Assembly (NCBI RefSeq): GCF_000805455.1
Contig: NZ_JSUS01000071.1
Span: 248,001 to 312,000 of the forward strand
DNA length: 64,000 nt
Reading direction: 5' to 3'
DNA from: Acinetobacter sp. A47
GTDB taxonomy: Bacteria; Pseudomonadota; Gammaproteobacteria; Pseudomonadales; Moraxellaceae
A model generated the notes under the pieces. The model ran no database searches. It worked only from the letters and a program-made list of their open reading frames with translations, and was not told the DNA's origin. Below, one piece after another: positions 1 to 64,000 of this stretch. Within the stretch, counting starts at the first letter, position 1; each line of letters begins with the position of its first letter. Made by a program: the position numbers and the translations under genes.

Positions 1-1501
1 TAGGTGCAGTGAATTCATTGATCGAGGTATCTAAAGCCAGCTTATAGAACATCACCACGGCGAAACCAATAATCACATAAGGGATAACCGGTACACACGC
101 GCGTAACATGCCGGGTACTGCAACCTTAGGTGAATTCACACGGAATTTTTCTTCCGCAAGAATCAGGGAAACGCCCAGGAAAATAAATGCGGTTAACCAG
201 AAAACATAAATACCATGATCAAATAATTCGGTCGAGGTCACATGGCGACTGTCGAGCATTGAAATCAGGATCACCAGCAAGCATGGACGAATCACCACAC
301 CTAAAGAACCTGACATTGCCGATACAGCTAATGCATATTGGCGACGGGCACCCGAGTTCCAGACTTCCTTATAGATGATGGCACCGGCTGCAATCACGAA
401 AATCCCTGAAGCGCCTGTATAAGCGGTTGGAATCGCTGCTGCGATCAGGATCAACCAGGTTAAGGTTTCAGGTGCCAGGTTCCATGGGCGCAGGATATTT
501 AAGAACAAATCCATGACACGGGTTTGGGTCAGTAACATACCGGCCCAGATAAACAGTGCCAGATTCAGGAAAATACCCGAAAACTCGACCAGAATACCTA
601 AGTAAATCCCTTGCCCCATCGGATAATCCATGAAGAAGGTAAACACAATTCCCGTTACCAAAGACATGAAGGCATATAGAGGAACACTCAGTAGAGCCAG
701 ACCAAAATTACCTTTCGGCTGGGCCGTCTTTGGAATAAAGATAAACTGGAAGATACTGATAATGGTCAGCGATACAAACAGTGCAATCCACAACCAGTAC
801 AGCACTGCCGTTTTGCCAGCGACCTCAACCCCAGAATTCAGTACGGAATGATACTGGCTTACAACCGAATAACTGAGCAAGGCATTGCCCGCCACCATCA
901 AGGCTGAATAGACACGGAAGTCGATTCTGGTTTTTGGTGCACGTAAACCAATATGGTGATAACGCAAAGACGCTGTAATCGATGCGAACAATACCATTAT
1001 CAATAAAATAACGGTCTGGTTTTCAGAACCGAGTTTAAATATCCCAAAGAAGGTGGTTTCGACTTTACGATAGGTCCGGATACTTGGATGTGCTTCCAGA
1101 TGCTTCATGGCCTTGTCGTAAAATTGATATTTTTCTTCACACTGCTGCTGTGCTGCCAATAAAGAAGCACGCACATCAGACTCGGAAGCTGCGCCGAACA
1201 TACTGGCAAATTCATCGGCAGCATTGGCTTTCATCTGCTCTTGAACCTGTGCCTCGATATTCGGATGCCGATCACAAGAAGGTTTTTCAGGCTCGGCCCG
1301 TAAAAACGAATATTGCATTCCTGTGCTTTGATCACCGTAAAGCCGCTCCCCCATACGGAGCATTTGACCGTGAATCATCTCGCCCGTACCAATAAGCAAC
1401 GTCATTAGCAACAAAGCAAGAATGATGAATGTGGATATCCAATCATTCCAGATATAGCCTAACCAAGCCAATCCAGACTTTTTCTCTTGATCATTTTGCA
1501 T
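1..1501 (-). CDS. TRAP transporter large permease subunit (DctM-like), 3' part outside window
   Basis: Integral inner-membrane permease of a TRAP-type (tripartite ATP-independent periplasmic) transporter; these use an ion gradient to import organic acids delivered by a periplasmic binding protein. The 500 codons present start with ATG at 1501 and read through to the window edge without a stop. Seen: an N-terminal membrane segment, a soluble loop of roughly 100 residues with two conserved-looking Cys (in SCDRHPN and QQQCEEKY), then many hydrophobic segments, including the small-residue-rich stretch IPTAYTGASGIFVIAAGAII typical of DctM permeases. The substrate is not readable. A rhombosortase-like gene and a lipoprotein precede it on the same strand; the 184-nt gap before the start suggests its own promoter. 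Family call is firm, partner assignment is inference. Confidence 0.8.
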   Translation of the reverse strand, partial: MQNDQEKKSGLAWLGYIWNDWISTFIILALLLMTLLIGTGEMIHGQMLRMGERLYGDQSTGMQYSFLRAEPEKPSCDRHPNIEAQVQEQMKANAADEFASMFGAASESDVRASLLAAQQQCEEKYQFYDKAMKHLEAHPSIRTYRKVETTFFGIFKLGSENQTVILLIMVLFASITASLRYHHIGLRAPKTRIDFRVYSALMVAGNALLSYSVVSQYHSVLNSGVEVAGKTAVLYWLWIALFVSLTIISIFQFIFIPKTAQPKGNFGLALLSVPLYAFMSLVTGIVFTFFMDYPMGQGIYLGILVEFSGIFLNLALFIWAGMLLTQTRVMDLFLNILRPWNLAPETLTWLILIAAAIPTAYTGASGIFVIAAGAIIYKEVWNSGARRQYALAVSAMSGSLGVVIRPCLLVILISMLDSRHVTSTELFDHGIYVFWLTAFIFLGVSLILAEEKFRVNSPKVAVPGMLRACVPVIPYVIIGFAVVMFYKLALDTSINEFTAP

Positions 1502-1685
1502 GTCTATTCCAGTTTATTGTTATCAACATCCATCCAAAGATGTTGAATCATGCGCTGTCCATGGTTGATAGATAAATGAATTTACCCTCTTATTAACCAA
1601 TCCCTTTTAAACCGCTTAAATTTGAATCAAACTTTTTCTAAAAAGAATGACTACAATCACTTTTTTATTGGTTGTTTTTATCAAT

Positions 1686-2264
1686 TTATGTGTTCTCTAA
1701 TTCTTTCCTTCTTAAAAATAAATAACTTGCTCCACACACAACACCACCAATCGCCCCAGTCAGATGAGCTTCGATGAGAACCGGACTACCAATCAGCTGG
1801 GCTGTTCCTGTTTGCCCGAAGGTATTTTCCCAAATCAGTTTTGCAGCAATCAGGGCCAACACCAGCAAGGCAAATTTGCGTTCTTTCCGGTATTGCAGAT
1901 ATACCAGCCCGACTGCACTGTATAAACCATGCAGCACGCCGGAAAGTCCAGCATAGGCCTCGATATAAGGCAGATAAAAATAAAAAACCAAACTGATGAA
2001 AGGCGGCAAGATCAGTAGCAATGTCCATAAATGCCAGTTGCGGACATGAGGAAAGATGAAAGGCAGACAGGCAAAAGCCAGCATATTTAACAGAAAATGC
2101 ACCCAGCCCACATGTACCCAGTGGGCAGTCCACAAACGCCAGAACTCGCTGAGCAAGCTGGGTCTCCAATAAATGAAATGATCAGCAAAAACTTGCAGAC
2201 ATGCCGATACCGAAACACAGATCGCGATCAAAATGACTTTTTCTATCCATATTTGATCTTTCAT
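1686..2264 (-). CDS. Rhombosortase-like rhomboid-family intramembrane serine protease
   Basis: Small rhomboid-family membrane protease of 192 residues with about six hydrophobic segments. The motif GLSGVLHG (residues 106-113) places the predicted nucleophile at Ser108; His167 in EAHLTGAIGG is the predicted catalytic partner; the early HVGWVHFLLN segment (51-60) matches the rhomboid H-x3-N region. GxSGxLHG is characteristic of rhombosortases, which cleave the C-terminal GlyGly-CTERM sorting tail of secreted proteins; in Acinetobacter such proteases act on type II secretion substrates. No protein with a GlyGly-CTERM tail is encoded nearby, so the substrate must be elsewhere. It lies between the TRAP permease and a lipoprotein on the same strand, separated from the latter by a hairpin, so it may not share their function. 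Confidence 0.75.
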   Translation of the reverse strand: MKDQIWIEKVILIAICVSVSACLQVFADHFIYWRPSLLSEFWRLWTAHWVHVGWVHFLLNMLAFACLPFIFPHVRNWHLWTLLLILPPFISLVFYFYLPYIEAYAGLSGVLHGLYSAVGLVYLQYRKERKFALLVLALIAAKLIWENTFGQTGTAQLIGSPVLIEAHLTGAIGGVVCGASYLFLRRKELENT

Positions 2265-2290
2265 TTATCTACCACCTCTTGAAAAACAGA

Positions 2291-2326
2291 CCTTTTACAA
2301 AGTGTAGAGGCTCACCTTGTAAAAGG
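2291..2326 (-). terminator. Inverted repeat downstream of lipoprotein gene, probable terminator
   Basis: A 10-bp perfect stem (CCTTTTACAA at 2291-2300 with TTGTAAAAGG at 2317-2326) with a further 3-bp inner pairing. On the minus strand it follows the stop at 2341 and precedes a short T-rich run, so it probably ends the lipoprotein transcript before the rhombosortase start. Confidence 0.6.
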
Positions 2327-2340
2327 CCGTTTAATTCAGG

Positions 2341-3441
2341 TTACTCCGCTGGCGTTTCTTGCGCAGGAGCCGCCTCATTTTGTGCCGGTGCAGATGCGCC
2401 ATCGCCACCATCAAAGAGCGAATCCAGTTCGGCCGAGCTTTCCTGTTTATCATCCCAGAACGTGCTCATGCCTTCATCGCCCGCTCTCACACCGGTATGT
2501 TCAGTCCAGTAACGGTCTGCAATACCACGCACCATCAAGCCGGCCATTTTATCAATCAGCCTGAACTGTGGATTTGCCGGTTTGTCATCCCCTGTGGCCG
2601 CCGCATAGGAACGCAGTGCATCGCGTAACTTGGCATCGTCCCCACTGGCCTGTGCTGCCACTGCATACAAGGCATGTGATAAACGCACCCCTTTCTTCTC
2701 GCCAATGGCCATAGACTGTTTCATGGTGGCATACGGTTCCGGTTTACCATCGCCCGCGCCTGGCAACAAGGTCCAGATCACGGCGCGAGTCGCCATTGGC
2801 GCACCCCAGAATTTTTCATTATCCAGACAGGTCATGCCCCGCTCCACAATCCCGGCGATATCCTTAGGCACGTTGACTGCACCACCCGAATTGATGTCAT
2901 TGGTCATGGCTTGCAAGCCACTCACCATTCCCAACAAGTAAACTGTCTGATCCAGATCATTGCGCATGGTCGGACATGAGTCGCCTAATTTATATTTGTA
3001 TTTGGCTTCCCAGCGATTGGCAAAAAGTTGATAACCTGCATATTGGCGTTCAGCAGCAATTGCTGCCCAGCGTTTCTGTTCGATCCGTGCATCCTGGGCT
3101 TCAGATACCTGACCGGCCTTAGAGGCACGCAAGTAGCGTAATTCAGCTTCCAGCGCCTGATTTTCAGCACAAATTCCTGCTGCAGTATAGAGCAAGACCG
3201 CCATGCGGGTCGGGTCTGCCCCCATGTCCTTGGTTGACATCACTGCAGGTGTCAGGGCATTGCCCGAATTACACACCATTTCAGCATCATCCATGGCTAA
3301 AATCGGTGGAACAATATGCTTTTCACCAAAACCCAAGGCAACATTTGCCCCGGTCTTGATCACATATGAACATCCGGACAACATTGTTGATGTCAGTAAG
3401 GCAACTGCCACACCTTGTCCCATTTTATGCAGTTTAGACAT
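2341..3441 (-). CDS. Predicted lipoprotein, possibly TRAP transporter T-component (TatT-like)
   Basis: Predicted periplasm-facing lipoprotein of 366 residues. The start at 3441 gives a type II signal peptide with lipobox LSGC (Cys24). The mature part is alpha-helical in character, with alternating Ala/Leu-rich helices and paired Cys (VCNSGNAL, GICAENQ, DSCPTM, MTCLDNEK); the C-terminal 25 residues are Ala/Pro/Glu-rich and probably disordered. Helical lipoproteins of this sort associated with TRAP permeases are known as TatT (T-component), trimeric proteins that contact the binding protein. With a TRAP permease gene 0.8 kb downstream on the same strand, that is the most likely identity, but it rests on context and general resemblance rather than a motif I can point to. 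Confidence 0.5.
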   Translation of the reverse strand: MSKLHKMGQGVAVALLTSTMLSGCSYVIKTGANVALGFGEKHIVPPILAMDDAEMVCNSGNALTPAVMSTKDMGADPTRMAVLLYTAAGICAENQALEAELRYLRASKAGQVSEAQDARIEQKRWAAIAAERQYAGYQLFANRWEAKYKYKLGDSCPTMRNDLDQTVYLLGMVSGLQAMTNDINSGGAVNVPKDIAGIVERGMTCLDNEKFWGAPMATRAVIWTLLPGAGDGKPEPYATMKQSMAIGEKKGVRLSHALYAVAAQASGDDAKLRDALRSYAAATGDDKPANPQFRLIDKMAGLMVRGIADRYWTEHTGVRAGDEGMSTFWDDKQESSAELDSLFDGGDGASAPAQNEAAPAQETPAE

Positions 3442-3601
3442 ACTTCCTGTCCCTCTAATAATTTGTTTTTTCCTTTTAGCTGTACCTTATCAGATGCAAT
3501 ACTTGAATTAAAGAGTAATTGCTCTAATGATCACAGAACATTTTGACATACTTCACAAAGCAATGAATTGACAGATATGCAGGAATCGCCGAATTTCAGG
3601 C

Positions 3602-3641
3602 AAAAAAAAGTAGCATTGCGACGGTTCAGCACATGCTACTT
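3602..3641 (-). terminator. Rho-independent terminator after tiny membrane protein gene
   Basis: Stem AAGTAGCA (3608-3615) / TGCTACTT (3634-3641), followed on the minus strand by a run of eight T. It lies 33 nt past the stop of the 33-residue ORF at 3675 and so marks the end of that short transcript, supporting the ORF as a real gene unit. Confidence 0.75.
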
Positions 3642-3674
3642 ATTAACTGGGAAAAACGTAAAACTGTTGTTCTT

Positions 3675-3776
3675 TTAGTTTTGTTGAAAATAATCCTTTA
3701 GTAATGTTCCGGCTCTTCCTACAACAATCGCCATCACGATTGCGATTACCAGAAACATCCACATTGAAATCTCCAT
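3675..3776 (-). CDS. Tiny single-span membrane protein (33 aa), paralogue of upstream neighbour
   Basis: A 33-residue ORF with a strong ribosome binding site, GGAGGT, four bases before the ATG at 3776. The product is one hydrophobic helix (residues 4-19) followed by GRAGTLLKDYF and a polar end. It is a clear paralogue of the next upstream gene: both begin MEI, carry W at position 6, and share FLVIAIV, AIVVGRAGTLL and an aromatic-containing end. The order hydrophobic helix then R/K-containing tail predicts an outside-in topology. A terminator follows. Function unknown; small membrane proteins of this size usually modulate larger complexes or stress responses, but nothing here says which. Confidence 0.75.
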   Translation of the reverse strand: MEISMWMFLVIAIVMAIVVGRAGTLLKDYFQQN

Positions 3777-3800
3777 AGAGACCTCCTACACTTTTCGTAT

Positions 3801-4004
3801 CTACTTCTGGTAGATACGAGATTGGCGTTCATCACCGACATTCACGGGAGTGTGATATATTGATGACACTTTCAATCTCTTTCTCTTGCTCATAGCAACG
3901 GGTTGCTGTGATTCAAGATATTCCCTGAGTAAAGTTCCTGCTCTTCCTACTACAATCGCAAAAACAATTGCGATCACCAGAAACGACCATGTTGGAATTT
4001 CCAT
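3801..4004 (-). CDS. Small single-span membrane protein (67 aa), paralogue of downstream neighbour
   Basis: The start is set at ATG 4004 because a perfect GGAGGT lies five bases upstream; a longer in-frame reading from 4085 lacks such a site. The product has one membrane helix (residues 4-19) ending in VVGRAGTLLREYL, then about 35 polar, basic residues (SKRKRLKVSS) not found in its 33-residue paralogue. The stop lies 24 nt before the start of that paralogue, so the two are probably one transcript. The shared N-terminal half and ribosome binding region indicate tandem duplication followed by loss or gain of the tail. Function unknown. Confidence 0.75.
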   Translation of the reverse strand: MEIPTWSFLVIAIVFAIVVGRAGTLLREYLESQQPVAMSKRKRLKVSSIYHTPVNVGDERQSRIYQK

Positions 4005-4211
4005 TTTGGACCTCCACCATACTTTACGTTGGTGTTTGTACTTTAACGAAAATAATCCGGCAGTGAGGGTCAGATTGTCTGACAATCATAATTTTCATAT
4101 TTTTTTAGAGTATTTAATCTAACAATTTAGACAAAAAATCTTATTTTAATCTTTATATTATTGAAAATAATAATTTTATTATTTATATACAGATGTAGAA
4201 TTGTCAAACAA

Positions 4212-4607
4212 TCAGGCCAGTTTTGCCAGTACTTTCAGGTTTTTCCATTGTAAATATGACAGCTGATCCCACCAGATAATGAAATTTTTATGCTTTGGAT
4301 CAGAAAAATACAGCACCACATAAGCCTGGTGATCTATGATTTTACTTATCTGCCGACACTCAATCTGGCCGGAGAGATCATCAAATTCAAATGTCCATTC
4401 CTGTTGATGCAGATGCTCAAAACGTTTCAGCTGAGGCTGCCGGAGAAACAGCAACCAGCTCAGGAACAGCAGGACGCAACTACTTAGCCATAATGCCAGG
4501 GACAATAATGAATAACTTAAAAACAGAATAAACAGCAGGACAAAACACTGCAATGCAATCGCAAAACGACTGTATTGCAGCTCAAAAACCCGATTAGCCG
4601 TGGACAT
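4212..4607 (-). CDS. ygfX: YgfX-like membrane protein, partner of SdhE
   Basis: A 131-residue protein with two adjacent N-terminal membrane segments (about residues 15-55) and a soluble C-terminal domain with WTFEF and YFSDPKHKNFIIWWDQL. This architecture and its position immediately after sdhE match YgfX (also called CptA), the membrane partner of SdhE; in E. coli the pair has been described as a toxin-antitoxin-like module affecting cell division proteins, a role that is debated. The start at 4607 overlaps the sdhE stop by 14 nt, indicating translational coupling. Sequence identity within this family is low, so the call rests largely on synteny and topology. Confidence 0.75.
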   Translation of the reverse strand: MSTANRVFELQYSRFAIALQCFVLLFILFLSYSLLSLALWLSSCVLLFLSWLLFLRQPQLKRFEHLHQQEWTFEFDDLSGQIECRQISKIIDHQAYVVLYFSDPKHKNFIIWWDQLSYLQWKNLKVLAKLA

Positions 4608-4851
4608 AATGTTTAAGTTTGCGAATAAATTCTTTCAGTTCGGCCCGGGGTGGCTCGCCCACTTCCATAAACCAGTCCAGCAAATCCGGGTCTTCCTGAT
4701 CAACCAGCTCTGCAAACAAGGCTTTTTCAGCAGGATCTGCCGTGAGATAGTGGTTTTTTACATAGGGATCAAAATATACATCGATTTCTTTTAGACCACG
4801 ACGTGCGCGATATACCACTTTACGTTCTTCCAGCGTCATTTCATCAGCCAT
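4594..4851 (-). CDS. sdhE: FAD assembly factor SdhE
   Basis: Small cytoplasmic helical protein that promotes covalent attachment of FAD to succinate dehydrogenase subunit SdhA. The family signature is visible as ARRGLKEIDVYFDPY, with the RGxxE core, near the N-terminus, and the later EDPDLLDWFMEVGEPP is the typical conserved DxxDLL-W segment. I choose ATG 4851 (85 residues) because GGTGGAAG sits about seven bases upstream; in-frame ATGs at 4854 and 4866 are closer to or upstream of that site. The gene overlaps ygfX downstream by 14 nt. The sdh operon itself is not in the window. Confidence 0.9.
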   Translation of the reverse strand: MADEMTLEERKVVYRARRGLKEIDVYFDPYVKNHYLTADPAEKALFAELVDQEDPDLLDWFMEVGEPPRAELKEFIRKLKHYVHG

Positions 4852-5038
4852 CATATCTTCCACCATGCAACATTTTGCCGCCTAGTTTACCCGATCCGCG
4901 TTTAACTTCGCAGCGTTTTTTCTGAAGTGACCAAATACATCAATCAAATTGAGCATTGATCACATTGTCCCCTATTTTCCATTTCTTGTATGGTGAAGCA
5001 GACCATCTAAATTCAACACCTCAGGGAAAATATAACAA

Positions 5039-6211
5039 ATGCAATCAGGTGCAATCCGTCCGGTTCCAAATATGCTTCCACGCAAGCTGTTTACTTCAGA
5101 TCATGAAGCATTTCGTGAAACTGTACGTAAATTCTATGAAAAAGAAGTTGTCCCGAATATTGAAAAATATGAGAAACAACAACATGTTGACCGTGACTTA
5201 TGGAATAAGGCCGGAGAACTGGGCCTATTGTGTACCACCATGCCGGAGCAATATGGTGGTTCAGGTGTCGACCGGCTCTACAGCATGATCCTGATTGAAG
5301 AACAGGCTTATGCCATGGACTCAAGCACAGGCTTTTCCTTACATTCGGATATTGTGGCGAACTATATCAACAACTTTGGTAATGAGGCACAAAAGCAGCA
5401 CTGGCTACCCAAAATGGCAACTGGCGAAACCGTGACAGCAATCGCCATGACTGAACCAGGGACAGGTTCCGATCTGCAAGCCGTCCGTACCACCGCAGTA
5501 CTGGATGGCGATGACTATGTGATCAATGGTTCCAAGATTTTTATTACCAACGGCTATCTTTGCGATATGGCCATTGTGGTATGTAAGACCGGCAACAATG
5601 AAAAGGGATCGGCCAACCTTTCCTTGATCATCGTTGAAGCAGATCGTGCTGGTTTTAGTAAAGGCAAACCGTTAAATAAAATCGGGATGAAAGGTCAGGA
5701 TACCTGCGAACTGTTCTTTGATAATGTCCGTGTACCGAAAGAAAACCTGCTGGGTATGGAAGGTATGGGCTTTATCATGCTCATGAAAGAACTGGCCTGG
5801 GAACGCATGCTGGTCGCCATTATCTGTCAGGCAGGCGCAGAGGCCGCTTTTGCGCATACTGTACAATATACCAAAGACCGCAAAGCCTTCGGCAAAGCCA
5901 TTGGTACCTTCCAGAATACCCGTTTCAAGCTGGCCGAATTACGCACCGAAATCGATTTTTGCCGTACTTATCTCGATCGCTGTATGGAACTGCAACTTGA
6001 AGAAAATTTAGGTGTCGATGCTGCGGCTGCTGCAAAATATAAAATTTCCGATATGTTTTCCAAAGTGGTCGACGAGTGCCTGCAGTTGCATGGTGGTTAT
6101 GGCTACATGCTGGAATATCCAATTGCCCGGGCCTATATCGACAACCGTGCCAACCGTATTTATGCAGGTACCAATGAAATCATGAAAGAGTTGATTTCCC
6201 GTACCCTGTAA
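5039..6211 (+). CDS. Acyl-CoA dehydrogenase of the long-chain/isovaleryl type
   Basis: FAD-dependent acyl-CoA dehydrogenase of 390 residues that introduces the first double bond in beta-oxidation or branched-chain degradation. Domain order is the standard alpha-beta-alpha fold: FAD-binding TEPGTGSDL (138-146) and the C-terminal LQLHGGYGY (349-357) and IYAGTNEIMKE. The usual catalytic Glu of the YEGT motif is replaced by Ala376; instead Glu255 in ELAWERM occupies the alternative catalytic-base position used by long-chain acyl-CoA and isovaleryl-CoA dehydrogenases. The ATG at 5039 is taken; an in-frame ATG at 5072 would trim 11 residues. The gene stands alone, with a terminator directly after it. 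Substrate chain length is inferred only from the base position. Confidence 0.9.
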   Translation: MQSGAIRPVPNMLPRKLFTSDHEAFRETVRKFYEKEVVPNIEKYEKQQHVDRDLWNKAGELGLLCTTMPEQYGGSGVDRLYSMILIEEQAYAMDSSTGFSLHSDIVANYINNFGNEAQKQHWLPKMATGETVTAIAMTEPGTGSDLQAVRTTAVLDGDDYVINGSKIFITNGYLCDMAIVVCKTGNNEKGSANLSLIIVEADRAGFSKGKPLNKIGMKGQDTCELFFDNVRVPKENLLGMEGMGFIMLMKELAWERMLVAIICQAGAEAAFAHTVQYTKDRKAFGKAIGTFQNTRFKLAELRTEIDFCRTYLDRCMELQLEENLGVDAAAAAKYKISDMFSKVVDECLQLHGGYGYMLEYPIARAYIDNRANRIYAGTNEIMKELISRTL

Positions 6212-6225
6212 TCACAGCAAAACCG

Positions 6226-6258
6226 AAAAGGGAGCATAAAAAATATGCTCCCTTTTTA
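6226..6258. terminator. Bidirectional rho-independent terminator
   Basis: Stem AAAGGGAGCATA (6227-6238) / TATGCTCCCTTT (6243-6254) with A-run before and T-run after, so it can stop both the acyl-CoA dehydrogenase transcript (plus) and the convergent DUF2059 gene (minus). Confidence 0.9.
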
Positions 6259-6259
6259 T

Positions 6260-6754
6260 TTATTTGCCTTCTACTTTGTCATTGACAGCTTGCGGGTTCA
6301 TCCGTTGCATCAACTGCTTGACCTTGGGATTTTCACTATATTGCTGCATGGTGGTATTGAGTGCATGACGCGCATGCTGTGTGGTGAAGTGTGCTACCTC
6401 AGTACCGACATCGCTAGCCTTCTTGGCCCAGACCTTGCCTTCCGCAGATTGGTAGAAATTTAAGGCAGCCTGTAGTTCTTTTTGGCTAAAGCTGTCTACA
6501 TAGCGCTGCACAATAAACTGCTTCCGTTGTTCACTATTCAGATTTTTATTTAAATCGGTATAAAAGCTTTCTGGCAGGTCTTTGGGTAAACGCATCCGGA
6601 TCTGTTCTAAAATCATTTTATCAGTGCTTTGCAACCCCTGTTCCGTACCATCAACCGCTACCAGTTGTTGTGCAAGCGCTTCCTTCTGTTTTGCATCATC
6701 TGCAAAAGCCAAACTGCTTGATAACATGATCCCCAAAATAATAAGTTTTTTCAT
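6260..6754 (-). CDS. DUF2059 family periplasmic protein
   Basis: Predicted exported protein of 164 residues. The start is placed at ATG 6754 because it gives a clean signal peptide (MKKLIILGIMLSSSLAFA, cut before DDAKQ); the upstream ATG at 6790 would put a charged stretch before it. The mature part is helical, with the FYQSAEGKVWAKKA block that is the hallmark of DUF2059 domains. Such proteins are widespread in proteobacteria and of unknown function. It converges on the acyl-CoA dehydrogenase gene, sharing a bidirectional terminator with it, and is not obviously part of an operon. Confidence 0.75.
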   Translation of the reverse strand: MKKLIILGIMLSSSLAFADDAKQKEALAQQLVAVDGTEQGLQSTDKMILEQIRMRLPKDLPESFYTDLNKNLNSEQRKQFIVQRYVDSFSQKELQAALNFYQSAEGKVWAKKASDVGTEVAHFTTQHARHALNTTMQQYSENPKVKQLMQRMNPQAVNDKVEGK

Positions 6755-6830
6755 CAAATTATCCCTATCCTCATTTTCTAATCTGCTCAATATACGTGAT
6801 ATTTTTAGAATTCAAAGCCTGTTTCCAATA

Positions 6831-6860
6831 AAAAAACCCTACGCATTGGCATAGGGTTTT
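6831..6860 (-). terminator. Rho-independent terminator of almA
   Basis: Stem AAAACCCTA (6833-6841) / TAGGGTTTT (6852-6860); on the minus strand it lies about 20 nt past the almA stop and is followed by a T-run. Confidence 0.85.
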
Positions 6861-6880
6861 CAGCTCATCAACCAGACAGG

Positions 6881-8371
6881 TTATGACACCAGTTTAGGTT
6901 TGCGCTCAGCCTGCACATCACGGCTATGGAATTGTAAGATACCATCATTAAACTTGGCATCCTTCAATTCTTTACGGTCTGCCAGATAGTTATTGGTAAT
7001 TTTCCAAGGTGCCTGCTTGCCTTGTTTAGGCATCACATCTGCAGCACGGGCAATATAACCGGAAGACATCTTGCCCATAATGGTGTCATGTTCGCGTTGA
7101 GATGGATCTGCATGCGCAATCACTTCATCAAAACCATTTTGATCCATATGATTTAATAAACGGCAGATATAATCTGCAGCAATATCAACTTTTAAGGTCC
7201 AGGATGCATTGATATAGCCAATAATCATGGCCATATTCGGCACATCACTCACCATTACACCCTGATATAGCATGTGTTGTGAGGTATCCATCGGTTTACC
7301 GTCAATTGAACCTTGGACACCACCTAAAATCTGGATTTCAAGACCGGTTGCAGAAATCACAATATCCGCCTCCAGATGCTTTCCTGACTTCAGCTGGATG
7401 CCATTGGCCGTGAATTTCTCGATCTGGTCGGTTTCTACACTCGCCTTACCTTCACGCAATGCCTTGAATAGATCACCATCCGGCACCACACATAAGCGCT
7501 GGTCCCAAGGATTATAGCTCGGGGTAAAGTGTTTCATGTCCACTTTACCTTTCAGCTGCAACTCAATCCCTTTCAGCAATAAGCGACGTACTGTTTTTGG
7601 ATATTTCTGTGCCAGTGCATAGATACCGCGTTGCATGCCAATATTACGTGCACGGGTAAATTTATAAGCCATTTCTTCCGACATGAATTTACGGGTTTTT
7701 TCGTAAATGAAATCAATTGAAGGCACTGTCGCAATATAAGTCGGTGAACGTTGTAACATGGTGACATGCCCTGCTCCGCCTTTCACCATGGAAGGAACTA
7801 GGGTAATGGCTGTAGCTCCACTGCCAATAATCACGACTTTCTTACCCGTATAATCCAGGTTTTCTGGCCAGTGCTGCGGATGGATAAACTGACCTTTAAA
7901 ATCTTCCTGTTTCGGGAATTTCGGTGCATAGCCCTGATCATAGTTATAGTAACCCGTGCACCCCATCACAAAGTTTGCCGACCAGGTCTGTTTTTTCTTA
8001 TTGTTGTCTTCAATCTCGACAAACCACTTTTTCTTGGTTGAATCATAATTTGCAGAAAGTACACGATGACCAAAATGGATTTTTTCTTTCAACTGATTTT
8101 CATTGATGACATCGCTGAGATAGCTCTTGATTTCAGAACCGCTGGCAAGCACCTTTTCCTTCGCCCAAGGTTTGAAATTAAAGCCAAAAGTCGACATATC
8201 CGAATCTGAACGGATACCAGGATAACGGAATAAATCCCAAGTCCCACCAAAACTGTCACGACGTTCTAATATTTCAAATTTACGTTGGGGGCAGTTCTTA
8301 GACAGATGCACAGCTAACCCGATCCCAGAGATGCCTGCACCAATAATTAATACATCAACTTGCTTTTCCAT
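6881..8371 (-). CDS. almA: Flavin-binding monooxygenase AlmA (long-chain alkane degradation)
   Basis: Class B flavoprotein monooxygenase of 496 residues. It has an N-terminal FAD motif GAGISG (11-16), the Baeyer-Villiger fingerprint FxGxxxHxxxW as FKGQFIHPQHW (158-168), and a second dinucleotide motif GSGATA (183-188) for NADPH. The whole sequence matches my recollection of AlmA from Acinetobacter, which was identified by mutagenesis as required for growth on very long n-alkanes (about C32 and above). Start ATG 8371 gives MEKQVDVLIIGAG and the expected length; an upstream in-frame ATG at 8446 would add 25 residues that do not belong to the family. It is monocistronic, with a 330-nt AT-rich upstream region that ends at the Sel1-repeat gene. 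Confidence 0.9.
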   Translation of the reverse strand: MEKQVDVLIIGAGISGIGLAVHLSKNCPQRKFEILERRDSFGGTWDLFRYPGIRSDSDMSTFGFNFKPWAKEKVLASGSEIKSYLSDVINENQLKEKIHFGHRVLSANYDSTKKKWFVEIEDNNKKKQTWSANFVMGCTGYYNYDQGYAPKFPKQEDFKGQFIHPQHWPENLDYTGKKVVIIGSGATAITLVPSMVKGGAGHVTMLQRSPTYIATVPSIDFIYEKTRKFMSEEMAYKFTRARNIGMQRGIYALAQKYPKTVRRLLLKGIELQLKGKVDMKHFTPSYNPWDQRLCVVPDGDLFKALREGKASVETDQIEKFTANGIQLKSGKHLEADIVISATGLEIQILGGVQGSIDGKPMDTSQHMLYQGVMVSDVPNMAMIIGYINASWTLKVDIAADYICRLLNHMDQNGFDEVIAHADPSQREHDTIMGKMSSGYIARAADVMPKQGKQAPWKITNNYLADRKELKDAKFNDGILQFHSRDVQAERKPKLVS

Positions 8372-8701
8372 TTTTTTTATACCCTGTATAAACCATGACT
8401 TTATTAAAACACAAATTTGACAATACGCAATGTCAAGTTCAGTCATTCATCGGTTTTTTTATATCAGTTCGGGACATTTTGATAAAAATTTGCTGTCAAA
8501 AAAGTTGAGATTTTTGCTTGGATTTGTTTTATAAGAGGCTCTTAGTTAAAAGAAAAGATAGTGTGTTTAGATACCTTATCGGCTCGAGTTCATTAGAAAA
8601 ATAATATTTAAAAAATTCATAAAAATAAAAACCATTCTAGAATCTTTTATACTTGAATGGCTTATAAAAAATATAAAATTAAATCAATAATTTAAAATAG
8701 A

Positions 8702-9268
8702 TTAATTAGCATTTGCTTTATCTTCCCAAAATTTTGCAGTATCTAAATCTTGTTCTACACCTATTCCATATTGATACATAAACTCTATCTCTCTCATAGC
8801 CTCTTTACTTCCTCTAGCAGCAGATTTCTTAAGTAAATCTAATGCTTGCTCAATATTTTTTGTAACTCCCTCACCATTCCGATATAACCTAGCTAAGCCA
8901 ACCATAGAATCAATATGATCGAGTTCTGATCCTTTTGAAAACCAAATAAACGCTTTTTTATAATGATCTTCAGCGTCTATAGGATCTGTATCTTCAACCA
9001 AACCTGCATATGTTACATATCCGTCGCCTAGCCAATGCATAGCATTTACATTACCATTTTCAGCAGACTTCATCGCCCAAGATTCTGCTTGATCCTCATC
9101 TTCCTCAATCCCATAACCATGTATATAAACGTCTGCTAATTCTAATTGCGCTGATGAATCACCATTCTTTGCTTTAATTAATAGCTCATTTGAGAAGGTT
9201 GGATTAGCTGATGTATGCATAGAGATAATTAGTCCTAAAGTAATAGATATGAACCCGAAAATTTTCAT
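8702..9268 (-). CDS. Sel1-repeat (TPR-like) periplasmic protein
   Basis: A 188-residue protein with an N-terminal signal peptide (about residues 1-21, ending HTSANP) followed by Sel1-like repeats, seen as NGDSSAQLELADVYIHGYGI, NGNVNAMHWLGDGYV, LDHIDSMVGLARLYRNGEGV and RGSKEAMREIEFMYQYGIGV. Sel1 repeats form superhelical protein-binding scaffolds; the partner is unknown. Codon use is clearly AT-richer than in flanking genes and the AT-rich DNA extends into both spacers, suggesting recent acquisition. It lies between the terminator of the ribosomal superoperon and almA, and no other mobile-element trace is visible. Confidence 0.75.
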   Translation of the reverse strand: MKIFGFISITLGLIISMHTSANPTFSNELLIKAKNGDSSAQLELADVYIHGYGIEEDEDQAESWAMKSAENGNVNAMHWLGDGYVTYAGLVEDTDPIDAEDHYKKAFIWFSKGSELDHIDSMVGLARLYRNGEGVTKNIEQALDLLKKSAARGSKEAMREIEFMYQYGIGVEQDLDTAKFWEDKANAN

Positions 9269-9420
9269 TTTCTGCCTTTAAATTAAATTTCTTCGTTCTT
9301 TAAGTTTTGATAATACTTTATAAATATGGAAATCATGAGTCTATCTAACCAACTTATAATGATTTAGAAAGAAATTAATAGCTTTTTGATGCTAAATGCT
9401 GTCTTCTTTAAATAAACAAT

Positions 9421-9452
9421 AAAAAAGACCGGTTATTACACCGGCCTTTTTT
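9421..9452 (-). terminator. Terminator of the ribosomal superoperon (after rplQ)
   Basis: Stem GACCGGT (9427-9433) pairs with ACCGGCC (one G-U) and is flanked by six A and six T. On the minus strand it follows the rplQ stop by about 30 nt and ends the rpsJ-rplQ gene series. Confidence 0.9.
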
Positions 9453-9483
9453 GGAACAACTGACTGTTCTACACGTAGAAGTA

Positions 9484-9849
9484 TTATTTTACTTCACGGT
9501 CAACGAGTTCAACGTAAGCCATCGGTGCAGCATCACCTGCACGGAAGCCCGCTTTAAGAACACGAAGATAACCGCCGTTACGTTCTTTGTAACGAGGGCC
9601 AAGAACGGTAAATAATTTACCAACAGTTGCTGCAGAACGAGTACGAGCAAACGCTAAACGACGGTTTGCTACTGTATCGTTTTTTGCCAAAGTGATTAAA
9701 GGCTCAGCAACACGACGAAGTTCTTTCGCCTTAGGCAAAGTTGTTTTAATTAACTCATGCTCAACTAAAGCATTTGTTAAGTTTTGGAACAACGCCTTAC
9801 GGTGGCTGCTTGTACGGCCTAATTTCACACCACTATTACGATGACGCAT
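9484..9849 (-). CDS. rplQ: 50S ribosomal protein L17
   Basis: Large-subunit protein of 121 residues (E. coli 127), beginning [19 protein letters not shown], the conserved L17 N-terminus that contacts 23S rRNA near the exit tunnel. It is the last gene of the alpha operon, 18 nt after rpoA, and is followed by a strong terminator. The protein ends in a shorter C-terminus than the enterobacterial form. Confidence 0.97.
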
Positions 9850-9867
9850 GGTGATAGTCCTACTTAA

Positions 9868-10875
9868 TTAACGGCTACGATAGGCAAAACGGTCATCCAT
9901 ACGGAGACTAGCTGGTGGCCAGTTCTCTAAACGCATGCCGAGTTGTAAACCTTTCGATGCCAAAACATCTTTGATCTCTGTTAACGATTTTTTACCTAAG
10001 TTTGGAGTTTTTAACAACTCGACTTCAGTACGTTGAACAAGATCACCAATGTAGTAAATATTTTCTGCCTTCAAACAGTTAGCAGAACGAACAGTAAGCT
10101 CGAGATCATCTACTGGACGAAGCAAAATCGGGTCAACTTCTTCGCGAGGTTCTTGAGCAACAGGAGTCTGGTCTTTCTGAAGATCAACAAAAATTGCAAT
10201 TTGTTGTTGCAAGATTGTTGCCGCTTTGCGGATCGCTTCTTCCGGATCAACAGTTCCGTTAGTCTCAAGATCGATCACTAACTTATCAAGATCGGTACGT
10301 TGTTCAACACGAGCATTTTCTACTGTGTATGAAACACGTTTAATCGGGCTATAAGAAGCATCTAACTGTAAACGGCCTACTGGACGTGTTTCACCTTCAG
10401 GGAAACGTGAGTCAGATGTTTCATAACCACGACCTTGAGCAACTTTAAGGCGCATTTTCAATGAACCTGTAGAACTCAAAGTACCGATTAAATGATCAGG
10501 GTTAACCACTTCAACATTATGAGGTAAACGAAGGTCAGCTGCAGTTACGTCACCTGCCCCTTGTTTCTCCAATGTCAAATATGCTTCATTTTGATCGAAC
10601 AGCTTAATAGACAATCCTTTTAGGTTCAGCAAGAGCTCGACGATGTCCTGCTGCAAGCCTTCTAAAGTACTGTACTCGTGCTCGACACCTTCTATTTCTA
10701 CTTCAACCACAGCAGCGCCAGGTAAAGAAGACAATAGAATGCGACGTAAAGCATTACCTAGAGTATGACCAAAGCCACGCTCCAAAGGTTCCAGAATCAC
10801 TTTTGCCGAGGTCCCGCTCACCGCTTCGACCTTGATCGCTTGCGGAGTTAGAAACTCGTTTGCAGTACGCGTCAT
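9868..10875 (-). CDS. rpoA: RNA polymerase alpha subunit
   Basis: Alpha subunit of 335 residues (E. coli 329). The N-terminal domain (about 1-235) carries the dimer and beta/beta' assembly surface, with [17 protein letters not shown] near residue 40. After a flexible linker, the C-terminal domain (from about 250) contains the helix-hairpin region [21 protein letters not shown] that binds UP elements and activators. It lies between rpsD and rplQ in the conserved alpha-operon order with 18-nt spacers, so its synthesis is tied to ribosomal protein output. Confidence 0.98.
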
Positions 10876-10893
10876 TTATTGCTACCTCAAGGA

Positions 10894-11517
10894 TTATTTA
10901 GAATACAATTCTACAATCAAGCTTTCGTTGATTTCAGCAGGTAAATCAGAACGATCTGGCGCAGCTTTGAACGTACCTTCTAGCTTAGAATGGTCAACTT
11001 CCATCCAAGCCGGGATACCACGTTGAGCAGCTAATTCAATTGCGTTTTTAATACGTAATTGTTGCTTAGCGCCTTCATGTACTGCAATTACATCACCAGC
11101 TTTAACCTGGATAGATGCAATGTTAACACGACGGCCGTTCAAAGTGATGCTACGGTGAGATACTAACTGACGAGCTTCTGCACGTGTAGAACCAAAACCC
11201 ATGCGATAAACAACGTTATCAAGACGGCTTTCAAGCAATTTCAACAAGTTTTCACCTGTTGCGCCTTTAACACGAGCAGCTTCTTTGTAGTAGTTACTAA
11301 ATTGACGCTCTAACACACCGTACATACGACGTACTTTTTGTTTTTCACGTAATTGTAGTGAATACTCAGATTGTTTTGCACGGCTTTGACCATGTTGGCC
11401 AGGAGCTTTAGCATGTTTTTTAGTCTTAACGTCAAATGGTTTAACGCCAGATTTTAATTGCAGGTCTGTCCCTTCGCGGCGAGAGAGTTTGCATTTTGGA
11501 CCAATATAACGAGCCAT
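10894..11517 (-). CDS. rpsD: 30S ribosomal protein S4
   Basis: Primary 16S rRNA-binding protein of 207 residues (E. coli 206), a nucleation point for 30S assembly. The N-terminus [20 protein letters not shown] and the S4 RNA-binding domain ([25 protein letters not shown] region, about 95-160) are typical. In E. coli S4 represses the alpha operon by binding a pseudoknot before rpsM; the structured rpmJ-rpsM spacer here is a candidate for the same control. Gap to rpsK is 12 nt. Confidence 0.97.
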
Positions 11518-11529
11518 GAATGTTTCTCC

Positions 11530-11916
11530 TTACACGCGACGTTTTTTAGGTGGACGGCAACCGTTGTGCGGAATTGGAGTCACATCGGTAATGCTGTTAA
11601 TTTTATAACCCACTGCACCTAATGCACGAACCGCAGACTCACGACCTGGACCAGGACCTTTAACAAGGACGTCCAAGTTTTTCAAACCGTAATCCAAAGC
11701 AGCTTTACCAGCAACTTCAGCAGCTACCTGAGCAGCAAACGGTGTTGATTTACGTGATCCACGGAAGCCTTGTCCACCTGAGGTAGCCCAAGCCAATGCA
11801 TTACCTTGACGATCGGTAATCGTAACAATGGTGTTATTAAAAGAAGCGTGAATGTGTGCGACACCTTCAGAGACGGTACGAGTGACCTTCTTGCGTGCGC
11901 GAGTATCTTTAGCCAT
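11530..11916 (-). CDS. rpsK: 30S ribosomal protein S11
   Basis: Platform protein of the small subunit, 128 residues (E. coli 129), which lines the mRNA exit region with S7. Typical features are [19 protein letters not shown] and the C-terminal [18 protein letters not shown]. Third gene from the end of the alpha operon in this order (rpsM-rpsK-rpsD-rpoA-rplQ), 19 nt after rpsM. Confidence 0.97.
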
Positions 11917-11935
11917 CTTTTAGCTTCCAGAAATC

Positions 11936-12292
11936 TTATTTCTTAATCGGTTTGCGCGGACCTTTACGGGTACGTGCGTTAGTTTTGGTGCGTTGTCCGC
12001 GAACAGGCAAGCTGCGACGATGACGAAGACCGCGGTAGCAGCCTAAATCCATTAAACGTTTAATGTTCATGGAAATTTCGCGACGTAAGTCACCTTCGGT
12101 AGGAACCTTAGCAACTTCTGCACGAATCGCATCAAGCTGAGCATCATCTAATTCACGGATCTTTGTAGTTTCAGTGATACCTACAGCAGCCAAGATGTTC
12201 TTAGCAGTGTGGCGACCGATACCAAAAATATACGTGAGAGAGATAACAGCATGCTTGTTATCCGGAATGTTTACACCGGCAATACGAGCCAT
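11936..12292 (-). CDS. rpsM: 30S ribosomal protein S13
   Basis: Head protein of the 30S subunit, 118 residues as in E. coli, contacting the P-site tRNA through its basic tail ([18 protein letters not shown]) and forming intersubunit bridges. It is the first gene of the alpha operon; the 107-nt spacer before it holds two hairpins. The ATG at 12292 follows a TTGGAG ribosome binding sequence. Confidence 0.97.
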
Positions 12293-12327
12293 TCAATTTT
12301 CTCCAAAAAGGCAGTCAAGATAATCAA

Positions 12328-12388
12328 CCGCCCCACAAAAATCTTGAGGGGCGGATAATAACCTAATTAGCCTACTGAAATCAACAGG
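12328..12388 (-). promoter_or_regulatory. Structured rpmJ-rpsM spacer, candidate alpha-operon leader
   Basis: Within the 107-nt spacer, a 7-bp GC-rich stem (CCGCCCC at 12328-12334 with GGGGCGG at 12348-12354) and a second hairpin (CCTACTG at 12371-12377 with CAACAGG at 12382-12388, two G-U pairs on the RNA) lie upstream of rpsM. Neither is followed by a T-run, so they do not look like terminators. In E. coli the equivalent place holds the S4 binding pseudoknot. The regulatory role here is inferred from position. Confidence 0.5.
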
Positions 12389-12399
12389 TCTTAATTAAA

Positions 12400-12516
12400 T
12401 TAACCTTGACGCTGCTTATGACGAGGTTCTGCGCTACAAATTACGCGAATAACCCCATTACGACGGATAACTTTACAGCTACCACAAATTTTCTTTACAG
12501 AAGCTTGTACTTTCAT
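12400..12516 (-). CDS. rpmJ: 50S ribosomal protein L36 (zinc-binding type)
   Basis: A 38-residue protein. It has the [11 protein letters not shown] start and the zinc ribbon ligands Cys11, Cys14, Cys27 and His33, so this is the zinc-containing C+ paralogue type. It lies 21 nt downstream of secY and 107 nt before rpsM, the same place as in other gammaproteobacteria. Start ATG at 12516, stop TAA at 12400. Confidence 0.96.
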
Positions 12517-12537
12517 GATGAAACCTTCTAAGTGCGC

Positions 12538-13896
12538 TTATCCCTTAGGATGAGCAGTCGTTTTTCTCATTAACGTTTGATTATCATACTGATGCGATGT
12601 AAGGTGCGCTTGGAGTTGCGCCATAAAGTCCATTACTACTACCACTACGATCAATAACGATGTCCCACCCAGATGGAATGGAATACCGAATGAACTTTGT
12701 AGCACCATAGGCATTAAACACACTACAGTGATGTAGATCGCACCAATGAAGGTCAAACGGTTAAGAATATGATCTAAATAACGAGCCGTTTGCTCACCTG
12801 GGCGGATACCAGGCACATATGCCCCGCTACGCTTTAAATTCTCTGATACTTCTTTCGGACTAAATACTAGCGCCGTATAGAAATAACAGAAGAAGATAAT
12901 TAACGCGCCAAAGAGCATTAAATACAACGGCTGTCCAGGCGATAACACCAATGCCAGATCTTGTAGGCTACGTTTTACAATCCCTGCATTTGGATCAGCA
13001 CTTCCTAACCACTGTCCCAAGCTCGCTGGAAATAATAACAATGAGCTTGCAAAAATCGCTGGAATCACACCGGCCATGTTAATTTTTAACGGCAAATGTG
13101 TTTGCTGTGCAGTAAATACACGACGGCCTTGCTGTTTTTGTGCGTAGTTCACTGGAATACGACGCTGTGCCTTTTCAATAAACACAATCGCAGCGAGAAC
13201 GGCTAATGAGAGTAAACCGAAAACAGCTAAACCAATTAAACTACCCTGACCATTTTGTACAGACGTAAACGACTGAATCACAAGATTAGGCAAACCTGCC
13301 ACGATTCCTGCGAAAATGATCATCGAGATCCCATTACCAACACCACGTTCGGTAATCTGCTCGCCCAACCACATCAAGAACATAGTTCCTGCAACTAACG
13401 AAGTTACTGCTGGAACATAGAATGCCAGACCTGATGTTAAGGTAATACCTTGACTGATCAAGCCAGCACACATCCCAACCCCTTGCACGAGTGCAAGAAA
13501 CAAGGTGCCATAACGCGTATATTGATTGATTTTACGTTTGCCTTGCTCGCCTTCTTTTTTCAAAGCTTCCAGCGAAGGAACCACCGTAGACATTAACTGC
13601 ACGATAATCGATGCAGAAATGTACGGCATGATTCCTAACGCCAGAATCGACATGCGTTCTAATGCACCACCAGAGAACATATTAAATAAACCTAAGAAGG
13701 TACCTTCATTAGCTTTAAAAAAATGTGCCAGTGCTACATTATCAATCCCCGGCAACGGAATATGCGCTCCTAGTCGAAAGACCAATAACGCGCCAATCAA
13801 GAACATTAATCGACGAATAATTTCACGGTATTTCACATGAAACGGTTGGCCTTTCATCATGTTGACATGACCTGAAGAACTAGGAGTCATAGACAC
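12538..13896 (-). CDS. secY: Protein translocase subunit SecY
   Basis: Core channel subunit of the SecYEG translocon in the inner membrane, 452 residues (E. coli 443), with ten predicted membrane helices. Recognisable parts are the plug region after [13 protein letters not shown], the conserved [18 protein letters not shown] and the cytoplasmic C5/C6 loops needed for SecA and ribosome contact ([20 protein letters not shown]). It sits 6 nt after rplO, coupling it to spc-operon translation. Confidence 0.98.
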
Positions 13897-13902
13897 TCGA
13901 GA

Positions 13903-14343
13903 TTACTCCTCGACTTTACCGCCAGCAGCTTCAACAGCAGCTTTAGCGCCTTTAGTCAACACAACACCTTTAACAGTGAATGCGCGAGTGATTTCACCAG
14001 AAAGAACGATGCGAGCACGAATTTGGTCACGACGAACAACATTCGCAGCTTTTAAAGTTTCAAGGCTAACTACATCACCTTCAACTTTATTGAGCTCAGA
14101 CAAACGTACTTCAGCAGTTTTCAAAGCGATTTGGCTAGTGAAGCCGAATTTTGGTAAACGACGATAAATCGCAGTTTGACCGCCTTCAAAGCCCGGACGA
14201 GTACCGCCACTCTTACGTGAGTTTTGACCTTTGATACCACGACCACCAGTCTTACCAACGCCAGAACCGATACCACGGCCTAGACGACGGTGTTCACGTT
14301 TTGCACCTTCTGCAGGTGAAAGTTCATTTAAACGCAGAGTCAT
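13903..14343 (-). CDS. rplO: 50S ribosomal protein L15
   Basis: Late-assembly 23S rRNA-binding protein, 146 residues (E. coli 144). The Gly/Arg-rich N-terminal extension ([18 protein letters not shown]) that threads into rRNA is clear, followed by the globular domain. It lies 3 nt after rpmD and 6 nt before secY. Confidence 0.97.
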
Positions 14344-14346
14344 GGC

Positions 14347-14523
14347 TTATTCCTCTACACTAACCATATAGTAAACTTTGTTGATCATACCACGGTTAGA
14401 AGGCGTATCTTGCACTTCTACAGTATGACCAATACGACGCAGACCTAAACCTTGAAGGCAAAGTTTATGATTTTTTAAACGATGCGATGAAGATTTAGTC
14501 TGGGTAACTTTAATCGTTTTCAT
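14347..14523 (-). CDS. rpmD: 50S ribosomal protein L30
   Basis: A 58-residue protein (E. coli 59) starting [12 protein letters not shown], with the L30 core [20 protein letters not shown]. Located in the invariant rpsE-rpmD-rplO order with gaps of 6 and 3 nt. Start ATG 14523, stop TAA 14347. Confidence 0.96.
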
Positions 14524-14529
14524 GATTGA

Positions 14530-15027
14530 TTACCCTTGAATTTGTTCTACTGAAAGACCACGTTTCGCAGCGACTTTCTCAGGAGAAGTCATATCACGCA
14601 AACCTTTGAAAGTTGCGTTTACTACGTTAGCAGCATTTGTAGAACCATAACATTTAGCAAGTACGTTATGTACACCTGCAGCTTCAAGAACAGCACGCAT
14701 CGCGCCACCAGCAATTACGCCAGTACCTTCTGAAGCAGGTTGCATGTATACACGGCTTGCGCCATGACGAGCATTCACAGGGTGTTGTAAAGTAGTCCCC
14801 GCAAGGTCTACAGTGATCATGTTACGACGAGCAGCTTCAAGTGCTTTAGAAATAGCAGCTGGAACTTCACGTGCTTTACCACGACCAAAACCTACACGAC
14901 CGTTACCATCACCCACAACAGTTAATGCTGTGAAAGAGAAGATACGACCACCTTTAACAACCTTGGCTACACGATCAACGGCAACCAGCTTTTCAACGAG
15001 ACCTTCGTTTTGTTCAACTTTCGCCAT
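14530..15027 (-). CDS. rpsE: 30S ribosomal protein S5
   Basis: Small-subunit protein of 165 residues (E. coli 167) involved in decoding accuracy and mRNA helicase activity at the entry tunnel. The double-stranded RNA-binding-like N-terminal domain includes [20 protein letters not shown], with [14 protein letters not shown] following. Only 2 nt separate it from the rplR stop, implying coupled translation. Confidence 0.97.
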
Positions 15028-15029
15028 GA

Positions 15030-15380
15030 TTAGAACTCCAAGCCGCCTTCACGAGCAGCATCAGCCAAGGCTTTGATACGACCATGATATTTAAAACCAG
15101 AACGGTCAAATGCAACTTTAGTAACACCAGCTGCTTTAGCACGTTCTGCGATCAAAGCACCAACTTTCGTAGCTGCTTCTACGTTACCAGTAGTACCGCT
15201 ACGTAAAGATGCATCTAAAGTTGAAGCTTGCGCTAAAACTTTGCCACCATCTGCTGAAATAACTTGCGCATAGATGTGACGCGGAGTGCGGTTTACACAC
15301 AAACGAGTCGCACCCAATGCACGAATGTGCAAGCGTGTGCTTTTCGCACGACGCAAACGGGTTTGTTTCTTTTCGTTCAT
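15030..15380 (-). CDS. rplR: 50S ribosomal protein L18
   Basis: 5S rRNA-binding protein of 116 residues (E. coli 117), which with L5 attaches 5S rRNA to the large subunit. The basic N-terminus ([17 protein letters not shown]) and the C-terminal [24 protein letters not shown] are diagnostic. Confidence 0.97.
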
Positions 15381-15394
15381 AAGAACCTCGCGCC

Positions 15395-15928
15395 TTATTT
15401 CTTCTTAGCTTCTTTACGAAGAATAACTTCATCCGAATAACGAACACCTTTACCTTTATATGGTTCAGGAGCACGGTATGCACGGATTTCCGCTGCCACT
15501 TGACCTAACAACTGCTTGTTTGCTGATTTCAAGATGATTTCAGTCGCAGTTGGAGTTTCCGCTGTTACACCTTCAGGTAAAGCGTAGTCAATTGGGTGTG
15601 AGTAACCAAGGTTAAGGTTTACAACAGTACCCTTAACCGCAGCTTTATAACCAACACCAACAAGCTGTAACTTACGTTCGAAGCCTTCGCTAACACCTTT
15701 TACAAGGTTGTTCAATACAGCGCGAGCAGTACCAGCTTGCATCCAAGCGTCTTTCGACTCTTTAGCCGGAGCAAGTTGAAGTTTACCTTCTTCCTGTTTT
15801 AGCTCGACCAGCGCATGCAGGTTGAAAGACAATGTACCTTTGCTGCCTTTCACTTCGACCTGCCGGCCGTTCTGAGTAACTGTTACACCATTAGGTACAG
15901 TTACTGGGGCTTTAGCCACACGAGACAT
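15395..15928 (-). CDS. rplF: 50S ribosomal protein L6
   Basis: Large-subunit protein of 177 residues, as in E. coli, near the factor-binding site. Starts [15 protein letters not shown]; the C-terminal signature [21 protein letters not shown] is the conserved L6 motif. Spacers of 13-14 nt on either side within the spc operon. Confidence 0.97.
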
Positions 15929-15941
15929 GAGGAATCACCTA

Positions 15942-16337
15942 TTAAGAAACAAAAGCAATAACTTCACCACCGATGCCCGCAGCACGTGCAGCGCGATCAG
16001 TCATGATGCCTTTGCTTGTAGAAACAATTGCAATACCTAAACCTTGCTTAACGCTAGGAATTTTATCTTTACCGCGGTATTGGCGAAGACCTGGACGGCT
16101 TACACGCTTAACGGTTTCGATAACTGGCTTGCCTTCGAAATATTTTAAAGTAATTGTCAAAGTAGCTTTTGCATCTTCTTGAGCAACTTCTACATTTGAA
16201 ATATAACCTTCTTGTTGAAGTACGTTTGCAATTGCAACTTTCAACTTAGAAGAAGGCATAGAAACAGTTTGTTTCTTTGCCATTTGTGCGTTACGAACAC
16301 GTGTTAACATGTCGGCAACGGTATCTTGCATACTCAT
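15942..16337 (-). CDS. rpsH: 30S ribosomal protein S8
   Basis: Primary 16S rRNA-binding protein of 131 residues (E. coli 130), bound to helix 21. In E. coli it is also the translational repressor of the spc operon, acting near the rplE start. The core [21 protein letters not shown] contains the S8 signature. I cannot identify the S8 target here with confidence because the rplX-rplE spacer is only 15 nt. Confidence 0.97.
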
Positions 16338-16348
16338 TTAGTCGCTCC

Positions 16349-16654
16349 TTACCAGCTTGCCTTAACAACGCCTGGTACATCACCCTGCATTACTGTGTCA
16401 CGTAATTTGTTACGGCTTAAACCGAACTTACGGAAGTAACCATGAGGACGACCAGTTAAACCACAGCGGTTACGAAGACGTACTGGAGATGCATTACGTG
16501 GCAATGCTTGTAACTTTAACATCGCATCGAAACGTTCTTCGTCACTTGCGTTTACATTTGCAATAACAGCTTTTAATTCAGCACGTTTTGCAGCGTATTT
16601 AGCAACTGTCTTTTCGCGTTTCAATTCGCGATTAATCATACCTTTCTTAGCCAT
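16349..16654 (-). CDS. rpsN: 30S ribosomal protein S14 (zinc-free long form)
   Basis: Head protein of the 30S subunit, 101 residues as in E. coli. It lacks the CxxC pairs of the short zinc-binding form and therefore belongs to the C- type; the signature [22 protein letters not shown] is visible near the C-terminus. Gap of 9 nt from rplE. Confidence 0.97.
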
Positions 16655-16663
16655 ATCGACCTC

Positions 16664-17200
16664 TTATTTGAACGGGAAGCCGAATGCACGCATAAGCGCA
16701 CGGCCTTCGTCATCGCTACGAGCAGTGGTCGTAATAGTGATATCTAAACCACGGATACGATCAATTTTGTCAAAATCGATTTCAGGGAAAACGATTTGCT
16801 CTTTTAAACCCATAGAGTAGTTACCACGACCATCAAATGATTTCGCAGAGAAACCACGGAAGTCACGGATACGAGGGATTGCGATCGAGATCAAACGATC
16901 CAAGAATTCGTACATTTGGTCGCCGCGTAAAGTAACTTTACAACCGATCGGCCAACCGTCACGGATTTTGAAACCAGCGATTGATTTACGAGCAAGAGTC
17001 ACAACTGGTTTTTGACCAGCAATGAGTTGCATGTCAGCAACAGCGCCATCTAATAATTTCTTATCAGTTGCAGCTGCGCCTACACCCATGTTCAGGGTGA
17101 TTTTTGTGATGCGTGGAATATCCATCACGTTCTTAACGCCAAGTTCTTCTTTTAACTTCGCTTTAAGTTCGTCATTGTAACGTGCTTTAAGTCTGGCCAT
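16664..17200 (-). CDS. rplE: 50S ribosomal protein L5
   Basis: 5S rRNA-binding protein of 178 residues (E. coli 179) contacting P-site tRNA and S13. Begins [20 protein letters not shown] and has the motif [15 protein letters not shown] at about 27-41. Gap of 15 nt from rplX; in E. coli this junction contains the S8 repressor site. Confidence 0.97.
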
Positions 17201-17215
17201 TGCCTTTTCAACCTA

Positions 17216-17533
17216 TTACTTCGCTGCCGCCACTGATTCACCATTTGATTTATAAACGCGAGTTTTCACGCCATCAATCACTTGGTAACCAACACGGTCA
17301 GCCTTTTGGGTTGTAGCATTAAAAATTGCCACGTTTGAAATATGAAGCGTAGCCTCTTGAGTAACGATGCCGCCTTCAGCGCCAGTTACACGGTTTGGCT
17401 TTTGGTGCTTCTTCACTAAGTTAAGGCCTTCGACCTTAACTCGATCTTCAGAAACAGACAAAACAACACCTTGTTTGCCTTTTTCTTTACCTGCGATCAC
17501 AATTACTTGATCGCCTTTTTTAATCTTAGCCAT
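17216..17533 (-). CDS. rplX: 50S ribosomal protein L24
   Basis: Assembly-initiator protein of 105 residues (E. coli 104) with an N-terminal KOW motif ([20 protein letters not shown]) that binds the 5' end of 23S rRNA. It lies 9 nt after rplN. Confidence 0.97.
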
Positions 17534-17542
17534 GATTGCCTC

Positions 17543-17911
17543 TTATAGAACTTCAGGAGCCAATGAAATGATTTTCATGAACTGTTCAGTACGAAGTTCA
17601 CGAGTCACTGGTCCGAAGATACGAGTAGCAATCGGAGCTTTGTTGTTGTTCAAAATTACAGCAGCGTTATCGTCAAAACGAATAACAGAACCATCTGGAC
17701 GACGGATACCGAATTTTGTACGTACAACTACAGCATTCATCACGTCACCTTTTTTAACACGTGCGCGTGGGATTGCTTCTTTTACAGTAACTTTAATAAT
17801 GTCGCCAACTGAAGCATAACGACGGTGTGAACCACCAAGTACTTTAATACATTGTACGCGGCGTGCACCACTGTTGTCTGCTACGTCGAGCATACTTTCG
17901 GTTTGAATCAT
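17543..17911 (-). CDS. rplN: 50S ribosomal protein L14
   Basis: Large-subunit protein of 122 residues (E. coli 123) at the subunit interface, forming a bridge to 16S rRNA. I place the start at ATG 17911 ([17 protein letters not shown]), the universal L14 N-terminus, which follows TTTTGGAG; an upstream in-frame ATG at 17944 would lie within the spacer hairpin. It is the first gene of the spc operon, preceded by a 92-nt spacer containing a 58-nt hairpin. Confidence 0.97.
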
Positions 17912-17930
17912 TGCCCTACTCCAAAACCGA

Positions 17931-17988
17931 GCATCACCGGTCACAATTTCGAAAGGCTCAAAGAGTACTCGAAATTGTCCGATGATGC
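17931..17988 (-). promoter_or_regulatory. 58-nt hairpin in rpsQ-rplN spacer, candidate spc leader or processing site
   Basis: GCATCACCGG (17931-17940) pairs with CCGATGATGC (17979-17988, one G-U) and ACAATTTCGA (17943-17952) pairs perfectly with TCGAAATTGT (17969-17978), giving a stem of about 20 bp with a 2-nt bulge and a small inner CTC/GAG pairing. There is no T-run after it, so it does not resemble a terminator. The structure ends 19 nt before the rplN start. A role in RNase III processing or in translational control of the spc genes is inferred. Confidence 0.6.
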
Positions 17989-18003
17989 AACAAGAACGTC
18001 TAA

Positions 18004-18261
18004 TTACTCAGCAGCAGCTTCAACTACTTCCACTAAAGTCCAAGCTTTAGTTTTAGAAATTGGGCGGCTTTCTTTGATGGTTACCAAGTCGCCTAATTTA
18101 GCAACATTGTTCTCATCATGAGCGTGTAATTTAGTTGAACGGCGGATTGATTTGCCATACAACGGGTGTTGAACGCGGCGTTCAATAAGCACAACAATAG
18201 ACTTGTCCATTTTGTCGCTTACGACTTTGCCGGTTAACGTGCGGACTGTTTTTTCACTCAT
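18004..18261 (-). CDS. rpsQ: 30S ribosomal protein S17
   Basis: Early-binding 16S rRNA protein of 85 residues (E. coli 84), with [20 protein letters not shown] and the S17 signature [18 protein letters not shown]. Its ATG overlaps the rpmC stop by four bases (ATGA). It is the last gene of the S10 operon. Confidence 0.97.
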
Positions 18262-18455
18262 TGTCCGTTCCCCTGTTTTTCGGTAAGGAGTGTCTTAATA
18301 CGAGCAATTGTCTTACGAGCAATTTGCACTTCATGCGATTTGCCTAATTGACCGGTTGCTTTTGCCATACGAAGACGGAATTGGTTAAGCTGTTGCTCAT
18401 CAAGCAAAGCTTTCAACTCTTCTACCGACTTTTCACGTAGATCTTTAGTTTTCAT
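18258..18455 (-). CDS. rpmC: 50S ribosomal protein L29
   Basis: Helical-hairpin protein of 65 residues (E. coli 63) near the exit tunnel, contributing to the trigger factor and SRP docking area. Contains the L29 core [23 protein letters not shown] and [19 protein letters not shown]. Its start shares one base with the rplP stop and its end overlaps rpsQ by four bases. Confidence 0.97.
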
Positions 18456-18868
18456 TACATTACCGTCCGAGTCACGATAGTGGTTTTAAACGGGAGTTTA
18501 GCAGCAGCTAAAGCAAAAGCTTCACGCGCTAACTCGTCGCTAACACCTTCAATTTCGTACAGGATCTTACCTGGCTGGATCTGACAAACCCAGTATTCCA
18601 CGCTACCCTTACCTTTACCCATACGAACTTCTAATGGTTTTTCGGTAATTGGTTTGTCCGGGAATACGCGGATGAAGATTTTACCACCACGTTTGATACG
18701 ACGGCTAATGGTACGACGTGCAGCTTCAATCTGACGCGCAGTCATACGACCACGTTCAGTTGCTTTGATTGCAATCGAACCAAATGATACTGTACTACCA
18801 CGATGCGCTAGACCAGTGTTACGGCCTTTGTGCACTTTACGGAATTTGGTACGTTTAGGTTGCAACAT
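18455..18868 (-). CDS. rplP: 50S ribosomal protein L16
   Basis: Protein of 137 residues (E. coli 136) near the A-site and peptidyl transferase centre. [19 protein letters not shown] at the N-terminus and the middle [20 protein letters not shown] are characteristic. It follows rpsC by 3 nt. Confidence 0.97.
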
Positions 18869-18871
18869 GGA

Positions 18872-19624
18872 TTATTCTCCCTTGTCAGCAGCACGGTCAC
18901 CGCGACGACCACGACGCTCTTGACCTTCACCACGACCACGACCGCGTTTAGCTGGACGCTCTTCAGCAGGAGCAGGGTTCATGACTTGTTTCATGCCACC
19001 CAAGATCTCGCCACGGAAAATCCAAACTTTAACACCGATCGTACCGTATGTTGTTTCTGCGCGCATAGTTGCATAGTCGATGTCGGCACGAAGTGTATGC
19101 AAAGGTACACGACCTTCACGATACCATTCAGTACGAGCGATCTCTGCACCACCTAAACGGCCAGAAACTTCAACTTTGATACCTTTAGCGCCGGCACGCA
19201 TTGTGTTTTGAACCGCACGTTTCATTGCACGACGGAACATAACACGCTTTTCTAATTGAGAAGCAATTGCTTCAGCAACTAAACGTGCATCCAAGTCTGG
19301 GCGATCAATTTCATTGATGCTGACTTGAGCTGGAACACCCATAATATTGGTGAGTTCGCGCTGTAATTTTTCAATATCTTCGCCTTTTTTACCGATAACG
19401 ATACCAGGACGAGCAGTGCTAATTGTTACTTTAGCAGCGCCTGTAGGACGTTCGATAAGAATATTGCTCACCATCGCATTCTTAAGTTTTTTGATCAAAA
19501 ACTCACGAACTTGAAGATCTTTAAGCAAGTATTCAGCGTATTGTTTCGGATTCGCATACCAGTTAGCGTTATGGCGTTTCACAACACCTAGGCGGATACC
19601 GATTGGATGAACCTTCTGACCCAT
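18872..19624 (-). CDS. rpsC: 30S ribosomal protein S3 with Arg/Gly-rich C-terminal tail
   Basis: Small-subunit protein of 250 residues (E. coli 233) at the mRNA entry channel. It has an N-terminal KH domain with the [17 protein letters not shown] loop (about 75-90) and the C-terminal domain ending near GGMKQVMNP. The last 30 or so residues are Arg/Gly/Glu-rich ([19 protein letters not shown]), longer than in E. coli, and presumably disordered. One base separates it from rplV. Confidence 0.97.
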
Positions 19625-19625
19625 A

Positions 19626-19958
19626 TCAAACCCCTACCTTAACGGTGATGTGACAAGTACGCTTAGTAATACGATCTGCACGGCCTTTAGCACGTGGCAT
19701 GATACGTTTCAGGCTCATGCCTTCATCAACGTAAATCGTAGTTACTTTAAGGTCATCAACATCTAAGCTGTTGTTGTGTTCAGCATTCGCAATTGCAGAT
19801 TCAAGCGCTTTTTTAACAAGCACAGCTGCTTTCTTGTTGCTGAAGTTTAAAATGTCTAGCGCACGCGCAACCGACTTACCACGGATCAAATCAGCAACTA
19901 AACGTGCTTTTTGTGCCGAGATAGCGGCACCGCGTAATTTAGCAGTAACTTCCATCAT
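19626..19958 (-). CDS. rplV: 50S ribosomal protein L22
   Basis: Protein of 110 residues, as in E. coli, whose beta-hairpin lines the exit tunnel and is a known macrolide-resistance site ([18 protein letters not shown] region). Two consecutive ATG codons (19958, 19955) are possible; the second is equally well placed relative to the AGG sequence and would remove one residue. Confidence 0.97.
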
Positions 19959-19966
19959 AGCACCTA

Positions 19967-20242
19967 TTAACGTTTAGACTTCTTATCAACACCGTGACCA
20001 CGATAGGTACGAGTTGGTGCGAATTCACCCAATTTATGACCAACCATGTGTTCAGTAACGATTACTGGAACGTGGTTACGGCCATTGTGAACAGAAATTG
20101 TTAAACCAACAAAGTCTGGAAGGATCATTGAACGACGTGACCAAGTTTTGATCGGCTTACGGTTGTTAGCAGCAATAGCAGCTTCAACTTTAGCGAACAA
20201 ATGTGCGTCGACGAATGGACCTTTTTTTAATGAACGAGGCAT
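19967..20242 (-). CDS. rpsS: 30S ribosomal protein S19
   Basis: Head protein of 91 residues (E. coli 92) forming a complex with S13. Starts [15 protein letters not shown] and carries the signature [20 protein letters not shown] near the middle. In the order rplB-rpsS-rplV with gaps of 13 and 8 nt. Confidence 0.97.
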
Positions 20243-20255
20243 TATTCAGATTCCC

Positions 20256-21080
20256 TTACTTGACGCGACGGTCGCGAATAATCATCTTAGTCGTACGCTT
20301 GTTGGTACGTGTCTTGTACCCTTTAGCTTTTTGACCCCATGGGCTTACAGGTTGGATACCCTTACTACGCCCTTCACCACCACCGTGCGGGTGATCTACC
20401 GGGTTCATCGCCATACCACGTACGGTAGGACGAACACCGCGCCAGCGCGCAGCACCAGCTTTACCCAATGAACGAAGGTTGCTTTCTTGGTTAGAAACTT
20501 CACCAATAACAGCGCGACATTCAACATGGACTTTACGCATTTCGCCAGAACGTAAACGAACGATCGCGTAAGAACCATCACGACCCAGTAACTGAACTGA
20601 AGTACCAGCAGAACGTGCTAACTGAGCACCTTTACCGATTTTAAGTTCAAGGTTATGAAGGGTAGAACCGATTGGCATGTTACGAAGTGGCAAGCAGTTA
20701 CCTGGACGAATTGGAGCATCGTTACCAGATTGAACTTTATCACCAGCACGTAAGCCTTTAGGCGCAATGATGTAACGACGTTCACCGTCAGCATATTTCA
20801 ACAAAGCAATATGTGCTGTACGGTTAGGATCGTATTCGATACGTTCTACAGTTGCAGGAACGCCATCTTTATTACGTTTAAAGTCAACAATACGGTAGTT
20901 TTGCTTATGACCACCACCCACGTGACGTGTAGTGATGTGACCATTGTTATTACGACCACCAGTACGTTTTTTAGCTTCTACCAACGGTGCATAAGGCGCG
21001 CCTTTGTGAAGATGGTCATGAACCACTTTCTCTACAAAGCGACGTCCTGGAGACGTTGGCTTACATTTTTGAATTGGCAT
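20256..21080 (-). CDS. rplB: 50S ribosomal protein L2
   Basis: Highly conserved protein of 274 residues (E. coli 273) required for subunit association and the peptidyl transferase centre. The C-terminal signature [14 protein letters not shown] contains the essential His of the family; the N-terminus [19 protein letters not shown] is slightly divergent but in register. Confidence 0.98.
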
Positions 21081-21091
21081 AATTCTCGTCC

Positions 21092-21412
21092 TTATTCCGC
21101 TGCGTTTTCAGCGGTATCGCCCAAGTCAGCCATTTCTACATCTTGGCCAGCTTTCAGGGTGACGTATGCTTTTTTCACATCAGAACGACGTCCTAATGTT
21201 TTACCAAAGCGTTTTGTTTTACCTTTAGTGATTGTTGTATTTACTTTAACAACTTCAACACCAAAGAGCTGCTCAACTGCTTTCTTGATTTCAAGCTTGT
21301 TTGCATTTAATGCAACTTTGAACACTTGAACACCAGCAGTATCACCTAAAACTTGTGCTTTTTCTGAGAATACTGGTCCTAATAGGACTTGATAGATACG
21401 TTCGTTGTTCAT
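21092..21412 (-). CDS. rplW: 50S ribosomal protein L23
   Basis: Exit-tunnel rim protein of 106 residues (E. coli 100) and docking site for trigger factor and SRP. The L23 core KALNA... is seen as [19 protein letters not shown]. The start ATG overlaps the rplD stop by four bases (ATGA), so the two are translationally coupled. Confidence 0.97.
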
Positions 21413-22011
21413 CCGAGTTCTACCTCAATTTTCTTAGCAGCAGCTACAGACATTACAACTTTATCAAATGCGATCAAGCTAACAGGATCAATAGCAGTAG
21501 CATCAACCACATCAACGTGTGGAAGGTTGCGCGCTGCAAGATACAAGTTCTCATCTACAGCATCTGTAATGATCAATGCGCGAGTTGCATTCAAGTCGGT
21601 AAGTTTTGCAAGCAATTCTTTAGTTTTTGGAGCTGCAACAGCAAACTCTTCAACCAATACAAGACGATCTTGGCGAACAAGTTCAGCTAAGATACATTGC
21701 ATTGCACCGCGATACATCTTACGGTTTACTTTTTGAGACCAATCTTGTGGGCGAGCAGCAAAAGTTTTACCACCACCAACCCAGATTGGGCTACGAATAG
21801 AACCCGCACGAGCGCGACCAGTACCTTTTTGACGGAATGGCTTTTTACCACCGCCAGAAACATCTGCACGTGATTTGTGAGCACGAGTACCTTGACGACC
21901 ACCAGCTAAATAAGCTGTAACAACTTGGTGTACAAGAGCTTCGTTAAATTCACGTCCGAAAGCAACTTCAGACAATTCAACAGCAGAGCCGGAAACAGTT
22001 TTTAAATTCAC
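21409..22011 (-). CDS. rplD: 50S ribosomal protein L4
   Basis: Protein of 200 residues (E. coli 201) with a loop reaching into the exit tunnel ([19 protein letters not shown], about 50-70). In E. coli free L4 represses the S10 operon by both attenuation and translational block through the S10 leader; the structured leader upstream of rpsJ here makes an analogous mechanism possible. Confidence 0.97.
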
Positions 22012-22022
22012 AGTATTTCCCC

Positions 22023-22661
22023 TCAGGCCTTGATGGTAGGACGCACGATAACGTCACCGCCAGTTGCACCAGGAATAGCACCCTTAACAACCAAAACAGA
22101 ACGTTCAGCGTCAATAGATACGATTTCAAGACCTTGAACTGTTACGCGTTCATCACCTAAGTGACCAGCCATTTTCTTGCCTTTGAACACGCGACCAGGA
22201 GTCTGGTTTTGACCTGTAGAACCTAATACACGGTGAGATACAGAGTTACCGTGAGTAGCATCTTGCGTACGGAAATTCCAACGCTTAACACCACCTTGGA
22301 AGCCTTTACCTTTTGATTGACCAGTTACGTCAACAATTTGACCAACTGTGAACAAATCAACACCGATAGAAGCACCAACTTCGCGGCCTTCAAGCTCAGC
22401 TTCAGTAACGCGGAATTCTTTAACCAAACGGCCAGCAGCAACACCTGCTTTCGCAAAGTGACCTTTCTGAGCGTTAGTTACGCGCGATTCGCGACGTTCA
22501 CCAGTAGTTACTTGAATTGCTTGATAACCATCAGTTTCAAGTGTTTTGATTTGCGTAATGCGGTTTGGATCGACTTCGATAACTGTAACAGGTACAGATA
22601 CACCAGCATCCGTAAAGATGCGAGTCATACCACATTTGCGACCGACTAAACCAATAGCCAT
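22023..22661 (-). CDS. rplC: 50S ribosomal protein L3
   Basis: Early-assembly protein of 212 residues (E. coli 209) with a loop near the peptidyl transferase centre; the region [20 protein letters not shown] includes the conserved Gln that is methylated in E. coli. I prefer ATG 22661 ([11 protein letters not shown]) because AGAGG lies nine bases upstream; ATG 22667 is only three bases from it. A 58-nt spacer separates it from rpsJ. Confidence 0.97.
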
Positions 22662-22719
22662 GTGCATAAACCTCTAATAAAGCGGCCTAATTAACTAAGC
22701 AGTTAATTAACCGAAAGCC

Positions 22720-23031
22720 TTAACCCAAAGCGATCTGAACATCTACACCAGCAGCAAGATCTAACTTCATCAATGCATCAACAGTTTTATCTGTTGGTTG
22801 AACGATATCGATCAAGCGCTTGTAAGTGCGGATTTCGTACTGATCACGAGCGTCTTTGTTGACGTGTGGTGAAGTAAGAACGTTGAAGCGTTCGATGCGA
22901 GTAGGCATCGGGATTGGACCACACACTTGTGCGCCAGTACGCTTAGCGGTTTCTACGATCTCTTGAGCAGATTGATCAATCAGGCGATGATCAAAAGACT
23001 TCAAACGGATACGAATTCTCTGGTTAGACAT
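22720..23031 (-). CDS. rpsJ: 30S ribosomal protein S10 (NusE)
   Basis: Small-subunit head protein and transcription antitermination factor NusE, 103 residues as in E. coli. The start is set at ATG 23031 ([19 protein letters not shown]) with TTGGAG nine bases upstream; a longer reading from 23067 runs into the leader and is not conserved. It is the first gene of the superoperon, preceded by a 158-nt leader and a strong promoter. Confidence 0.97.
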
Positions 23032-23189
23032 ACCAGTAAACTCCAAGCCAAATATATAAAGAATCACCCATGACGCACCTCACCTTTTGGCAAGTGTCAA
23101 GGGCAGTGAAAATCACTATGGTCGTGATCGATGCCACGACTGTAATGCGTTGACTACTTTCTTCGTAGTGAACGCCCTCCATTTGAGGG
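23032..23189 (-). promoter_or_regulatory. S10 operon leader RNA
   Basis: Untranslated leader between the predicted transcription start (about 23189) and rpsJ. Four hairpins are visible, from the 5' end of the RNA: CCTC/GAGG around 23175-23189; a composite stem GCGTT/AACGC with inner ACTAC/GTAGT (23147-23175); GTCGTG/CACGAC (23121-23140); and AGTGA/TCACT (23105-23117). The E. coli S10 leader, also multi-hairpin, is the target of L4 autoregulation. Whether L4 binds this one is inference. Confidence 0.6.
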
Positions 23190-23195
23190 TCGCCC

Positions 23196-23224
23196 ATTAT
23201 AACGATTGTTTAAGTCTTATGCAA
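23196..23224 (-). promoter_or_regulatory. Sigma70 promoter of the ribosomal superoperon
   Basis: On the minus strand, -35 TTGCAT (23219-23224) and a consensus -10 TATAAT (23196-23201) are separated by exactly 17 bp. The predicted start is near 23189, followed by a G/C-rich first stretch, typical of growth-rate-controlled promoters. Confidence 0.85.
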
Positions 23225-23257
23225 TTCTTCTTTTCATTTTTTAGGCATTTTATCTGT

Positions 23258-23986
23258 TTATGGACTCAACACATAGTCAATGGCCTGATTCAGCAAGCGG
23301 TTTCCCGCTTCAAACCGGCTTTTCCGGGTGCTTTTCAATTCAGCCATTGCCTGCACATGTTCACCCTTGAAAACAGCCATATCTTCTTCATTTTCGATCA
23401 GCAAAGCCAAAGCCTGTGGCGTGATTTCCGGATGAAACTGGAATCCAAGCACATTACGTCCAATCTGGTACATCTGGTTCCGGCAAACTTCATTCTCGGC
23501 CAGACGTACCCCACCTTTAGGAATTTCAAAGGTTTCACTATGCCATTGTAAAATATTCAAACGCTCGGGAACCTGAAAATAATCATCCGGAATATGTGAA
23601 GCACGCCCGACATCCATCCAGCCCAGCTCCTGAACCGGATTACGGCTGACAGCAGCACCCAGCGCATTGGCAATCAGTTGCCCGCCCAGACATAACCCGA
23701 TGGCAGGCTTTCCGGCCGCCAGATAACGGCGTAACCATCTTTTTTCAAGTTTTAACCAGGGATAATTCGCCTCATCATTTACGCTCATGCTTCCGCCCAT
23801 AATGATAAGCAAATCGACCTCATCTATATGCGGCAAAGCCTCCAGTTCAAGCGGTAAATCGACAGGCAAGGCAAAAAATTCGGTTGCAGTAATTTTTGCC
23901 TGATGAGCTTTCAAATACTCATAACAACTGCCAAAACCTTCACCAGCAATATGCTGAAAATAATGCACCCTTAAATGCGTCTTCAT
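23258..23986 (-). CDS. Class I glutamine amidotransferase domain protein
   Basis: A 242-residue stand-alone class I glutamine amidotransferase, resembling the amidotransferase domain of GMP synthase. The catalytic triad is visible: Cys99 in GLCLGGQ, His185 and Glu187 in FQFHPEI. The WHSETFEIP segment (148-156) is typical of the GMP-synthase-like or gamma-glutamyl-peptide-hydrolase subgroup. No synthetase partner is adjacent, so it may hydrolyse or transfer gamma-glutamyl groups on its own; the substrate is unknown. It reads away from metC and ends 34 bp before the S10 promoter. Confidence 0.85.
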   Translation of the reverse strand: MKTHLRVHYFQHIAGEGFGSCYEYLKAHQAKITATEFFALPVDLPLELEALPHIDEVDLLIIMGGSMSVNDEANYPWLKLEKRWLRRYLAAGKPAIGLCLGGQLIANALGAAVSRNPVQELGWMDVGRASHIPDDYFQVPERLNILQWHSETFEIPKGGVRLAENEVCRNQMYQIGRNVLGFQFHPEITPQALALLIENEEDMAVFKGEHVQAMAELKSTRKSRFEAGNRLLNQAIDYVLSP

Positions 23987-24153
23987 GCGCTATAACCTAT
24001 TATCGTTAGAATGATGCTTAGTCTTAGCAAAAATAAAGCCAGTTTTAGGCAGGGCCCTGTATCTGTAACGTTTCTGTACAAAAGCGGTAAATCACTGGCA
24101 GCTTTGTTCGTTTTCTCTTAACCTCACAGATTATCCTGATTAGATTTTGCCCC

Positions 24154-25347
24154 ATGACAACACCGAACCAAGCACAAACCGATCTCATCCACGCACCCCG
24201 TCAGGCACCCCAATATATTGAAACGGTTCAGCCTCCCCTATTTCGTGCATCAACCATCATTTTCAAAAGTACGGCGCACCTTTTTGACCGGCACTGGACC
24301 GATGCCTATGACTATAGTTATGGCACACACGGTACACCAACAACCTTTACCTTAGGGGACAATATTGCCCGGATTGAAGGCGGAAAATACTGCTTGCTGG
24401 CACCCAGCGGCTTATCTGCGATCAATCTGGTCAACAGCACCTTGCTAGCTACAGGAGATGAAGTCTGGGTACCGGACAATATTTACGGCCCTAATCTTGA
24501 GCACCTGAACCATCTGCAAGACCGTTATGGCATTAGGGTTAAAATGTATAATCCGGTTGATGCCGCCAGTTTTCAACCGACAGAGAAAGCCAAGCTGATC
24601 TGGCTGGAAGCAGCAGGCTCGGTCACGCTAGAGTTTCCCGATCTTATCAACCTGGTCAAGAAAGCACAGCAGGCCAAGGTACTGACTGCATTGGATAACA
24701 CCTGGGGCGCCGGCCTGGCATTTAATGCTTTCGACTTCTCTGCTGAACATTTAGCAGTCGACATCACCGTACATGCCCTCACCAAATACCCGAGCGGAGG
24801 GGGTGACATCCTCATGGGTTCAGTGGTGACCCGCGATCAACAGCTCCACCACAAGCTATACCGGATGCATGCGATTCAGGGGATTTGCGTTTCTGGTGAT
24901 GATACGGCGCAGATTCAACGCAGTCTGGCCCATATGTCACTCCGCTATGACCAGCAATCACAAAGCGCCCTGCACCTGCTTGAATGGCTCAAGCAACAAC
25001 CGCAATTTAGTCAGGTCTTGCATCCGGCCTCACCTGATTCGGCAGGTCATCAGTTCTGGACAGAAATTTGCCCGAGCAGAAAAAGTGCCGGACTGGTCAG
25101 TGTCATTTTCAAAGCAGGATATGATTTGAGCGCAGTTCGTAAATTCTGTGATAACTTAAAACTGTTTAAGCTTGGATTTAGCTGGGGTGGCCCGGTTAGT
25201 CTGGCCATGCTCTATGACTTAAAGCAGATGCGCACACTGCAAAATACACATTTACAACAAGGTTTGCTGGTGCGCTTCTGTATTGGACTAGAACATCCGC
25301 AGGATTTAATACAAGATATTCAAAACGCATTAAAACAGCTCGAATGA
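24154..25347 (+). CDS. metC: Cystathionine beta-lyase-like PLP enzyme
   Basis: PLP-dependent enzyme of the Cys/Met metabolism family, 397 residues. Predicted to cleave cystathionine to homocysteine in methionine synthesis. The PLP lysine is Lys211 in HALTKYPSGGGD, with Asp181 (TALDNT) as the pyridine-nitrogen partner and YSYGTHGTPTT (54-64) in the substrate/PLP-phosphate region, whose YGTHGTPTT form favours cystathionine beta-lyase over gamma-synthase or gamma-lyase. It is divergent from the amidotransferase and 20 nt upstream of the HerA-like gene, so the latter may be cotranscribed. Confidence 0.85.
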   Translation: MTTPNQAQTDLIHAPRQAPQYIETVQPPLFRASTIIFKSTAHLFDRHWTDAYDYSYGTHGTPTTFTLGDNIARIEGGKYCLLAPSGLSAINLVNSTLLATGDEVWVPDNIYGPNLEHLNHLQDRYGIRVKMYNPVDAASFQPTEKAKLIWLEAAGSVTLEFPDLINLVKKAQQAKVLTALDNTWGAGLAFNAFDFSAEHLAVDITVHALTKYPSGGGDILMGSVVTRDQQLHHKLYRMHAIQGICVSGDDTAQIQRSLAHMSLRYDQQSQSALHLLEWLKQQPQFSQVLHPASPDSAGHQFWTEICPSRKSAGLVSVIFKAGYDLSAVRKFCDNLKLFKLGFSWGGPVSLAMLYDLKQMRTLQNTHLQQGLLVRFCIGLEHPQDLIQDIQNALKQLE

Positions 25348-25367
25348 AATTAAAAAACAGGTGAAGC

Positions 25368-26915
25368 ATGAATACACCCATCGTGATCGCTAAAAAAACT
25401 ACAGATACAACACAAGAAATTGTTTTGCATTCTAAATTTGCAAACCGGCATGGTCTGATTGCCGGTGCCACAGGAACCGGTAAAACCGTTACCCTAAAAG
25501 TGCTGGCAGAAAGCTTTTCCCGACTGGGTTTACCCGTATTCCTTGCCGATGCCAAAGGCGATGTTTCCAGCCTTGCCAAAGCTGGTGAGAGTAATCCCAA
25601 ATTTGATGAACGACTGAAAACCTTACAACTTGAACCTGTCCCCTTTGCTGCTGCACCTGTAATTTTCTGGGATTTATTTGGTCAGCAAGGCCACCCGATC
25701 CGCACCACCATTTCAGAAATTGGCCCCTTATTACTGGCTCAGATGCTAAACCTGAATGATACGCAGGAAGGCGTGCTTTCTGCTGTATTCAGGATTGCCG
25801 ATGATCAAGGCCTTTTACTGATCGATTTTAAAGATCTCAAAGCAATGCTCAGCTATGTCAGTGAAAATGCAGCCGAGCTAAAAGCTGAATATGGCAATCT
25901 CTCTCCGGCCAGTCTCGGAGCCATTCAACGTAATTTACTGGCTTTAGGCGATCAGGGCGGTGAACAGTTCTTTGGTGAACCGAGCCTGAATATCCTCGAC
26001 TTTATTCAGACCGATCCCCATGGTCATGGCTACATCAATATTTTAGCAGCCGACAAGCTGATGAATACCCCAAAACTGTACGCCACCTTCTTACTCTGGA
26101 TGATGTCGGAGCTATTTGAACAGCTACCGGAAGTCGGCGATATGGACAAACCCAAACTGGTGTTCTTCTTTGATGAGGCACACTTGCTGTTTGACAATGC
26201 CAGCCCGGCCTTACAACAGAAGATTGAACAAGTGGTACGTCTGATCCGTTCCAAAGGAGTGGGGATTTACTTTATTACCCAGAACCCGCTCGATCTGCCA
26301 GAAAGTGTTTTAGGACAACTTGGCAATCGCGTACAGCATGCCTTACGTGCATTTACGCCCAAAGACCAGAAAGCAGTTAAAACTGCCGCAGATACCTTCC
26401 GTGCCAATCCAGAGTTTAAAGTGGATCAAGCCATTACCGAACTGGCAGTTGGGGAAGCATTGATTAGCTGTCTGGATGAACAGGGCACACCGCAAATCGT
26501 GGAACGTGGCTGGGTGATGCCACCCTACTCCTCTTTTACACCGATTAGCCCTGAAGAACGCCAAGTGATCATTTCACAAAGTATCGTCGCAGGTGTGTAC
26601 GATCAAGCAGTAGACCGCGACAGCGCCTATGAAATGCTGCAAAAGAAAGTCCTGCAACAATCCCAGCAAAAGGAAGCAGAGGCCTTGGCAAAACAGCAAA
26701 GCAAAGAACAGGAAGCGCTGGCCAAGCAACAGGCCAAAGAGCAAGAGCGTTTTGCCCGTGAGCAACAGAAAGCTGCCGAAAAAGCGCAACGTGACCGGGA
26801 AAAACTGACGCAGGATATCGTGGGAACCTTTGCAAAAAGTGCCGCACGCAGTCTGGGTGGCAGTACCGGACAAAAAATTGTCCGGGGTCTACTGGGTTCA
26901 CTGTTTGGTAAATAA
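25368..26915 (+). CDS. HerA-like ATPase, DUF853 (YjgR) family
   Basis: A 515-residue P-loop ATPase of the HerA/FtsK superfamily, DUF853 branch (E. coli YjgR). Walker A is GATGTGKT (33-40), and Walker B is [10 protein letters not shown] (about residue 265). The region [13 protein letters not shown] after the P-loop is characteristic. From about residue 415 there is a long charged coiled coil rich in Gln, Lys and Glu ([17 protein letters not shown]), then a hydrophobic [18 protein letters not shown] end. Function is not established; DNA-translocase activity is assumed from the superfamily. It starts 20 nt after metC and is followed by a strong terminator. Confidence 0.88.
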
Positions 26916-26930
26916 ATTAGTTATCTGGTT

Positions 26931-26968
26931 AAAAATTAAGGGATAATATATTATCCCTTAATTTTTTT
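26931..26968 (+). terminator. Rho-independent terminator after DUF853 gene
   Basis: A-rich perfect inverted repeat AATTAAGGGATAA / TTATCCCTTAATT with a 3-4 nt loop, followed by seven T. It insulates hmp from the upstream gene. Confidence 0.9.
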
Positions 26969-26997
26969 ATGGAATTTATTCCCACAGTTATTGCAAA

Positions 26998-27040
26998 TGT
27001 TATTTATAAGATGTATTTTAAATACATCTTATAAATAACA
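26998..27040 (+). promoter_or_regulatory. NsrR operator and promoter of hmp
   Basis: A 43-nt inverted repeat centred on 27019, perfect except for the central base (21 + 1 + 21). Its inner 23 nt (27008-27030, half-site AAGATGTATTT) fit the known NsrR consensus AAGATGYATTT with its mirror. A -35 TTGCAA (26991-26996) and -10 TATTTT (27014-27019), spaced 17 bp, put the -10 box inside the operator, as expected for repression. The regulator gene nsrR lies just downstream of hmp. Confidence 0.85.
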
Positions 27041-27056
27041 GCCAAGCGAGATCCTC

Positions 27057-28268
27057 ATGACTCCACAGCAAATTGAACTGGTCAAAGCCACTGTTCCTGT
27101 CCTTCGTGAAAATGGTGTGGCCCTGACCGGATATTTTTATAACCGCATGTTAGGAAACAATCCTGATCTAAAAGAAACCTTTAACATGGGGCATCAACGC
27201 AGTGGAGCTCAGGCACAGGCGCTTGCAGGGGCAGTTCTGGCTTATGCAGAAAATATCGAAGATCCTTCGGTACTGTTACCAGTGGTAGAGCTGATTGCGC
27301 ACAAACATGTCAGCTTAAACATCCAGTCGCCAGACTACGGCATTGTGGGTGAAAACCTGCTGCATTCGATTAGTGAAGTATTGAATATTTCCATGGAAGA
27401 TCCACTGATTGGAGCCTGGGCTGCAGCTTACGGACAACTGGCTGATTTGTTTATCAGCACTGAAAAAGCGATTTATGAGCAACATCAACAAACCCGAGGC
27501 AGCTGGCTGGGCTGGCGTAATTTCAAAATTGTCAAGAAGGTGGTAGAAAGTGACGAAATTACCTCTTTCTACCTCGCGCCTGTGGATGGTGGTGAATTAC
27601 CACAATATGAAGCAGGCCAATACATTTCAGTTCGCGTATTTGTATCTGAGCTCAATTTAAGACAACCCCGCCAGTACACCCTTTCAACCAGCCCACAGGC
27701 AGATTACCTGCGTATCTCGGTGAAACGTGAAGATGAAAAAGGTGAACTTGCTGGTGGCTGGGTATCCAGTACCTTACACGGTTTAGCAGAAGGTTCGGAA
27801 ATTGAAGTGTCGGCACCCACAGGAAACTTCTATTTAATTGACAGCAACAAACCTAATGTCTTTATCAGTGGAGGTGTTGGCTTAACTCCAATGATTGCCA
27901 TGCTCAACCAGCTGGTAACTTTGGATATGCCACAACCGGTGAGCTTTATTCATGCCTGCCGTAGCAGCCAGGTTCATGCCATGAAGAAGCATGTGCAGGA
28001 GCTAAAAGGCAAGTATCCACGTTTAAGTACCTTTACAGCGTATGAATTTCCGCAGCAAGCTGATGTACTCGGTGAGGATTATGACAGCGCTGGTCGTCTG
28101 GATCTGAGCACGATGGATGCCGCCCTGCTTCCAGCCCATGCAGATTACTATTTATGTGGACCAATGCCATTTATGGCAGAGCAACACAAGGCACTGCTGG
28201 CACGGGGCATTCCTGCTGAACATATTCACAGTGAAGCCTTTGGTACCGGTGGTGTCAAACTGAGCTGA
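27057..28268 (+). CDS. hmp: Flavohaemoprotein, nitric oxide dioxygenase
   Basis: Converts NO and O2 to nitrate using NAD(P)H. The 403 residues form three domains: globin (1 to about 140) with predicted haem ligand His84 and distal Tyr28; FAD-binding (about 150-260) with RQYTLST; and NAD-binding (about 265-403) with GGVGLTPMIAML and YLCGPMPFM. Length and order equal E. coli Hmp (396). The operator overlapping its promoter and the adjacent nsrR gene predict induction by nitrosative stress. A terminator separates it from nsrR, so the two probably have partly independent expression. Confidence 0.97.
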   Translation: MTPQQIELVKATVPVLRENGVALTGYFYNRMLGNNPDLKETFNMGHQRSGAQAQALAGAVLAYAENIEDPSVLLPVVELIAHKHVSLNIQSPDYGIVGENLLHSISEVLNISMEDPLIGAWAAAYGQLADLFISTEKAIYEQHQQTRGSWLGWRNFKIVKKVVESDEITSFYLAPVDGGELPQYEAGQYISVRVFVSELNLRQPRQYTLSTSPQADYLRISVKREDEKGELAGGWVSSTLHGLAEGSEIEVSAPTGNFYLIDSNKPNVFISGGVGLTPMIAMLNQLVTLDMPQPVSFIHACRSSQVHAMKKHVQELKGKYPRLSTFTAYEFPQQADVLGEDYDSAGRLDLSTMDAALLPAHADYYLCGPMPFMAEQHKALLARGIPAEHIHSEAFGTGGVKLS

Positions 28269-28287
28269 TCTGCATTGCATTTTGTAT

Positions 28288-28318
28288 AAGGCTAGCCTGT
28301 GATAGACTAGCCTTTTCT
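28288..28318 (+). terminator. Rho-independent terminator after hmp
   Basis: 8-bp stem AAGGCTAG (28288-28295) / CTAGCCTT (28307-28314) followed by a short T-run; lies 20 nt past the hmp stop and 34 nt before the nsrR start. Confidence 0.8.
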
Positions 28319-28347
28319 ATTTATTGTCCCAGATCGAATCAAGCCAC

Positions 28348-28800
28348 ATGCAACTTAACAAGTTTACAGATTATGCACTCAGAATCCTGATGTATGTTGC
28401 TCGCCCGAGTGATGTACCCTATACGATTGCAGATATCGCCAAAGACTTGCATGTGTCGCAAAACCATCTGGTAAAAGTCGTGCATTTCATGGGCAAGCAG
28501 CAATGGATCGTGACCATTCGTGGCAAAGGTGGCGGTCTTCACCTCAACCCGGAGGCCAAAAACCTGAAACTGGGAGAGATTGTCCGGACTTTACAGGGCA
28601 GCCACCAGATTGTTGAATGCAATACCCCTCCCTGCGTATTAAGATCACATTGCGGACTTAAAGGGATTTTAGATCAGGCACTCGAATGTTTTTATCAGAG
28701 TCTGGATCAATATACACTGGGCGAAGTGGTGCAGCACGGAATCGTTCCCTCCTCAGCGCACTCAGACATCAGCTTTCTGGAACTGCTACACAAAGCCTGA
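28348..28800 (+). CDS. nsrR: Nitric oxide-sensing Rrf2-family repressor NsrR
   Basis: Iron-sulfur transcription repressor that releases DNA when NO reacts with its cluster. Starting at ATG 28348 the protein has 150 residues, beginning MQLNKFTDYALRILMYVA; with this start the cluster cysteines fall at Cys91, Cys96 and Cys102, the same positions as in E. coli NsrR. A TTG at 28324 is in frame but would shift these. The winged-helix reading head is SQNHLVKVVHFM (37-48). It probably represses hmp through the upstream palindrome. The ribosome binding site is poor, fitting low expression. Confidence 0.93.
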   Translation: MQLNKFTDYALRILMYVARPSDVPYTIADIAKDLHVSQNHLVKVVHFMGKQQWIVTIRGKGGGLHLNPEAKNLKLGEIVRTLQGSHQIVECNTPPCVLRSHCGLKGILDQALECFYQSLDQYTLGEVVQHGIVPSSAHSDISFLELLHKA

Positions 28801-28884
28801 TGGCAGCTTCAACATCAGGATTCGCACGAAGCCTTCACATCCTTTATAATGGTCGTTGCTATTTCAATTCAAAAGTAAGCTTCT

Positions 28885-29661
28885 ATGCGTCGTAGTGAAA
28901 AATCGAAAGACACCAAAGCCAGACTCGCACCTAAACAAAAAATCAGCTATGAAAAAAAGCCTGATCCAGCATTGACTGAATATGCGGTTCAATCTTTAAC
29001 CTGGTTGCGCCAGGCTGAATTTTTAATGAGTGCGCCCAAGCTGGCTTTATGCGTAGAAGATACAGGCTATGAAATTGCATTTGCCGGGCGTTCAAATGCC
29101 GGCAAGTCCAGTGCGATCAACACTTTAACCAACCAAAAGCAACTGGCGCGCGCCTCTAAAAAACCGGGCCGCACCCAGATGATCAACTTTTTTAGTCTGG
29201 GCAATCCGGATCAGCGTCTGGTCGACTTGCCCGGTTATGGTTATGCAGCGGTGCCAGAAGCCATGAAAATTGTCTGGCAGAAAGAACTGGAAAACTATCT
29301 GATCCACCGTAAAAGCCTGCAAGGTCTGGTGCTATTGATGGATATTCGCCATCCCTTGCAACACTTCGACCTGATGATGCTGGAATGGGCACATTCCCGT
29401 CACTTGTTCGTACACATCCTGCTCACCAAGGCCGACAAGCTGAATCGCGGCCCTGCCAATAAAGCCCTGCTGGAAGTCAAGCAGCAACTGAAGAAGATGA
29501 AACTCGATTTCTCGATTCAACTGTTCTCGTCACTCAACCGAATCGGGCTGGAAGAATTGGCGAGTGTGATGGCTGGCCGACTGAACTTTACCCTTGACCA
29601 GCCGGCTGAATTTGATCTGGAGCAGATTCCGGAGGCTTCAGAAACCGACCTCGAAGAATAA
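28885..29661 (+). CDS. engB: Ribosome biogenesis GTPase YsxC/EngB
   Basis: Essential GTPase of the TRAFAC class implicated in 50S assembly. G-motifs are visible: G1 GRSNAGKS (68-75), G2 around GRTQ (95-98), G3 DLPGYG (114-119), G4 TKAD (181-184). At 258 residues it is longer than E. coli YihA (210), with about 45 extra basic N-terminal residues and an acidic C-terminal tail ([13 protein letters not shown]). The start ATG 28885 is the only good candidate in frame; the next in-frame ATG (codon 48) would remove family residues. It follows nsrR by 84 nt. Confidence 0.93.
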
Positions 29662-29793
29662 AAAATGCATTTCATGCAACTTGATGCATTAAATAATTTT
29701 TAATTGTCCCGAATTGCTAAACACAAACACTAGGCAGTTTACATATACTGCTTAGTGTTGGTTGATTGCACTATCGATTGGGACGAAACAACA

Positions 29794-30735
29794 ATGAAAT
29801 TACTATCATTTGTGAAGAACAAGATTGGTTCTTCAATTGACTATAAAATCCTCCCGCGCAAGGTCAAGTTTGATTGGGAAAATACGCCCGTAGACTGGAT
29901 CCCAGATCAACCTTTTGCCAGTTATTTCATTAATGAAATTAATAACATCTTACCTGCCGGCGAGTTCTGGTTCTGCCGTTTATATAATAAGGTCCTGCCT
30001 AAAATCACCGATGAAAAACTAAAACAGGATGTTCAGGCATTTATTCGTCAGGAAGCCATGCATGCTGTTGCCCATACCTCGGCAAATAAAGAATATCTCA
30101 GTCAGCGCAATATCGATATCCAGCGTAATCTCGACATTATGGATTTCCTGTTTGGCAAAGTGCTGGCAGACAAACCATTTGGTAAAGACATCCCGAAAGT
30201 TCTGGATCATCAATGGGACTTATTCCGTCTCGGTGTAATTGCCACCGTTGAGCATATGACCTGTGTACTCGGAAAATATGCGCTTTACAACAAACGCTGG
30301 GAAGAACTGGGTGCCGATCCGGAAATGCTAGACCTGATCAAATGGCATGGCTCAGAAGAAATCGAACACCGTACCGTCGCCTTTGACCTTTACCGTCATT
30401 TAGGCGGTGGCTATATTGCACGTTACTACCTCAGTGTCGCGGTCATTGCCGGTGTTCTCGGGCTATGGGTTGACGGCGCAGCCCATATCATGAGCCAAGA
30501 CCCACGTTTTGCCGACAAGAAACCCAGCGTGTTTAAACCCTGGATCTGGATGGAATGGTCCAAGATCGCCTTAAAGGATTCTAAAATACTGCCCGGCCCT
30601 GCATGGTTGGTGGCACAACAGCTGGATTATTTGATGCCGTGGTACGACCCGGTTAAGGAAGGCAACACCCAGGATGCGGTGAATTATTTAAACAGTTCAC
30701 CAGCCGCCAAACGGGCGTTACAGCAAGCCGCTTAA
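29794..30735 (+). CDS. Metal-dependent hydrolase family protein (PF10118-like)
   Basis: A 313-residue protein of the predicted metal-dependent hydrolase family, which has a ferritin-like helical arrangement. Potential metal ligands are seen as FIRQEAMHAVAHT (about 90-102), TVEHMT and HGSEEIEHRTVAFDLY; the E/H spacing resembles a di-iron site, but no reaction is established for the family. One hydrophobic segment (YYLSVAVIAGVLGLWVDGA) suggests membrane association. Start ATG 29794 is preferred to TTG 29755 since the protein then begins MKLLSFVKNK. Monocistronic with a terminator immediately after. Confidence 0.8.
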   Translation: MKLLSFVKNKIGSSIDYKILPRKVKFDWENTPVDWIPDQPFASYFINEINNILPAGEFWFCRLYNKVLPKITDEKLKQDVQAFIRQEAMHAVAHTSANKEYLSQRNIDIQRNLDIMDFLFGKVLADKPFGKDIPKVLDHQWDLFRLGVIATVEHMTCVLGKYALYNKRWEELGADPEMLDLIKWHGSEEIEHRTVAFDLYRHLGGGYIARYYLSVAVIAGVLGLWVDGAAHIMSQDPRFADKKPSVFKPWIWMEWSKIALKDSKILPGPAWLVAQQLDYLMPWYDPVKEGNTQDAVNYLNSSPAAKRALQQAA

Positions 30736-30747
30736 ACCTTGAAACCT

Positions 30748-30779
30748 AAAAAAAGCAGGAATAATCTCCTGCTTTTTTT
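30748..30779. terminator. Bidirectional terminator
   Basis: Stem AAAAAAAGCAGGA / TCCTGCTTTTTTT with a short loop, between the convergent hydrolase-family gene and the DAACS symporter gene. Confidence 0.9.
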
Positions 30780-30794
30780 ATTTTCCAATTCAGC

Positions 30795-32036
30795 TTAGCT
30801 TGCCTCGGCTTCGGCCTGTTTGGCATAGCGATCCACCACCACACTGATCATCATGTCTCCCTGCACATTGACCACGGTACGCACGGTATCGAGCACACGG
30901 TCAATCGGCAACAAGATGGCAATCGCTTCGGCTGGCAAACCGACGGATTGCAGTACCATAATCATGGTGACCATGCCTGCACTCGGAATGCCCGGCGCGC
31001 CCAGTGAGGCAATCATGGCAGTCAAGCAGACAATAATCTGCTGAGTCAAACTGAGATCCAAGCCCATTAAATTGGCAATAAATAAAGCGGCAGCGGCCTC
31101 ATAAAGCGCCGTACCATCCATATTTAACTGGGTACCCAACGGAATCACAAAGCCTGCGGTCTGCGGCCGAACCCCCAGATTTTCCTGTGCACATTTCATG
31201 CTCAGCGGCATGGTGGCAGAGCTGGAACTGGTGGCAAATGCCGTGACCAGTGCGGTTCTCGCCCCCCTGAAAAAGGTGACCGGACTCATGCGCCCAAACA
31301 CCCACAGCAAGGCAGGTAATACCACTACACCGTGAAAAATGGTGGTTCCGGTCACCACCGCCGCAAACTCGACCAAGCGGCTCAGTACTGACAGATCCTC
31401 AGTCGCAATCAGCTTGGCCAAGAGTGCAAAAATACCAATTGGAGCCAGCTTCATGACCCAGCCAACCAGCAGCATCATGATGTCAAAAAATTGCTGGCTG
31501 ATATTGCGAACCAGAGCAAAACGTTCTCCCCCCTTAACCAGAGCAACCCCCAGAAATAAGGCAAACACCACTACAGCCAGCACATTACCTTCACTAAAGG
31601 CCTTGAATGGATTAATGAGCGTATTTTGAATAAAAGTGGTGAAAAAACTGGATGGCGTCAAGGTATCGGGTGTCTGATGACGCTCCATGGCAGCCTGAAA
31701 CAGCTGGATATCTACGCCTTTGCCCACATCGAACAGATGGGCACAGCCAATTCCCAAAATCAGGGCCAGCGTGGTGGTGGTCAGACAGCTGAGCGCGGTA
31801 ATTTTCCAGACTCGGCCAAACTGGCCTCCGGCCTGCAAATTGGACACACCGACAACAATCGAGCTAAAGATCAGGGGAATCAGCAGCATTTTCAGCAAAC
31901 CGATAAACACGCTACTGAGCACACCCAGTCCATATAAACTGTATTCAACCCAAGCGCTGTGCGGGTAGGCGACCAGCAGGAAACCCAGGCCTACCCCCAA
32001 TACGGCGGCAATCAAAATCTGTGTATTTAAATTCAT
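30795..32036 (-). CDS. Dicarboxylate/amino acid:cation symporter (DAACS family)
   Basis: Secondary transporter of 413 residues with eight membrane helices and two re-entrant loops, importing glutamate, aspartate or C4-dicarboxylates with protons or sodium. The family signatures are all present: the serine-rich hairpin ATSSSSATMPLS (about 265-276), NMDGTALYEA (about 300-309), GAPGIPSAGM in hairpin 2, and DRVLDTVRTVVNVQGD, which holds the cation and substrate residues. Substrate choice cannot be read from sequence with confidence. It is monocistronic, between two terminators. Confidence 0.9.
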   Translation of the reverse strand: MNLNTQILIAAVLGVGLGFLLVAYPHSAWVEYSLYGLGVLSSVFIGLLKMLLIPLIFSSIVVGVSNLQAGGQFGRVWKITALSCLTTTTLALILGIGCAHLFDVGKGVDIQLFQAAMERHQTPDTLTPSSFFTTFIQNTLINPFKAFSEGNVLAVVVFALFLGVALVKGGERFALVRNISQQFFDIMMLLVGWVMKLAPIGIFALLAKLIATEDLSVLSRLVEFAAVVTGTTIFHGVVVLPALLWVFGRMSPVTFFRGARTALVTAFATSSSSATMPLSMKCAQENLGVRPQTAGFVIPLGTQLNMDGTALYEAAAALFIANLMGLDLSLTQQIIVCLTAMIASLGAPGIPSAGMVTMIMVLQSVGLPAEAIAILLPIDRVLDTVRTVVNVQGDMMISVVVDRYAKQAEAEAS

Positions 32037-32120
32037 TGTAATTGATAAAATCCTTTAACCTGACCTTACTATGGCATGCCGATATGGAAGAATCGAGCAA
32101 TTTTTTGTCAGCCCGAAACT

Positions 32121-32147
32121 AAAAAAGCCATCAGGATGACGGCTTTT
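32121..32147 (-). terminator. Rho-independent terminator of tesB
   Basis: AAAAAGCC / GGCTTTTT stem; on the minus strand it follows the tesB stop and ends with a T-run before the DAACS gene's upstream region. Confidence 0.75.
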
Positions 32148-32160
32148 TGAATGCGGTATT

Positions 32161-33033
32161 TTACTGGGTTTCGATTTCCCTGAGCCGAATCAGCCCCTCC
32201 TGAACAGTGCTACAGACCAGTTGCCCATTTTGCCACATCCGCCCGAAATTCAGGCCCCGCGAACCGGCACTGACCGTGGCTTCCATATCATAGAGCATCC
32301 ATTCATCGGCACGTAAAGGACGATGGAAATAAATGGTGTGATCAATACTGGCACATTGCAGATTTGGTGAAATCCAGGATAAGCCATGTGGACGTAATGC
32401 CGTGGTCATCAAGGTAAAGTCAGAATAGAATGCGACGATGGCCTGATGTAAGGAAATTTCGTCCAGCTCTTGCGGAATCGTGCCATGGGTACGAATATAA
32501 TGCGCATAAAATGGCGCTTCAGGCTGCGGCTGGAACGGGTTGATCAACTGTGTCGGGCGAATCTCGACGTGACGTTCACGCATAAAGCTGGCACGTACAT
32601 TTTCAGGGACAAAATTAATCAGGCTTTCTTTCAGTTCATTTTCCGATTTTAACGATTCCGGTGCCGGATACTCCGGCTCCTTATGCTGGTAGTTCAGGCC
32701 CTCTTCCGGGTTGGCAAAAGATACCATCGCAGAGAAAATCGTCCGTCCATGCTGGATTGCCCGCACCTGCCGGCTGGCAAAACTCTTGCCATCACGGAGC
32801 GGATCAACTTCATAAATGATCGGTGCGTTGACATCGCCTCCATACAGGAAATAGGCATGTAAAGAGTGTGCTGGACGATCTGTGGTATAGGACGCCGCCC
32901 TTAAGGCTTGTCCAAGCACCTGTCCGCCGAATACCCGTTTGCCTACCAAATTGCGGCTATTGCCCCGAAAAATATGCTCTTCCAGCTTTTCCAGGGTCAA
33001 CAGTTCAACCAATTCTTGAGTTAACGCATTCAT
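32161..33033 (-). CDS. tesB: Acyl-CoA thioesterase II
   Basis: Double hot-dog thioesterase of 290 residues that hydrolyses medium- and long-chain acyl-CoA. N-terminal LVGKRVFGGQVLGQALRAAS and C-terminal SIDHTIYFHRPLRADEW (with the catalytic Asp) and GQLVCSTVQEGLIRLRE (with the catalytic Gln region) match TesB. ATG 33033 (MNALTQELVELLTLE) is the usual start; ATGs upstream at 33054 and 33051 would add short non-family extensions. It is divergent from plsB; thioesterase and glycerol-phosphate acyltransferase thus share a 276-nt regulatory region. Confidence 0.92.
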   Translation of the reverse strand: MNALTQELVELLTLEKLEEHIFRGNSRNLVGKRVFGGQVLGQALRAASYTTDRPAHSLHAYFLYGGDVNAPIIYEVDPLRDGKSFASRQVRAIQHGRTIFSAMVSFANPEEGLNYQHKEPEYPAPESLKSENELKESLINFVPENVRASFMRERHVEIRPTQLINPFQPQPEAPFYAHYIRTHGTIPQELDEISLHQAIVAFYSDFTLMTTALRPHGLSWISPNLQCASIDHTIYFHRPLRADEWMLYDMEATVSAGSRGLNFGRMWQNGQLVCSTVQEGLIRLREIETQ

Positions 33034-33151
33034 GTAATTGTCTTCCAACATCAATGGGGAGAGATCAACCAGTCCTTCAGGGTTGATATTTTTGATTGTG
33101 CCACAAATTCAAATGACAATGCTCAGGATAAAATGATTCATCCGTCACGTT

Positions 33152-33182
33152 AATCGTATTTATAACTGCTAAAAATACGATT
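33152..33182. promoter_or_regulatory. Inverted repeat in the tesB-plsB divergent promoter region
   Basis: Perfect 10-bp inverted repeat AATCGTATTT (33152-33161) / AAATACGATT (33173-33182) with 11-bp spacer, about 125 bp before the plsB start and 120 bp before tesB. The two half-sites on one helical face are compatible with a dimeric regulator. No regulator is known for it; a hairpin is an alternative. Confidence 0.4.
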
Positions 33183-33309
33183 TTTAACGATAAAATCTAC
33201 CAAATACGCTATATTTTGTCAGAAAATAACATACCGTTTTATGTAAGAATAACGCAGAATGTCGTGTTCATCATGAATCGATGCTAGGATTATGATTTAG
33301 GAGTTTGTA

Positions 33310-35856
33310 ATGTCCAAGACTGGATTTGGTCAAATGTATCGCCAACTTTCGAGTAAGTTACTTGACCTGGTGGTCACCCCACATGTCCTGGGTGAAGTTC
33401 CTACAGAATCCACCACAACAGAACCCAGCCTAACAGAATCCAATAAGCTGGTTTGCTATGTGTTGCAGAATTATTCGCGTAGTAATGCATTGGTGGTCGA
33501 TGGTGAAACCCGTCGCCTTCACTTAAAACCTGCGCTGGACCCTCTAAGTTTCGGCACTTATCAAGAAAAAAACTCAGTCCTGTTTTTACATCATAACGAA
33601 AATAATTTCTTTAATACCCAGACCTATCCTCCCCGCCTGCTACAACTTGTTGAAGCTCTTGAACAGCATCCCGATATCGATGTACAGCTGGTGCCGGTTA
33701 CCGTGTTATGGGGACGCTCGCCTGACAAAGAAGATTCCTGGTTCAAATTATTATTCTCCGATACCTGGGCCACACCGGGTACGGTCAAGCAGCTGATGAA
33801 TATTGGCTTGCATGGCCGTCAGTCTTATTTAGAGTTTCATGAGCCGCAATCGTTACGTGAGCTGGTTGACTATGCCAAGGCCAATCATCCGAACGTTTCA
33901 CCGGCAACCTATATCACCAGCTCACTAGACACCTATCTCGACCAGCAACGTGAAGTGGTGCTTGGCCCCGATTTGTCCGATCGCCGTAACGTCATGCAAT
34001 CGGTGGTCAAGTCACCTGAAGTTCAGGAAGCCATTCGCCGTGAAAGCATCCAGCACAAGATCAGTATGCTGGAAGCAGAACGCCGTGCGATTGGCTACGT
34101 CAATGAAATCGTGTCGGACTATTCCGCCTCTGCAGTCCGTTTTGCCGATATGGCCCTGACCCGTTTATGGACACAGCTCTATGACGGCGTTGAAGTCCAT
34201 AACTTCAGCACCGTGCGTGAACTGGCAAAAGACTATGAAATTGTCTATACCCCGTGTCACCGTAGTCATATCGACTATCTGTTATTGTCATACGTGATTT
34301 ATAAACGCGGCCTGATGATTCCGTATATTGCCGCTGGTGATAACCTGAACCTGCCTTTTGTTGGCCAGCTATTACGTGGTGGCGGTGCTTTCTTCATTCG
34401 TCGTTCTTTCCGCGGCAATGCACTTTATACTTCTGTATTTAAAGAGTATTTATACAGCATCTTATCGCGCAATACTCCACTGGAATACTTCATTGAAGGT
34501 GGCCGCTCCCGTACCGGGCGTTTACTGCCTCCAAAAACGGGCATGCTGGCCATGACCATTCAAGGTCATTTGCGCGGCCCGGCCAAACCGATTGTATTTG
34601 TACCGACCTATATCGGTTATGAGCGCCTGATGGAAGGTTCGACCTATGTCGGTGAAATGCAGGGTAAACCGAAAGAAGCCGAATCGATTTTTGGTATCGT
34701 TAAAACCTTACGCAAGATTGAACGTATCTTCGGTAAGGTACATGTCAACTTTGGCGAACCGGTATTCCTGAACGATATTCTGGAACAGAATCATATAGAG
34801 CAAAACCAGAACCAAGTTCCAAGCTCGACCGAGATTTCAACGGTGGTTGCCAATTCGGCCAACCTGATTCTGGAAAATATCAACCGTGCCGTGGTAATCA
34901 ATCCGGTCTCACTGCTCTCCTTAATCTTGCTGGCCACACCAAAGCACACCCTTGATGAAGAAATCTGTGCCAAACAGCTCGACATCTACCGTGATCTGGC
35001 CACCCAGCAGCCGTATGATGAACGTACGCAAGTCACTTCACTGTCTGGCAAGGAAATTGTTGCGTACGGCCTCAAACTGAAGCTGATCAAACGTGTCCAG
35101 CACGTATTAGGCGATATTATTGCGATTGAAGATAATCAGGCGGTATTGCTGACCTACTTCCGCAACAACATCCTGCATGCCTTTGTACTGCCTTCACTGG
35201 TTGCTTCCCTGGTTGAGCACAACGGCAAAATTCACAAGAACGATCTAAGTAATGTTATCCGTACCTTATATCCGTTCCTGAAAGCCGAGCTGTTCATGAA
35301 ATGGCAAGCAGCCGATTTGCAACCACAGATTGATAGCTATATCGATGCTCTGGTGAAAATTGGCCTGATTTTCCAGGATCATGAAGACAACCTGTTTAGT
35401 CCGACACCAAACAGTGAAGAACACCAGAAACTGGTCACGCTGGCCATGCCGGTCAAACAGAGTCTGGAACGCTATTACATGACCCTTGCACTGATTACCC
35501 AGCGTGGTTCAGGCAATATCTCCACCAAGCAGGTTGAAGAACTCAGTCATTTACTGGGCCAGCGCCTCTCTGTGCTGTATGAATTCAATTCACCAGAATT
35601 CTTTGACAAGGCATTATTCCAGAGCTTTATCAAAGTGCTGACCCAGCAAAACTATATCCGCAACAATGATCAGGGCTTCATTGAATACGATGATAATTTC
35701 AGTGAAATGGCAGCTGGCGCACAACTGGTGCTGGATGAAACCACCTTGCAAATGCTGCAGCACATCACCACCTTTAGTGATGAAGAGCTGGCTGAGGCAT
35801 TAGAAGCAGTCGCCTCACAACAGGCCAAACGTCGCCTGAAACGCAAGAAAGCGTAA
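33310..35856 (+). CDS. plsB: Glycerol-3-phosphate 1-O-acyltransferase PlsB
   Basis: Inner-membrane-associated enzyme making lysophosphatidic acid from glycerol-3-phosphate and acyl-CoA/ACP, the first step of phospholipid synthesis; 848 residues (E. coli 807). The acyltransferase blocks are: HRSHID with His317 and Asp322 (motif HX4D), GAFFIRRSF, YFIEGGRSRTGR, and PIVFVPTYIGYE. The N-terminal 200 residues match PlsB rather than other acyltransferases. A good ribosome binding site (TAGGAG) precedes ATG 33310. Monocistronic. Confidence 0.97.
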   Translation: MSKTGFGQMYRQLSSKLLDLVVTPHVLGEVPTESTTTEPSLTESNKLVCYVLQNYSRSNALVVDGETRRLHLKPALDPLSFGTYQEKNSVLFLHHNENNFFNTQTYPPRLLQLVEALEQHPDIDVQLVPVTVLWGRSPDKEDSWFKLLFSDTWATPGTVKQLMNIGLHGRQSYLEFHEPQSLRELVDYAKANHPNVSPATYITSSLDTYLDQQREVVLGPDLSDRRNVMQSVVKSPEVQEAIRRESIQHKISMLEAERRAIGYVNEIVSDYSASAVRFADMALTRLWTQLYDGVEVHNFSTVRELAKDYEIVYTPCHRSHIDYLLLSYVIYKRGLMIPYIAAGDNLNLPFVGQLLRGGGAFFIRRSFRGNALYTSVFKEYLYSILSRNTPLEYFIEGGRSRTGRLLPPKTGMLAMTIQGHLRGPAKPIVFVPTYIGYERLMEGSTYVGEMQGKPKEAESIFGIVKTLRKIERIFGKVHVNFGEPVFLNDILEQNHIEQNQNQVPSSTEISTVVANSANLILENINRAVVINPVSLLSLILLATPKHTLDEEICAKQLDIYRDLATQQPYDERTQVTSLSGKEIVAYGLKLKLIKRVQHVLGDIIAIEDNQAVLLTYFRNNILHAFVLPSLVASLVEHNGKIHKNDLSNVIRTLYPFLKAELFMKWQAADLQPQIDSYIDALVKIGLIFQDHEDNLFSPTPNSEEHQKLVTLAMPVKQSLERYYMTLALITQRGSGNISTKQVEELSHLLGQRLSVLYEFNSPEFFDKALFQSFIKVLTQQNYIRNNDQGFIEYDDNFSEMAAGAQLVLDETTLQMLQHITTFSDEELAEALEAVASQQAKRRLKRKKA

Positions 35857-35867
35857 ATAAAAAATGA

Positions 35868-35977
35868 ATCCTCCCTCTTGCGCTGCTACAACCGCAGCTC
35901 ACCTTTTCAAGGGGGAGTTCATGAAGTCTAAAATTATCCTGGATTCCTAATCACCCTCTTTTTAAAGAGGGGTTAGG
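35868..35977. repeat. Intergenic imperfect inverted repeats (REP-like)
   Basis: Two nested hairpin units follow plsB. First: CTCCCTCTTG ... CAAGGGGGAG flanking GCTGC/GCAGC (about 35870-35920). Second: CCTAA (35946-35950) and CCCTCTTT (35954-35961) pair with AAAGAGGG (35964-35971) and TTAGG (35973-35977). The second unit, with the words CCTAATC and GGGTTAGGAG, resembles short dispersed intergenic repeats I associate with Acinetobacter genomes. There is no gene in the 198-nt plsB-AdeT spacer. Confidence 0.5.
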
Positions 35978-36054
35978 AGCGATTTTTAAATGAATAATTA
36001 AAAGGTTTGACTCACTGATCAATATTACAACTCCGCTTGCCTTTTTCTTTGACG

Positions 36055-37035
36055 TCAACGGCGACAGCCCAGATATTTAGGGTCATCCTGGCAACGCAGC
36101 CGGTTGATCAGCTCAACAAAATACGCATCATAATATCCGGTATCGACATAACGTTTGCTGATCTTGACCACCATTGCATCATAGCCCTGCTTCTCGTAGC
36201 TTGAGATATCTGCCCAATAATAAGCAGGTAAATGGTTTTCCCACTGAATGGCCTGCGCAGCCAGACTATTGCTATTTTTGACAAACCATGACCGCACCTG
36301 ATGGCCAAAACCCGCAGGATAAGCTTGCGGCCGGATCACAAGATTCATCGCAAAGTAAGCGACAGGAAAATTCACCACCTGGGTCGCCTCACCAAATTCG
36401 GTTTTCAGGTTATAAGGCAGTATCCCATAAGCCGGCGCAGCCAGAATATCGATTTTTTTACGCTTAAACAAATCAATGGCATTGGAAAAATCGACATATA
36501 CCGGTTTAGCTCCCACACTCTGTACCAGAGCCAGCTGTGGCGGGTTATCTGCCAGAATCCCGATCGTTTTATTGCGTAATTGCGACACCTTATTGATCAG
36601 CTGGGTGTTCATGGTCATATAAGCCGTACCAATCGGGATCATGCCGATGACTTCATAATCCGCAGCAATCATGCGCTTTTCGACATTGGAATGATTCAGC
36701 AGTTGCAGGAATGCACGTGCTACACGGTTATTCGGAATGAGGCCAATACCGCCTGTAGTTCCCATAAAATGATTATAACGATGCGTATTAAAGTTTGAAG
36801 CCACCAGACCGGAACACTGGTTTCGCTCAAAAGACTGAATGGCATCCTTTTCATTTTTATAGGTTTTAAGCTTCAACTCAACCTGGTTTTGCAATGCATA
36901 GGACCGTATATCCTGTAAACGGCGGCTAATATCACCCTGTGTACTTAACGGATCAAATACACACCATGACTGCTCGTCGGCCCAACTCGCCGTGGCGATC
37001 AATGCAAGCAGGCTCATCCAGATTATTTTTCTCAT
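36055..37035 (-). CDS. AdeT1/2-like putative periplasmic solute-binding protein
   Basis: A 326-residue exported protein: signal peptide MRKIIWMSLLALIATASWA, then a periplasmic binding fold. It shares with AdeT1/AdeT2 of Acinetobacter the start CVFDPL..GD, the block NQCSGLVASNFNTHRYNHFMGT, the block ADYEVIGMIPIGTAYMTMN and a C-terminal YYDAYFVELINRLRCQ. AdeT was first annotated as an RND efflux component, but the fold resembles a TRAP-type solute-binding protein. No permease is adjacent; a TRAP permease sits at the left edge of the window. Ligand unknown. Flanking genes on both sides are unrelated. Confidence 0.75.
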   Translation of the reverse strand: MRKIIWMSLLALIATASWADEQSWCVFDPLSTQGDISRRLQDIRSYALQNQVELKLKTYKNEKDAIQSFERNQCSGLVASNFNTHRYNHFMGTTGGIGLIPNNRVARAFLQLLNHSNVEKRMIAADYEVIGMIPIGTAYMTMNTQLINKVSQLRNKTIGILADNPPQLALVQSVGAKPVYVDFSNAIDLFKRKKIDILAAPAYGILPYNLKTEFGEATQVVNFPVAYFAMNLVIRPQAYPAGFGHQVRSWFVKNSNSLAAQAIQWENHLPAYYWADISSYEKQGYDAMVVKISKRYVDTGYYDAYFVELINRLRCQDDPKYLGCRR

Positions 37036-37158
37036 GTCTCACCTTCTATGCTTCTCAGCAAACGCTGGTTCCATTCAGGCAGTTCCTTTAAGGAATCTCA
37101 TCATCGGCAAGGTTTATCACCTTGCTACTTTTTAAATCATCTTGACAGTGTAAAGTAA

Positions 37159-37977
37159 TTATTCTGCATTACTATGGACAGATAAGGCTGCAGCGTAGTC
37201 ATTAAAGCAAATCCGGTGCTCAATACTAAAACCGGTTTCAACCAGCCGCGTGGCATAAATTTGCTTGCCGGTCTGCTGTTTCGAGACCAATTGCAAAGCC
37301 GGTATCTGTAGTTGCCGCTGAAACCATAACAAGATTTCATGCATGGGCAACGGCCTGTTGTTGGTCACGATATAGCTCGTCTCAACTTTAGCCAGACTCA
37401 TCAATAAAGCCAAAAAACCGGCCAGATCGTCGATATGAATCCGGTTGCTATAATGTATGGCCGGATAAGTCCGGGTTTGCTCAGCCAGACTTTTGAGCCG
37501 GGCAATGGAAGTGCCATAGATGCCTGCAGGACGGACAATAATACTTTCTTGCGGATAATACTGTTGCCACAACAACTCCATGCGACGCAGCAGATGGCCT
37601 TGCGGGTCAGCAGGCCGGATCTCGCTCTCGTCATCAATGCGTTGTCCTGCATTTTCTCCATAGATCCGGGTGGAAGATACCACAATGATACGTTGCACAG
37701 GATGGGGCTTTAGCGCCTGAACAATGGGCCCGATGCTATCGACATAGGTGTGCTGATAAGCCTCAACCCCACTTTCAGAAGGTGCCAGAATGATATACAC
37801 CACATCCACAGGTGCCAGCCCGGTCAAATCAAGTTGATGAATGTCCTGAATATAATGGGTCGCGTAACAATCTGTTTTTGCACTGCGACTTATTGTGCTA
37901 ATGTGGTGACCTTGCTCAAATAAGTGTTTAGCGACACGCTGAGATGTTTTACCATAACCAATAAATAAAATATGCAT
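37159..37977 (-). CDS. NAD(P)-dependent extended SDR/epimerase-like protein (YeeZ-like)
   Basis: Rossmann-fold protein of 272 residues resembling E. coli YeeZ, an atypical extended short-chain dehydrogenase. MHILFIGYGKTSQRVAKHL at the N-terminus carries the dinucleotide motif; VVSSTRIYGE provides the catalytic-type Ser and Tyr, but the lysine three to four residues later is not evident, so oxidoreductase activity is uncertain. RPAGIYG and SNRIHIDDLAG follow the NDP-sugar epimerase pattern. ATG 37977 is chosen over 37983 as it begins directly at the fold. It is divergent from recG with an 18-nt gap. Confidence 0.75.
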   Translation of the reverse strand: MHILFIGYGKTSQRVAKHLFEQGHHISTISRSAKTDCYATHYIQDIHQLDLTGLAPVDVVYIILAPSESGVEAYQHTYVDSIGPIVQALKPHPVQRIIVVSSTRIYGENAGQRIDDESEIRPADPQGHLLRRMELLWQQYYPQESIIVRPAGIYGTSIARLKSLAEQTRTYPAIHYSNRIHIDDLAGFLALLMSLAKVETSYIVTNNRPLPMHEILLWFQRQLQIPALQLVSKQQTGKQIYATRLVETGFSIEHRICFNDYAAALSVHSNAE

Positions 37978-37995
37978 ACACACCCTTGACCAGAG

Positions 37996-40041
37996 ATGAC
38001 ATCAGTTCAGCAATTACAAGGCGTTGGTGCTGCCGCAGCGACCCTTTTAGAAAAGCTTCATATTTTTAGCACGGATGACCTGTTGTTTCATCTTCCCCGT
38101 GACTATGAAGATCGTAGCACTATTATTCCAATGAATCAGCTGGTCGTTGGACGAAGTTATCTGCTTGAAGGTGAAGTACGCTCTGTCGATTTCCCGCCCG
38201 GAAAAAAGAAATCCCTGGCCGCCCTGGTTCAGGATGACTTTGGCAAGGTCACCTTACGTTTCTATCATATTTACAAAGGATTAACCGACCGTATCAAGAT
38301 CGGGCAACGACTGCGTATTTTTGGTGAAGTACGTGTCGGTGCACGCGGACTGGAGTTATATCATCCTGAAATTCAGGTGATCCAGCAACATAGCCCTCTG
38401 CCTAAAACCCAGCTCACCGCCATCTATCCCAGTACCGAAGGCCTGACACAGCCCAAACTGCGTGAATATGTGCGGCAGGCATTAAAACATCATAGTGATG
38501 ACTTGCCTGAACTCTTACCGGGCAAATACAGCAATGGCTATGAACTGAAACAGGCCTTGCATTACATCCATGAGCCGCCAATTGATGCCAATATGCTGCA
38601 GCTTAATCAAGGCTCTCATCCTGCACAGCAACGGCTGATCTTTGAAGAGCTGGTGGCACATCAGATCAGCCTGTTAACACGGCGCGCCTATATCCGCCAG
38701 ATCACAGCCCCCCGTTTCAGTAGCAGCAAGGTCTTGGCCAAAAAGTTATTAGAAGGCCTGCCTTTTCAGATGACCAATGCGCAAAAACGTGTTTCCAAGG
38801 AAATCTTGCAGGACCTTAAACAGGATCAACCGATGCTACGTCTGGTTCAAGGCGATGTAGGTGCAGGTAAAACACTGGTAGCCGCTGTCGCAGCCTGTCA
38901 TGCGCTGGAAGCGGACTGGCAGGTGGCACTGATGGCACCGACCGAGATTCTGGCCGAACAGCATTATTTAAACTTTAAGCGCTGGTTTGAGCCTTTGGGC
39001 ATTCAGGTGGCCTGGCTGTCAGGCAAACAAAAAGGCAAAGCCAGAACACAGGCAGAGCAACAAATTAAGGAAGGTCATGCCCAGCTGATCGTGGGCACGC
39101 ATGCCCTGTTTCAGGATACGGTTGGTTTCTCTAAATTAGGTCTGGTGATTATTGATGAGCAGCACCGTTTCGGAGTCGATCAACGCCTCGCCTTACGAAA
39201 TAAAGGTGCAGACCAGTTCACCCCACATCAGCTGGTGATGACTGCCACCCCGATTCCACGTACTTTGGCCATGAGCGCCTATGGTGATCTGGATACCTCG
39301 ATTATTGACGAGCTTCCTCCCGGACGTACCCCGATCCAGACCGTTACCATTCCTCTGGATCGACGTGAACAGGTGTTGCAACGGATTGCCAGCAATTGTC
39401 GTGAAGGCAAACAGGCCTATTGGGTCTGCACCCTGGTCGAGCAATCTGAAACACTGGATGCACAAGCTGCAGAAGCCACCTATCAGGAGATTAAGGAGCG
39501 TTTTCCAGACATCAACATCGGGCTGGTACACGGCAAGATGAAAGCCGATGAAAAACAGGCCGTCATGCAGGCCTTTAAGGACAATCAGTCACAACTGTTG
39601 ATTGCCACCACGGTGATTGAAGTGGGGGTTGATGTTCCGAATGCTTCCATTATGGTGATTGAGAATGCTGAGCGTTTAGGCCTGTCACAGCTACATCAAT
39701 TACGTGGTCGTGTAGGGCGTGGTGCTACAGCCAGTTTCTGTGCCCTGCTCTACAAAACACCATTATCACAAAATGGACAGGAACGGCTTTCGATTTTACG
39801 GGAAAGTAATGATGGCTTTGTGATTGCAGAAAAAGATCTGGAGATTCGCGGCCCCGGTGAATTACTCGGCACCAAGCAGACCGGTGATATGGGCTTTCGT
39901 GTGGCGCGTCTGGAGCGCGATGATCACCTGCTGACCCAGGCGCATTATGTTGCAGAGCAAATCCTGAAAGACTATCCACAGCATGCGGAAGGCCTGCTCA
40001 AACGCTGGTTACCGGAAGCCCCCAGATACGCCTATGTTTAA
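37996..40041 (+). CDS. recG: ATP-dependent DNA helicase RecG
   Basis: Branch-migration helicase that remodels stalled replication forks, 681 residues (E. coli 693). The N-terminal wedge/OB domain (about 1-230) precedes Walker A GDVGAGKT (286-293) and Walker B DEQH (387-390), with helicase motifs GRVGRGA and the C-terminal EIRGPGELLGTKQTG typical of RecG. ATG 37996 is the first good start. comF overlaps its last 8 nt. Confidence 0.97.
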   Translation: MTSVQQLQGVGAAAATLLEKLHIFSTDDLLFHLPRDYEDRSTIIPMNQLVVGRSYLLEGEVRSVDFPPGKKKSLAALVQDDFGKVTLRFYHIYKGLTDRIKIGQRLRIFGEVRVGARGLELYHPEIQVIQQHSPLPKTQLTAIYPSTEGLTQPKLREYVRQALKHHSDDLPELLPGKYSNGYELKQALHYIHEPPIDANMLQLNQGSHPAQQRLIFEELVAHQISLLTRRAYIRQITAPRFSSSKVLAKKLLEGLPFQMTNAQKRVSKEILQDLKQDQPMLRLVQGDVGAGKTLVAAVAACHALEADWQVALMAPTEILAEQHYLNFKRWFEPLGIQVAWLSGKQKGKARTQAEQQIKEGHAQLIVGTHALFQDTVGFSKLGLVIIDEQHRFGVDQRLALRNKGADQFTPHQLVMTATPIPRTLAMSAYGDLDTSIIDELPPGRTPIQTVTIPLDRREQVLQRIASNCREGKQAYWVCTLVEQSETLDAQAAEATYQEIKERFPDINIGLVHGKMKADEKQAVMQAFKDNQSQLLIATTVIEVGVDVPNASIMVIENAERLGLSQLHQLRGRVGRGATASFCALLYKTPLSQNGQERLSILRESNDGFVIAEKDLEIRGPGELLGTKQTGDMGFRVARLERDDHLLTQAHYVAEQILKDYPQHAEGLLKRWLPEAPRYAYV

Positions 40042-40717
40042 ATTACTGGGCAGATCAGCACAGCAGCTGTTTGACTATTTTACCCCGTGCAGCCTGTGTG
40101 ATATTGGCATGAAACGGCACTTTGGTGTCTGCCAAAGCTGCTGGCAACAGTTGCCCTGGTTAAAACAGTCGGTTGAGCGCAATCAGCAACAGATATTTGT
40201 GGCCTGCCATTATCAATATCCTGTTGACCGTATCATTCAGCAGTTCAAATACCAGCAGAAACTGCATCATCAACGCTTGTTGAATGGCTTGTTATTACAA
40301 CTCAGGCTCCCGAAAGTTCATGCCATTGTGCCCATGCCCATTTCAACAGACCGTCTGGTTGAACGCGGTTTTAACCAGAGCCTGTTATTGGCACAAGCCT
40401 TGGGTAAACACTTAAATATTCCTGTCTGGCAACCGGTACAACGTTTGGCCCAGCATTCGCAAAAGGGCTTGTCCCGACTGGAACGGCTGGAACATATTGA
40501 ACAGCAGTTTATTGCAGCCCCGCCCGACCCGATTCGTTATCGCCGGGTTCTGATTGTTGATGATGTGGTCACTACAGGCAGTTCGATTACGGCGTTATCG
40601 CATGTGCTGCAACAACTGGGCTGCCAGCAGGTCTATAGCCTGTGTCTGGCAGCTGCTCAGCTTCAAAAGGTTAATTCAAGGCATGCTGCTGACACCACGG
40701 AATCACCACTTCTTTAG
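40034..40717 (+). CDS. comF: ComF family phosphoribosyltransferase-like protein
   Basis: A 227-residue ComF/GntX-type protein. N-terminal Cys pairs (CSLCDIGM ... CQSCW) suggest a zinc ribbon, and the C-terminal type I PRTase domain has the PRPP loop VLIVDDVVTTGSSI. Homologues are needed for DNA uptake in competent bacteria, Acinetobacter being naturally transformable; the biochemical role is unclear. I place the start at ATG 40034 (MFKLLGRSAQQLF), overlapping recG by 8 nt; the longer reading from 39983 lies inside recG. Its 3' end overlaps the convergent Nudix gene by 47 nt. Confidence 0.85.
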   Translation: MFKLLGRSAQQLFDYFTPCSLCDIGMKRHFGVCQSCWQQLPWLKQSVERNQQQIFVACHYQYPVDRIIQQFKYQQKLHHQRLLNGLLLQLRLPKVHAIVPMPISTDRLVERGFNQSLLLAQALGKHLNIPVWQPVQRLAQHSQKGLSRLERLEHIEQQFIAAPPDPIRYRRVLIVDDVVTTGSSITALSHVLQQLGCQQVYSLCLAAAQLQKVNSRHAADTTESPLL

Positions 40718-41072
40718 TTAACGGTGCCAGCACCGTCGACTGGTCATCCAGATCAATCCATTTCATCTCGGCAATCTCAGCTGCAATCTGTGGCCTCTGT
40801 TTTAACTCGACCGCATATACATAGCTGACCAGCACATGGTCAGGTTCGTTCGCTGCCGCTGTTTTAAACTCTCCCACAAACTCGCGAAGCTCACACTCAC
40901 ACCCGATCTCCTCCAGAATTTCACGTTGAATGGCGATCTCGGGTGCCTCACCTGCTTCAAGCTTGCCTCCAACCTGCATAAAGGCTTGCGTATTTTGTTT
41001 GCGCACCAGCAGCAACTGGTTTTGCGCATTCAGGATAATGGCCGCAGCAACGGTAATGGTTTTCAAACTCAT
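40671..41072 (-). CDS. Nudix hydrolase
   Basis: A 133-residue Nudix-fold pyrophosphohydrolase. The Nudix box is intact: G36, E42, R50-E51, E54-E55, G57 (GKLEAGE ... REILEEIG). It resembles MutT-like ADP-ribose or NTP hydrolases; the substrate is unknown. The start at ATG 41072 (MSLKTITVAAAIIL) is at the fold boundary and lies four bases after the LOG-family stop (41077), indicating translational coupling. The upstream in-frame ATG at 41171 lies inside the LOG gene. Confidence 0.9.
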   Translation of the reverse strand: MSLKTITVAAAIILNAQNQLLLVRKQNTQAFMQVGGKLEAGEAPEIAIQREILEEIGCECELREFVGEFKTAAANEPDHVLVSYVYAVELKQRPQIAAEIAEMKWIDLDDQSTVLAPLTKEVVIPWCQQHALN

Positions 41073-41076
41073 CTCC

Positions 41077-41670
41077 TCAGGCTTGTATCTCGTTGCTGGA
41101 GGTCCATTTCGGAACCACGGGCTGATAGGCCGAAAATGCAGCCAGTATTGCCTCCATATCTTGCGAGACAATCAGCTTTTCAACAAAACGGGCCTGAGTA
41201 AAGCCACGCCCTACAGAGCCTTGCAGCATTTTGATCAGGTCATCATAAAAACCGTCGACATTCAGAAAGCCGCACGGTTTCTGGTGAATGCCCAGCTGGC
41301 TCCAAGTCCACTGTTCAAAAATTTCTTCCAGCGTTCCAGCACCACCCGGCAATGCCACAAAAGCATCGGATAATTCGGCCATTTTGGTTTTACGCTCATG
41401 CATATTGTTCACCATATGCAACTCGGTCAGACCGGTATGGGCCAGCTCGCGATCAGCCAATGCATGAGGAATGACCCCGATCACCCGGCCACCGGCCTGT
41501 AATGCGCTGTCCGCAACCACTCCCATTAAACCAGAGCGGCCACCACCATAGACCAGCGTTTTGCCCTGTGCGGCAATGGTCTGCCCGGTCAATTGCGCCA
41601 TTTGCTTGTAAACGGGATCATTCCCGAGAGAGGAACCACAGAAAACACATATAGAATTCATACAATTCAA
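41077..41670 (-). CDS. LOG family nucleotide 5'-monophosphate phosphoribohydrolase
   Basis: A 197-residue LOG (Lonely guy) family protein that hydrolyses nucleoside 5'-monophosphates (cytokinin ribotides in plants) to base and ribose phosphate; the bacterial role is often nucleotide salvage. Motifs GGGRSGLMG (42-50) and PGGAGTLEE (108-116), including the catalytic Glu, are complete. It forms a two-gene operon with the Nudix hydrolase downstream, compatible with a nucleotide-sanitation unit. An ATG three codons in (MNSICVFCG) is an alternative start. Confidence 0.9.
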   Translation of the reverse strand: MNCMNSICVFCGSSLGNDPVYKQMAQLTGQTIAAQGKTLVYGGGRSGLMGVVADSALQAGGRVIGVIPHALADRELAHTGLTELHMVNNMHERKTKMAELSDAFVALPGGAGTLEEIFEQWTWSQLGIHQKPCGFLNVDGFYDDLIKMLQGSVGRGFTQARFVEKLIVSQDMEAILAAFSAYQPVVPKWTSSNEIQA

Positions 41671-41833
41671 ACCGTTTTATCTAACTGTCATGCTGATAAA
41701 GTAGACTATGTAACAAGATTTTTAAAAAAATAACGTTTAGGCAAGTGTTTTTCGCTTCATCCTTGTCTAAAATACACGCTGCTTTTCGGTAAAAGCCCGA
41801 AAATTTCACATCGACTGCGCAAGGAAAAAAGAC

Positions 41834-42850
41834 ATGCTTGAAGCCTTTTATGCCACTGAGCGCGGTAGTCTAGAAGATGCAACAATCAACGGTAGTTTTG
41901 ACCTTCATTCCGAACTGGTCTGGATCGATCTTATTGCCCCATCCCAAGAAGAACAACAATGGATACTGGATGCCTATAAGCGAAACCTGCCAACCTTAAA
42001 GTCACTTGAAGATATTTCCTCATCAGCGCGATTCTACCGTGATGATGACGGAATTTTGCATATCAGTACCTATTTTTTAACAAAGAATAAAAATTTTCAA
42101 TCTGATCGCGAACAAGAAGATCTCGAGAATACGCTCGCAGCTACCGTACATACCGTCGCTTTTTTACTCGACAAAAAACAGCTGATTACGTTACGGGGCG
42201 AGAAGCTGGTTGCGTTCCGGGCCTTCCGGGCACGGGCTAGACGCAATGACTATACCATCGACTACAAAGACCCGGTATGGATTCTATTGGGACTGCTCGA
42301 ATCCAAACTGGATGAACTTTCAGACATTCTGGAAGATACGCACAAATACCTGGAAGAATATTCAGCCGAGGTATTAAACGATCATCACCGTGAACAGATC
42401 CTTGATCTGGATGACATGATCACCCGGCTGGCGCATCAGGAAGACATGCTAGGAAAAGCCCAGCTGTGTCTGACAGACCTGCGCCGTGTCTTGTCTTTCC
42501 TGTCACGTCCACGTGCACTGGGCAGCCATATTTATGATGCAGACATCCGGGAAATGAGTGAAGATGTACGTTCCCTGCTTGAACACAACACCTTCCTGTT
42601 TCAAAAGCTGAAGTTCTTGCTGGATATTACCACCGGTTTTGCCAATACCGAAATGAATGAAACCTTCAAGCGCTTCTCGATTCTTCCAAGCATGCTTGCA
42701 CCGCCAATGCTGGTGGCCAGTATCTACGGCATGAACACCGAAGTGCTGCCTTTTTCACACGGCAGTACCAGTTTCTGGATTGTGATTTCCCTAGTCCTCA
42801 CCTTCCTGATTGGTCCGACAATTTATTTCCGCTGGAAAAAATGGATTTAA
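41834..42850 (+). CDS. corA: CorA-family magnesium/cobalt transporter
   Basis: CorA-type divalent-cation channel of 338 residues. A long cytoplasmic funnel domain (1 to about 265) ends in two C-terminal membrane helices; the selectivity signature GMN is at 299-301 (YGMN), followed by the loop TEVLPFSHG. The C-terminal basic KKW end is typical of the CorA family. Start ATG 41834 follows AAGGAAAA. The 3' side has a bidirectional terminator. Mg2+ versus other metal preference is not decidable from sequence. Confidence 0.9.
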   Translation: MLEAFYATERGSLEDATINGSFDLHSELVWIDLIAPSQEEQQWILDAYKRNLPTLKSLEDISSSARFYRDDDGILHISTYFLTKNKNFQSDREQEDLENTLAATVHTVAFLLDKKQLITLRGEKLVAFRAFRARARRNDYTIDYKDPVWILLGLLESKLDELSDILEDTHKYLEEYSAEVLNDHHREQILDLDDMITRLAHQEDMLGKAQLCLTDLRRVLSFLSRPRALGSHIYDADIREMSEDVRSLLEHNTFLFQKLKFLLDITTGFANTEMNETFKRFSILPSMLAPPMLVASIYGMNTEVLPFSHGSTSFWIVISLVLTFLIGPTIYFRWKKWI

Positions 42851-42852
42851 TA

Positions 42853-42878
42853 AAAAAGCACCTTACGGTGCTTTTTTT
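42853..42878. terminator. Bidirectional terminator between corA and mlaB
   Basis: AAAAAAGCACC / GGTGCTTTTTT stem with 4-nt loop. Ends corA on the plus strand and the mla operon on the minus strand. Confidence 0.92.
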
Positions 42879-42895
42879 ATCTCTACACGATTAAC

Positions 42896-43183
42896 TCAGA
42901 TCAGTGTCAGGTCATCTTGTAAATGACAGGCCTGAATGATTTTCAGCATTTTTTCAGACACATTCTTAAAATGCAGGCCCCTGTTCTGTGGTGTTTGACG
43001 CAACCACTGCACCAGTACCGCCAGAGACAAGGTATTTCCCTGCTCAAGCTGTCCCAGATCTACAACCAGAGGAAAGTCCTTATGTTGCCGGATATGTTTT
43101 AGGCCAGCCTGATAGATCTGCTCTGCATTTGCAAAATCAATCGTTTTTGAAACGATCAGTTGCTGATCAATATACTGAATCAC
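42896..43183 (-). CDS. mlaB: STAS-domain protein MlaB
   Basis: Small cytoplasmic STAS-domain subunit of 95 residues that binds MlaF and supports assembly and ATPase activity of the MlaFEDB complex. Seen: a STAS fold pattern with LVVDLGQLEQGNTLSLAVLVQWLRQ, where the conserved Asp and the short DLxxxxxxxTL core match. It is the last gene of the mla operon, 11 nt after mlaC. Sequence is divergent, so assignment leans on its position. Confidence 0.85.
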   Translation of the reverse strand: MIQYIDQQLIVSKTIDFANAEQIYQAGLKHIRQHKDFPLVVDLGQLEQGNTLSLAVLVQWLRQTPQNRGLHFKNVSEKMLKIIQACHLQDDLTLI

Positions 43184-43194
43184 CCGTCACCTAC

Positions 43195-43827
43195 TTATTT
43201 CTTGCTAACTGCTGCATCGGCATCAGGTTTAAAGGTCGCGATGGCCTTATTGATATCACCGCCATTGCGCTGAACGGTTGCCGCAAACTGGTTACGGAAC
43301 TGCAAGCCAAGGTCAATGCCCGATACGTTGATGTTACGCACTTTCCACTGGTCGCCCTTGTCGGTTAACTGGAACGACACCGGAATTTTCTCACCATTGT
43401 GCAAGAAGTCCAGAGTCACCACCGGCGTCTTGCTGTTGGTCGACTTAAACGGACGCATGGTATAGCTTTCATTGGTATATTTTGCAAAAGCACCACCATA
43501 GTTCTCGATAATCACTTCACGGAAGTTTTTCTCAAACTGGGCACGTTGTGCAGCATTGGTATACTGGTTGTTGGCATAAGTCCCCAGGACGATACGTGTA
43601 AATGCCTGTGAATCGACATACGGGTCAAGATTCTGACGGATAATGGTACGTACCAGAGCCGGGTTATTCTGTAATTTCGGTTTTTCTGCCTTCAAACGTG
43701 TAATCAAGCCATCAGCCACACGTTTCACAAAATCAGGCGGGGTTTCTGTTGGTGCTGCAAATGCCGCACTTGCAAGCATTGTCGATAATACGCTTGCGGT
43801 TAGCGTTTGTTTCAATAATGTATTCAC
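43195..43827 (-). CDS. mlaC: Periplasmic phospholipid-binding protein MlaC
   Basis: Soluble periplasmic shuttle of 210 residues that carries a phospholipid between the MlaA outer-membrane complex and MlaFEDB. Signal peptide MNTLLKQTLTASVLSTMLASAAFA is followed by the Ttg2D/MlaC domain (NYGGAFAKYTNESYTMRP and VSGIDLGLQFRNQFAATVQRNGG). It is 19 nt after mlaD and 11 nt before mlaB. Confidence 0.93.
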   Translation of the reverse strand: MNTLLKQTLTASVLSTMLASAAFAAPTETPPDFVKRVADGLITRLKAEKPKLQNNPALVRTIIRQNLDPYVDSQAFTRIVLGTYANNQYTNAAQRAQFEKNFREVIIENYGGAFAKYTNESYTMRPFKSTNSKTPVVTLDFLHNGEKIPVSFQLTDKGDQWKVRNINVSGIDLGLQFRNQFAATVQRNGGDINKAIATFKPDADAAVSKK

Positions 43828-43846
43828 TTCAATCTCCTAACCTGAA

Positions 43847-44521
43847 TTACTCAACAAAAGAAGGTTCTGCTTCAGCAGCAGGCTGCGAAGCCGGATTATC
43901 CGGGGTTGTTGAGCTTGATGTGGCTTTACCAGCACCACCAGTAATAAATTTACTGATCAAATCTTCTAAATCCATTGTACCTTGGGTATTTGAAACCACG
44001 TCACCCCGTTTTAAGTAGTTCACACCACCTCCCGGGACAACTTTCAAATATTTCTCACCCAACAGGCCATTGGTTGCTACCATTATATAAGCATCTTCAT
44101 CCAGCGTGGTGATGGAGGACATGTTACTGATAAGTTGCTGTTCCATTTCTTTTTGTTTCGCAGCATTGGCCTGTTCATAATCAGAACTGTAGTGCAACTC
44201 TTCCAGCGCATTTTTTTGCACTTCTTTCAGCTGTTCCGGATTGAAACTGGTCAGCTTGCCATCCAGATCAAATTTCACTGTTGCCAGACGTGATACCGGG
44301 TCAAGTGTAATCGACTCTACACGGCCAATCGTCACACCACTCATGGTGACTTTGGCACGTGGTTTCAAACCGTTAACGTTATCAAACTGTGCTGTCATGC
44401 TATAGCTGTCACGCAGATTAGTACCGACCAAACCGCTGACTTTCATGGCAAGAAAAAACAGAGCAACACCGAAGATAATGACAAAAATACCTACGGCCAG
44501 CTCACTAGTACGTGATTTCAT
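43847..44521 (-). CDS. mlaD: MCE-domain lipid carrier protein MlaD
   Basis: Inner-membrane anchored MCE protein of 224 residues forming a hexameric ring for phospholipid passage. N-terminal helix (about 8-28) then the MCE domain with FDNVNGLKPRAKVTMSGVTIG at about 46-66. The C-terminal tail (SSSTTPDNPASQPAAEAEPSFVE) is low complexity. Its start shares one base with the mlaE stop. In Acinetobacter the Mla pathway supports outer-membrane lipid asymmetry. Confidence 0.93.
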   Translation of the reverse strand: MKSRTSELAVGIFVIIFGVALFFLAMKVSGLVGTNLRDSYSMTAQFDNVNGLKPRAKVTMSGVTIGRVESITLDPVSRLATVKFDLDGKLTSFNPEQLKEVQKNALEELHYSSDYEQANAAKQKEMEQQLISNMSSITTLDEDAYIMVATNGLLGEKYLKVVPGGGVNYLKRGDVVSNTQGTMDLEDLISKFITGGAGKATSSSTTPDNPASQPAAEAEPSFVE

Positions 44522-45300
44522 TAAATCCCTCCGAACATGACCGCAGTCAACACGAAATCAAAACCTAATACACAAAGTGAAGAATATACGACCGTTCTGG
44601 TCATCGAAGTCGCGATACCTTCCGGCGTTGGTTCACAGGCATAGCCCTGATATACCGCCACCCATGTACAAATCAATGCAAAGACAATGCTTTTGATAAT
44701 AGTACCGTTAAAAATGTCATGCCAGAACTGCACGCTGCTTTGCATACCGCTCCAGAATGAACCTTCATCCGCACCCAAAAAGTCAACTCCCACCAGCTTA
44801 CCGCCGATGATACCGATGGTTGCAAAAATGACCGTCAGCATCGGCAAGCTCACAATCCCGGCCCAGAGACGGGGAGCAACAATCTGGCGCAGTGGATCAA
44901 CCCCGATCATTTCCATGCTGGCCAGCTGTTCACTTTGCTTCATGGAACCAATCTCTGCGGTCAATGCCGAACCTGCCCGCCCCGCAAAGAGCAATGCAGC
45001 CACGACAGAAGCCAGCTCACGCAGCAAGGTTAACGAGATCGCGGTGCCGAGCATGGCTTCACTTCCAAAAGTGACCAGAATGCTATACATCTGCAACCCC
45101 AGCACCGCACCAATGAACAGGCCTGAAACCGCAATAATCAGCAGCGACATCACCCCGACACGGTACATCTGGTAAACAAAGCGCCGAAATCCACCTTGTG
45201 ATGGCATGGAAAATAAAACTTGCAGGAGCATCAATGCAGCAGCACCAATCCCCTTTATTCGCTCAATAACGAGTCTACCTAGCCAGGCAATCGTATTCAT
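44521..45300 (-). CDS. mlaE: ABC transporter permease MlaE
   Basis: Permease subunit of 259 residues with about five to six membrane helices. The conserved LLRELASVVAALLFAGRAGSA and QSEQLASMEMIGVDPLR (ABC-permease coupling region) are clear. It overlaps mlaF by 4 nt (ATGA) and mlaD by 1 nt, so the three are tightly coupled. Confidence 0.95.
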   Translation of the reverse strand: MNTIAWLGRLVIERIKGIGAAALMLLQVLFSMPSQGGFRRFVYQMYRVGVMSLLIIAVSGLFIGAVLGLQMYSILVTFGSEAMLGTAISLTLLRELASVVAALLFAGRAGSALTAEIGSMKQSEQLASMEMIGVDPLRQIVAPRLWAGIVSLPMLTVIFATIGIIGGKLVGVDFLGADEGSFWSGMQSSVQFWHDIFNGTIIKSIVFALICTWVAVYQGYACEPTPEGIATSMTRTVVYSSLCVLGFDFVLTAVMFGGI

Positions 45301-46127
45301 GGACGAACCTCGTTATCTAAATATGCTTGATGAGTAAATTGATATTCCACAGGCCCCTCAGCCGAACCTGTCAAAAACTGGCGTACAAAAGGTGAAGCAT
45401 GTTGTTTTAATTGTTCAGGCGTCCCTTCACCCTGAATCTTGCCTTCGGCAACCACATAAATATAGTCGGCAATCGATAAGGTCTCAGCCACATCATGCGA
45501 TACGATAATGGTGGTCAGATCCAAAGCTTCCCGCAAGGAACGGATCAGACGGGTTAATACCCCCATTACAATCGGGTCTTGTCCGGCAAAAGGTTCATCA
45601 TACATGATCAGGTCAGGATCAAGCGCAATGGCACGGGCCAAAGCCACACGGCGGTTCATCCCTCCGGAAAGCTCGGTGGGCATCAATTGCTCGGCACCAC
45701 GTAGACCAACCGACTCTAGCTTTAAGGCCACAAGCTCGGCAATCAGGTGCTCTGGTAACCTGGTATGGGCACGGATTGGAAAGGCTACATTTTCATAAAC
45801 GGACATGTCCGTAAAAAGTGCACCACTCTGGAACAGCATGCCCATACGTGCACGTGCAGCAAACAGTTCCTGACGCGACATCGAGGCAATATTTTTACCA
45901 TCGAGCAGAACCTCACCCTGATCCGGGCTTAACTGCCCGCCAATCAGGCGCAACAAGGTCGTCTTCCCGGTACCAGACGGCCCCATGATTGCAGTAATCT
46001 GACCACGACGTATTTTGAGACTGATATCGTCATAAATGACGCGTTCTCCCCGATTAAAGCTTAAGTTTTTAACTTCAATTAAGGCTTCTGCATCAAGAGG
46101 AGAGTGGTTATTCATAATGGCGTTCAT
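45297..46127 (-). CDS. mlaF: ABC transporter ATP-binding protein MlaF
   Basis: Cytoplasmic ATPase of 276 residues driving MlaFEDB lipid transport. Walker A GPSGTGKTT (about 49-57), signature ELSGGMNRRVALARAI and Walker B LIMYDEPFAGQDP are intact; the replacement of the common SGGQ by SGGMNRR is usual for MlaF. First gene of the operon; start ATG 46127 follows GCAGGA, with an in-frame ATG five codons later as an alternative. Confidence 0.95.
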   Translation of the reverse strand: MNAIMNNHSPLDAEALIEVKNLSFNRGERVIYDDISLKIRRGQITAIMGPSGTGKTTLLRLIGGQLSPDQGEVLLDGKNIASMSRQELFAARARMGMLFQSGALFTDMSVYENVAFPIRAHTRLPEHLIAELVALKLESVGLRGAEQLMPTELSGGMNRRVALARAIALDPDLIMYDEPFAGQDPIVMGVLTRLIRSLREALDLTTIIVSHDVAETLSIADYIYVVAEGKIQGEGTPEQLKQHASPFVRQFLTGSAEGPVEYQFTHQAYLDNEVRP

Positions 46128-46210
46128 TCCTGCACTTTTTATGCTCGCATACTATACACTGAAACGTTAAATTCCTGTTTTTATTTTCATGTATGGCGTA
46201 ACTGGATGAT

Positions 46211-46423
46211 TTAATTTATGTAGTTATTTTTAATCACGGTCTGGCTGGTCGCAGGCTGTGAATTTACATTGAAGGATTCAGAATTAATGGTATCGAACAA
46301 CGCATAAGCAAAGAATAAACCATTACACAGCATTAAAATTACGAATAGGCATGGCAGTCCTTCACTACAGATGAAAGACCAGGCTTGAACCAAAAGACTT
46401 TTATTTTGCTTAACCCTATTCAT
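46211..46423 (-). CDS. Small hypothetical membrane protein
   Basis: A 70-residue ORF, reading from ATG 46423 (MNRVKQNKSLLVQAW), with one hydrophobic segment (GLPCLFVILMLCNGLFFAYALF) and a Ser/Asn-rich C-terminus. A longer form from 46453 adds ten residues. No clear ribosome binding site precedes either ATG. AT-rich; located between mlaF and the DEAD-box helicase in the same direction. No family recognised; coding status is uncertain. Confidence 0.4.
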   Translation of the reverse strand: MNRVKQNKSLLVQAWSFICSEGLPCLFVILMLCNGLFFAYALFDTINSESFNVNSQPATSQTVIKNNYIN

Positions 46424-46484
46424 TTCTTTTATAAAATTTGAATTAGTACACATTTTTTTAATTTTACATGACTAACCCGAAATA

Positions 46485-46513
46485 AAAAAGCCAGTTTTTC
46501 AACTGGCTTCTTG
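46485..46513 (-). terminator. Rho-independent terminator of DEAD-box helicase
   Basis: Stem AAAAAGCCAGTT (46485-46496) / AACTGGCTTCTT (46501-46512, nearly complementary); on the minus strand it ends with a T-run, about 20 nt past the helicase stop. Confidence 0.85.
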
Positions 46514-46533
46514 TTTTTATCGGTTTTTAACGA

Positions 46534-48408
46534 TTAAAAATCGTTTTTACGACGACGGTCGCCACCGAAATGCTCTTCACGGGTACCACGTACCGGACGG
46601 TCTTCACCGCCAAATTTACGTTTTGGACGGTCATCGCCAAAACTGCGCTTTGGACGGTCATCACCGAAGCTGCGCTTGCGATCACCAAAACCGCCTTCGC
46701 GTTGTGGACGATCACCGAAATCACGTTTAGGACGGTCGCCGAAGCCACCTTCACGACGTGGTTTATAATCTACGCGGTTACCACGGTTGTCATCATTTGA
46801 GTCAAAACGCGGTTTATCGTTGAAGCCACCTTCACGGCGTGGGCGATCCGAATTGAACTCGCGACGCGGACGGTCTTCACCACCAAAACTACGCTTTGGA
46901 CGGTCATCAAAACCGCCTTCACGACGTGGACGATCCGAATTAAACTCGCGACGTGGACGGTCTTCAAAACCACCTTCACGGCGTGGACGATCTGAATTGA
47001 ACTCACGACGTGGACGGTCAGAGTTGAATTCACGACGTGGACGATCTTCGCCACCAAATGCCGGACGCTCACCACGTGGCTTGTCATCAAAGCTACGACG
47101 TGGACGGTCATCACCGCCTTCACGACGTTTGAAGTTACCTTCACCTTCAAAGCGACGACCACCGCCAAAACCGCCACGACCACGGCCGTCACGACCACCG
47201 CGACCACGACCACCACCATCACGACCTGAACGTGCAGGAGGTGGAGATGGTTCTAAACCTTCGATTTCAGATACATTTAAACGTGCATCTAAATAATCTT
47301 CCAAAGCACGGATTTTGCCACGCTCACGGTAAGTCGCCAATGTTACTGCCTGACCGGTACGGCCTGCACGACCGGTACGGCCAATACGGTGTACATAGTC
47401 TTCATTCTTCATCGGTAAACCGAAGTTAATCACGTGAGAAATGGTTGGTACATCTAAACCACGTGCTGCAACATCGGTTGCAACCAGGATTTTTGCACGG
47501 CCTTCACGAATGCTACGTAAACGGCGGTTACGAACGGTTTGTGGCATCGCACCATGGAGTGCAACCACAGAGTGACCCGCTTCAGCCAGTTCTTCAGCCA
47601 GCATATCGGTATCTTCTTGGGTGCTTGCAAATACAACCGCTTGATCTACCGACTCGTCAGATAGCCAGTGCGTCAATAATTTTTTCTTGTGCTCGAAACC
47701 GTCAGTCCAATGTAATGTTTGAGTTACATCAGTGTTGGTACTGTGACCAGTTTCAATGGCAATACGTTGCGGATCATTCATCATGCTTTCAGCAAGACGG
47801 ATAATACGGTCTGCAAACGTTGCAGAGAACATCAGGGTTTGGTTACGGTTTGCAGCCAATTCACCAATCGCTTCCAGATCTTCAGCAAAGCCAAGATCAA
47901 GCATGCGGTCAGCTTCGTCAACAATCAGAGATTCAACTTTATCAAGTTTTAATTGACGACGGTTTACCAGGTCAAGTAAACGCCCTGGTGTTGCAACCAC
48001 AACCTGTGCGCCTTTCAACTGCTGGATTTGCTTACCAAAAGGCATACCGCCCATAATTGCAGCAATACGGACACCTTTCATGTGACGTACAAATGCAATC
48101 GCGTCCTGGCTCACCTGTTGAGCCAATTCACGTGTAGGCGAAATCACCAAAATGGTTGGCTGGGTTACTGCTTTCATGCGCTCTTTAAATGGCACAAAAG
48201 TTTCCTGACCCGCTAAGGCATTTAATGTTGGAAGTAAGAATGCTGCAGTTTTACCAGAACCGGTCTGGCTTGAAACTAATAAGTCTTTTCCTTCTAAAGC
48301 AGCTGGAATCGCTTGTTCTTGCACAGGAGTTGGTGTAGTAAAACCTAAACCTTCTAGGGCTTGTTGTAAGGTTTCGTGCAAAGAAAATTCGGCAAAAGTT
48401 TTGCTCAT
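46534..48408 (-). CDS. DEAD-box RNA helicase with repetitive Arg-rich C-terminal tail
   Basis: ATP-dependent RNA helicase of 624 residues, RhlE/DeaD-like. The core (1 to about 375) has the Q motif region, Walker A SQTGSGKTA, the DEAD box VDEADRML, SAT and HRIGRTGRAGR. The last 240 residues are low complexity: first GRGGRDGRGRGG, then about 20 near-repeats of the type RPRREFNSD and RPRREGGF, strongly basic and aromatic-spaced, likely an RNA-binding and phase-separating tail. Start ATG 48408 (MSKTFAEFSLHETLQQ) is preferred over 48420. Upstream is a leader of about 270 nt. Such helicases assist ribosome biogenesis and cold adaptation. Confidence 0.93.
   Translation of the reverse strand: MSKTFAEFSLHETLQQALEGLGFTTPTPVQEQAIPAALEGKDLLVSSQTGSGKTAAFLLPTLNALAGQETFVPFKERMKAVTQPTILVISPTRELAQQVSQDAIAFVRHMKGVRIAAIMGGMPFGKQIQQLKGAQVVVATPGRLLDLVNRRQLKLDKVESLIVDEADRMLDLGFAEDLEAIGELAANRNQTLMFSATFADRIIRLAESMMNDPQRIAIETGHSTNTDVTQTLHWTDGFEHKKKLLTHWLSDESVDQAVVFASTQEDTDMLAEELAEAGHSVVALHGAMPQTVRNRRLRSIREGRAKILVATDVAARGLDVPTISHVINFGLPMKNEDYVHRIGRTGRAGRTGQAVTLATYRERGKIRALEDYLDARLNVSEIEGLEPSPPPARSGRDGGGRGRGGRDGRGRGGFGGGRRFEGEGNFKRREGGDDRPRRSFDDKPRGERPAFGGEDRPRREFNSDRPRREFNSDRPRREGGFEDRPRREFNSDRPRREGGFDDRPKRSFGGEDRPRREFNSDRPRREGGFNDKPRFDSNDDNRGNRVDYKPRREGGFGDRPKRDFGDRPQREGGFGDRKRSFGDDRPKRSFGDDRPKRKFGGEDRPVRGTREEHFGGDRRRKNDF
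46780..47110. repeat. Tandem near-repeats encoding helicase tail
   Basis: Degenerate repeats of roughly 24-27 bp inside the helicase gene coding for RPRREFNSD / RPRREGGF(D/E/N)D units. Their regular spacing creates open frames on other strands (for example 46787-47296 plus), which are shadows. Such arrays can change copy number by slippage. Confidence 0.8.
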
Positions 48409-48814
48409 AGAGAGTTTCACCCTGAAGGGTGCTCCATTTTAATAAATACAAAAATAGACATCGGCAACAAGCGGCAAAGCGACTCAAGCTGAAAATAAAT
48501 GAAATTCAGCGGCGATCCGAATAACGACGATGTGGACTAAACGCACGCTTGATTACTGCCTCAACCTGAAGAATCGCTAAGCGATTTGGGCGCAAGATGT
48601 GGTCCTCTCTATGGACAGCGTGCGCTAATATGAATAGAACTGAATGTTCAGGTAATGAACTGGAATTTAAGTGCGTGGGCGGATTATAGCAGAAAGTTTA
48701 AGAAAGTCACGTTTTTTTAGAAAATACTCGGCCTGACGGCCACAAATAAATAATACATTTCCATTAAATATCCAATTATCCTGATTGACAACAACAGATT
48801 ATTTTAACTTAGAC
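48409..48814. other. Gene-free spacer: helicase leader and divergent region
   Basis: 406 nt without a gene, containing the predicted helicase promoter (48683-48710), a leader of about 270 nt with a perfect 6-bp hairpin AATCGC/GCGATT (48572-48586), and the 5' flank of the plus-strand membrane protein. Nothing else recognised. Confidence 0.6.
48683..48710 (-). promoter_or_regulatory. Predicted sigma70 promoter of the DEAD-box helicase
   Basis: Minus strand -10 TATAAT (48683-48688) with -35 GTGACT (48705-48710) spaced 16 bp. Transcription would start near 48675, giving a long 5' untranslated region, as is common for cold-shock-type helicase genes. Confidence 0.6.
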
Positions 48815-49213
48815 ATGAAAAACCAGATACAAAATAATTCTATGCTCATCAGGTTTTTAGCAGCTTTATGGCTCTTTGGCTGCCTGCATATTATTTATCA
48901 GGGACAGCAAGAAAATCCCTATCCATTCATTCGTACTGCTGAATACGTCTTTGAGTATCCGGTTAAAGGGGTCGTGTTAACCTGTATTCTTTTTTCAATT
49001 TATTTTATGGTCCGTGGCCTCGCAATCCAGCTCGGAGCCGAACAGACATCCCCCATCCTGGCCTATACCGTCTATAGCCTGATTGTGCTTGGACAGTTGC
49101 TGATTGCACTTTTCGGGTCAATGCATGCCCCGCCATATTGGGCTGCCTATTTAATCAATACGGTTATTCTGCTTTTATGTCAGCTATTTATTATTCCTGC
49201 TCTATTGCATTAA
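48815..49213 (+). CDS. Hypothetical four-helix membrane protein
   Basis: A 132-residue protein with four hydrophobic segments (about 10-26, 47-70, 75-95 and 105-130). I choose ATG 48815 (MKNQIQNNSMLIRF); an ATG ten codons later and an upstream TTG (48785) are alternatives, none with a clear ribosome binding site. No family recognised. It stands alone between the helicase promoter region and a 14-bp-stem terminator shared with suhB. Confidence 0.65.
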   Translation: MKNQIQNNSMLIRFLAALWLFGCLHIIYQGQQENPYPFIRTAEYVFEYPVKGVVLTCILFSIYFMVRGLAIQLGAEQTSPILAYTVYSLIVLGQLLIALFGSMHAPPYWAAYLINTVILLLCQLFIIPALLH

Positions 49214-49244
49214 AAAAAGAGTAGCTAGTTGCTACTCTTTTTTT
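49212..49244. terminator. Bidirectional terminator, 14-bp perfect stem
   Basis: AAAAAAAGAGTAGC / GCTACTCTTTTTTT with 5-nt loop, between the convergent membrane-protein gene and suhB. Confidence 0.95.
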
Positions 49245-49254
49245 AATCTACAAA

Positions 49255-50085
49255 TTATTTTGCAGCATCGCCCCAGGCTGGAACAACGGCTTGCATCAAT
49301 GGTTTTAACATCTTCAATGAACACGCAAGCACCTGACCATTGTCAAATGATTCATTGCCACCACGTGCATCAACAACCACACCGCCCGCTTCTTTCACGA
49401 TCAACTCACCCGCAGCGATATCCCACGGTTTTAAGCCAAGCTCGAAGAAACCATCAAAACGACCCGCAGCAACATAGGCCAGGTCTAAAGCAGCCGAGCC
49501 GCCACGACGGATTTGCGCGCCAGATTTGGTCACTGCCAATAATGAAGCAAAATGTTGCTCTGCATAAGAAACGATTTCACCATTACGCTTGGCACGGTAC
49601 GGATGACCGACTGCAAGGAAAGTATTTTCAAGGTTTTCTTTTACATTGACACGGATACGGCGCTGGTTCATCACTGCACCACGACCACGGCTGGCAGAGA
49701 ATAGCTCATCACGTACCGGATCATAGATCACACCGTGTTGAGTCACACCTTTATGTTGTACTGCAATCGAAATACAGAAATGCGGGAAACCGTTGATAAA
49801 GTTTTGTGTGCCGTCTAGAGGATCAATCACCCAGCACCAGTCTGCATCATGACCTTTACCTTCTTGCAGACCAAACTCTTCACCAAGGAAGCTGTGGTTT
49901 TTATAGCTTTTGCGAAGTGTATCAATTGTAAGCTGTTCCAAGTAACGATCAACGCGTGTTACCGGACCATCAATGCCTTTTTCTTCAACTTGTAAATCGA
50001 GTTTATGACGATTTTGATGTGCCTTTAAAAGCTCTTGACCAACTGTTTGAGCCGCACGCGCAGCCATAACCACCATAGGTTCCAT
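49255..50085 (-). CDS. suhB: Inositol-1-monophosphatase SuhB
   Basis: Mg-dependent phosphatase of 276 residues (E. coli 267), which in E. coli also acts with Nus factors in rRNA antitermination. Metal and catalytic motifs GEEFG, WVIDPLDGTQNFINGFPHF and the C-terminal PWDIAAGELIVKEAGG are all present. Start ATG 50085 (MEPMVVMAARAAQTVGQ) is the usual one; ATG 50094 is in frame. Monocistronic, divided from dxs by a spacer with two inverted repeats. Confidence 0.95.
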   Translation of the reverse strand: MEPMVVMAARAAQTVGQELLKAHQNRHKLDLQVEEKGIDGPVTRVDRYLEQLTIDTLRKSYKNHSFLGEEFGLQEGKGHDADWCWVIDPLDGTQNFINGFPHFCISIAVQHKGVTQHGVIYDPVRDELFSASRGRGAVMNQRRIRVNVKENLENTFLAVGHPYRAKRNGEIVSYAEQHFASLLAVTKSGAQIRRGGSAALDLAYVAAGRFDGFFELGLKPWDIAAGELIVKEAGGVVVDARGGNESFDNGQVLACSLKMLKPLMQAVVPAWGDAAK

Positions 50086-50132
50086 TGTGAACACCCACTA
50101 CAAATTTGAAGATTTTGACAAAGAATAATGCA

Positions 50133-50170
50133 TAAAAGCGCGTATATTCTAGCAAATATAAGCGCTTTTA
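50133..50170. repeat. 38-nt near-perfect inverted repeat between suhB and dxs
   Basis: TAAAAGCGC (50133-50141) plus TATATT (50143-50148) mirror AATATA (50155-50160) plus GCGCTTTTA (50162-50170), with one mismatched pair and a 6-nt centre. It lies about 50 bp before the suhB start, so it could be an operator or a transcript-end structure for dxs. A smaller hairpin GCGAAAA/TTTTCGC (50184-50201) follows dxs. Confidence 0.6.
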
Positions 50171-50221
50171 GGGGAAAAATGTTGCGAAAAATTATTTTCG
50201 CTTTTACATGGACTTATTAAA

Positions 50222-52117
50222 TTACAACCAGGCTTGCTCAATTGAAGCCAAGATGCCTTGAGCATCCAGACCACAATCTTGCAGCATTTGCTGATGCGTC
50301 GCCTGATGCAGGAAGCTATCTGGCAAACCCAGATTCAGGATCGGTTTGACAATCTTGGCATGTGCCATGAATTCATTCACTGCACTGCCTGCACCAGCCA
50401 TTACGGCATGCTCTTCAACCGTTACAAACAACTGGGTAGTTGCAGCCAGGTCACGAATCATCTGCTCGTCCAGTGGCTTCACAAAACGCATATTCACAAC
50501 CCGCACGCCAATCGCATGTTTCTGTGCAAACTGTTGTGCAGCTTCAACCGATGGTGCAACGCGACTACCAAATGCCAGAATACTGATGTACTGTTCAGCA
50601 TCAGCATTAAATTCGGCCACGATTTCCGACTTGCCAATTGGCAAAGCAGTCATCTGCTGTTGAATCTCAACGCCCGTACCAGCACCACGCGGATAACGTA
50701 CCGCAGTTGGGCCTTCATAGAGGTAAGCGGTATGTAACATCTGACGACATTCATTTTCATCTTTCGGTGCCATGATGACCATATTCGGTACAGTACGCAT
50801 ATAAGCGTAATCGTATGCACCTGCATGAGTGGGTCCATCTTCTCCCACCAGACCGGCACGGTCTATCCCGAAAGTAACATCCAGATTTTGCAAGGCAACA
50901 TCATGGATCAACTGGTCATAACCACGTTGCAGGAATGTCGAATAAATCGCGACAACCGGTTTCAAGCCTTCACAGGCCATACCGGCAGCCAAGGTCACTG
51001 CATGTTGCTCGGCAATCGCTACATCAAAGAAACGTTCAGGATATTGCTGGGCAAATTTCACCATGCCTGAGCCTTCACACATGGCCGGTGTAATAGCGAG
51101 CAGGCGCTCATCTTGTGCAGCTTCATCACATAGCCATTGTCCAAATACATCAGAGTATTTAGGTGGTGCTTTTTTTACCGGTGCAGCAGCTGCAGGCGCA
51201 ATTTTGGTAATGGCATGATAGGTAATCGGATCGGCTTCTGCTGGCGCAAAACCTTTCCCTTTTTTGGTATAGACATGAACCAGACGTGGCCCCTTGCGCT
51301 TTTTCAGCGCATGGAAAACCTGTGCCAGCTGTTCCACATCATGGCCGTCAAACGGGCCAAAATAATCAAAACCAATCGCTTTAAATAAATTATCAGCGGC
51401 ATCGGTTGCCGATTGGTGTAACCGTGAATTATAGGTCCACTTCGGATGAGGCTGAACATAGGCTTCACCCTGCTCATTTACATTGACCAGCTGTCCCGTT
51501 TCCCAGATAGCGGCCAGATGTTTGGCAAAACCACCGGTACTGCACGAGATCGACATATCATTGTCATTTAGAACCACGATCAGGTCGGCATCATGCGCCA
51601 CGGCATCATTCATGGCTTCAAAGGCCATGCCCGCCGTCATGGCACCATCACCCACAATGGCAACCACATCACAAGGATCTTTCTGATAACGGCGTGCCAG
51701 TGACATCCCCAAAGCGGCTGAAATGGCTGTGGAAGAATGGCCGACCCCGAAGGTATCAAATTCAGATTCATCACGTGCCGGGAATGCTGCCAGACCATCT
51801 TTACTACGAATGGTGGTAATACGGTCACGGCGGCCGGTCAGGACCTTGTGCGGATAAGCCTGATGGCCAACATCCCAGACCAGACGATCGTCCGGTGTAT
51901 TAAAGCAATAGTGCAAAGCAACCGTGAGCTCAACCACTCCCAGATTTGCGCCAAAGTGTCCACCACTTTGCCCTGCTGCATACAAAATATATTGACGCAA
52001 CTCATCCGCCACTTGTGCGAGTTGGCTTTGCGCGAGCTGACGTAATTGTTGTGGATGATCAATTCCATCTAACAATGGCGTAACAGGACGTTGAGTTGGA
52101 ATTTCGGTATACAACAT
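50222..52117 (-). CDS. dxs: 1-deoxy-D-xylulose-5-phosphate synthase
   Basis: Thiamine-diphosphate enzyme joining pyruvate and glyceraldehyde 3-phosphate, the first step of the MEP isoprenoid pathway. With start ATG 52117 ([17 protein letters not shown]) the length is 631 residues (E. coli 620). The TPP motif [17 protein letters not shown] with later NDNDMSIS, the [13 protein letters not shown] region and a C-terminal transketolase fold are as in Dxs. The upstream in-frame ATG at 52174 overlaps the region facing ribA and adds 19 unsupported residues. Divergent from ribA. Confidence 0.97.
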
Positions 52118-52422
52118 AATGTGGCAAAGCCTTTTTAAGCCTGGCAAATCCGAAGCTGGGTTAAATGGGGGCAATCATACAATTAAATACGATCTACCTT
52201 CAATCAGCCACATGTGCGAATGATGTAGTGCTGAACATTCTCAAGCCAATTCAAGAGAGTGACTCACAGATTATCCTGAATTATGTCACTGTTTATCAAC
52301 CATTATTATATGCTTTATACGAAAAAGAAAAACTTATGAGAAAAATCAGAATTTCCAATTCACGCAATCTGGATACATTAAGCTATACTCAAACTGTTTT
52401 TTATGATCATAGTGAGTTTTCT
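52118..52422. other. Gene-free divergent spacer dxs-ribA
   Basis: 305 nt between divergent starts. The frame of ribA is open through most of it (from ATG 52165), with another ATG at 52336, but these residues have no resemblance to known RibA. I see no FMN-riboswitch-like element and no convincing promoter. Confidence 0.5.
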
Positions 52423-53025
52423 GTGCCGATTGAATTTATTGCAACATCAAAGCTACCAACCGCTTTTGGTGACTTCAATATTTCCGTGTTCCAAGACCCT
52501 GAAACGGGTGAAGAACATGTGGCGCTTTCTAAAGGTTTAGAAACTGCTCCAGATAAGCCTGTACTTGTACGAATCCATTCGGAATGCCTGACCGGTGATG
52601 CATTTGCTTCGCTGAAATGTGACTGCGGGCCACAGTTACAGGCCACCCAGCGCCTGATTAATGAAGCGGGTCAAGGCGTGATTTTATATTTGCGTCAGGA
52701 AGGCCGTGGTATTGGCTTGACCAACAAGATCCGTGCCTATGCCTTGCAAGATCAGGGACATGATACCGTAGATGCAAACCTGCTATTAAACCTGCCTGCC
52801 GATGCCCGTCGCTACGATATGTGCAGCATCATGCTGGACCATCTGCAAGTCAAGGAAGTGAAACTGGTGACCAACAACCCGCTCAAGCTCAAAGCATTGA
52901 CCGATCTGGGGATTAATGTGGTGGAACGTGTTCCGCTTACGGTAGGCCGCAATCCGTTCAATGAGCAATATTTAAAGACTAAACGTGAGCGTATGGATCA
53001 TCTGTATAAAAAAGATGACTTCTGA
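52423..53025 (+). CDS. ribA: GTP cyclohydrolase II
   Basis: Zn-dependent first enzyme of riboflavin synthesis, 200 residues (E. coli 196). The zinc ligands appear in [17 protein letters not shown], the GTP-binding and catalytic region in [25 protein letters not shown], and the C-terminal [14 protein letters not shown] is typical. I select GTG 52423 (starting [15 protein letters not shown]) since it gives the family's usual N-terminus; upstream ATGs at 52165 and 52336 give long unrelated extensions. Stand-alone, followed by a terminator, then hemF. Confidence 0.93.
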
Positions 53026-53058
53026 TTCACCCTATAAAACAGTTAGAAATAAGCCAGT

Positions 53059-53104
53059 TAAGGGATTTTTAGATAAAAACTTAAAAATCCCTTACTTTTT
53101 TTAT
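53059..53104 (+). terminator. Rho-independent terminator after ribA
   Basis: TAAGGGATTTTTA (53059-53071) / TAAAAATCCCTTA (53082-53094) followed by a T-run. Confidence 0.9.
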
Positions 53105-53120
53105 GGGTTTTATGTTTTGA

Positions 53121-54098
<978 letters not shown>

Positions 54099-54108
54099 AT
54101 GAAATGAC

Positions 54109-54144
54109 TCATCCCTGACATATAGCTCAGGGATGAATTATTTT
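54109..54144. terminator. Terminator after hemF
   Basis: 10-bp perfect stem TCATCCCTGA (54109-54118) / TCAGGGATGA (54127-54136) followed by ATTATTTT; between convergent hemF and the histidine phosphatase gene. Confidence 0.8.
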
Positions 54145-54152
54145 GCAGATTC

Positions 54153-54734
54153 CTAAAATAAAAAGATTGCGGCATTTGGAATGGGTTGCTGGATTAAATT
54201 CTTTCTAAAATCTTGCATCAGTTCTCGACTCAAAGGCTGTGGTGCATGTCTTAGCGTGAGCAATAATTGTAAAAACTGACCATGGGTAAATACCGCCAAA
54301 TTCTTATCTATATATTGCTGTGCTAATTGACTTAATCTTTTATGAACACATTGCACTCGCCCATATAAGTCAGCAAAAGATTCGGCATCATCGGCATCAC
54401 GATAGCCATAATCCATTCTTTCCCAATACGCATTGACCCACTGCTTACGATCATCCAGATTGGTATTGGCGCACCTGCTTTCCGAAAGATAACTAAACTC
54501 ATGCAAATTATCATCGACTTCTGCTGTGATCTGATACTTGAGTAAAACTGGTTGTGCAGTCTGATAGGTTCGGTGGTATTTAGAAATCATGACATGATCA
54601 ATAGGTGGTAACGCTTCACAAAGTTGTTTTGCCTGTTGCCAACCCTGCTCACTCAGTTCAATGGCAGCATGTGACCGTGCACGACCATTGATATTCGCTT
54701 CACTTTGCGCATGCCGAATTAAATAAATACTCAT
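54153..54734 (-). CDS. Histidine phosphatase family protein
   Basis: A 193-residue phosphatase of the histidine acid phosphatase/phosphoglycerate mutase superfamily. Motif LIRHAQSEAN holds the catalytic His8 with the R-H pair, and the later FTHGQF provides the second conserved His. It begins at ATG 54734 (MSIYLIRHAQ), where an upstream in-frame ATG (54752) would add six residues. The substrate is unknown; it is divergent from aroE. Reads as a normal single gene. Confidence 0.85.
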   Translation of the reverse strand: MSIYLIRHAQSEANINGRARSHAAIELSEQGWQQAKQLCEALPPIDHVMISKYHRTYQTAQPVLLKYQITAEVDDNLHEFSYLSESRCANTNLDDRKQWVNAYWERMDYGYRDADDAESFADLYGRVQCVHKRLSQLAQQYIDKNLAVFTHGQFLQLLLTLRHAPQPLSRELMQDFRKNLIQQPIPNAAIFLF

Positions 54735-54891
54735 CCTTAAAACCAGTCTCAACCTTTACAACGATCTAAAAATATCAAATCATGTTCTGGTGCTGTAATC
54801 ATGCCTACCTGGCATGTTCAGATGTAAATCAATATTGCAGCCCTTGCCCCAAATTTATACACTTCAACTAACGCATAAGAATGATTCACCC

Positions 54892-55680
54892 ATGACCAAA
54901 CAATTTGCTGTAATTGGAAACCCGATTGAACAATCACGCTCACCCGAGCTTCACCATGCCTTTGCAGCAAAAACCGGGGTCGACTTAAACTATCAAAAAA
55001 TCCTTACACCACTGGACGGTTTTGAAAGTACCGCCAAGGACTTCTTTGCCCGGAATGGCGTGGGAATAAATGTTACTGTCCCGTTTAAAGAGCAGGCCTT
55101 TGCGCTGTGTGATCAATTGACCGAACGTGCCAGGATTGCCAAAGCGGTGAATACACTCTGGATGCAGGATGGCAAACTTCATGGCGACAATACCGATGGT
55201 CAGGGGCTGGTTGCTGCAATGCAGGCTTTGGGCTGGCATCTGGATAATAGTCGCATTCTGATTTTAGGCGCTGGCGGTGCAACCCGTGGCGTGATCTATC
55301 CTTTAGCTCAGGCAGGCGCAAAACAGATTGTGATAGCCAATCGCACCCTCGCCCGCGCAGAGCAACTGGTTGAAGATCTAAGCGCTGCTGTCCCTCAAAC
55401 GGAGCTGAAAGCGACCGGTTTGGAGCAACTGTCAGGTGAATATGATTTCGTGATTAATGCCACTTCAGCAAGTTTAACGGGAGATACCTTGCAGTTGCCT
55501 GAAAGCTTGATTTTCCATCATGCTTATGAAATGGCCTATGGCAAACCCTCCAGTTTTCTGGATCAGGCCCAACAGCGTCAAGTCCCTGCAACGGATGGAT
55601 ATGGCATGCTGGTGGGACAGGCGATTGAAGCCTTCTCCATCTGGAACGGAGTGAAACCGGAACTGAAAGATTTCCTATAG
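54892..55680 (+). CDS. aroE: Shikimate dehydrogenase
   Basis: NADPH-dependent enzyme of aromatic amino acid synthesis, 262 residues (E. coli 272). Shikimate-binding NPIEQSRSPELHH (10-22), catalytic Lys66 in VPFKEQAF, Asp102 in DNTDGQG, and NADP motif GAGGATRG (about 127-134). Start ATG 54892 (MTKQFAVIGNP); the upstream ATG 54814 would prefix 26 residues not found in the family. Ends at a bidirectional terminator. Confidence 0.96.
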   Translation: MTKQFAVIGNPIEQSRSPELHHAFAAKTGVDLNYQKILTPLDGFESTAKDFFARNGVGINVTVPFKEQAFALCDQLTERARIAKAVNTLWMQDGKLHGDNTDGQGLVAAMQALGWHLDNSRILILGAGGATRGVIYPLAQAGAKQIVIANRTLARAEQLVEDLSAAVPQTELKATGLEQLSGEYDFVINATSASLTGDTLQLPESLIFHHAYEMAYGKPSSFLDQAQQRQVPATDGYGMLVGQAIEAFSIWNGVKPELKDFL

Positions 55681-55696
55681 ACGCCTCGGACACCAT

Positions 55697-55725
55697 AAAA
55701 AAACCTGCAAAATGCAGGTTTTTTT
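55697..55725. terminator. Bidirectional terminator after aroE
   Basis: AAAAAAACCTGCA (55697-55709) / TGCAGGTTTTTTT (55713-55725), loop of three A; shared by convergent aroE and the large lipoprotein gene. Confidence 0.95.
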
Positions 55726-55741
55726 AGAGCCAATTAGTCCA

Positions 55742-58054
55742 TTACCGAACCGTAAGCATCTTCTGGTAAACCTCTTTAAAAATCTCATAATCAATAAATT
55801 CATTATGCTCAATCTTTAAGGCCTTAATCGATTGTTCAGACAGTCTGTTTTTACGTGCATCGACATAGACTTGTCCCAGAATATTTGCAGTTTGCGCCAG
55901 CAAGACTTTGTCCTCAGTTGAAGCCCCATTTTCCTGTTCAAACTGAAGCTGATATTGCTTGGCAAATAACTGTTGTGGCTGCTTATATTGAGCCTGTAGC
56001 TTTCTCCACTCCTGACGGGCCTGTTTCCCCTGCATTGCCTCAGCCACGATACGGTTCACGGCCTGTCCCAGATCATCATCAAACTGCACTTCATTTTGCA
56101 AATGATGTTTCTTTTGCAAGGCTTCAATTTTTTGCAGGGCTTTGCCTTCCGGATGATAAATCTCTTCATCGGCATACCAGTACGCATACACACTGGCAAT
56201 TTCCTGCAATTCCTGACTAGAGTAACGCTGAACAATCTGTGGTGCAGTTTCAGTCAGTTTGGCAATAAAGACCGCTTTATAGGTCGGCTCATACGCACCT
56301 GTAGCATCATAGCGCTGCTCGGCAATCATGTTGAGCTGATCATCTAAAGATAAGCGATAAGGCGCTGCTGAACGTTCCTGAATGCCCGTCTGGCCCAGCT
56401 TTTCAGAGAAGCTGTTCACCGCCTGCTCCAGCATTGAACCTTTGCTGGCTTCGGTCCAGGACTTCGCCTGTTTCAATTGGGCCTGATCAATCGGCGTGCC
56501 TTGACCATAATTGGAAATCAGCATATCAGCTTTGACCTTAAAACGAGATTTCAACTCGGGCAGTGCATAATTTAAATCATAGTCAATTTTCGCCACACGT
56601 CCCTTGGCATCGAGTCCGATATCCATCACAAATGGATTGCGCTTATCAACAGGCGGTAAAGCTTTCTCAATATCCGCCCGATGTTTCAGCCAAAAGGTTT
56701 TAAATGCCTGATCATCAATAAACTGGTTCTGATCGTAAACCGCGAATTCTTTTTCAACAGCTTGTAACTTCTGGATATAAGTCAGGAAACCAGCTTCTCC
56801 TGGCTGACCTGAGAATACATCAATGCTATAAACAGTCTGGCAATACTGCACATCGCCATAGCTGGTTTTCAGGGCGGTTTGCAGGGCTGTACATTGTTGC
56901 TCAGATAAACCCGCCTGTTGCTCTTCAGATGTGTCTAGCTCATCAGATAGTTCCGGATATTCAGATGCTTTTGGCTCGTCAGCCACTGCTGCTTCCGCCG
57001 TATCTGCACGCTCATCAGCATCATCGGCCTCGACATCTTCAACACCAAAATGCTGATTCACAAGACGATATAGCTGTTGGCTCACTAAGCTGGCATCATC
57101 TGCCGAATCTTTTGCATCTAATAATGACGCTTTAGATTTTGCCTGACCGGCATTCGCCACTTCATCTGCAACCAGCTTTTCTAAATTTTGCGCGTTCAGA
57201 TTTAAAACGCTTTGCATGAAATACTTTTCATTAACCTTGCTATATAAATTCGCTTGCAGGATCAGTTCTTCAACCGAGGTTTTTAAGCGAATTTTTTCCA
57301 CTACGCCTGCCGCCTGATCAGCAGAAGAAACCGATAAGGCCTGAATGTTATTTTGATCGGCAAGACGATAGTACACGGCGCCAGAGGCTTTGACATATTC
57401 AGCAAACTTCTTGTAGTCAACCTGCTTGAACCTATCCTGATATTTTGAAAAATCCAGATAGGCCAGCTTGTTTTGGTTCTCCTTATTGACCAGATAAGGC
57501 ATCAGGGCAAAGTTGTTGATATAGAATTTATAATGATTCAGATCAAGCACCATCGGCACCTTGGCCTGGACCAGTAACGTCGGCTTTTCATAACGTGCGG
57601 TCAGGTTAAATGAGCCCATTTTCTGGCGATAATGTACCGAGCCATCATATTCAAACTGCATGTCATTTAAGATATTGCCCATCACCTGCATAAACTTGTC
57701 GGCGCTGGAACGGGCATGAGTTTTTTGTTCTTGGGCAAGAGCCGTATATAAAGCCTGCTTTTGCGGCCGGGACAACGTGACCTTTTGATCACTCAGGTAT
57801 TGATCAACTTTGTGTTTAAGGGCGGCATCCAACTCTACAGGCTGGCTTGTAGTCTCTTTTTTAGTCGGGTTCTGGTCAATATGAACCTTGAATTTACCCC
57901 GGTAATCATAGCTTGGATATTCATACATTGCATTCAGGCTATTCACGGCCTTCTGCTCTAGGCTGGTAGATACCGGATTGGTTTTAATGACATGTTGAGA
58001 ACATGCACCAAGACTCAGACCCATTAAACATAAAGTTAAATATTTTAGACGCAT
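55742..58054 (-). CDS. Large lipoprotein of unknown function (770 aa)
   Basis: Predicted lipoprotein with lipobox LGAC (Cys18) and 752 mature residues. No family recognised. The N-terminal region (about 40-330) is rich in alternating aromatic/charged stretches (FEYDGSVHYRQKMGSFNLTARYE, LNHYKFYINNFALM), suggestive of a beta-rich, lipid- or protein-binding fold; an acidic linker (about 335-375, EADDADERADTAEAA) follows; the C-terminal half is helical with many Gln/Glu. Start MRLKYLTLCLMGLSLGACS is unambiguous. Convergent to aroE, divergent from an acyl-CoA dehydrogenase gene. Probably genus-specific. Confidence 0.75.
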   Translation of the reverse strand: MRLKYLTLCLMGLSLGACSQHVIKTNPVSTSLEQKAVNSLNAMYEYPSYDYRGKFKVHIDQNPTKKETTSQPVELDAALKHKVDQYLSDQKVTLSRPQKQALYTALAQEQKTHARSSADKFMQVMGNILNDMQFEYDGSVHYRQKMGSFNLTARYEKPTLLVQAKVPMVLDLNHYKFYINNFALMPYLVNKENQNKLAYLDFSKYQDRFKQVDYKKFAEYVKASGAVYYRLADQNNIQALSVSSADQAAGVVEKIRLKTSVEELILQANLYSKVNEKYFMQSVLNLNAQNLEKLVADEVANAGQAKSKASLLDAKDSADDASLVSQQLYRLVNQHFGVEDVEADDADERADTAEAAVADEPKASEYPELSDELDTSEEQQAGLSEQQCTALQTALKTSYGDVQYCQTVYSIDVFSGQPGEAGFLTYIQKLQAVEKEFAVYDQNQFIDDQAFKTFWLKHRADIEKALPPVDKRNPFVMDIGLDAKGRVAKIDYDLNYALPELKSRFKVKADMLISNYGQGTPIDQAQLKQAKSWTEASKGSMLEQAVNSFSEKLGQTGIQERSAAPYRLSLDDQLNMIAEQRYDATGAYEPTYKAVFIAKLTETAPQIVQRYSSQELQEIASVYAYWYADEEIYHPEGKALQKIEALQKKHHLQNEVQFDDDLGQAVNRIVAEAMQGKQARQEWRKLQAQYKQPQQLFAKQYQLQFEQENGASTEDKVLLAQTANILGQVYVDARKNRLSEQSIKALKIEHNEFIDYEIFKEVYQKMLTVR

Positions 58055-58293
58055 AGCTTTACCAGACCCCTTTATATCATTATATTTTCAAGTATAAATT
58101 TCAGTATTTTTCACATTTAAGATGCGGTTAAACATCAACAGAAAAGTGATTTTCCCCGGTTCATCCAATCTGGACGATTCGCTTTTCTGACATTCTTTTC
58201 CCCCGTGGTTATCAATGTATTTTTATCGTCATTGTGAATAATCAAAGTATCGAAACAGATAATCCAAAATGATTCAAATACAGGATTAAGACT

Positions 58294-60117
58294 ATGCCAG
58301 CTTATAAAGCCCCGCTCCGTGACATTCGTTTCTTGATGAACGAAATGTTAGATTATCCAGCACATTACCAAACTTTGACAAGTGGTCAAAATGCGGATGC
58401 TGATACAGTTGATATGATTCTTGAAGGTGCAGCAGATTATTGTGAAAACGTACTTTCTCCACTGAATCAGTCTGGTGATGAAGAAGGCTGTACGTTCAAC
58501 AATGGCGAAGTCAAGACGCCGAAAGGGTTTAAAGAAGCCTATGACCAGTTTGTCATGGGGGGCTGGCAAGGTCTGTCTTATCCGGAAGAATTTGGCGGTC
58601 AAGGCCTGCCGATGTCTTTAAACCTGATCAAGTCTGAAATGATGGGGACGGCAAACTGGTCATTCACCATGTATCCGGGGCTCAGTACAGGGTGTATGAA
58701 TACCATCATGCAGTTTGGTACGGACGAGCAAAAAAATACCTATATGCCAAAACTGGTAGAAGGCACCTGGTCAGGCACCATGTGCTTGACCGAGCCTCAA
58801 TGCGGTACTGACTTGGGGCAGGTCAAAACCAAGGCCGAACCGAATGAAGACGGCACCTATAAAATTTCTGGTACCAAGATCTTCATCTCTGCCGGTGAAC
58901 ATGACTTAACCGAAAACATCATTCATATCGTGCTGGCGCGCCTTCCGGATGCTCCTGCCGGTACACGTGGTATCTCTTTATTTATCGTGCCTAAATTCAT
59001 CCCGACTGCCGAAGGTGGTGTGGGTGAACGCAATAGCGTGTCTTGCGGTTCGATCGAACACAAAATGGGGATCAAGGCCTCTGCAACTGCAGTGCTCAAC
59101 TTTGACAATGCAACGGGCTACCTGATTGGTGAAGTCAATAAAGGTTTACATGCCATGTTTACCTTTATGAACACGGCACGTATCGGTACTGCTGTTCAAG
59201 GGATTGCCCATGCCGAGCTTTCTTTCCAGGGGGCTTTACCATACGCCAAAGACCGTATGTCCATGCGCGCCCTGTCTGGCAAGAAAGAGCCTGAGCGCGT
59301 TGCCGATGCGCTTATTCACCATGCAGACGTTCGCCGGATGCTGTTAACCCAGAAAGCCATTGCTGAAGGCGGCCGCTCAATGATTTATCATGCAGCCAAA
59401 CTTGCAGATAAAATGTCGGATGCACTGGCAAATGGCGATCAGGCAAAGTTTGAAGAATATGACGACAAACTCGGTTTCTACACCCCGATCCTGAAAGGCT
59501 TCCTGACCGAACTGGGTCTAGAAGCAGCTAACCATGGTATGCAGGTTTACGGCGGCCATGGCTATATCCGCGAATGGGGCATGGAACAGATTGCACGTGA
59601 TGCACGTATTTCTACCCTGTATGAAGGCACCACAGGCATTCAGGCACTTGACCTGATTGGCCGTAAAGTCCTGTTAAGCTCGAAAGGCAAAGTGGTTCGT
59701 GATTACACGGCTGAAATCCTGAAATTCTGTGCAGCCCATGCACGTAATAAATACCTGCGTCGTTTTGCCTGGGATCTGACCAAGCTTTGTGCGCAATGGA
59801 ACACCCTGACTGTACGTATCATGCTGGCTGCACGTAAAGACCGTGATATCGTTTCGTCAGCTTCGGTTGATTTCCTGATGTTCTCGGGTTATGTGATGAT
59901 GGCCTATTTCTGGGCACAACAGGCAGTCGTTGCCTCAGAAAAGCTTGAGGCTGGAAACGGGATCGAAACGCCTGAATTCTATAAAGCCAAAATCAAGGTG
60001 GCTGACTTTTACTTCGACCGTTTATTGCCACGTGCACAAGGCCATGCCGAGTCAATGGTAACAACCTCCCGCACCCTGACCTCTCTGGCACCGGAACACT
60101 TCAGCTTCGATTACTAA
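58294..60117 (+). CDS. Acyl-CoA dehydrogenase, large (C-terminal extended) form
   Basis: A 607-residue acyl-CoA dehydrogenase with an extra C-terminal domain, similar to the family containing DmdC and FadE-like enzymes. FAD/substrate motif LTEPQCGTDLGQ (165-176), and catalytic Glu444 in TLYEGTTGIQALDLIGRK. Unlike the 390-residue enzyme at 5039, the base sits in the classical YEGT position. The C-terminal 150 residues (from about 455) are the helical domain of this subfamily. Substrate range not readable; likely medium- to long-chain or short acyl thioesters. Monocistronic, with a terminator right after. Confidence 0.93.
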   Translation: MPAYKAPLRDIRFLMNEMLDYPAHYQTLTSGQNADADTVDMILEGAADYCENVLSPLNQSGDEEGCTFNNGEVKTPKGFKEAYDQFVMGGWQGLSYPEEFGGQGLPMSLNLIKSEMMGTANWSFTMYPGLSTGCMNTIMQFGTDEQKNTYMPKLVEGTWSGTMCLTEPQCGTDLGQVKTKAEPNEDGTYKISGTKIFISAGEHDLTENIIHIVLARLPDAPAGTRGISLFIVPKFIPTAEGGVGERNSVSCGSIEHKMGIKASATAVLNFDNATGYLIGEVNKGLHAMFTFMNTARIGTAVQGIAHAELSFQGALPYAKDRMSMRALSGKKEPERVADALIHHADVRRMLLTQKAIAEGGRSMIYHAAKLADKMSDALANGDQAKFEEYDDKLGFYTPILKGFLTELGLEAANHGMQVYGGHGYIREWGMEQIARDARISTLYEGTTGIQALDLIGRKVLLSSKGKVVRDYTAEILKFCAAHARNKYLRRFAWDLTKLCAQWNTLTVRIMLAARKDRDIVSSASVDFLMFSGYVMMAYFWAQQAVVASEKLEAGNGIETPEFYKAKIKVADFYFDRLLPRAQGHAESMVTTSRTLTSLAPEHFSFDY

Positions 60118-60127
60118 TCATGACTGT

Positions 60128-60156
60128 AAAAAAGAGCGCTAAATGCGCTCTTTTTT
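60128..60156. terminator. Bidirectional terminator
   Basis: AAAAAAGAGCGC (60128-60139) / GCGCTCTTTTTT (60145-60156), loop TAAAT, between the acyl-CoA dehydrogenase gene and the convergent lipoprotein gene. Confidence 0.95.
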
Positions 60157-60173
60157 ATAGCAGGATGGAATAT

Positions 60174-60845
60174 TTATTCCACTCTTTTAAAAACATAGGC
60201 TTGCTGCGGAAAAGGATATTCTTTAAAGAACTTGCGGTTATTGCCATTGCCCTCATTCCACATCTTGTCCAGATTGAAAACCAGATCCCGGTTCGGATTA
60301 ATCTGGTAATACAGATTTAAATCTGCCGCATCACAACGCACCATAATTTCATTGAGTTCTTTATGTACATGCCAGTGTACCTGCCGGCAGGTCTGCTCAA
60401 TCTTGGTCACACTGCGTGAAGGGTCAGAACCAAGCCGTCCAAAGCTGGTATTGGTCCAGTAAACCGAGCCATCCTCTAGCAGGTTCAAAATATATTCTGA
60501 TTCTTTTTCATGATTGACACACCCGGCAAAAGGGTCGGTACAGGGAATACGGGCATGATAGCGCCCAGCATAGATCAGGTCTGCACCAGAAGGCTGATGA
60601 TGGTCATGTTTGCGTACTACCGGATGCGGCAAAGTGGCCTGTCCGGCCACCTGATTGAGTGACATGGCCTCTGTATCGGCAGAAGCTTGCTCAGGCTCAT
60701 CTGCGAGTAAATGCATCACGTCGAGGTCGGATTGCGTCTGGGTCTGTTGCTTTAATGGCTCGGGATGATGGCTATCGCACGCGGTCAAACCAAGACCCAA
60801 TAGAACTCCTACACTCAGCTGCTGTAAGAATAACCTGAACTGCAT
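60174..60845 (-). CDS. Lipoprotein with NlpE-like domain
   Basis: Predicted lipoprotein of 223 residues, lipobox LTAC (Cys23), followed by a polar linker (about 24-85). The region from 91 (IYAGRYHARIPCTDPFAGCV, with Cys102 and Cys109) and the following ILNLLEDGSVYWTNTS resemble the NlpE N-domain pattern Y-x-G-x-LP-C-x-x-C ... L-x-L-x-x-DG-x-Y, which senses surface contact and copper in E. coli. The Cys spacing is wider (six residues) than the CxxC of NlpE, so copper binding is uncertain. Function inferred weakly. Confidence 0.6.
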   Translation of the reverse strand: MQFRLFLQQLSVGVLLGLGLTACDSHHPEPLKQQTQTQSDLDVMHLLADEPEQASADTEAMSLNQVAGQATLPHPVVRKHDHHQPSGADLIYAGRYHARIPCTDPFAGCVNHEKESEYILNLLEDGSVYWTNTSFGRLGSDPSRSVTKIEQTCRQVHWHVHKELNEIMVRCDAADLNLYYQINPNRDLVFNLDKMWNEGNGNNRKFFKEYPFPQQAYVFKRVE

Positions 60846-61196
60846 ATCTATAAATCTCTAACATCAACATCGTTATCGCGTACTTTTCACTGCATAGCCT
60901 AATTTTTGCCGAATATAGGAAATCAATAGCCTGCTCGTTCATGGCCCGAACGGGTCAATAAAACGGTCGCAATAAGATAGAAATAGCAAATCGAAAAAGC
61001 AGTGTGCTTTAAGTCGGTGCATTTTAGGCGATGCTGTTGGTTTTTCCAGCAACAAGTTACACAACGTAACTAATCTCTCATGTGTTTAAACTTTAAAAAA
61101 AACCGATCGCCCCTATTTCTTAAATAACAGTCGCTATTCAGTCCATGAATATTTTACTTTTTGCTGCTGTTTCATGAATTTAAGGAGACAAACTCG
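60846..61196. other. Gene-free region between NlpE-like and PspC genes
   Basis: 351 nt with no gene. A 6-bp hairpin AGTTAC/GTAACT (around 61052-61069) and an AAGGAG ribosome binding site (61182-61187) for the PspC gene are seen. No other structure convincing. Confidence 0.6.
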
Positions 61197-61466
61197 ATGA
61201 CCAACGCTGGTTTATATCGCTCAAACCAACAAAGCATGATCGCTGGTGTAATGGGCGGTATTGCGGAACGGTTTGGTTGGAATGCAAATTTATTACGCCT
61301 GATCTTTGTTGTGATCTCGATTATGAGTGCCGCCTTTCCTGGTATTCTGGTTTACCTCATTTTGTGGCTGGTGATGCCAAAAAAGCAGCATGTTCGTGTT
61401 GATCATGTGCAAGGCTACCAGCAACCCGTCAGAACGGTATATGAAGACCAGAGTATAAAACGTTAA
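61197..61466 (+). CDS. PspC-domain membrane protein
   Basis: An 89-residue PspC-family protein. LYRSNQQSMIAGVMGGIAERFGWN is the PspC N-terminal motif, then one membrane helix (about 30-56: LLRLIFVVISIMSAAFPGILVYLILWLVMP). PspC proteins take part in phage-shock/envelope-stress responses, but no pspA, pspB or pspF is next to it, so this is an orphan. Start ATG 61197, nine bases after AAGGAG. A terminator follows. Confidence 0.88.
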   Translation: MTNAGLYRSNQQSMIAGVMGGIAERFGWNANLLRLIFVVISIMSAAFPGILVYLILWLVMPKKQHVRVDHVQGYQQPVRTVYEDQSIKR

Positions 61467-61488
61467 TTGGCCTTTTACCTTTTTGGTC

Positions 61489-61530
61489 GCTACGGTTGAA
61501 CTTACCCCAATCCAACCGTAGCTTTTTTTT
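61489..61530. terminator. Rho-independent terminator after PspC gene
   Basis: 10-bp stem GCTACGGTTG (61489-61498) / CAACCGTAGC (61513-61522) followed by eight T. Confidence 0.93.
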
Positions 61531-62632
61531 AACTTAATTTTTGATTCAGCTGCTGTTGCAAGGCAGCAATCATATCTGCACGGCTCACGATCCCGACCAG
61601 ACGCTGGTTTTCAACCACAGGGATATAATTAAAAGACTTCTCTACAAAATAAGGCACCAGATCCTGAATAGGTTGTAACGGGTCAACCGTAACCACCCGT
61701 CTGCTCATGATCTGGCGGACATAATGCTGCCATGAGTTACGCGGATCGGTTGCCCCCTTGAACCATTCGACGACTTCATACAGTGCCAGCGTTCCCACCA
61801 GTTGCTCTTCTGCATTGACCACCGGCAGGCTCATCAGGTTGACTGCCTTGAATTTATCCAGCGCCTGATGAATATCATCATTTTCATATAGCTTGATCAC
61901 GTCACGGCTCATGATATCCTGACAGGCAAAGGCATTGACCAGGCGTTCATTGGCATGCTCCTGCGCTTCCAGAATGATTTTTTCCAGATCATACTGGCTA
62001 ATGTCCAACAGCTCGGTGTGATGCTCTAAAGCATATTCAATATCTTTGGGCTGGATCGAGACCTTCTGTGTCGGGGTCGGGTCTTTGGAGCGTTCATTGA
62101 CATGCGCCGTAAGAGGATAATGACGTCCCATAAGACGGTTAAAAAAGACAGCGAACAGCAACAATAAAACCGAGTTCAGCAAAACGGGATACAAGACAAA
62201 GTGAAAACCCAGTCGATGCACGGCTTCCCCGCCCAATACCGCAGTAATGGCAACGGCACCGCTTGGCGGATGCAATGAATCGGTAGTCATCATCATAAAA
62301 ATGGCCAAACCGACCGCCACACTAAAGGCAGTGGTCAGGTCGGGTAAAAACTGGGTACAGGCCACCCCGATGATGCCCGCCAGCGTATTGCCTACCACCA
62401 CGTTCCACGGTTGTGCCAGCGGACTGGCCGGCACCGCGAATAACAGCACCGAAGAAGCCCCCATCGGTGCGATGTACCAGGCATTCATGCCGCCCAGCAC
62501 ATACCAGCTAATCAGGGAAGAAATTGCCAGGCCACACAAGGCACCCGTGCCTGCTAGCATCCTCTCTTTTAAAGGCAGAACCTTATAATTGGGTTTAAGA
62601 AAATTTAGCCAGTCTGATGGGGTCGAGCTCAC
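61529..62632 (-). CDS. HPP-domain membrane protein fused to CBS domains
   Basis: A 367-residue protein with an N-terminal HPP domain of four to five membrane helices (about 25-165), including the signature TTDSLHPPSGAVA, and two C-terminal CBS domains (about 240-360; ACQDIMSRDVIKLYE, RQIMSRRVVTVDP and NYIPVVENQRLVGIVSRADM). HPP proteins have been linked to nitrite transport in plants; CBS pairs usually bind adenosyl ligands and regulate channels. The ligand and substrate are unknown here. The first in-frame ATG at 62632 gives MSSTPSDWLNFLKPNY, the family start. Confidence 0.9.
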   Translation of the reverse strand: MSSTPSDWLNFLKPNYKVLPLKERMLAGTGALCGLAISSLISWYVLGGMNAWYIAPMGASSVLLFAVPASPLAQPWNVVVGNTLAGIIGVACTQFLPDLTTAFSVAVGLAIFMMMTTDSLHPPSGAVAITAVLGGEAVHRLGFHFVLYPVLLNSVLLLLFAVFFNRLMGRHYPLTAHVNERSKDPTPTQKVSIQPKDIEYALEHHTELLDISQYDLEKIILEAQEHANERLVNAFACQDIMSRDVIKLYENDDIHQALDKFKAVNLMSLPVVNAEEQLVGTLALYEVVEWFKGATDPRNSWQHYVRQIMSRRVVTVDPLQPIQDLVPYFVEKSFNYIPVVENQRLVGIVSRADMIAALQQQLNQKLS

Positions 62633-62753
62633 AATGCACCTTGCTGGAAGCGTGTTGTTTTATTCGAGGCAGCAGTATACGCCTACTCAAGCTGAAGGTG
62701 TATTTAAATTATAGTTTTAGATTATGAGTAAAGCTGTTGAAAAATAAATTTCT

Positions 62754-63170
62754 TCAGTTCACATATTCCTGAAGCTGTTCCAGCCGTTCACCATATTTTT
62801 GCATGGGACAATACTCATACATGGGCGAACCAATATACGCGCCGGCATTGCGGCATTCCTGATCTACAAAGTTTTTCCAGAGCTGCTGCGATTTCATGAT
62901 GTCATTATAGCGTTCAGGCTGTTGATATTCTTTGCTCTGTTTCTTGATCTGATCAAGTACCTGTACAATCTGTCTGGCATACTGTGCTTTGGTCCTGCTA
63001 CTGCAAATTGCGACCACGGCATTATTGATATTGCCCAGCCCCAGTTCCTGAATGGTTTCATCCACACAAATGCTATAAGCATCTGCTGATTGATTTTCTG
63101 CTTCGGCAAAGACATGCATACTCAGGCAGATCATTGCCAGTAACAGGCATTTAAAACTTGATTTCATCAT
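62754..63170 (-). CDS. Exported LprI-like/DUF1311 domain protein
   Basis: A 138-residue exported protein: signal peptide MMKSSFKCLLLAMICLSMHVFA, then a helical domain containing WKNFVDQECRNAGAYIGSPMYEYCPMQKYGERLEQLQEYV, which fits the W-x-x-F-x-x-x-x-C ... C-x-x-x-x-x-x-R-x-x-x-L pattern of LprI-like (DUF1311) domains, some of which inhibit lysozyme. Start at ATG 63170; ATG 63194 and 63167 are in frame. No inhibitor partner nearby; function is inferred only from the domain. Confidence 0.75.
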   Translation of the reverse strand: MMKSSFKCLLLAMICLSMHVFAEAENQSADAYSICVDETIQELGLGNINNAVVAICSSRTKAQYARQIVQVLDQIKKQSKEYQQPERYNDIMKSQQLWKNFVDQECRNAGAYIGSPMYEYCPMQKYGERLEQLQEYVN

Positions 63171-63301
63171 TTTCGAGCTCTTTGTTTTCGTCATTTTTTA
63201 TCATCATGCTCAACAAGTCAGAACAGGATTATTATTTATTCAGCCCCAATTGTAAGCGCAGCCACATCACAAATGTACTTCTTTTCAGCCGCATCCCGTC
63301 A

Positions 63302-64000
63302 TTAAATATATTTTTCATTCAGATAACGCCAGTATCGTTTTGGCAAATACTGCACATGGAGCTTGATATTTTGCCGCTCTTTAATGTTGACGCTATTAAA
63401 GTAATCTTTCCATAGCTGATCATATAATACTTCCTGCTCATCCAGCTCCAGCTGGAAGCTTTGACTAAAGCCGGTTTCGATATGCCGGTCGACCTCATGT
63501 ACATCCATCGAGACTTCATGAATCTCATGCAAGTCATAATACAAGCCGTAGTGCCGCTGCTCATCATAGATCAGCCAGTGCTGATCCTGATAACGGCGTT
63601 TAAAATGCGGCTGAATGAGCGGTAATACATTAAAATCTGGCCGTACCAGACTAAGAAACAGTCCATCCGAGGTTTTCTTGAAACGTATAAATGCCTCCAT
63701 GCGGTGCTTTTCCCGCCCGACCTTTTTGGTCCATTGCGCAATTGCCAGCACACTCGGATGTGAATAGTCCTTTTCAATGGAAGCCTGCTGCTGAAATACA
63801 TAAATACAATACTGAAACAGGTGCTGATAGGCCGCCAGCGATTCTGATAGAGAGGTAAAATACAACTGCCTCAAGGCTGACTGCGACAGTTTTTGTTGCA
63901 AGCCCGCCCAGACCCGTTGCGCATGCTGTTCATGGGTCGGCACCTCGATCAGACTGGAAAACAGGCCATGCTGGGTCTGGTGTGGCAGACATAGCTGCAC
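63302..64000 (-). CDS. DUF4130-type putative DNA repair protein, 5' partial
   Basis: 232 residues present, cut by the right edge (reading from 64000; no clear start is visible, the family usually has a further 20-30 N-terminal residues). Family marks are MEAFIRFKKTSDGLFLSLVRPDFNVLPLIQPHF and the C-terminal end LWKDYFNSVNIKERQNIKLHVQYLPKRYWRYLNEK, the DUF4130 pattern associated with a partner radical-SAM protein and thought to act in DNA metabolism or repair. The partner gene is probably outside the window. Confidence 0.8.
   Translation of the reverse strand: MQLCLPHQTQHGLFSSLIEVPTHEQHAQRVWAGLQQKLSQSALRQLYFTSLSESLAAYQHLFQYCIYVFQQQASIEKDYSHPSVLAIAQWTKKVGREKHRMEAFIRFKKTSDGLFLSLVRPDFNVLPLIQPHFKRRYQDQHWLIYDEQRHYGLYYDLHEIHEVSMDVHEVDRHIETGFSQSFQLELDEQEVLYDQLWKDYFNSVNIKERQNIKLHVQYLPKRYWRYLNEKYI

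Follow-up and report, generated by a model that had tools for sequence, protein, structure and literature searches.

A candidate acyl-CoA-linked operon of tiny membrane proteins in Acinetobacter, with operator sites of the AlkR type

What are the two very small open reading frames that lie side by side on the minus strand at positions 3675-4004 of the window (the whole 64,000-nucleotide stretch of DNA that was analysed), and when would their products be made? ORF A (3801..4004, minus strand) encodes 67 amino acids and ORF B (3675..3776, minus strand) 33 amino acids with the same helix as in A but without its tail; both rest on the ORF list and on a reading-frame check of the loci. The coding regions are 24 nt apart and form a direct repeat of 93 nt with 80% DNA identity at an offset of 228 nt, and the two proteins are 74% identical across 31 residues. 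The sequence-only reading that preceded this analysis had described two adjacent, related tiny genes, each with a perfect GGAGGT ribosome binding site, and both points are confirmed, the Shine-Dalgarno sequences lying on the minus strand 5 nt ahead of the ATG of ORF A (4010..4015) and 4 nt ahead of that of ORF B (3781..3786). The upstream neighbours are a gene for a ygfX-like membrane protein (4212..4607, minus strand), whose weak Cpta_toxin match (E 0.0033) falls below the cut-off, and sdhE (4594..4866, minus strand; PF03937, E 3e-20), and the downstream neighbour is a conserved lipoprotein-like gene of no assigned function, called from sequence and synteny (2341..3441, minus strand). An imperfect palindrome ahead of the lipoprotein gene, AGAGTAATTGCTCT (window 3512-3525), has similar words in L252 and L255 and may be an operator for a different regulator. 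An acyl-CoA dehydrogenase and an FMO-type monooxygenase, the latter presumably AlmA-like, are also encoded near the locus (window 5039-6211 and 6881-8446), as they are in two A. baumannii records.

A protein search with the 67-aa query (E<=0.01) matched 92 of the 119 Acinetobacter genomes, own genome included, and one locus per genome, 92 in all, was analysed; the genomes share kinship and the locus counts are therefore not independent. The reading frame is kept in other species, an outcome that clears the refuting condition of a frame not conserved in other strains set in the sequence-only reading, and the tandem duplication reported earlier applies to 32 of the 92 loci, A. baumannii records among those carrying both copies, whereas 60 have a single copy, by which is meant one ORF found by profile, decayed second copies lying outside that count. 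By this locus, genome G105 is the nearest relative. Single-copy forms range from 26 to 53 aa with starts as called by script; the 330-nt scan used the first start per locus, and L073 is apparently mis-anchored. A single gene at L026:1501-1602 begins like A and ends like B, and looks like the result of a deletion between tandem copies. Over a 23-codon core, pN/pS is 0.127 for B and 0.219 for A (32 loci each) and 0.352 where only one copy is present (59 of 60 such loci); the value for the A tail is 0.296 (18 loci). An identical B protein in 13 loci is encoded by nine different DNA sequences. Purifying selection thus plainly acts on the family at the codon level, in line with the earlier proposal of real, selected microproteins. 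Neither A nor B matches a family in Pfam or NCBIfam at E<=1, a search of the PDB gave no convincing relative (two chance-level hits, E 4), and the searched literature, outside which most subscription papers fall, contained no publication recognisable as dealing with this locus. The expectation that such genes are missed by annotation is right for one A. baumannii record, in which neither copy is annotated, and only half right for a second, in which the 33-aa copy is annotated but the longer copy is not.

The predicted helix has A-x3-A-x3-G along one face and G-R-x-G-T at its end. Residues A12, A16, G20, R21, G23 and T24 are invariant among 28 aligned members; L091, L092 and L015, which stand outside that alignment, deviate at some of these positions. 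A12-x3-A16-x3-G20 constitutes a small-residue stripe of the type that serves helix packing, while R21 and the K/R-D/E that follows likely mark the cytoplasmic end of the helix by the positive-inside rule. An AlphaFold2 model of ORF A (mean pLDDT 68), informative on helix boundaries only, predicts one long helix (residues 5-33) followed by a basic, low-confidence tail. The basic tail previously noted on the longer copy is indeed present in A, but is lineage-specific.

Members of the family also occur elsewhere. The own genome encodes two more tandem members (G000:C40:242872-243097; L203:2873-3173), located between a 541-aa ORF, taken to be an NAD synthetase, and a stretch carrying hemJ (Pfam UPF0093). 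In the 11 genomes whose second locus was analysed (including L093-L095 and L204-L210), it contains 2 to 4 copies, the final copy bearing a longer, conserved acidic tail. Outside Acinetobacter, one copy is present in each of four matching genomes of a sister genus in the same family, and a weak relative occurs in a second genus (G125). An order-level search returned the own genome as the sole match (1 of 293 at E<=0.001).

The surroundings of the locus are as constant as the genes themselves. The lipoprotein gene lies downstream in 92/92 loci, sdhE upstream in 91/92 (the remaining contig ends there) and the ygfX-like gene upstream in 90/92, while a rhomboid-type protease is present in all 62 stretches of at least 4.9 kb. 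Such synteny with sdhE and the ygfX-like gene, together with the sdhE-like and ygfX-like ORFs upstream of the sister-genus locus L211, would be expected if the microproteins were a constitutive accessory of their neighbours, for instance in the maturation of succinate dehydrogenase (SdhE) or for the YgfX-like protein, with the operators described below a minor modulation. However, an operator-bearing promoter region separates the microprotein genes from ygfX, members of the family occupy the second locus away from sdhE, and in L252-L256 no intact microprotein gene was found (L252 retains a recognisable remnant), while the ygfX-like gene and the lipoprotein have been retained. An accessory role of this kind is accordingly judged improbable.

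The region upstream of the first copy contains the palindrome AATTGTYNRACAATT, at positions -208 and -82 in the own genome. Scored as ATTGTYNRACAAT over 12 positions, the operator is represented by site 3 (ATTGTCTGACAAT, 4074..4086), an exact palindrome match identified by sequence scan against the AlkR footprint (PMC12042122), by site 1 (ATTGTCAAACAAT, 4200..4212), 126 bp from site 3 and touching the stop codon of the ygfX-like gene, and by a degenerate site 2 (4114..4126), 40 bp from site 3, which retains an intact left half-site and matches at 9/12; fuller palindromes occur at the site-2 spacing in other species. A site of at least 11/12 is present in 92/92 loci and an exact site in 87/92, as compared to 1.75 and 0.05 loci, respectively, in dinucleotide shuffles of the same regions. 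The own genome contains five exact sites against none for a reversed-pattern control: two at this locus, one before gntR, one before an apolipoprotein-like gene and a fifth, which may be a chance occurrence, between argS-like and ftsN-like SPOR-domain genes (G000:C1:34850-34862, L217). The palindrome is present in 59/60 genomes, with 0-2 control occurrences per genome, and the shuffles and the reversed-pattern control together rule out chance palindromes.

Most loci contain more than one operator. Sites of at least 10/12 number two in 65 loci, three in 16, four in nine and one in two. The 167 site pairs fall largely into discrete spacing classes, with 34 at 40-41 bp, 13 at 75-76, 14 at 85-89, 29 at 115-117 and 50 at 124-127, the other 27 being scattered and none lying 118-123 bp apart. 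Distances of 115.5 and 126 bp correspond to 11 and 12 DNA turns, and the clades therefore differ by one turn, a difference which fits, as expected, proteins bound on one face of the DNA. The divergent microprotein gene of L257, missed by the 67-aa search, is preceded by two sites at a distance of 42 bp, one of them exact and the other 11/12. In L252-L256, the best sites match at 11, 9, 10, 10 and 9 of 12 positions, none being exact, and operator loss is only partial, since L252 and L255 retain two near-sites 116 bp apart. In the sister genus, where the microprotein is quite different in sequence, two operators 41 bp apart precede it in 3/3 loci scanned. The palindrome is absent from all 11 second-locus stretches scanned, and common AlkR-type control of the second locus was rejected on this count; there is likewise no AlkR-type site near L212, the weak relative in the second genus. 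This mode of control is thus not common to the whole family.

The palindrome points to a particular regulator. In the parts of the AlkR study drawn on here, AlkR is described as a GntR repressor of alkB2 in P. aeruginosa, which protects ATTGTCAGACAAT upstream of that gene and is released from DNA by C16- and C18-CoA, a response known for this P. aeruginosa protein only; alkane genes are treated as its targets, GntR-AlkB pairs being reported chiefly from Pseudomonadaceae and AraC-AlkB pairs from Acinetobacter (PMC12042122). The palindrome upstream of the microprotein genes equals the AlkR footprint sequence. A GntR/FCD gene outside the window (L221) adjoins smc in the own genome, with an exact palindrome 72 nt upstream. 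Its product combines a GntR HTH (PF00392, 7.5e-14) with an FCD domain (PF07729, 2.4e-9), and among solved structures AlkR of P. aeruginosa SJTD-1 is by far the nearest (9ISW, E 8.5e-38; the next at 2.7e-11), the two proteins being identical at 82 of 211 positions overall and at 44 of the initial 70. Sequence matches place ATTGTCNNACAAT at its own promoter and at those of its predicted targets. Inspected by eye, the 3-kb stretch of L221 contains an smc-like ORF downstream and a permease-like ORF upstream, and no alkB-like ORF.

The gntR gene was found in 112/119 Acinetobacter genomes. Among the best 30 loci by score, and hence nearer relatives, an exact operator lies upstream of gntR in 29/29 readable cases (L244 being unreadable by motif). 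The seven genomes in which GntR is absent all lack the microprotein too; 20 of the 27 microprotein-negative genomes keep GntR, and six keep the lipoprotein neighbour. In the sister genus, gntR adjoins smc and bears an 11/12 site in 4/4 cases, and the second genus encodes a GntR with an exact site. An order-wide scan for GntR relatives, with crude smc and AlkB motifs, returned 30 loci, 19 of which were unreadable by the HTH motif; a site scoring 11/12 or better in the 600 nt ahead of the gene was present in three of the 11 readable loci (own, L326 and L327) and in none of the other eight. The HTH stretch of L327 is nearly that of AlkR, and both L326 and L327 have an AlkB-like motif nearby. With three loci bearing the site and eight without it, the operator is therefore shared with the AlkR branch and not with all distant relatives.

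A further gene with an AlkR-type operator is found beside carA (L220; G000:C23:18098-18761) and codes for an amphipathic protein of 192 aa made up of repeats, whose match to the Pfam Apolipoprotein family stays below threshold (E 5e-12; 46 bits, where the cut-off is 90). This apolipoprotein-like gene occurs in 55/60 genomes of the genus. In its best 30 loci by score, likewise nearer relatives, an upstream site of at least 11/12 is present in 30/30, as counted by coordinates, and is exact in 21. A role in lipid inclusions or lipid binding is a guess. The microproteins constitute, as far as comparative genomics can tell, a new family under a recognisable AlkR-type switch.

The sign of this control depends on where transcription starts. 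In a leader alignment of 91 of the 92 loci, the only conserved promoter-like word past site 3 is TAMATT-like, followed by ACC-AAC, and no conserved -35 was found. In the window this places a putative -10 (TACAAA, 4035..4040, minus strand) 33 nt past site 3. An alternative putative promoter, TTGACA-18-AATAAT, is located at site 1; the putative -10 past site 3 looks the better of these candidates. Activation would fit too, as site 3 precedes the putative -10 by 33 nt and a conserved -35 is lacking. By analogy with AlkR, repression, via a loop, is mildly favoured over activation.

Downstream of the genes, the terminator proposed in the sequence-only reading was missed by a consensus scan and detected as an inverted repeat (3605-3616/3633-3644) followed by eight U. 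The hairpin feature (3602..3641, minus strand) folds at -14.7 kcal/mol (z -3.1; 3/200 shuffles equally good), and with its near-invariant loop and T8 is a candidate RNA element by fold and conservation. It is recognisable as a 30-nt element in 95 of 98 loci (<=6 mismatches), with the loop GAACCGTCGC invariant across the 95 and the T run T8 in 94 and T9 in one. The mean pairwise identity of hairpin and T run is 97.9%, as against 40% upstream and 56% downstream, and a search of the own genome at zero mismatches finds the core word a single time. On such conservation, the downstream hairpin appears to be more than a terminator. It could be a small RNA, sense or antisense; a terminator hairpin with a U run of at least seven, as in Hfq-type sRNAs, is present. 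The sRNA Aar, described as ~100 nt long with a CUCC seed close to the 5' terminus and a pair of hairpins at the 3' side (PMC11472050), was considered as a candidate and is unlikely given that layout.

The same features raise the alternative that the locus serves mainly as an RNA gene, whose transcript or 3' end acts as a small RNA through the hairpin loop, with the ORF a second product or hitch-hiker. Besides the degree of conservation, this would account for the retention of the hairpin in the four loci L252-L255 after loss of the ORF, and for a paired change from T-A to C-G at hairpin pair 2-29 in six loci. However, the remaining outer pairs, six in number, are invariant or changed on one side only, and covariation is thin because only pair 2-29 shows a double change. 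Furthermore, L038 and L257 encode the ORF without this hairpin, L256 has neither, no Rfam family matches window 2000-6500, and the protein is under purifying selection. A locus that is primarily an RNA gene is therefore considered doubtful, while the hairpin itself represents a separate, sharply conserved RNA candidate.

The plus strand at window 3568-3600 contains a TTGACA (3568-3573) that is directed towards the hairpin and antisense to the microprotein genes. Across the loci, an opposite-strand TTGAC (+67 to +71) is situated 17 nt from an AAATTT (+43 to +48), both mostly conserved, with a poor -10, and the block is a possible antisense promoter. An antisense RNA from such a downstream promoter could silence the hydrophobic micro-peptides if these formed a type I toxin family, with which their size, hydrophobicity and tandem copies would agree. 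The family nevertheless occupies a single chromosomal place throughout the genus, no relative was confirmed in viral contigs, and AlkR-type operators, an open, strong Shine-Dalgarno and the poor antisense -10 do not fit such an arrangement. The matching four plasmid and two phage records are all from Acinetobacter, three of them being 3.7-4.1 Mb in size, and the three plasmid- or phage-labelled stretches examined all show the chromosomal sdhE neighbourhood; as these are chromosomal sequence, hits in them are no evidence of mobility. A type I toxin family is thus highly unlikely. More broadly, a toxin-antitoxin system or an origin on plasmids or phages was discarded as unlikely on the distribution, which is neither mobile nor patchy. 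As for the records themselves, NZ_CP064203.1 and CP040042.1 (L316, L348) are "plasmids" of 4 Mb and 0.54 Mb that carry chromosomal genes, or a chromosomal neighbourhood, of the rpoA/sdhE type, and CAKLQF020000004.1 (L317) is an Acinetobacter chromosomal contig deposited as phage.

The reading preferred here, held with rather better than even confidence, is that of an acyl-CoA-linked microprotein operon under AlkR-family control. The regulatory evidence favours such control, and nothing was found that speaks either way on the induction under envelope stress suggested in the sequence-only reading. The small operon would encode single-span inner-membrane microproteins governed by an AlkR-type GntR/FCD regulator. 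The AlkR-like protein encoded beside smc would bind the sites jointly on the same helix face, probably forming a DNA loop, and a build-up of long-chain acyl-CoA would cause it to let go or switch state. Production of the microproteins would then accompany growth on long-chain fatty acids, alkanes or stored wax/TAG, or an overload with these compounds. Least certain among these steps, the small-residue face would pack on a larger lipid enzyme or transporter of the inner membrane and tune its activity. In the two-copy loci, B would keep the short form and the tail of A would serve another contact.

The evidence predicts that an Acinetobacter relative of AlkR controls both the microprotein family and the apolipoprotein-like protein, and the AlkR-type sites give the first testable idea of when the microproteins are made. 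The set of multiple operators with one-turn spacing steps offers natural material for the study of looping by FCD regulators. A lipid-linked membrane regulator would be widely useful, given that hospital pathogens as well as degraders of alkanes belong to the genus.

Several known systems bear comparison with the locus. CydX, KdpF and AcrZ tune larger membrane partners, and are likewise small, with one helix, short soluble ends and a conserved chromosomal gene; the Acinetobacter microproteins differ from them in having no Pfam or NCBIfam match and in that no known large partner shares their operon. The parallels with SgrS/SgrT would be regulation tied to a metabolite, a short ORF whose product acts on the membrane, and a hairpin followed by an extended run of U; on the other hand, the elements come in a different order, in some lineages the hairpin has survived the loss of the ORF, and any pairing is putative. 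A full counterpart of SgrS/SgrT would be a dual-function, acyl-CoA-responsive RNA under looped AlkR-family control, combining a microprotein that tunes a lipid enzyme with an Hfq-type hairpin acting on mRNAs, with the apolipoprotein-like gene co-regulated in a genus-wide lipid-handling regulon; this most far-reaching version is given a low probability. The closest likeness is to AlkR (9ISW), the regulator of GntR/FCD kind and the palindrome ATTGTCNNACAAT being common to both systems. AlkR acts on the gene of an alkane monooxygenase, which has a single main site, and the regulator is coupled to alkB2 in Pseudomonas, whereas the predicted target in Acinetobacter is a microprotein operon with mostly at least two phased sites, and gntR lies beside smc without an adjacent alkB. 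Finally, the AlkR site covers the -10 in Pseudomonas, while site 3 in Acinetobacter would act from its place upstream of the putative -10, at the 33-nt distance given above.
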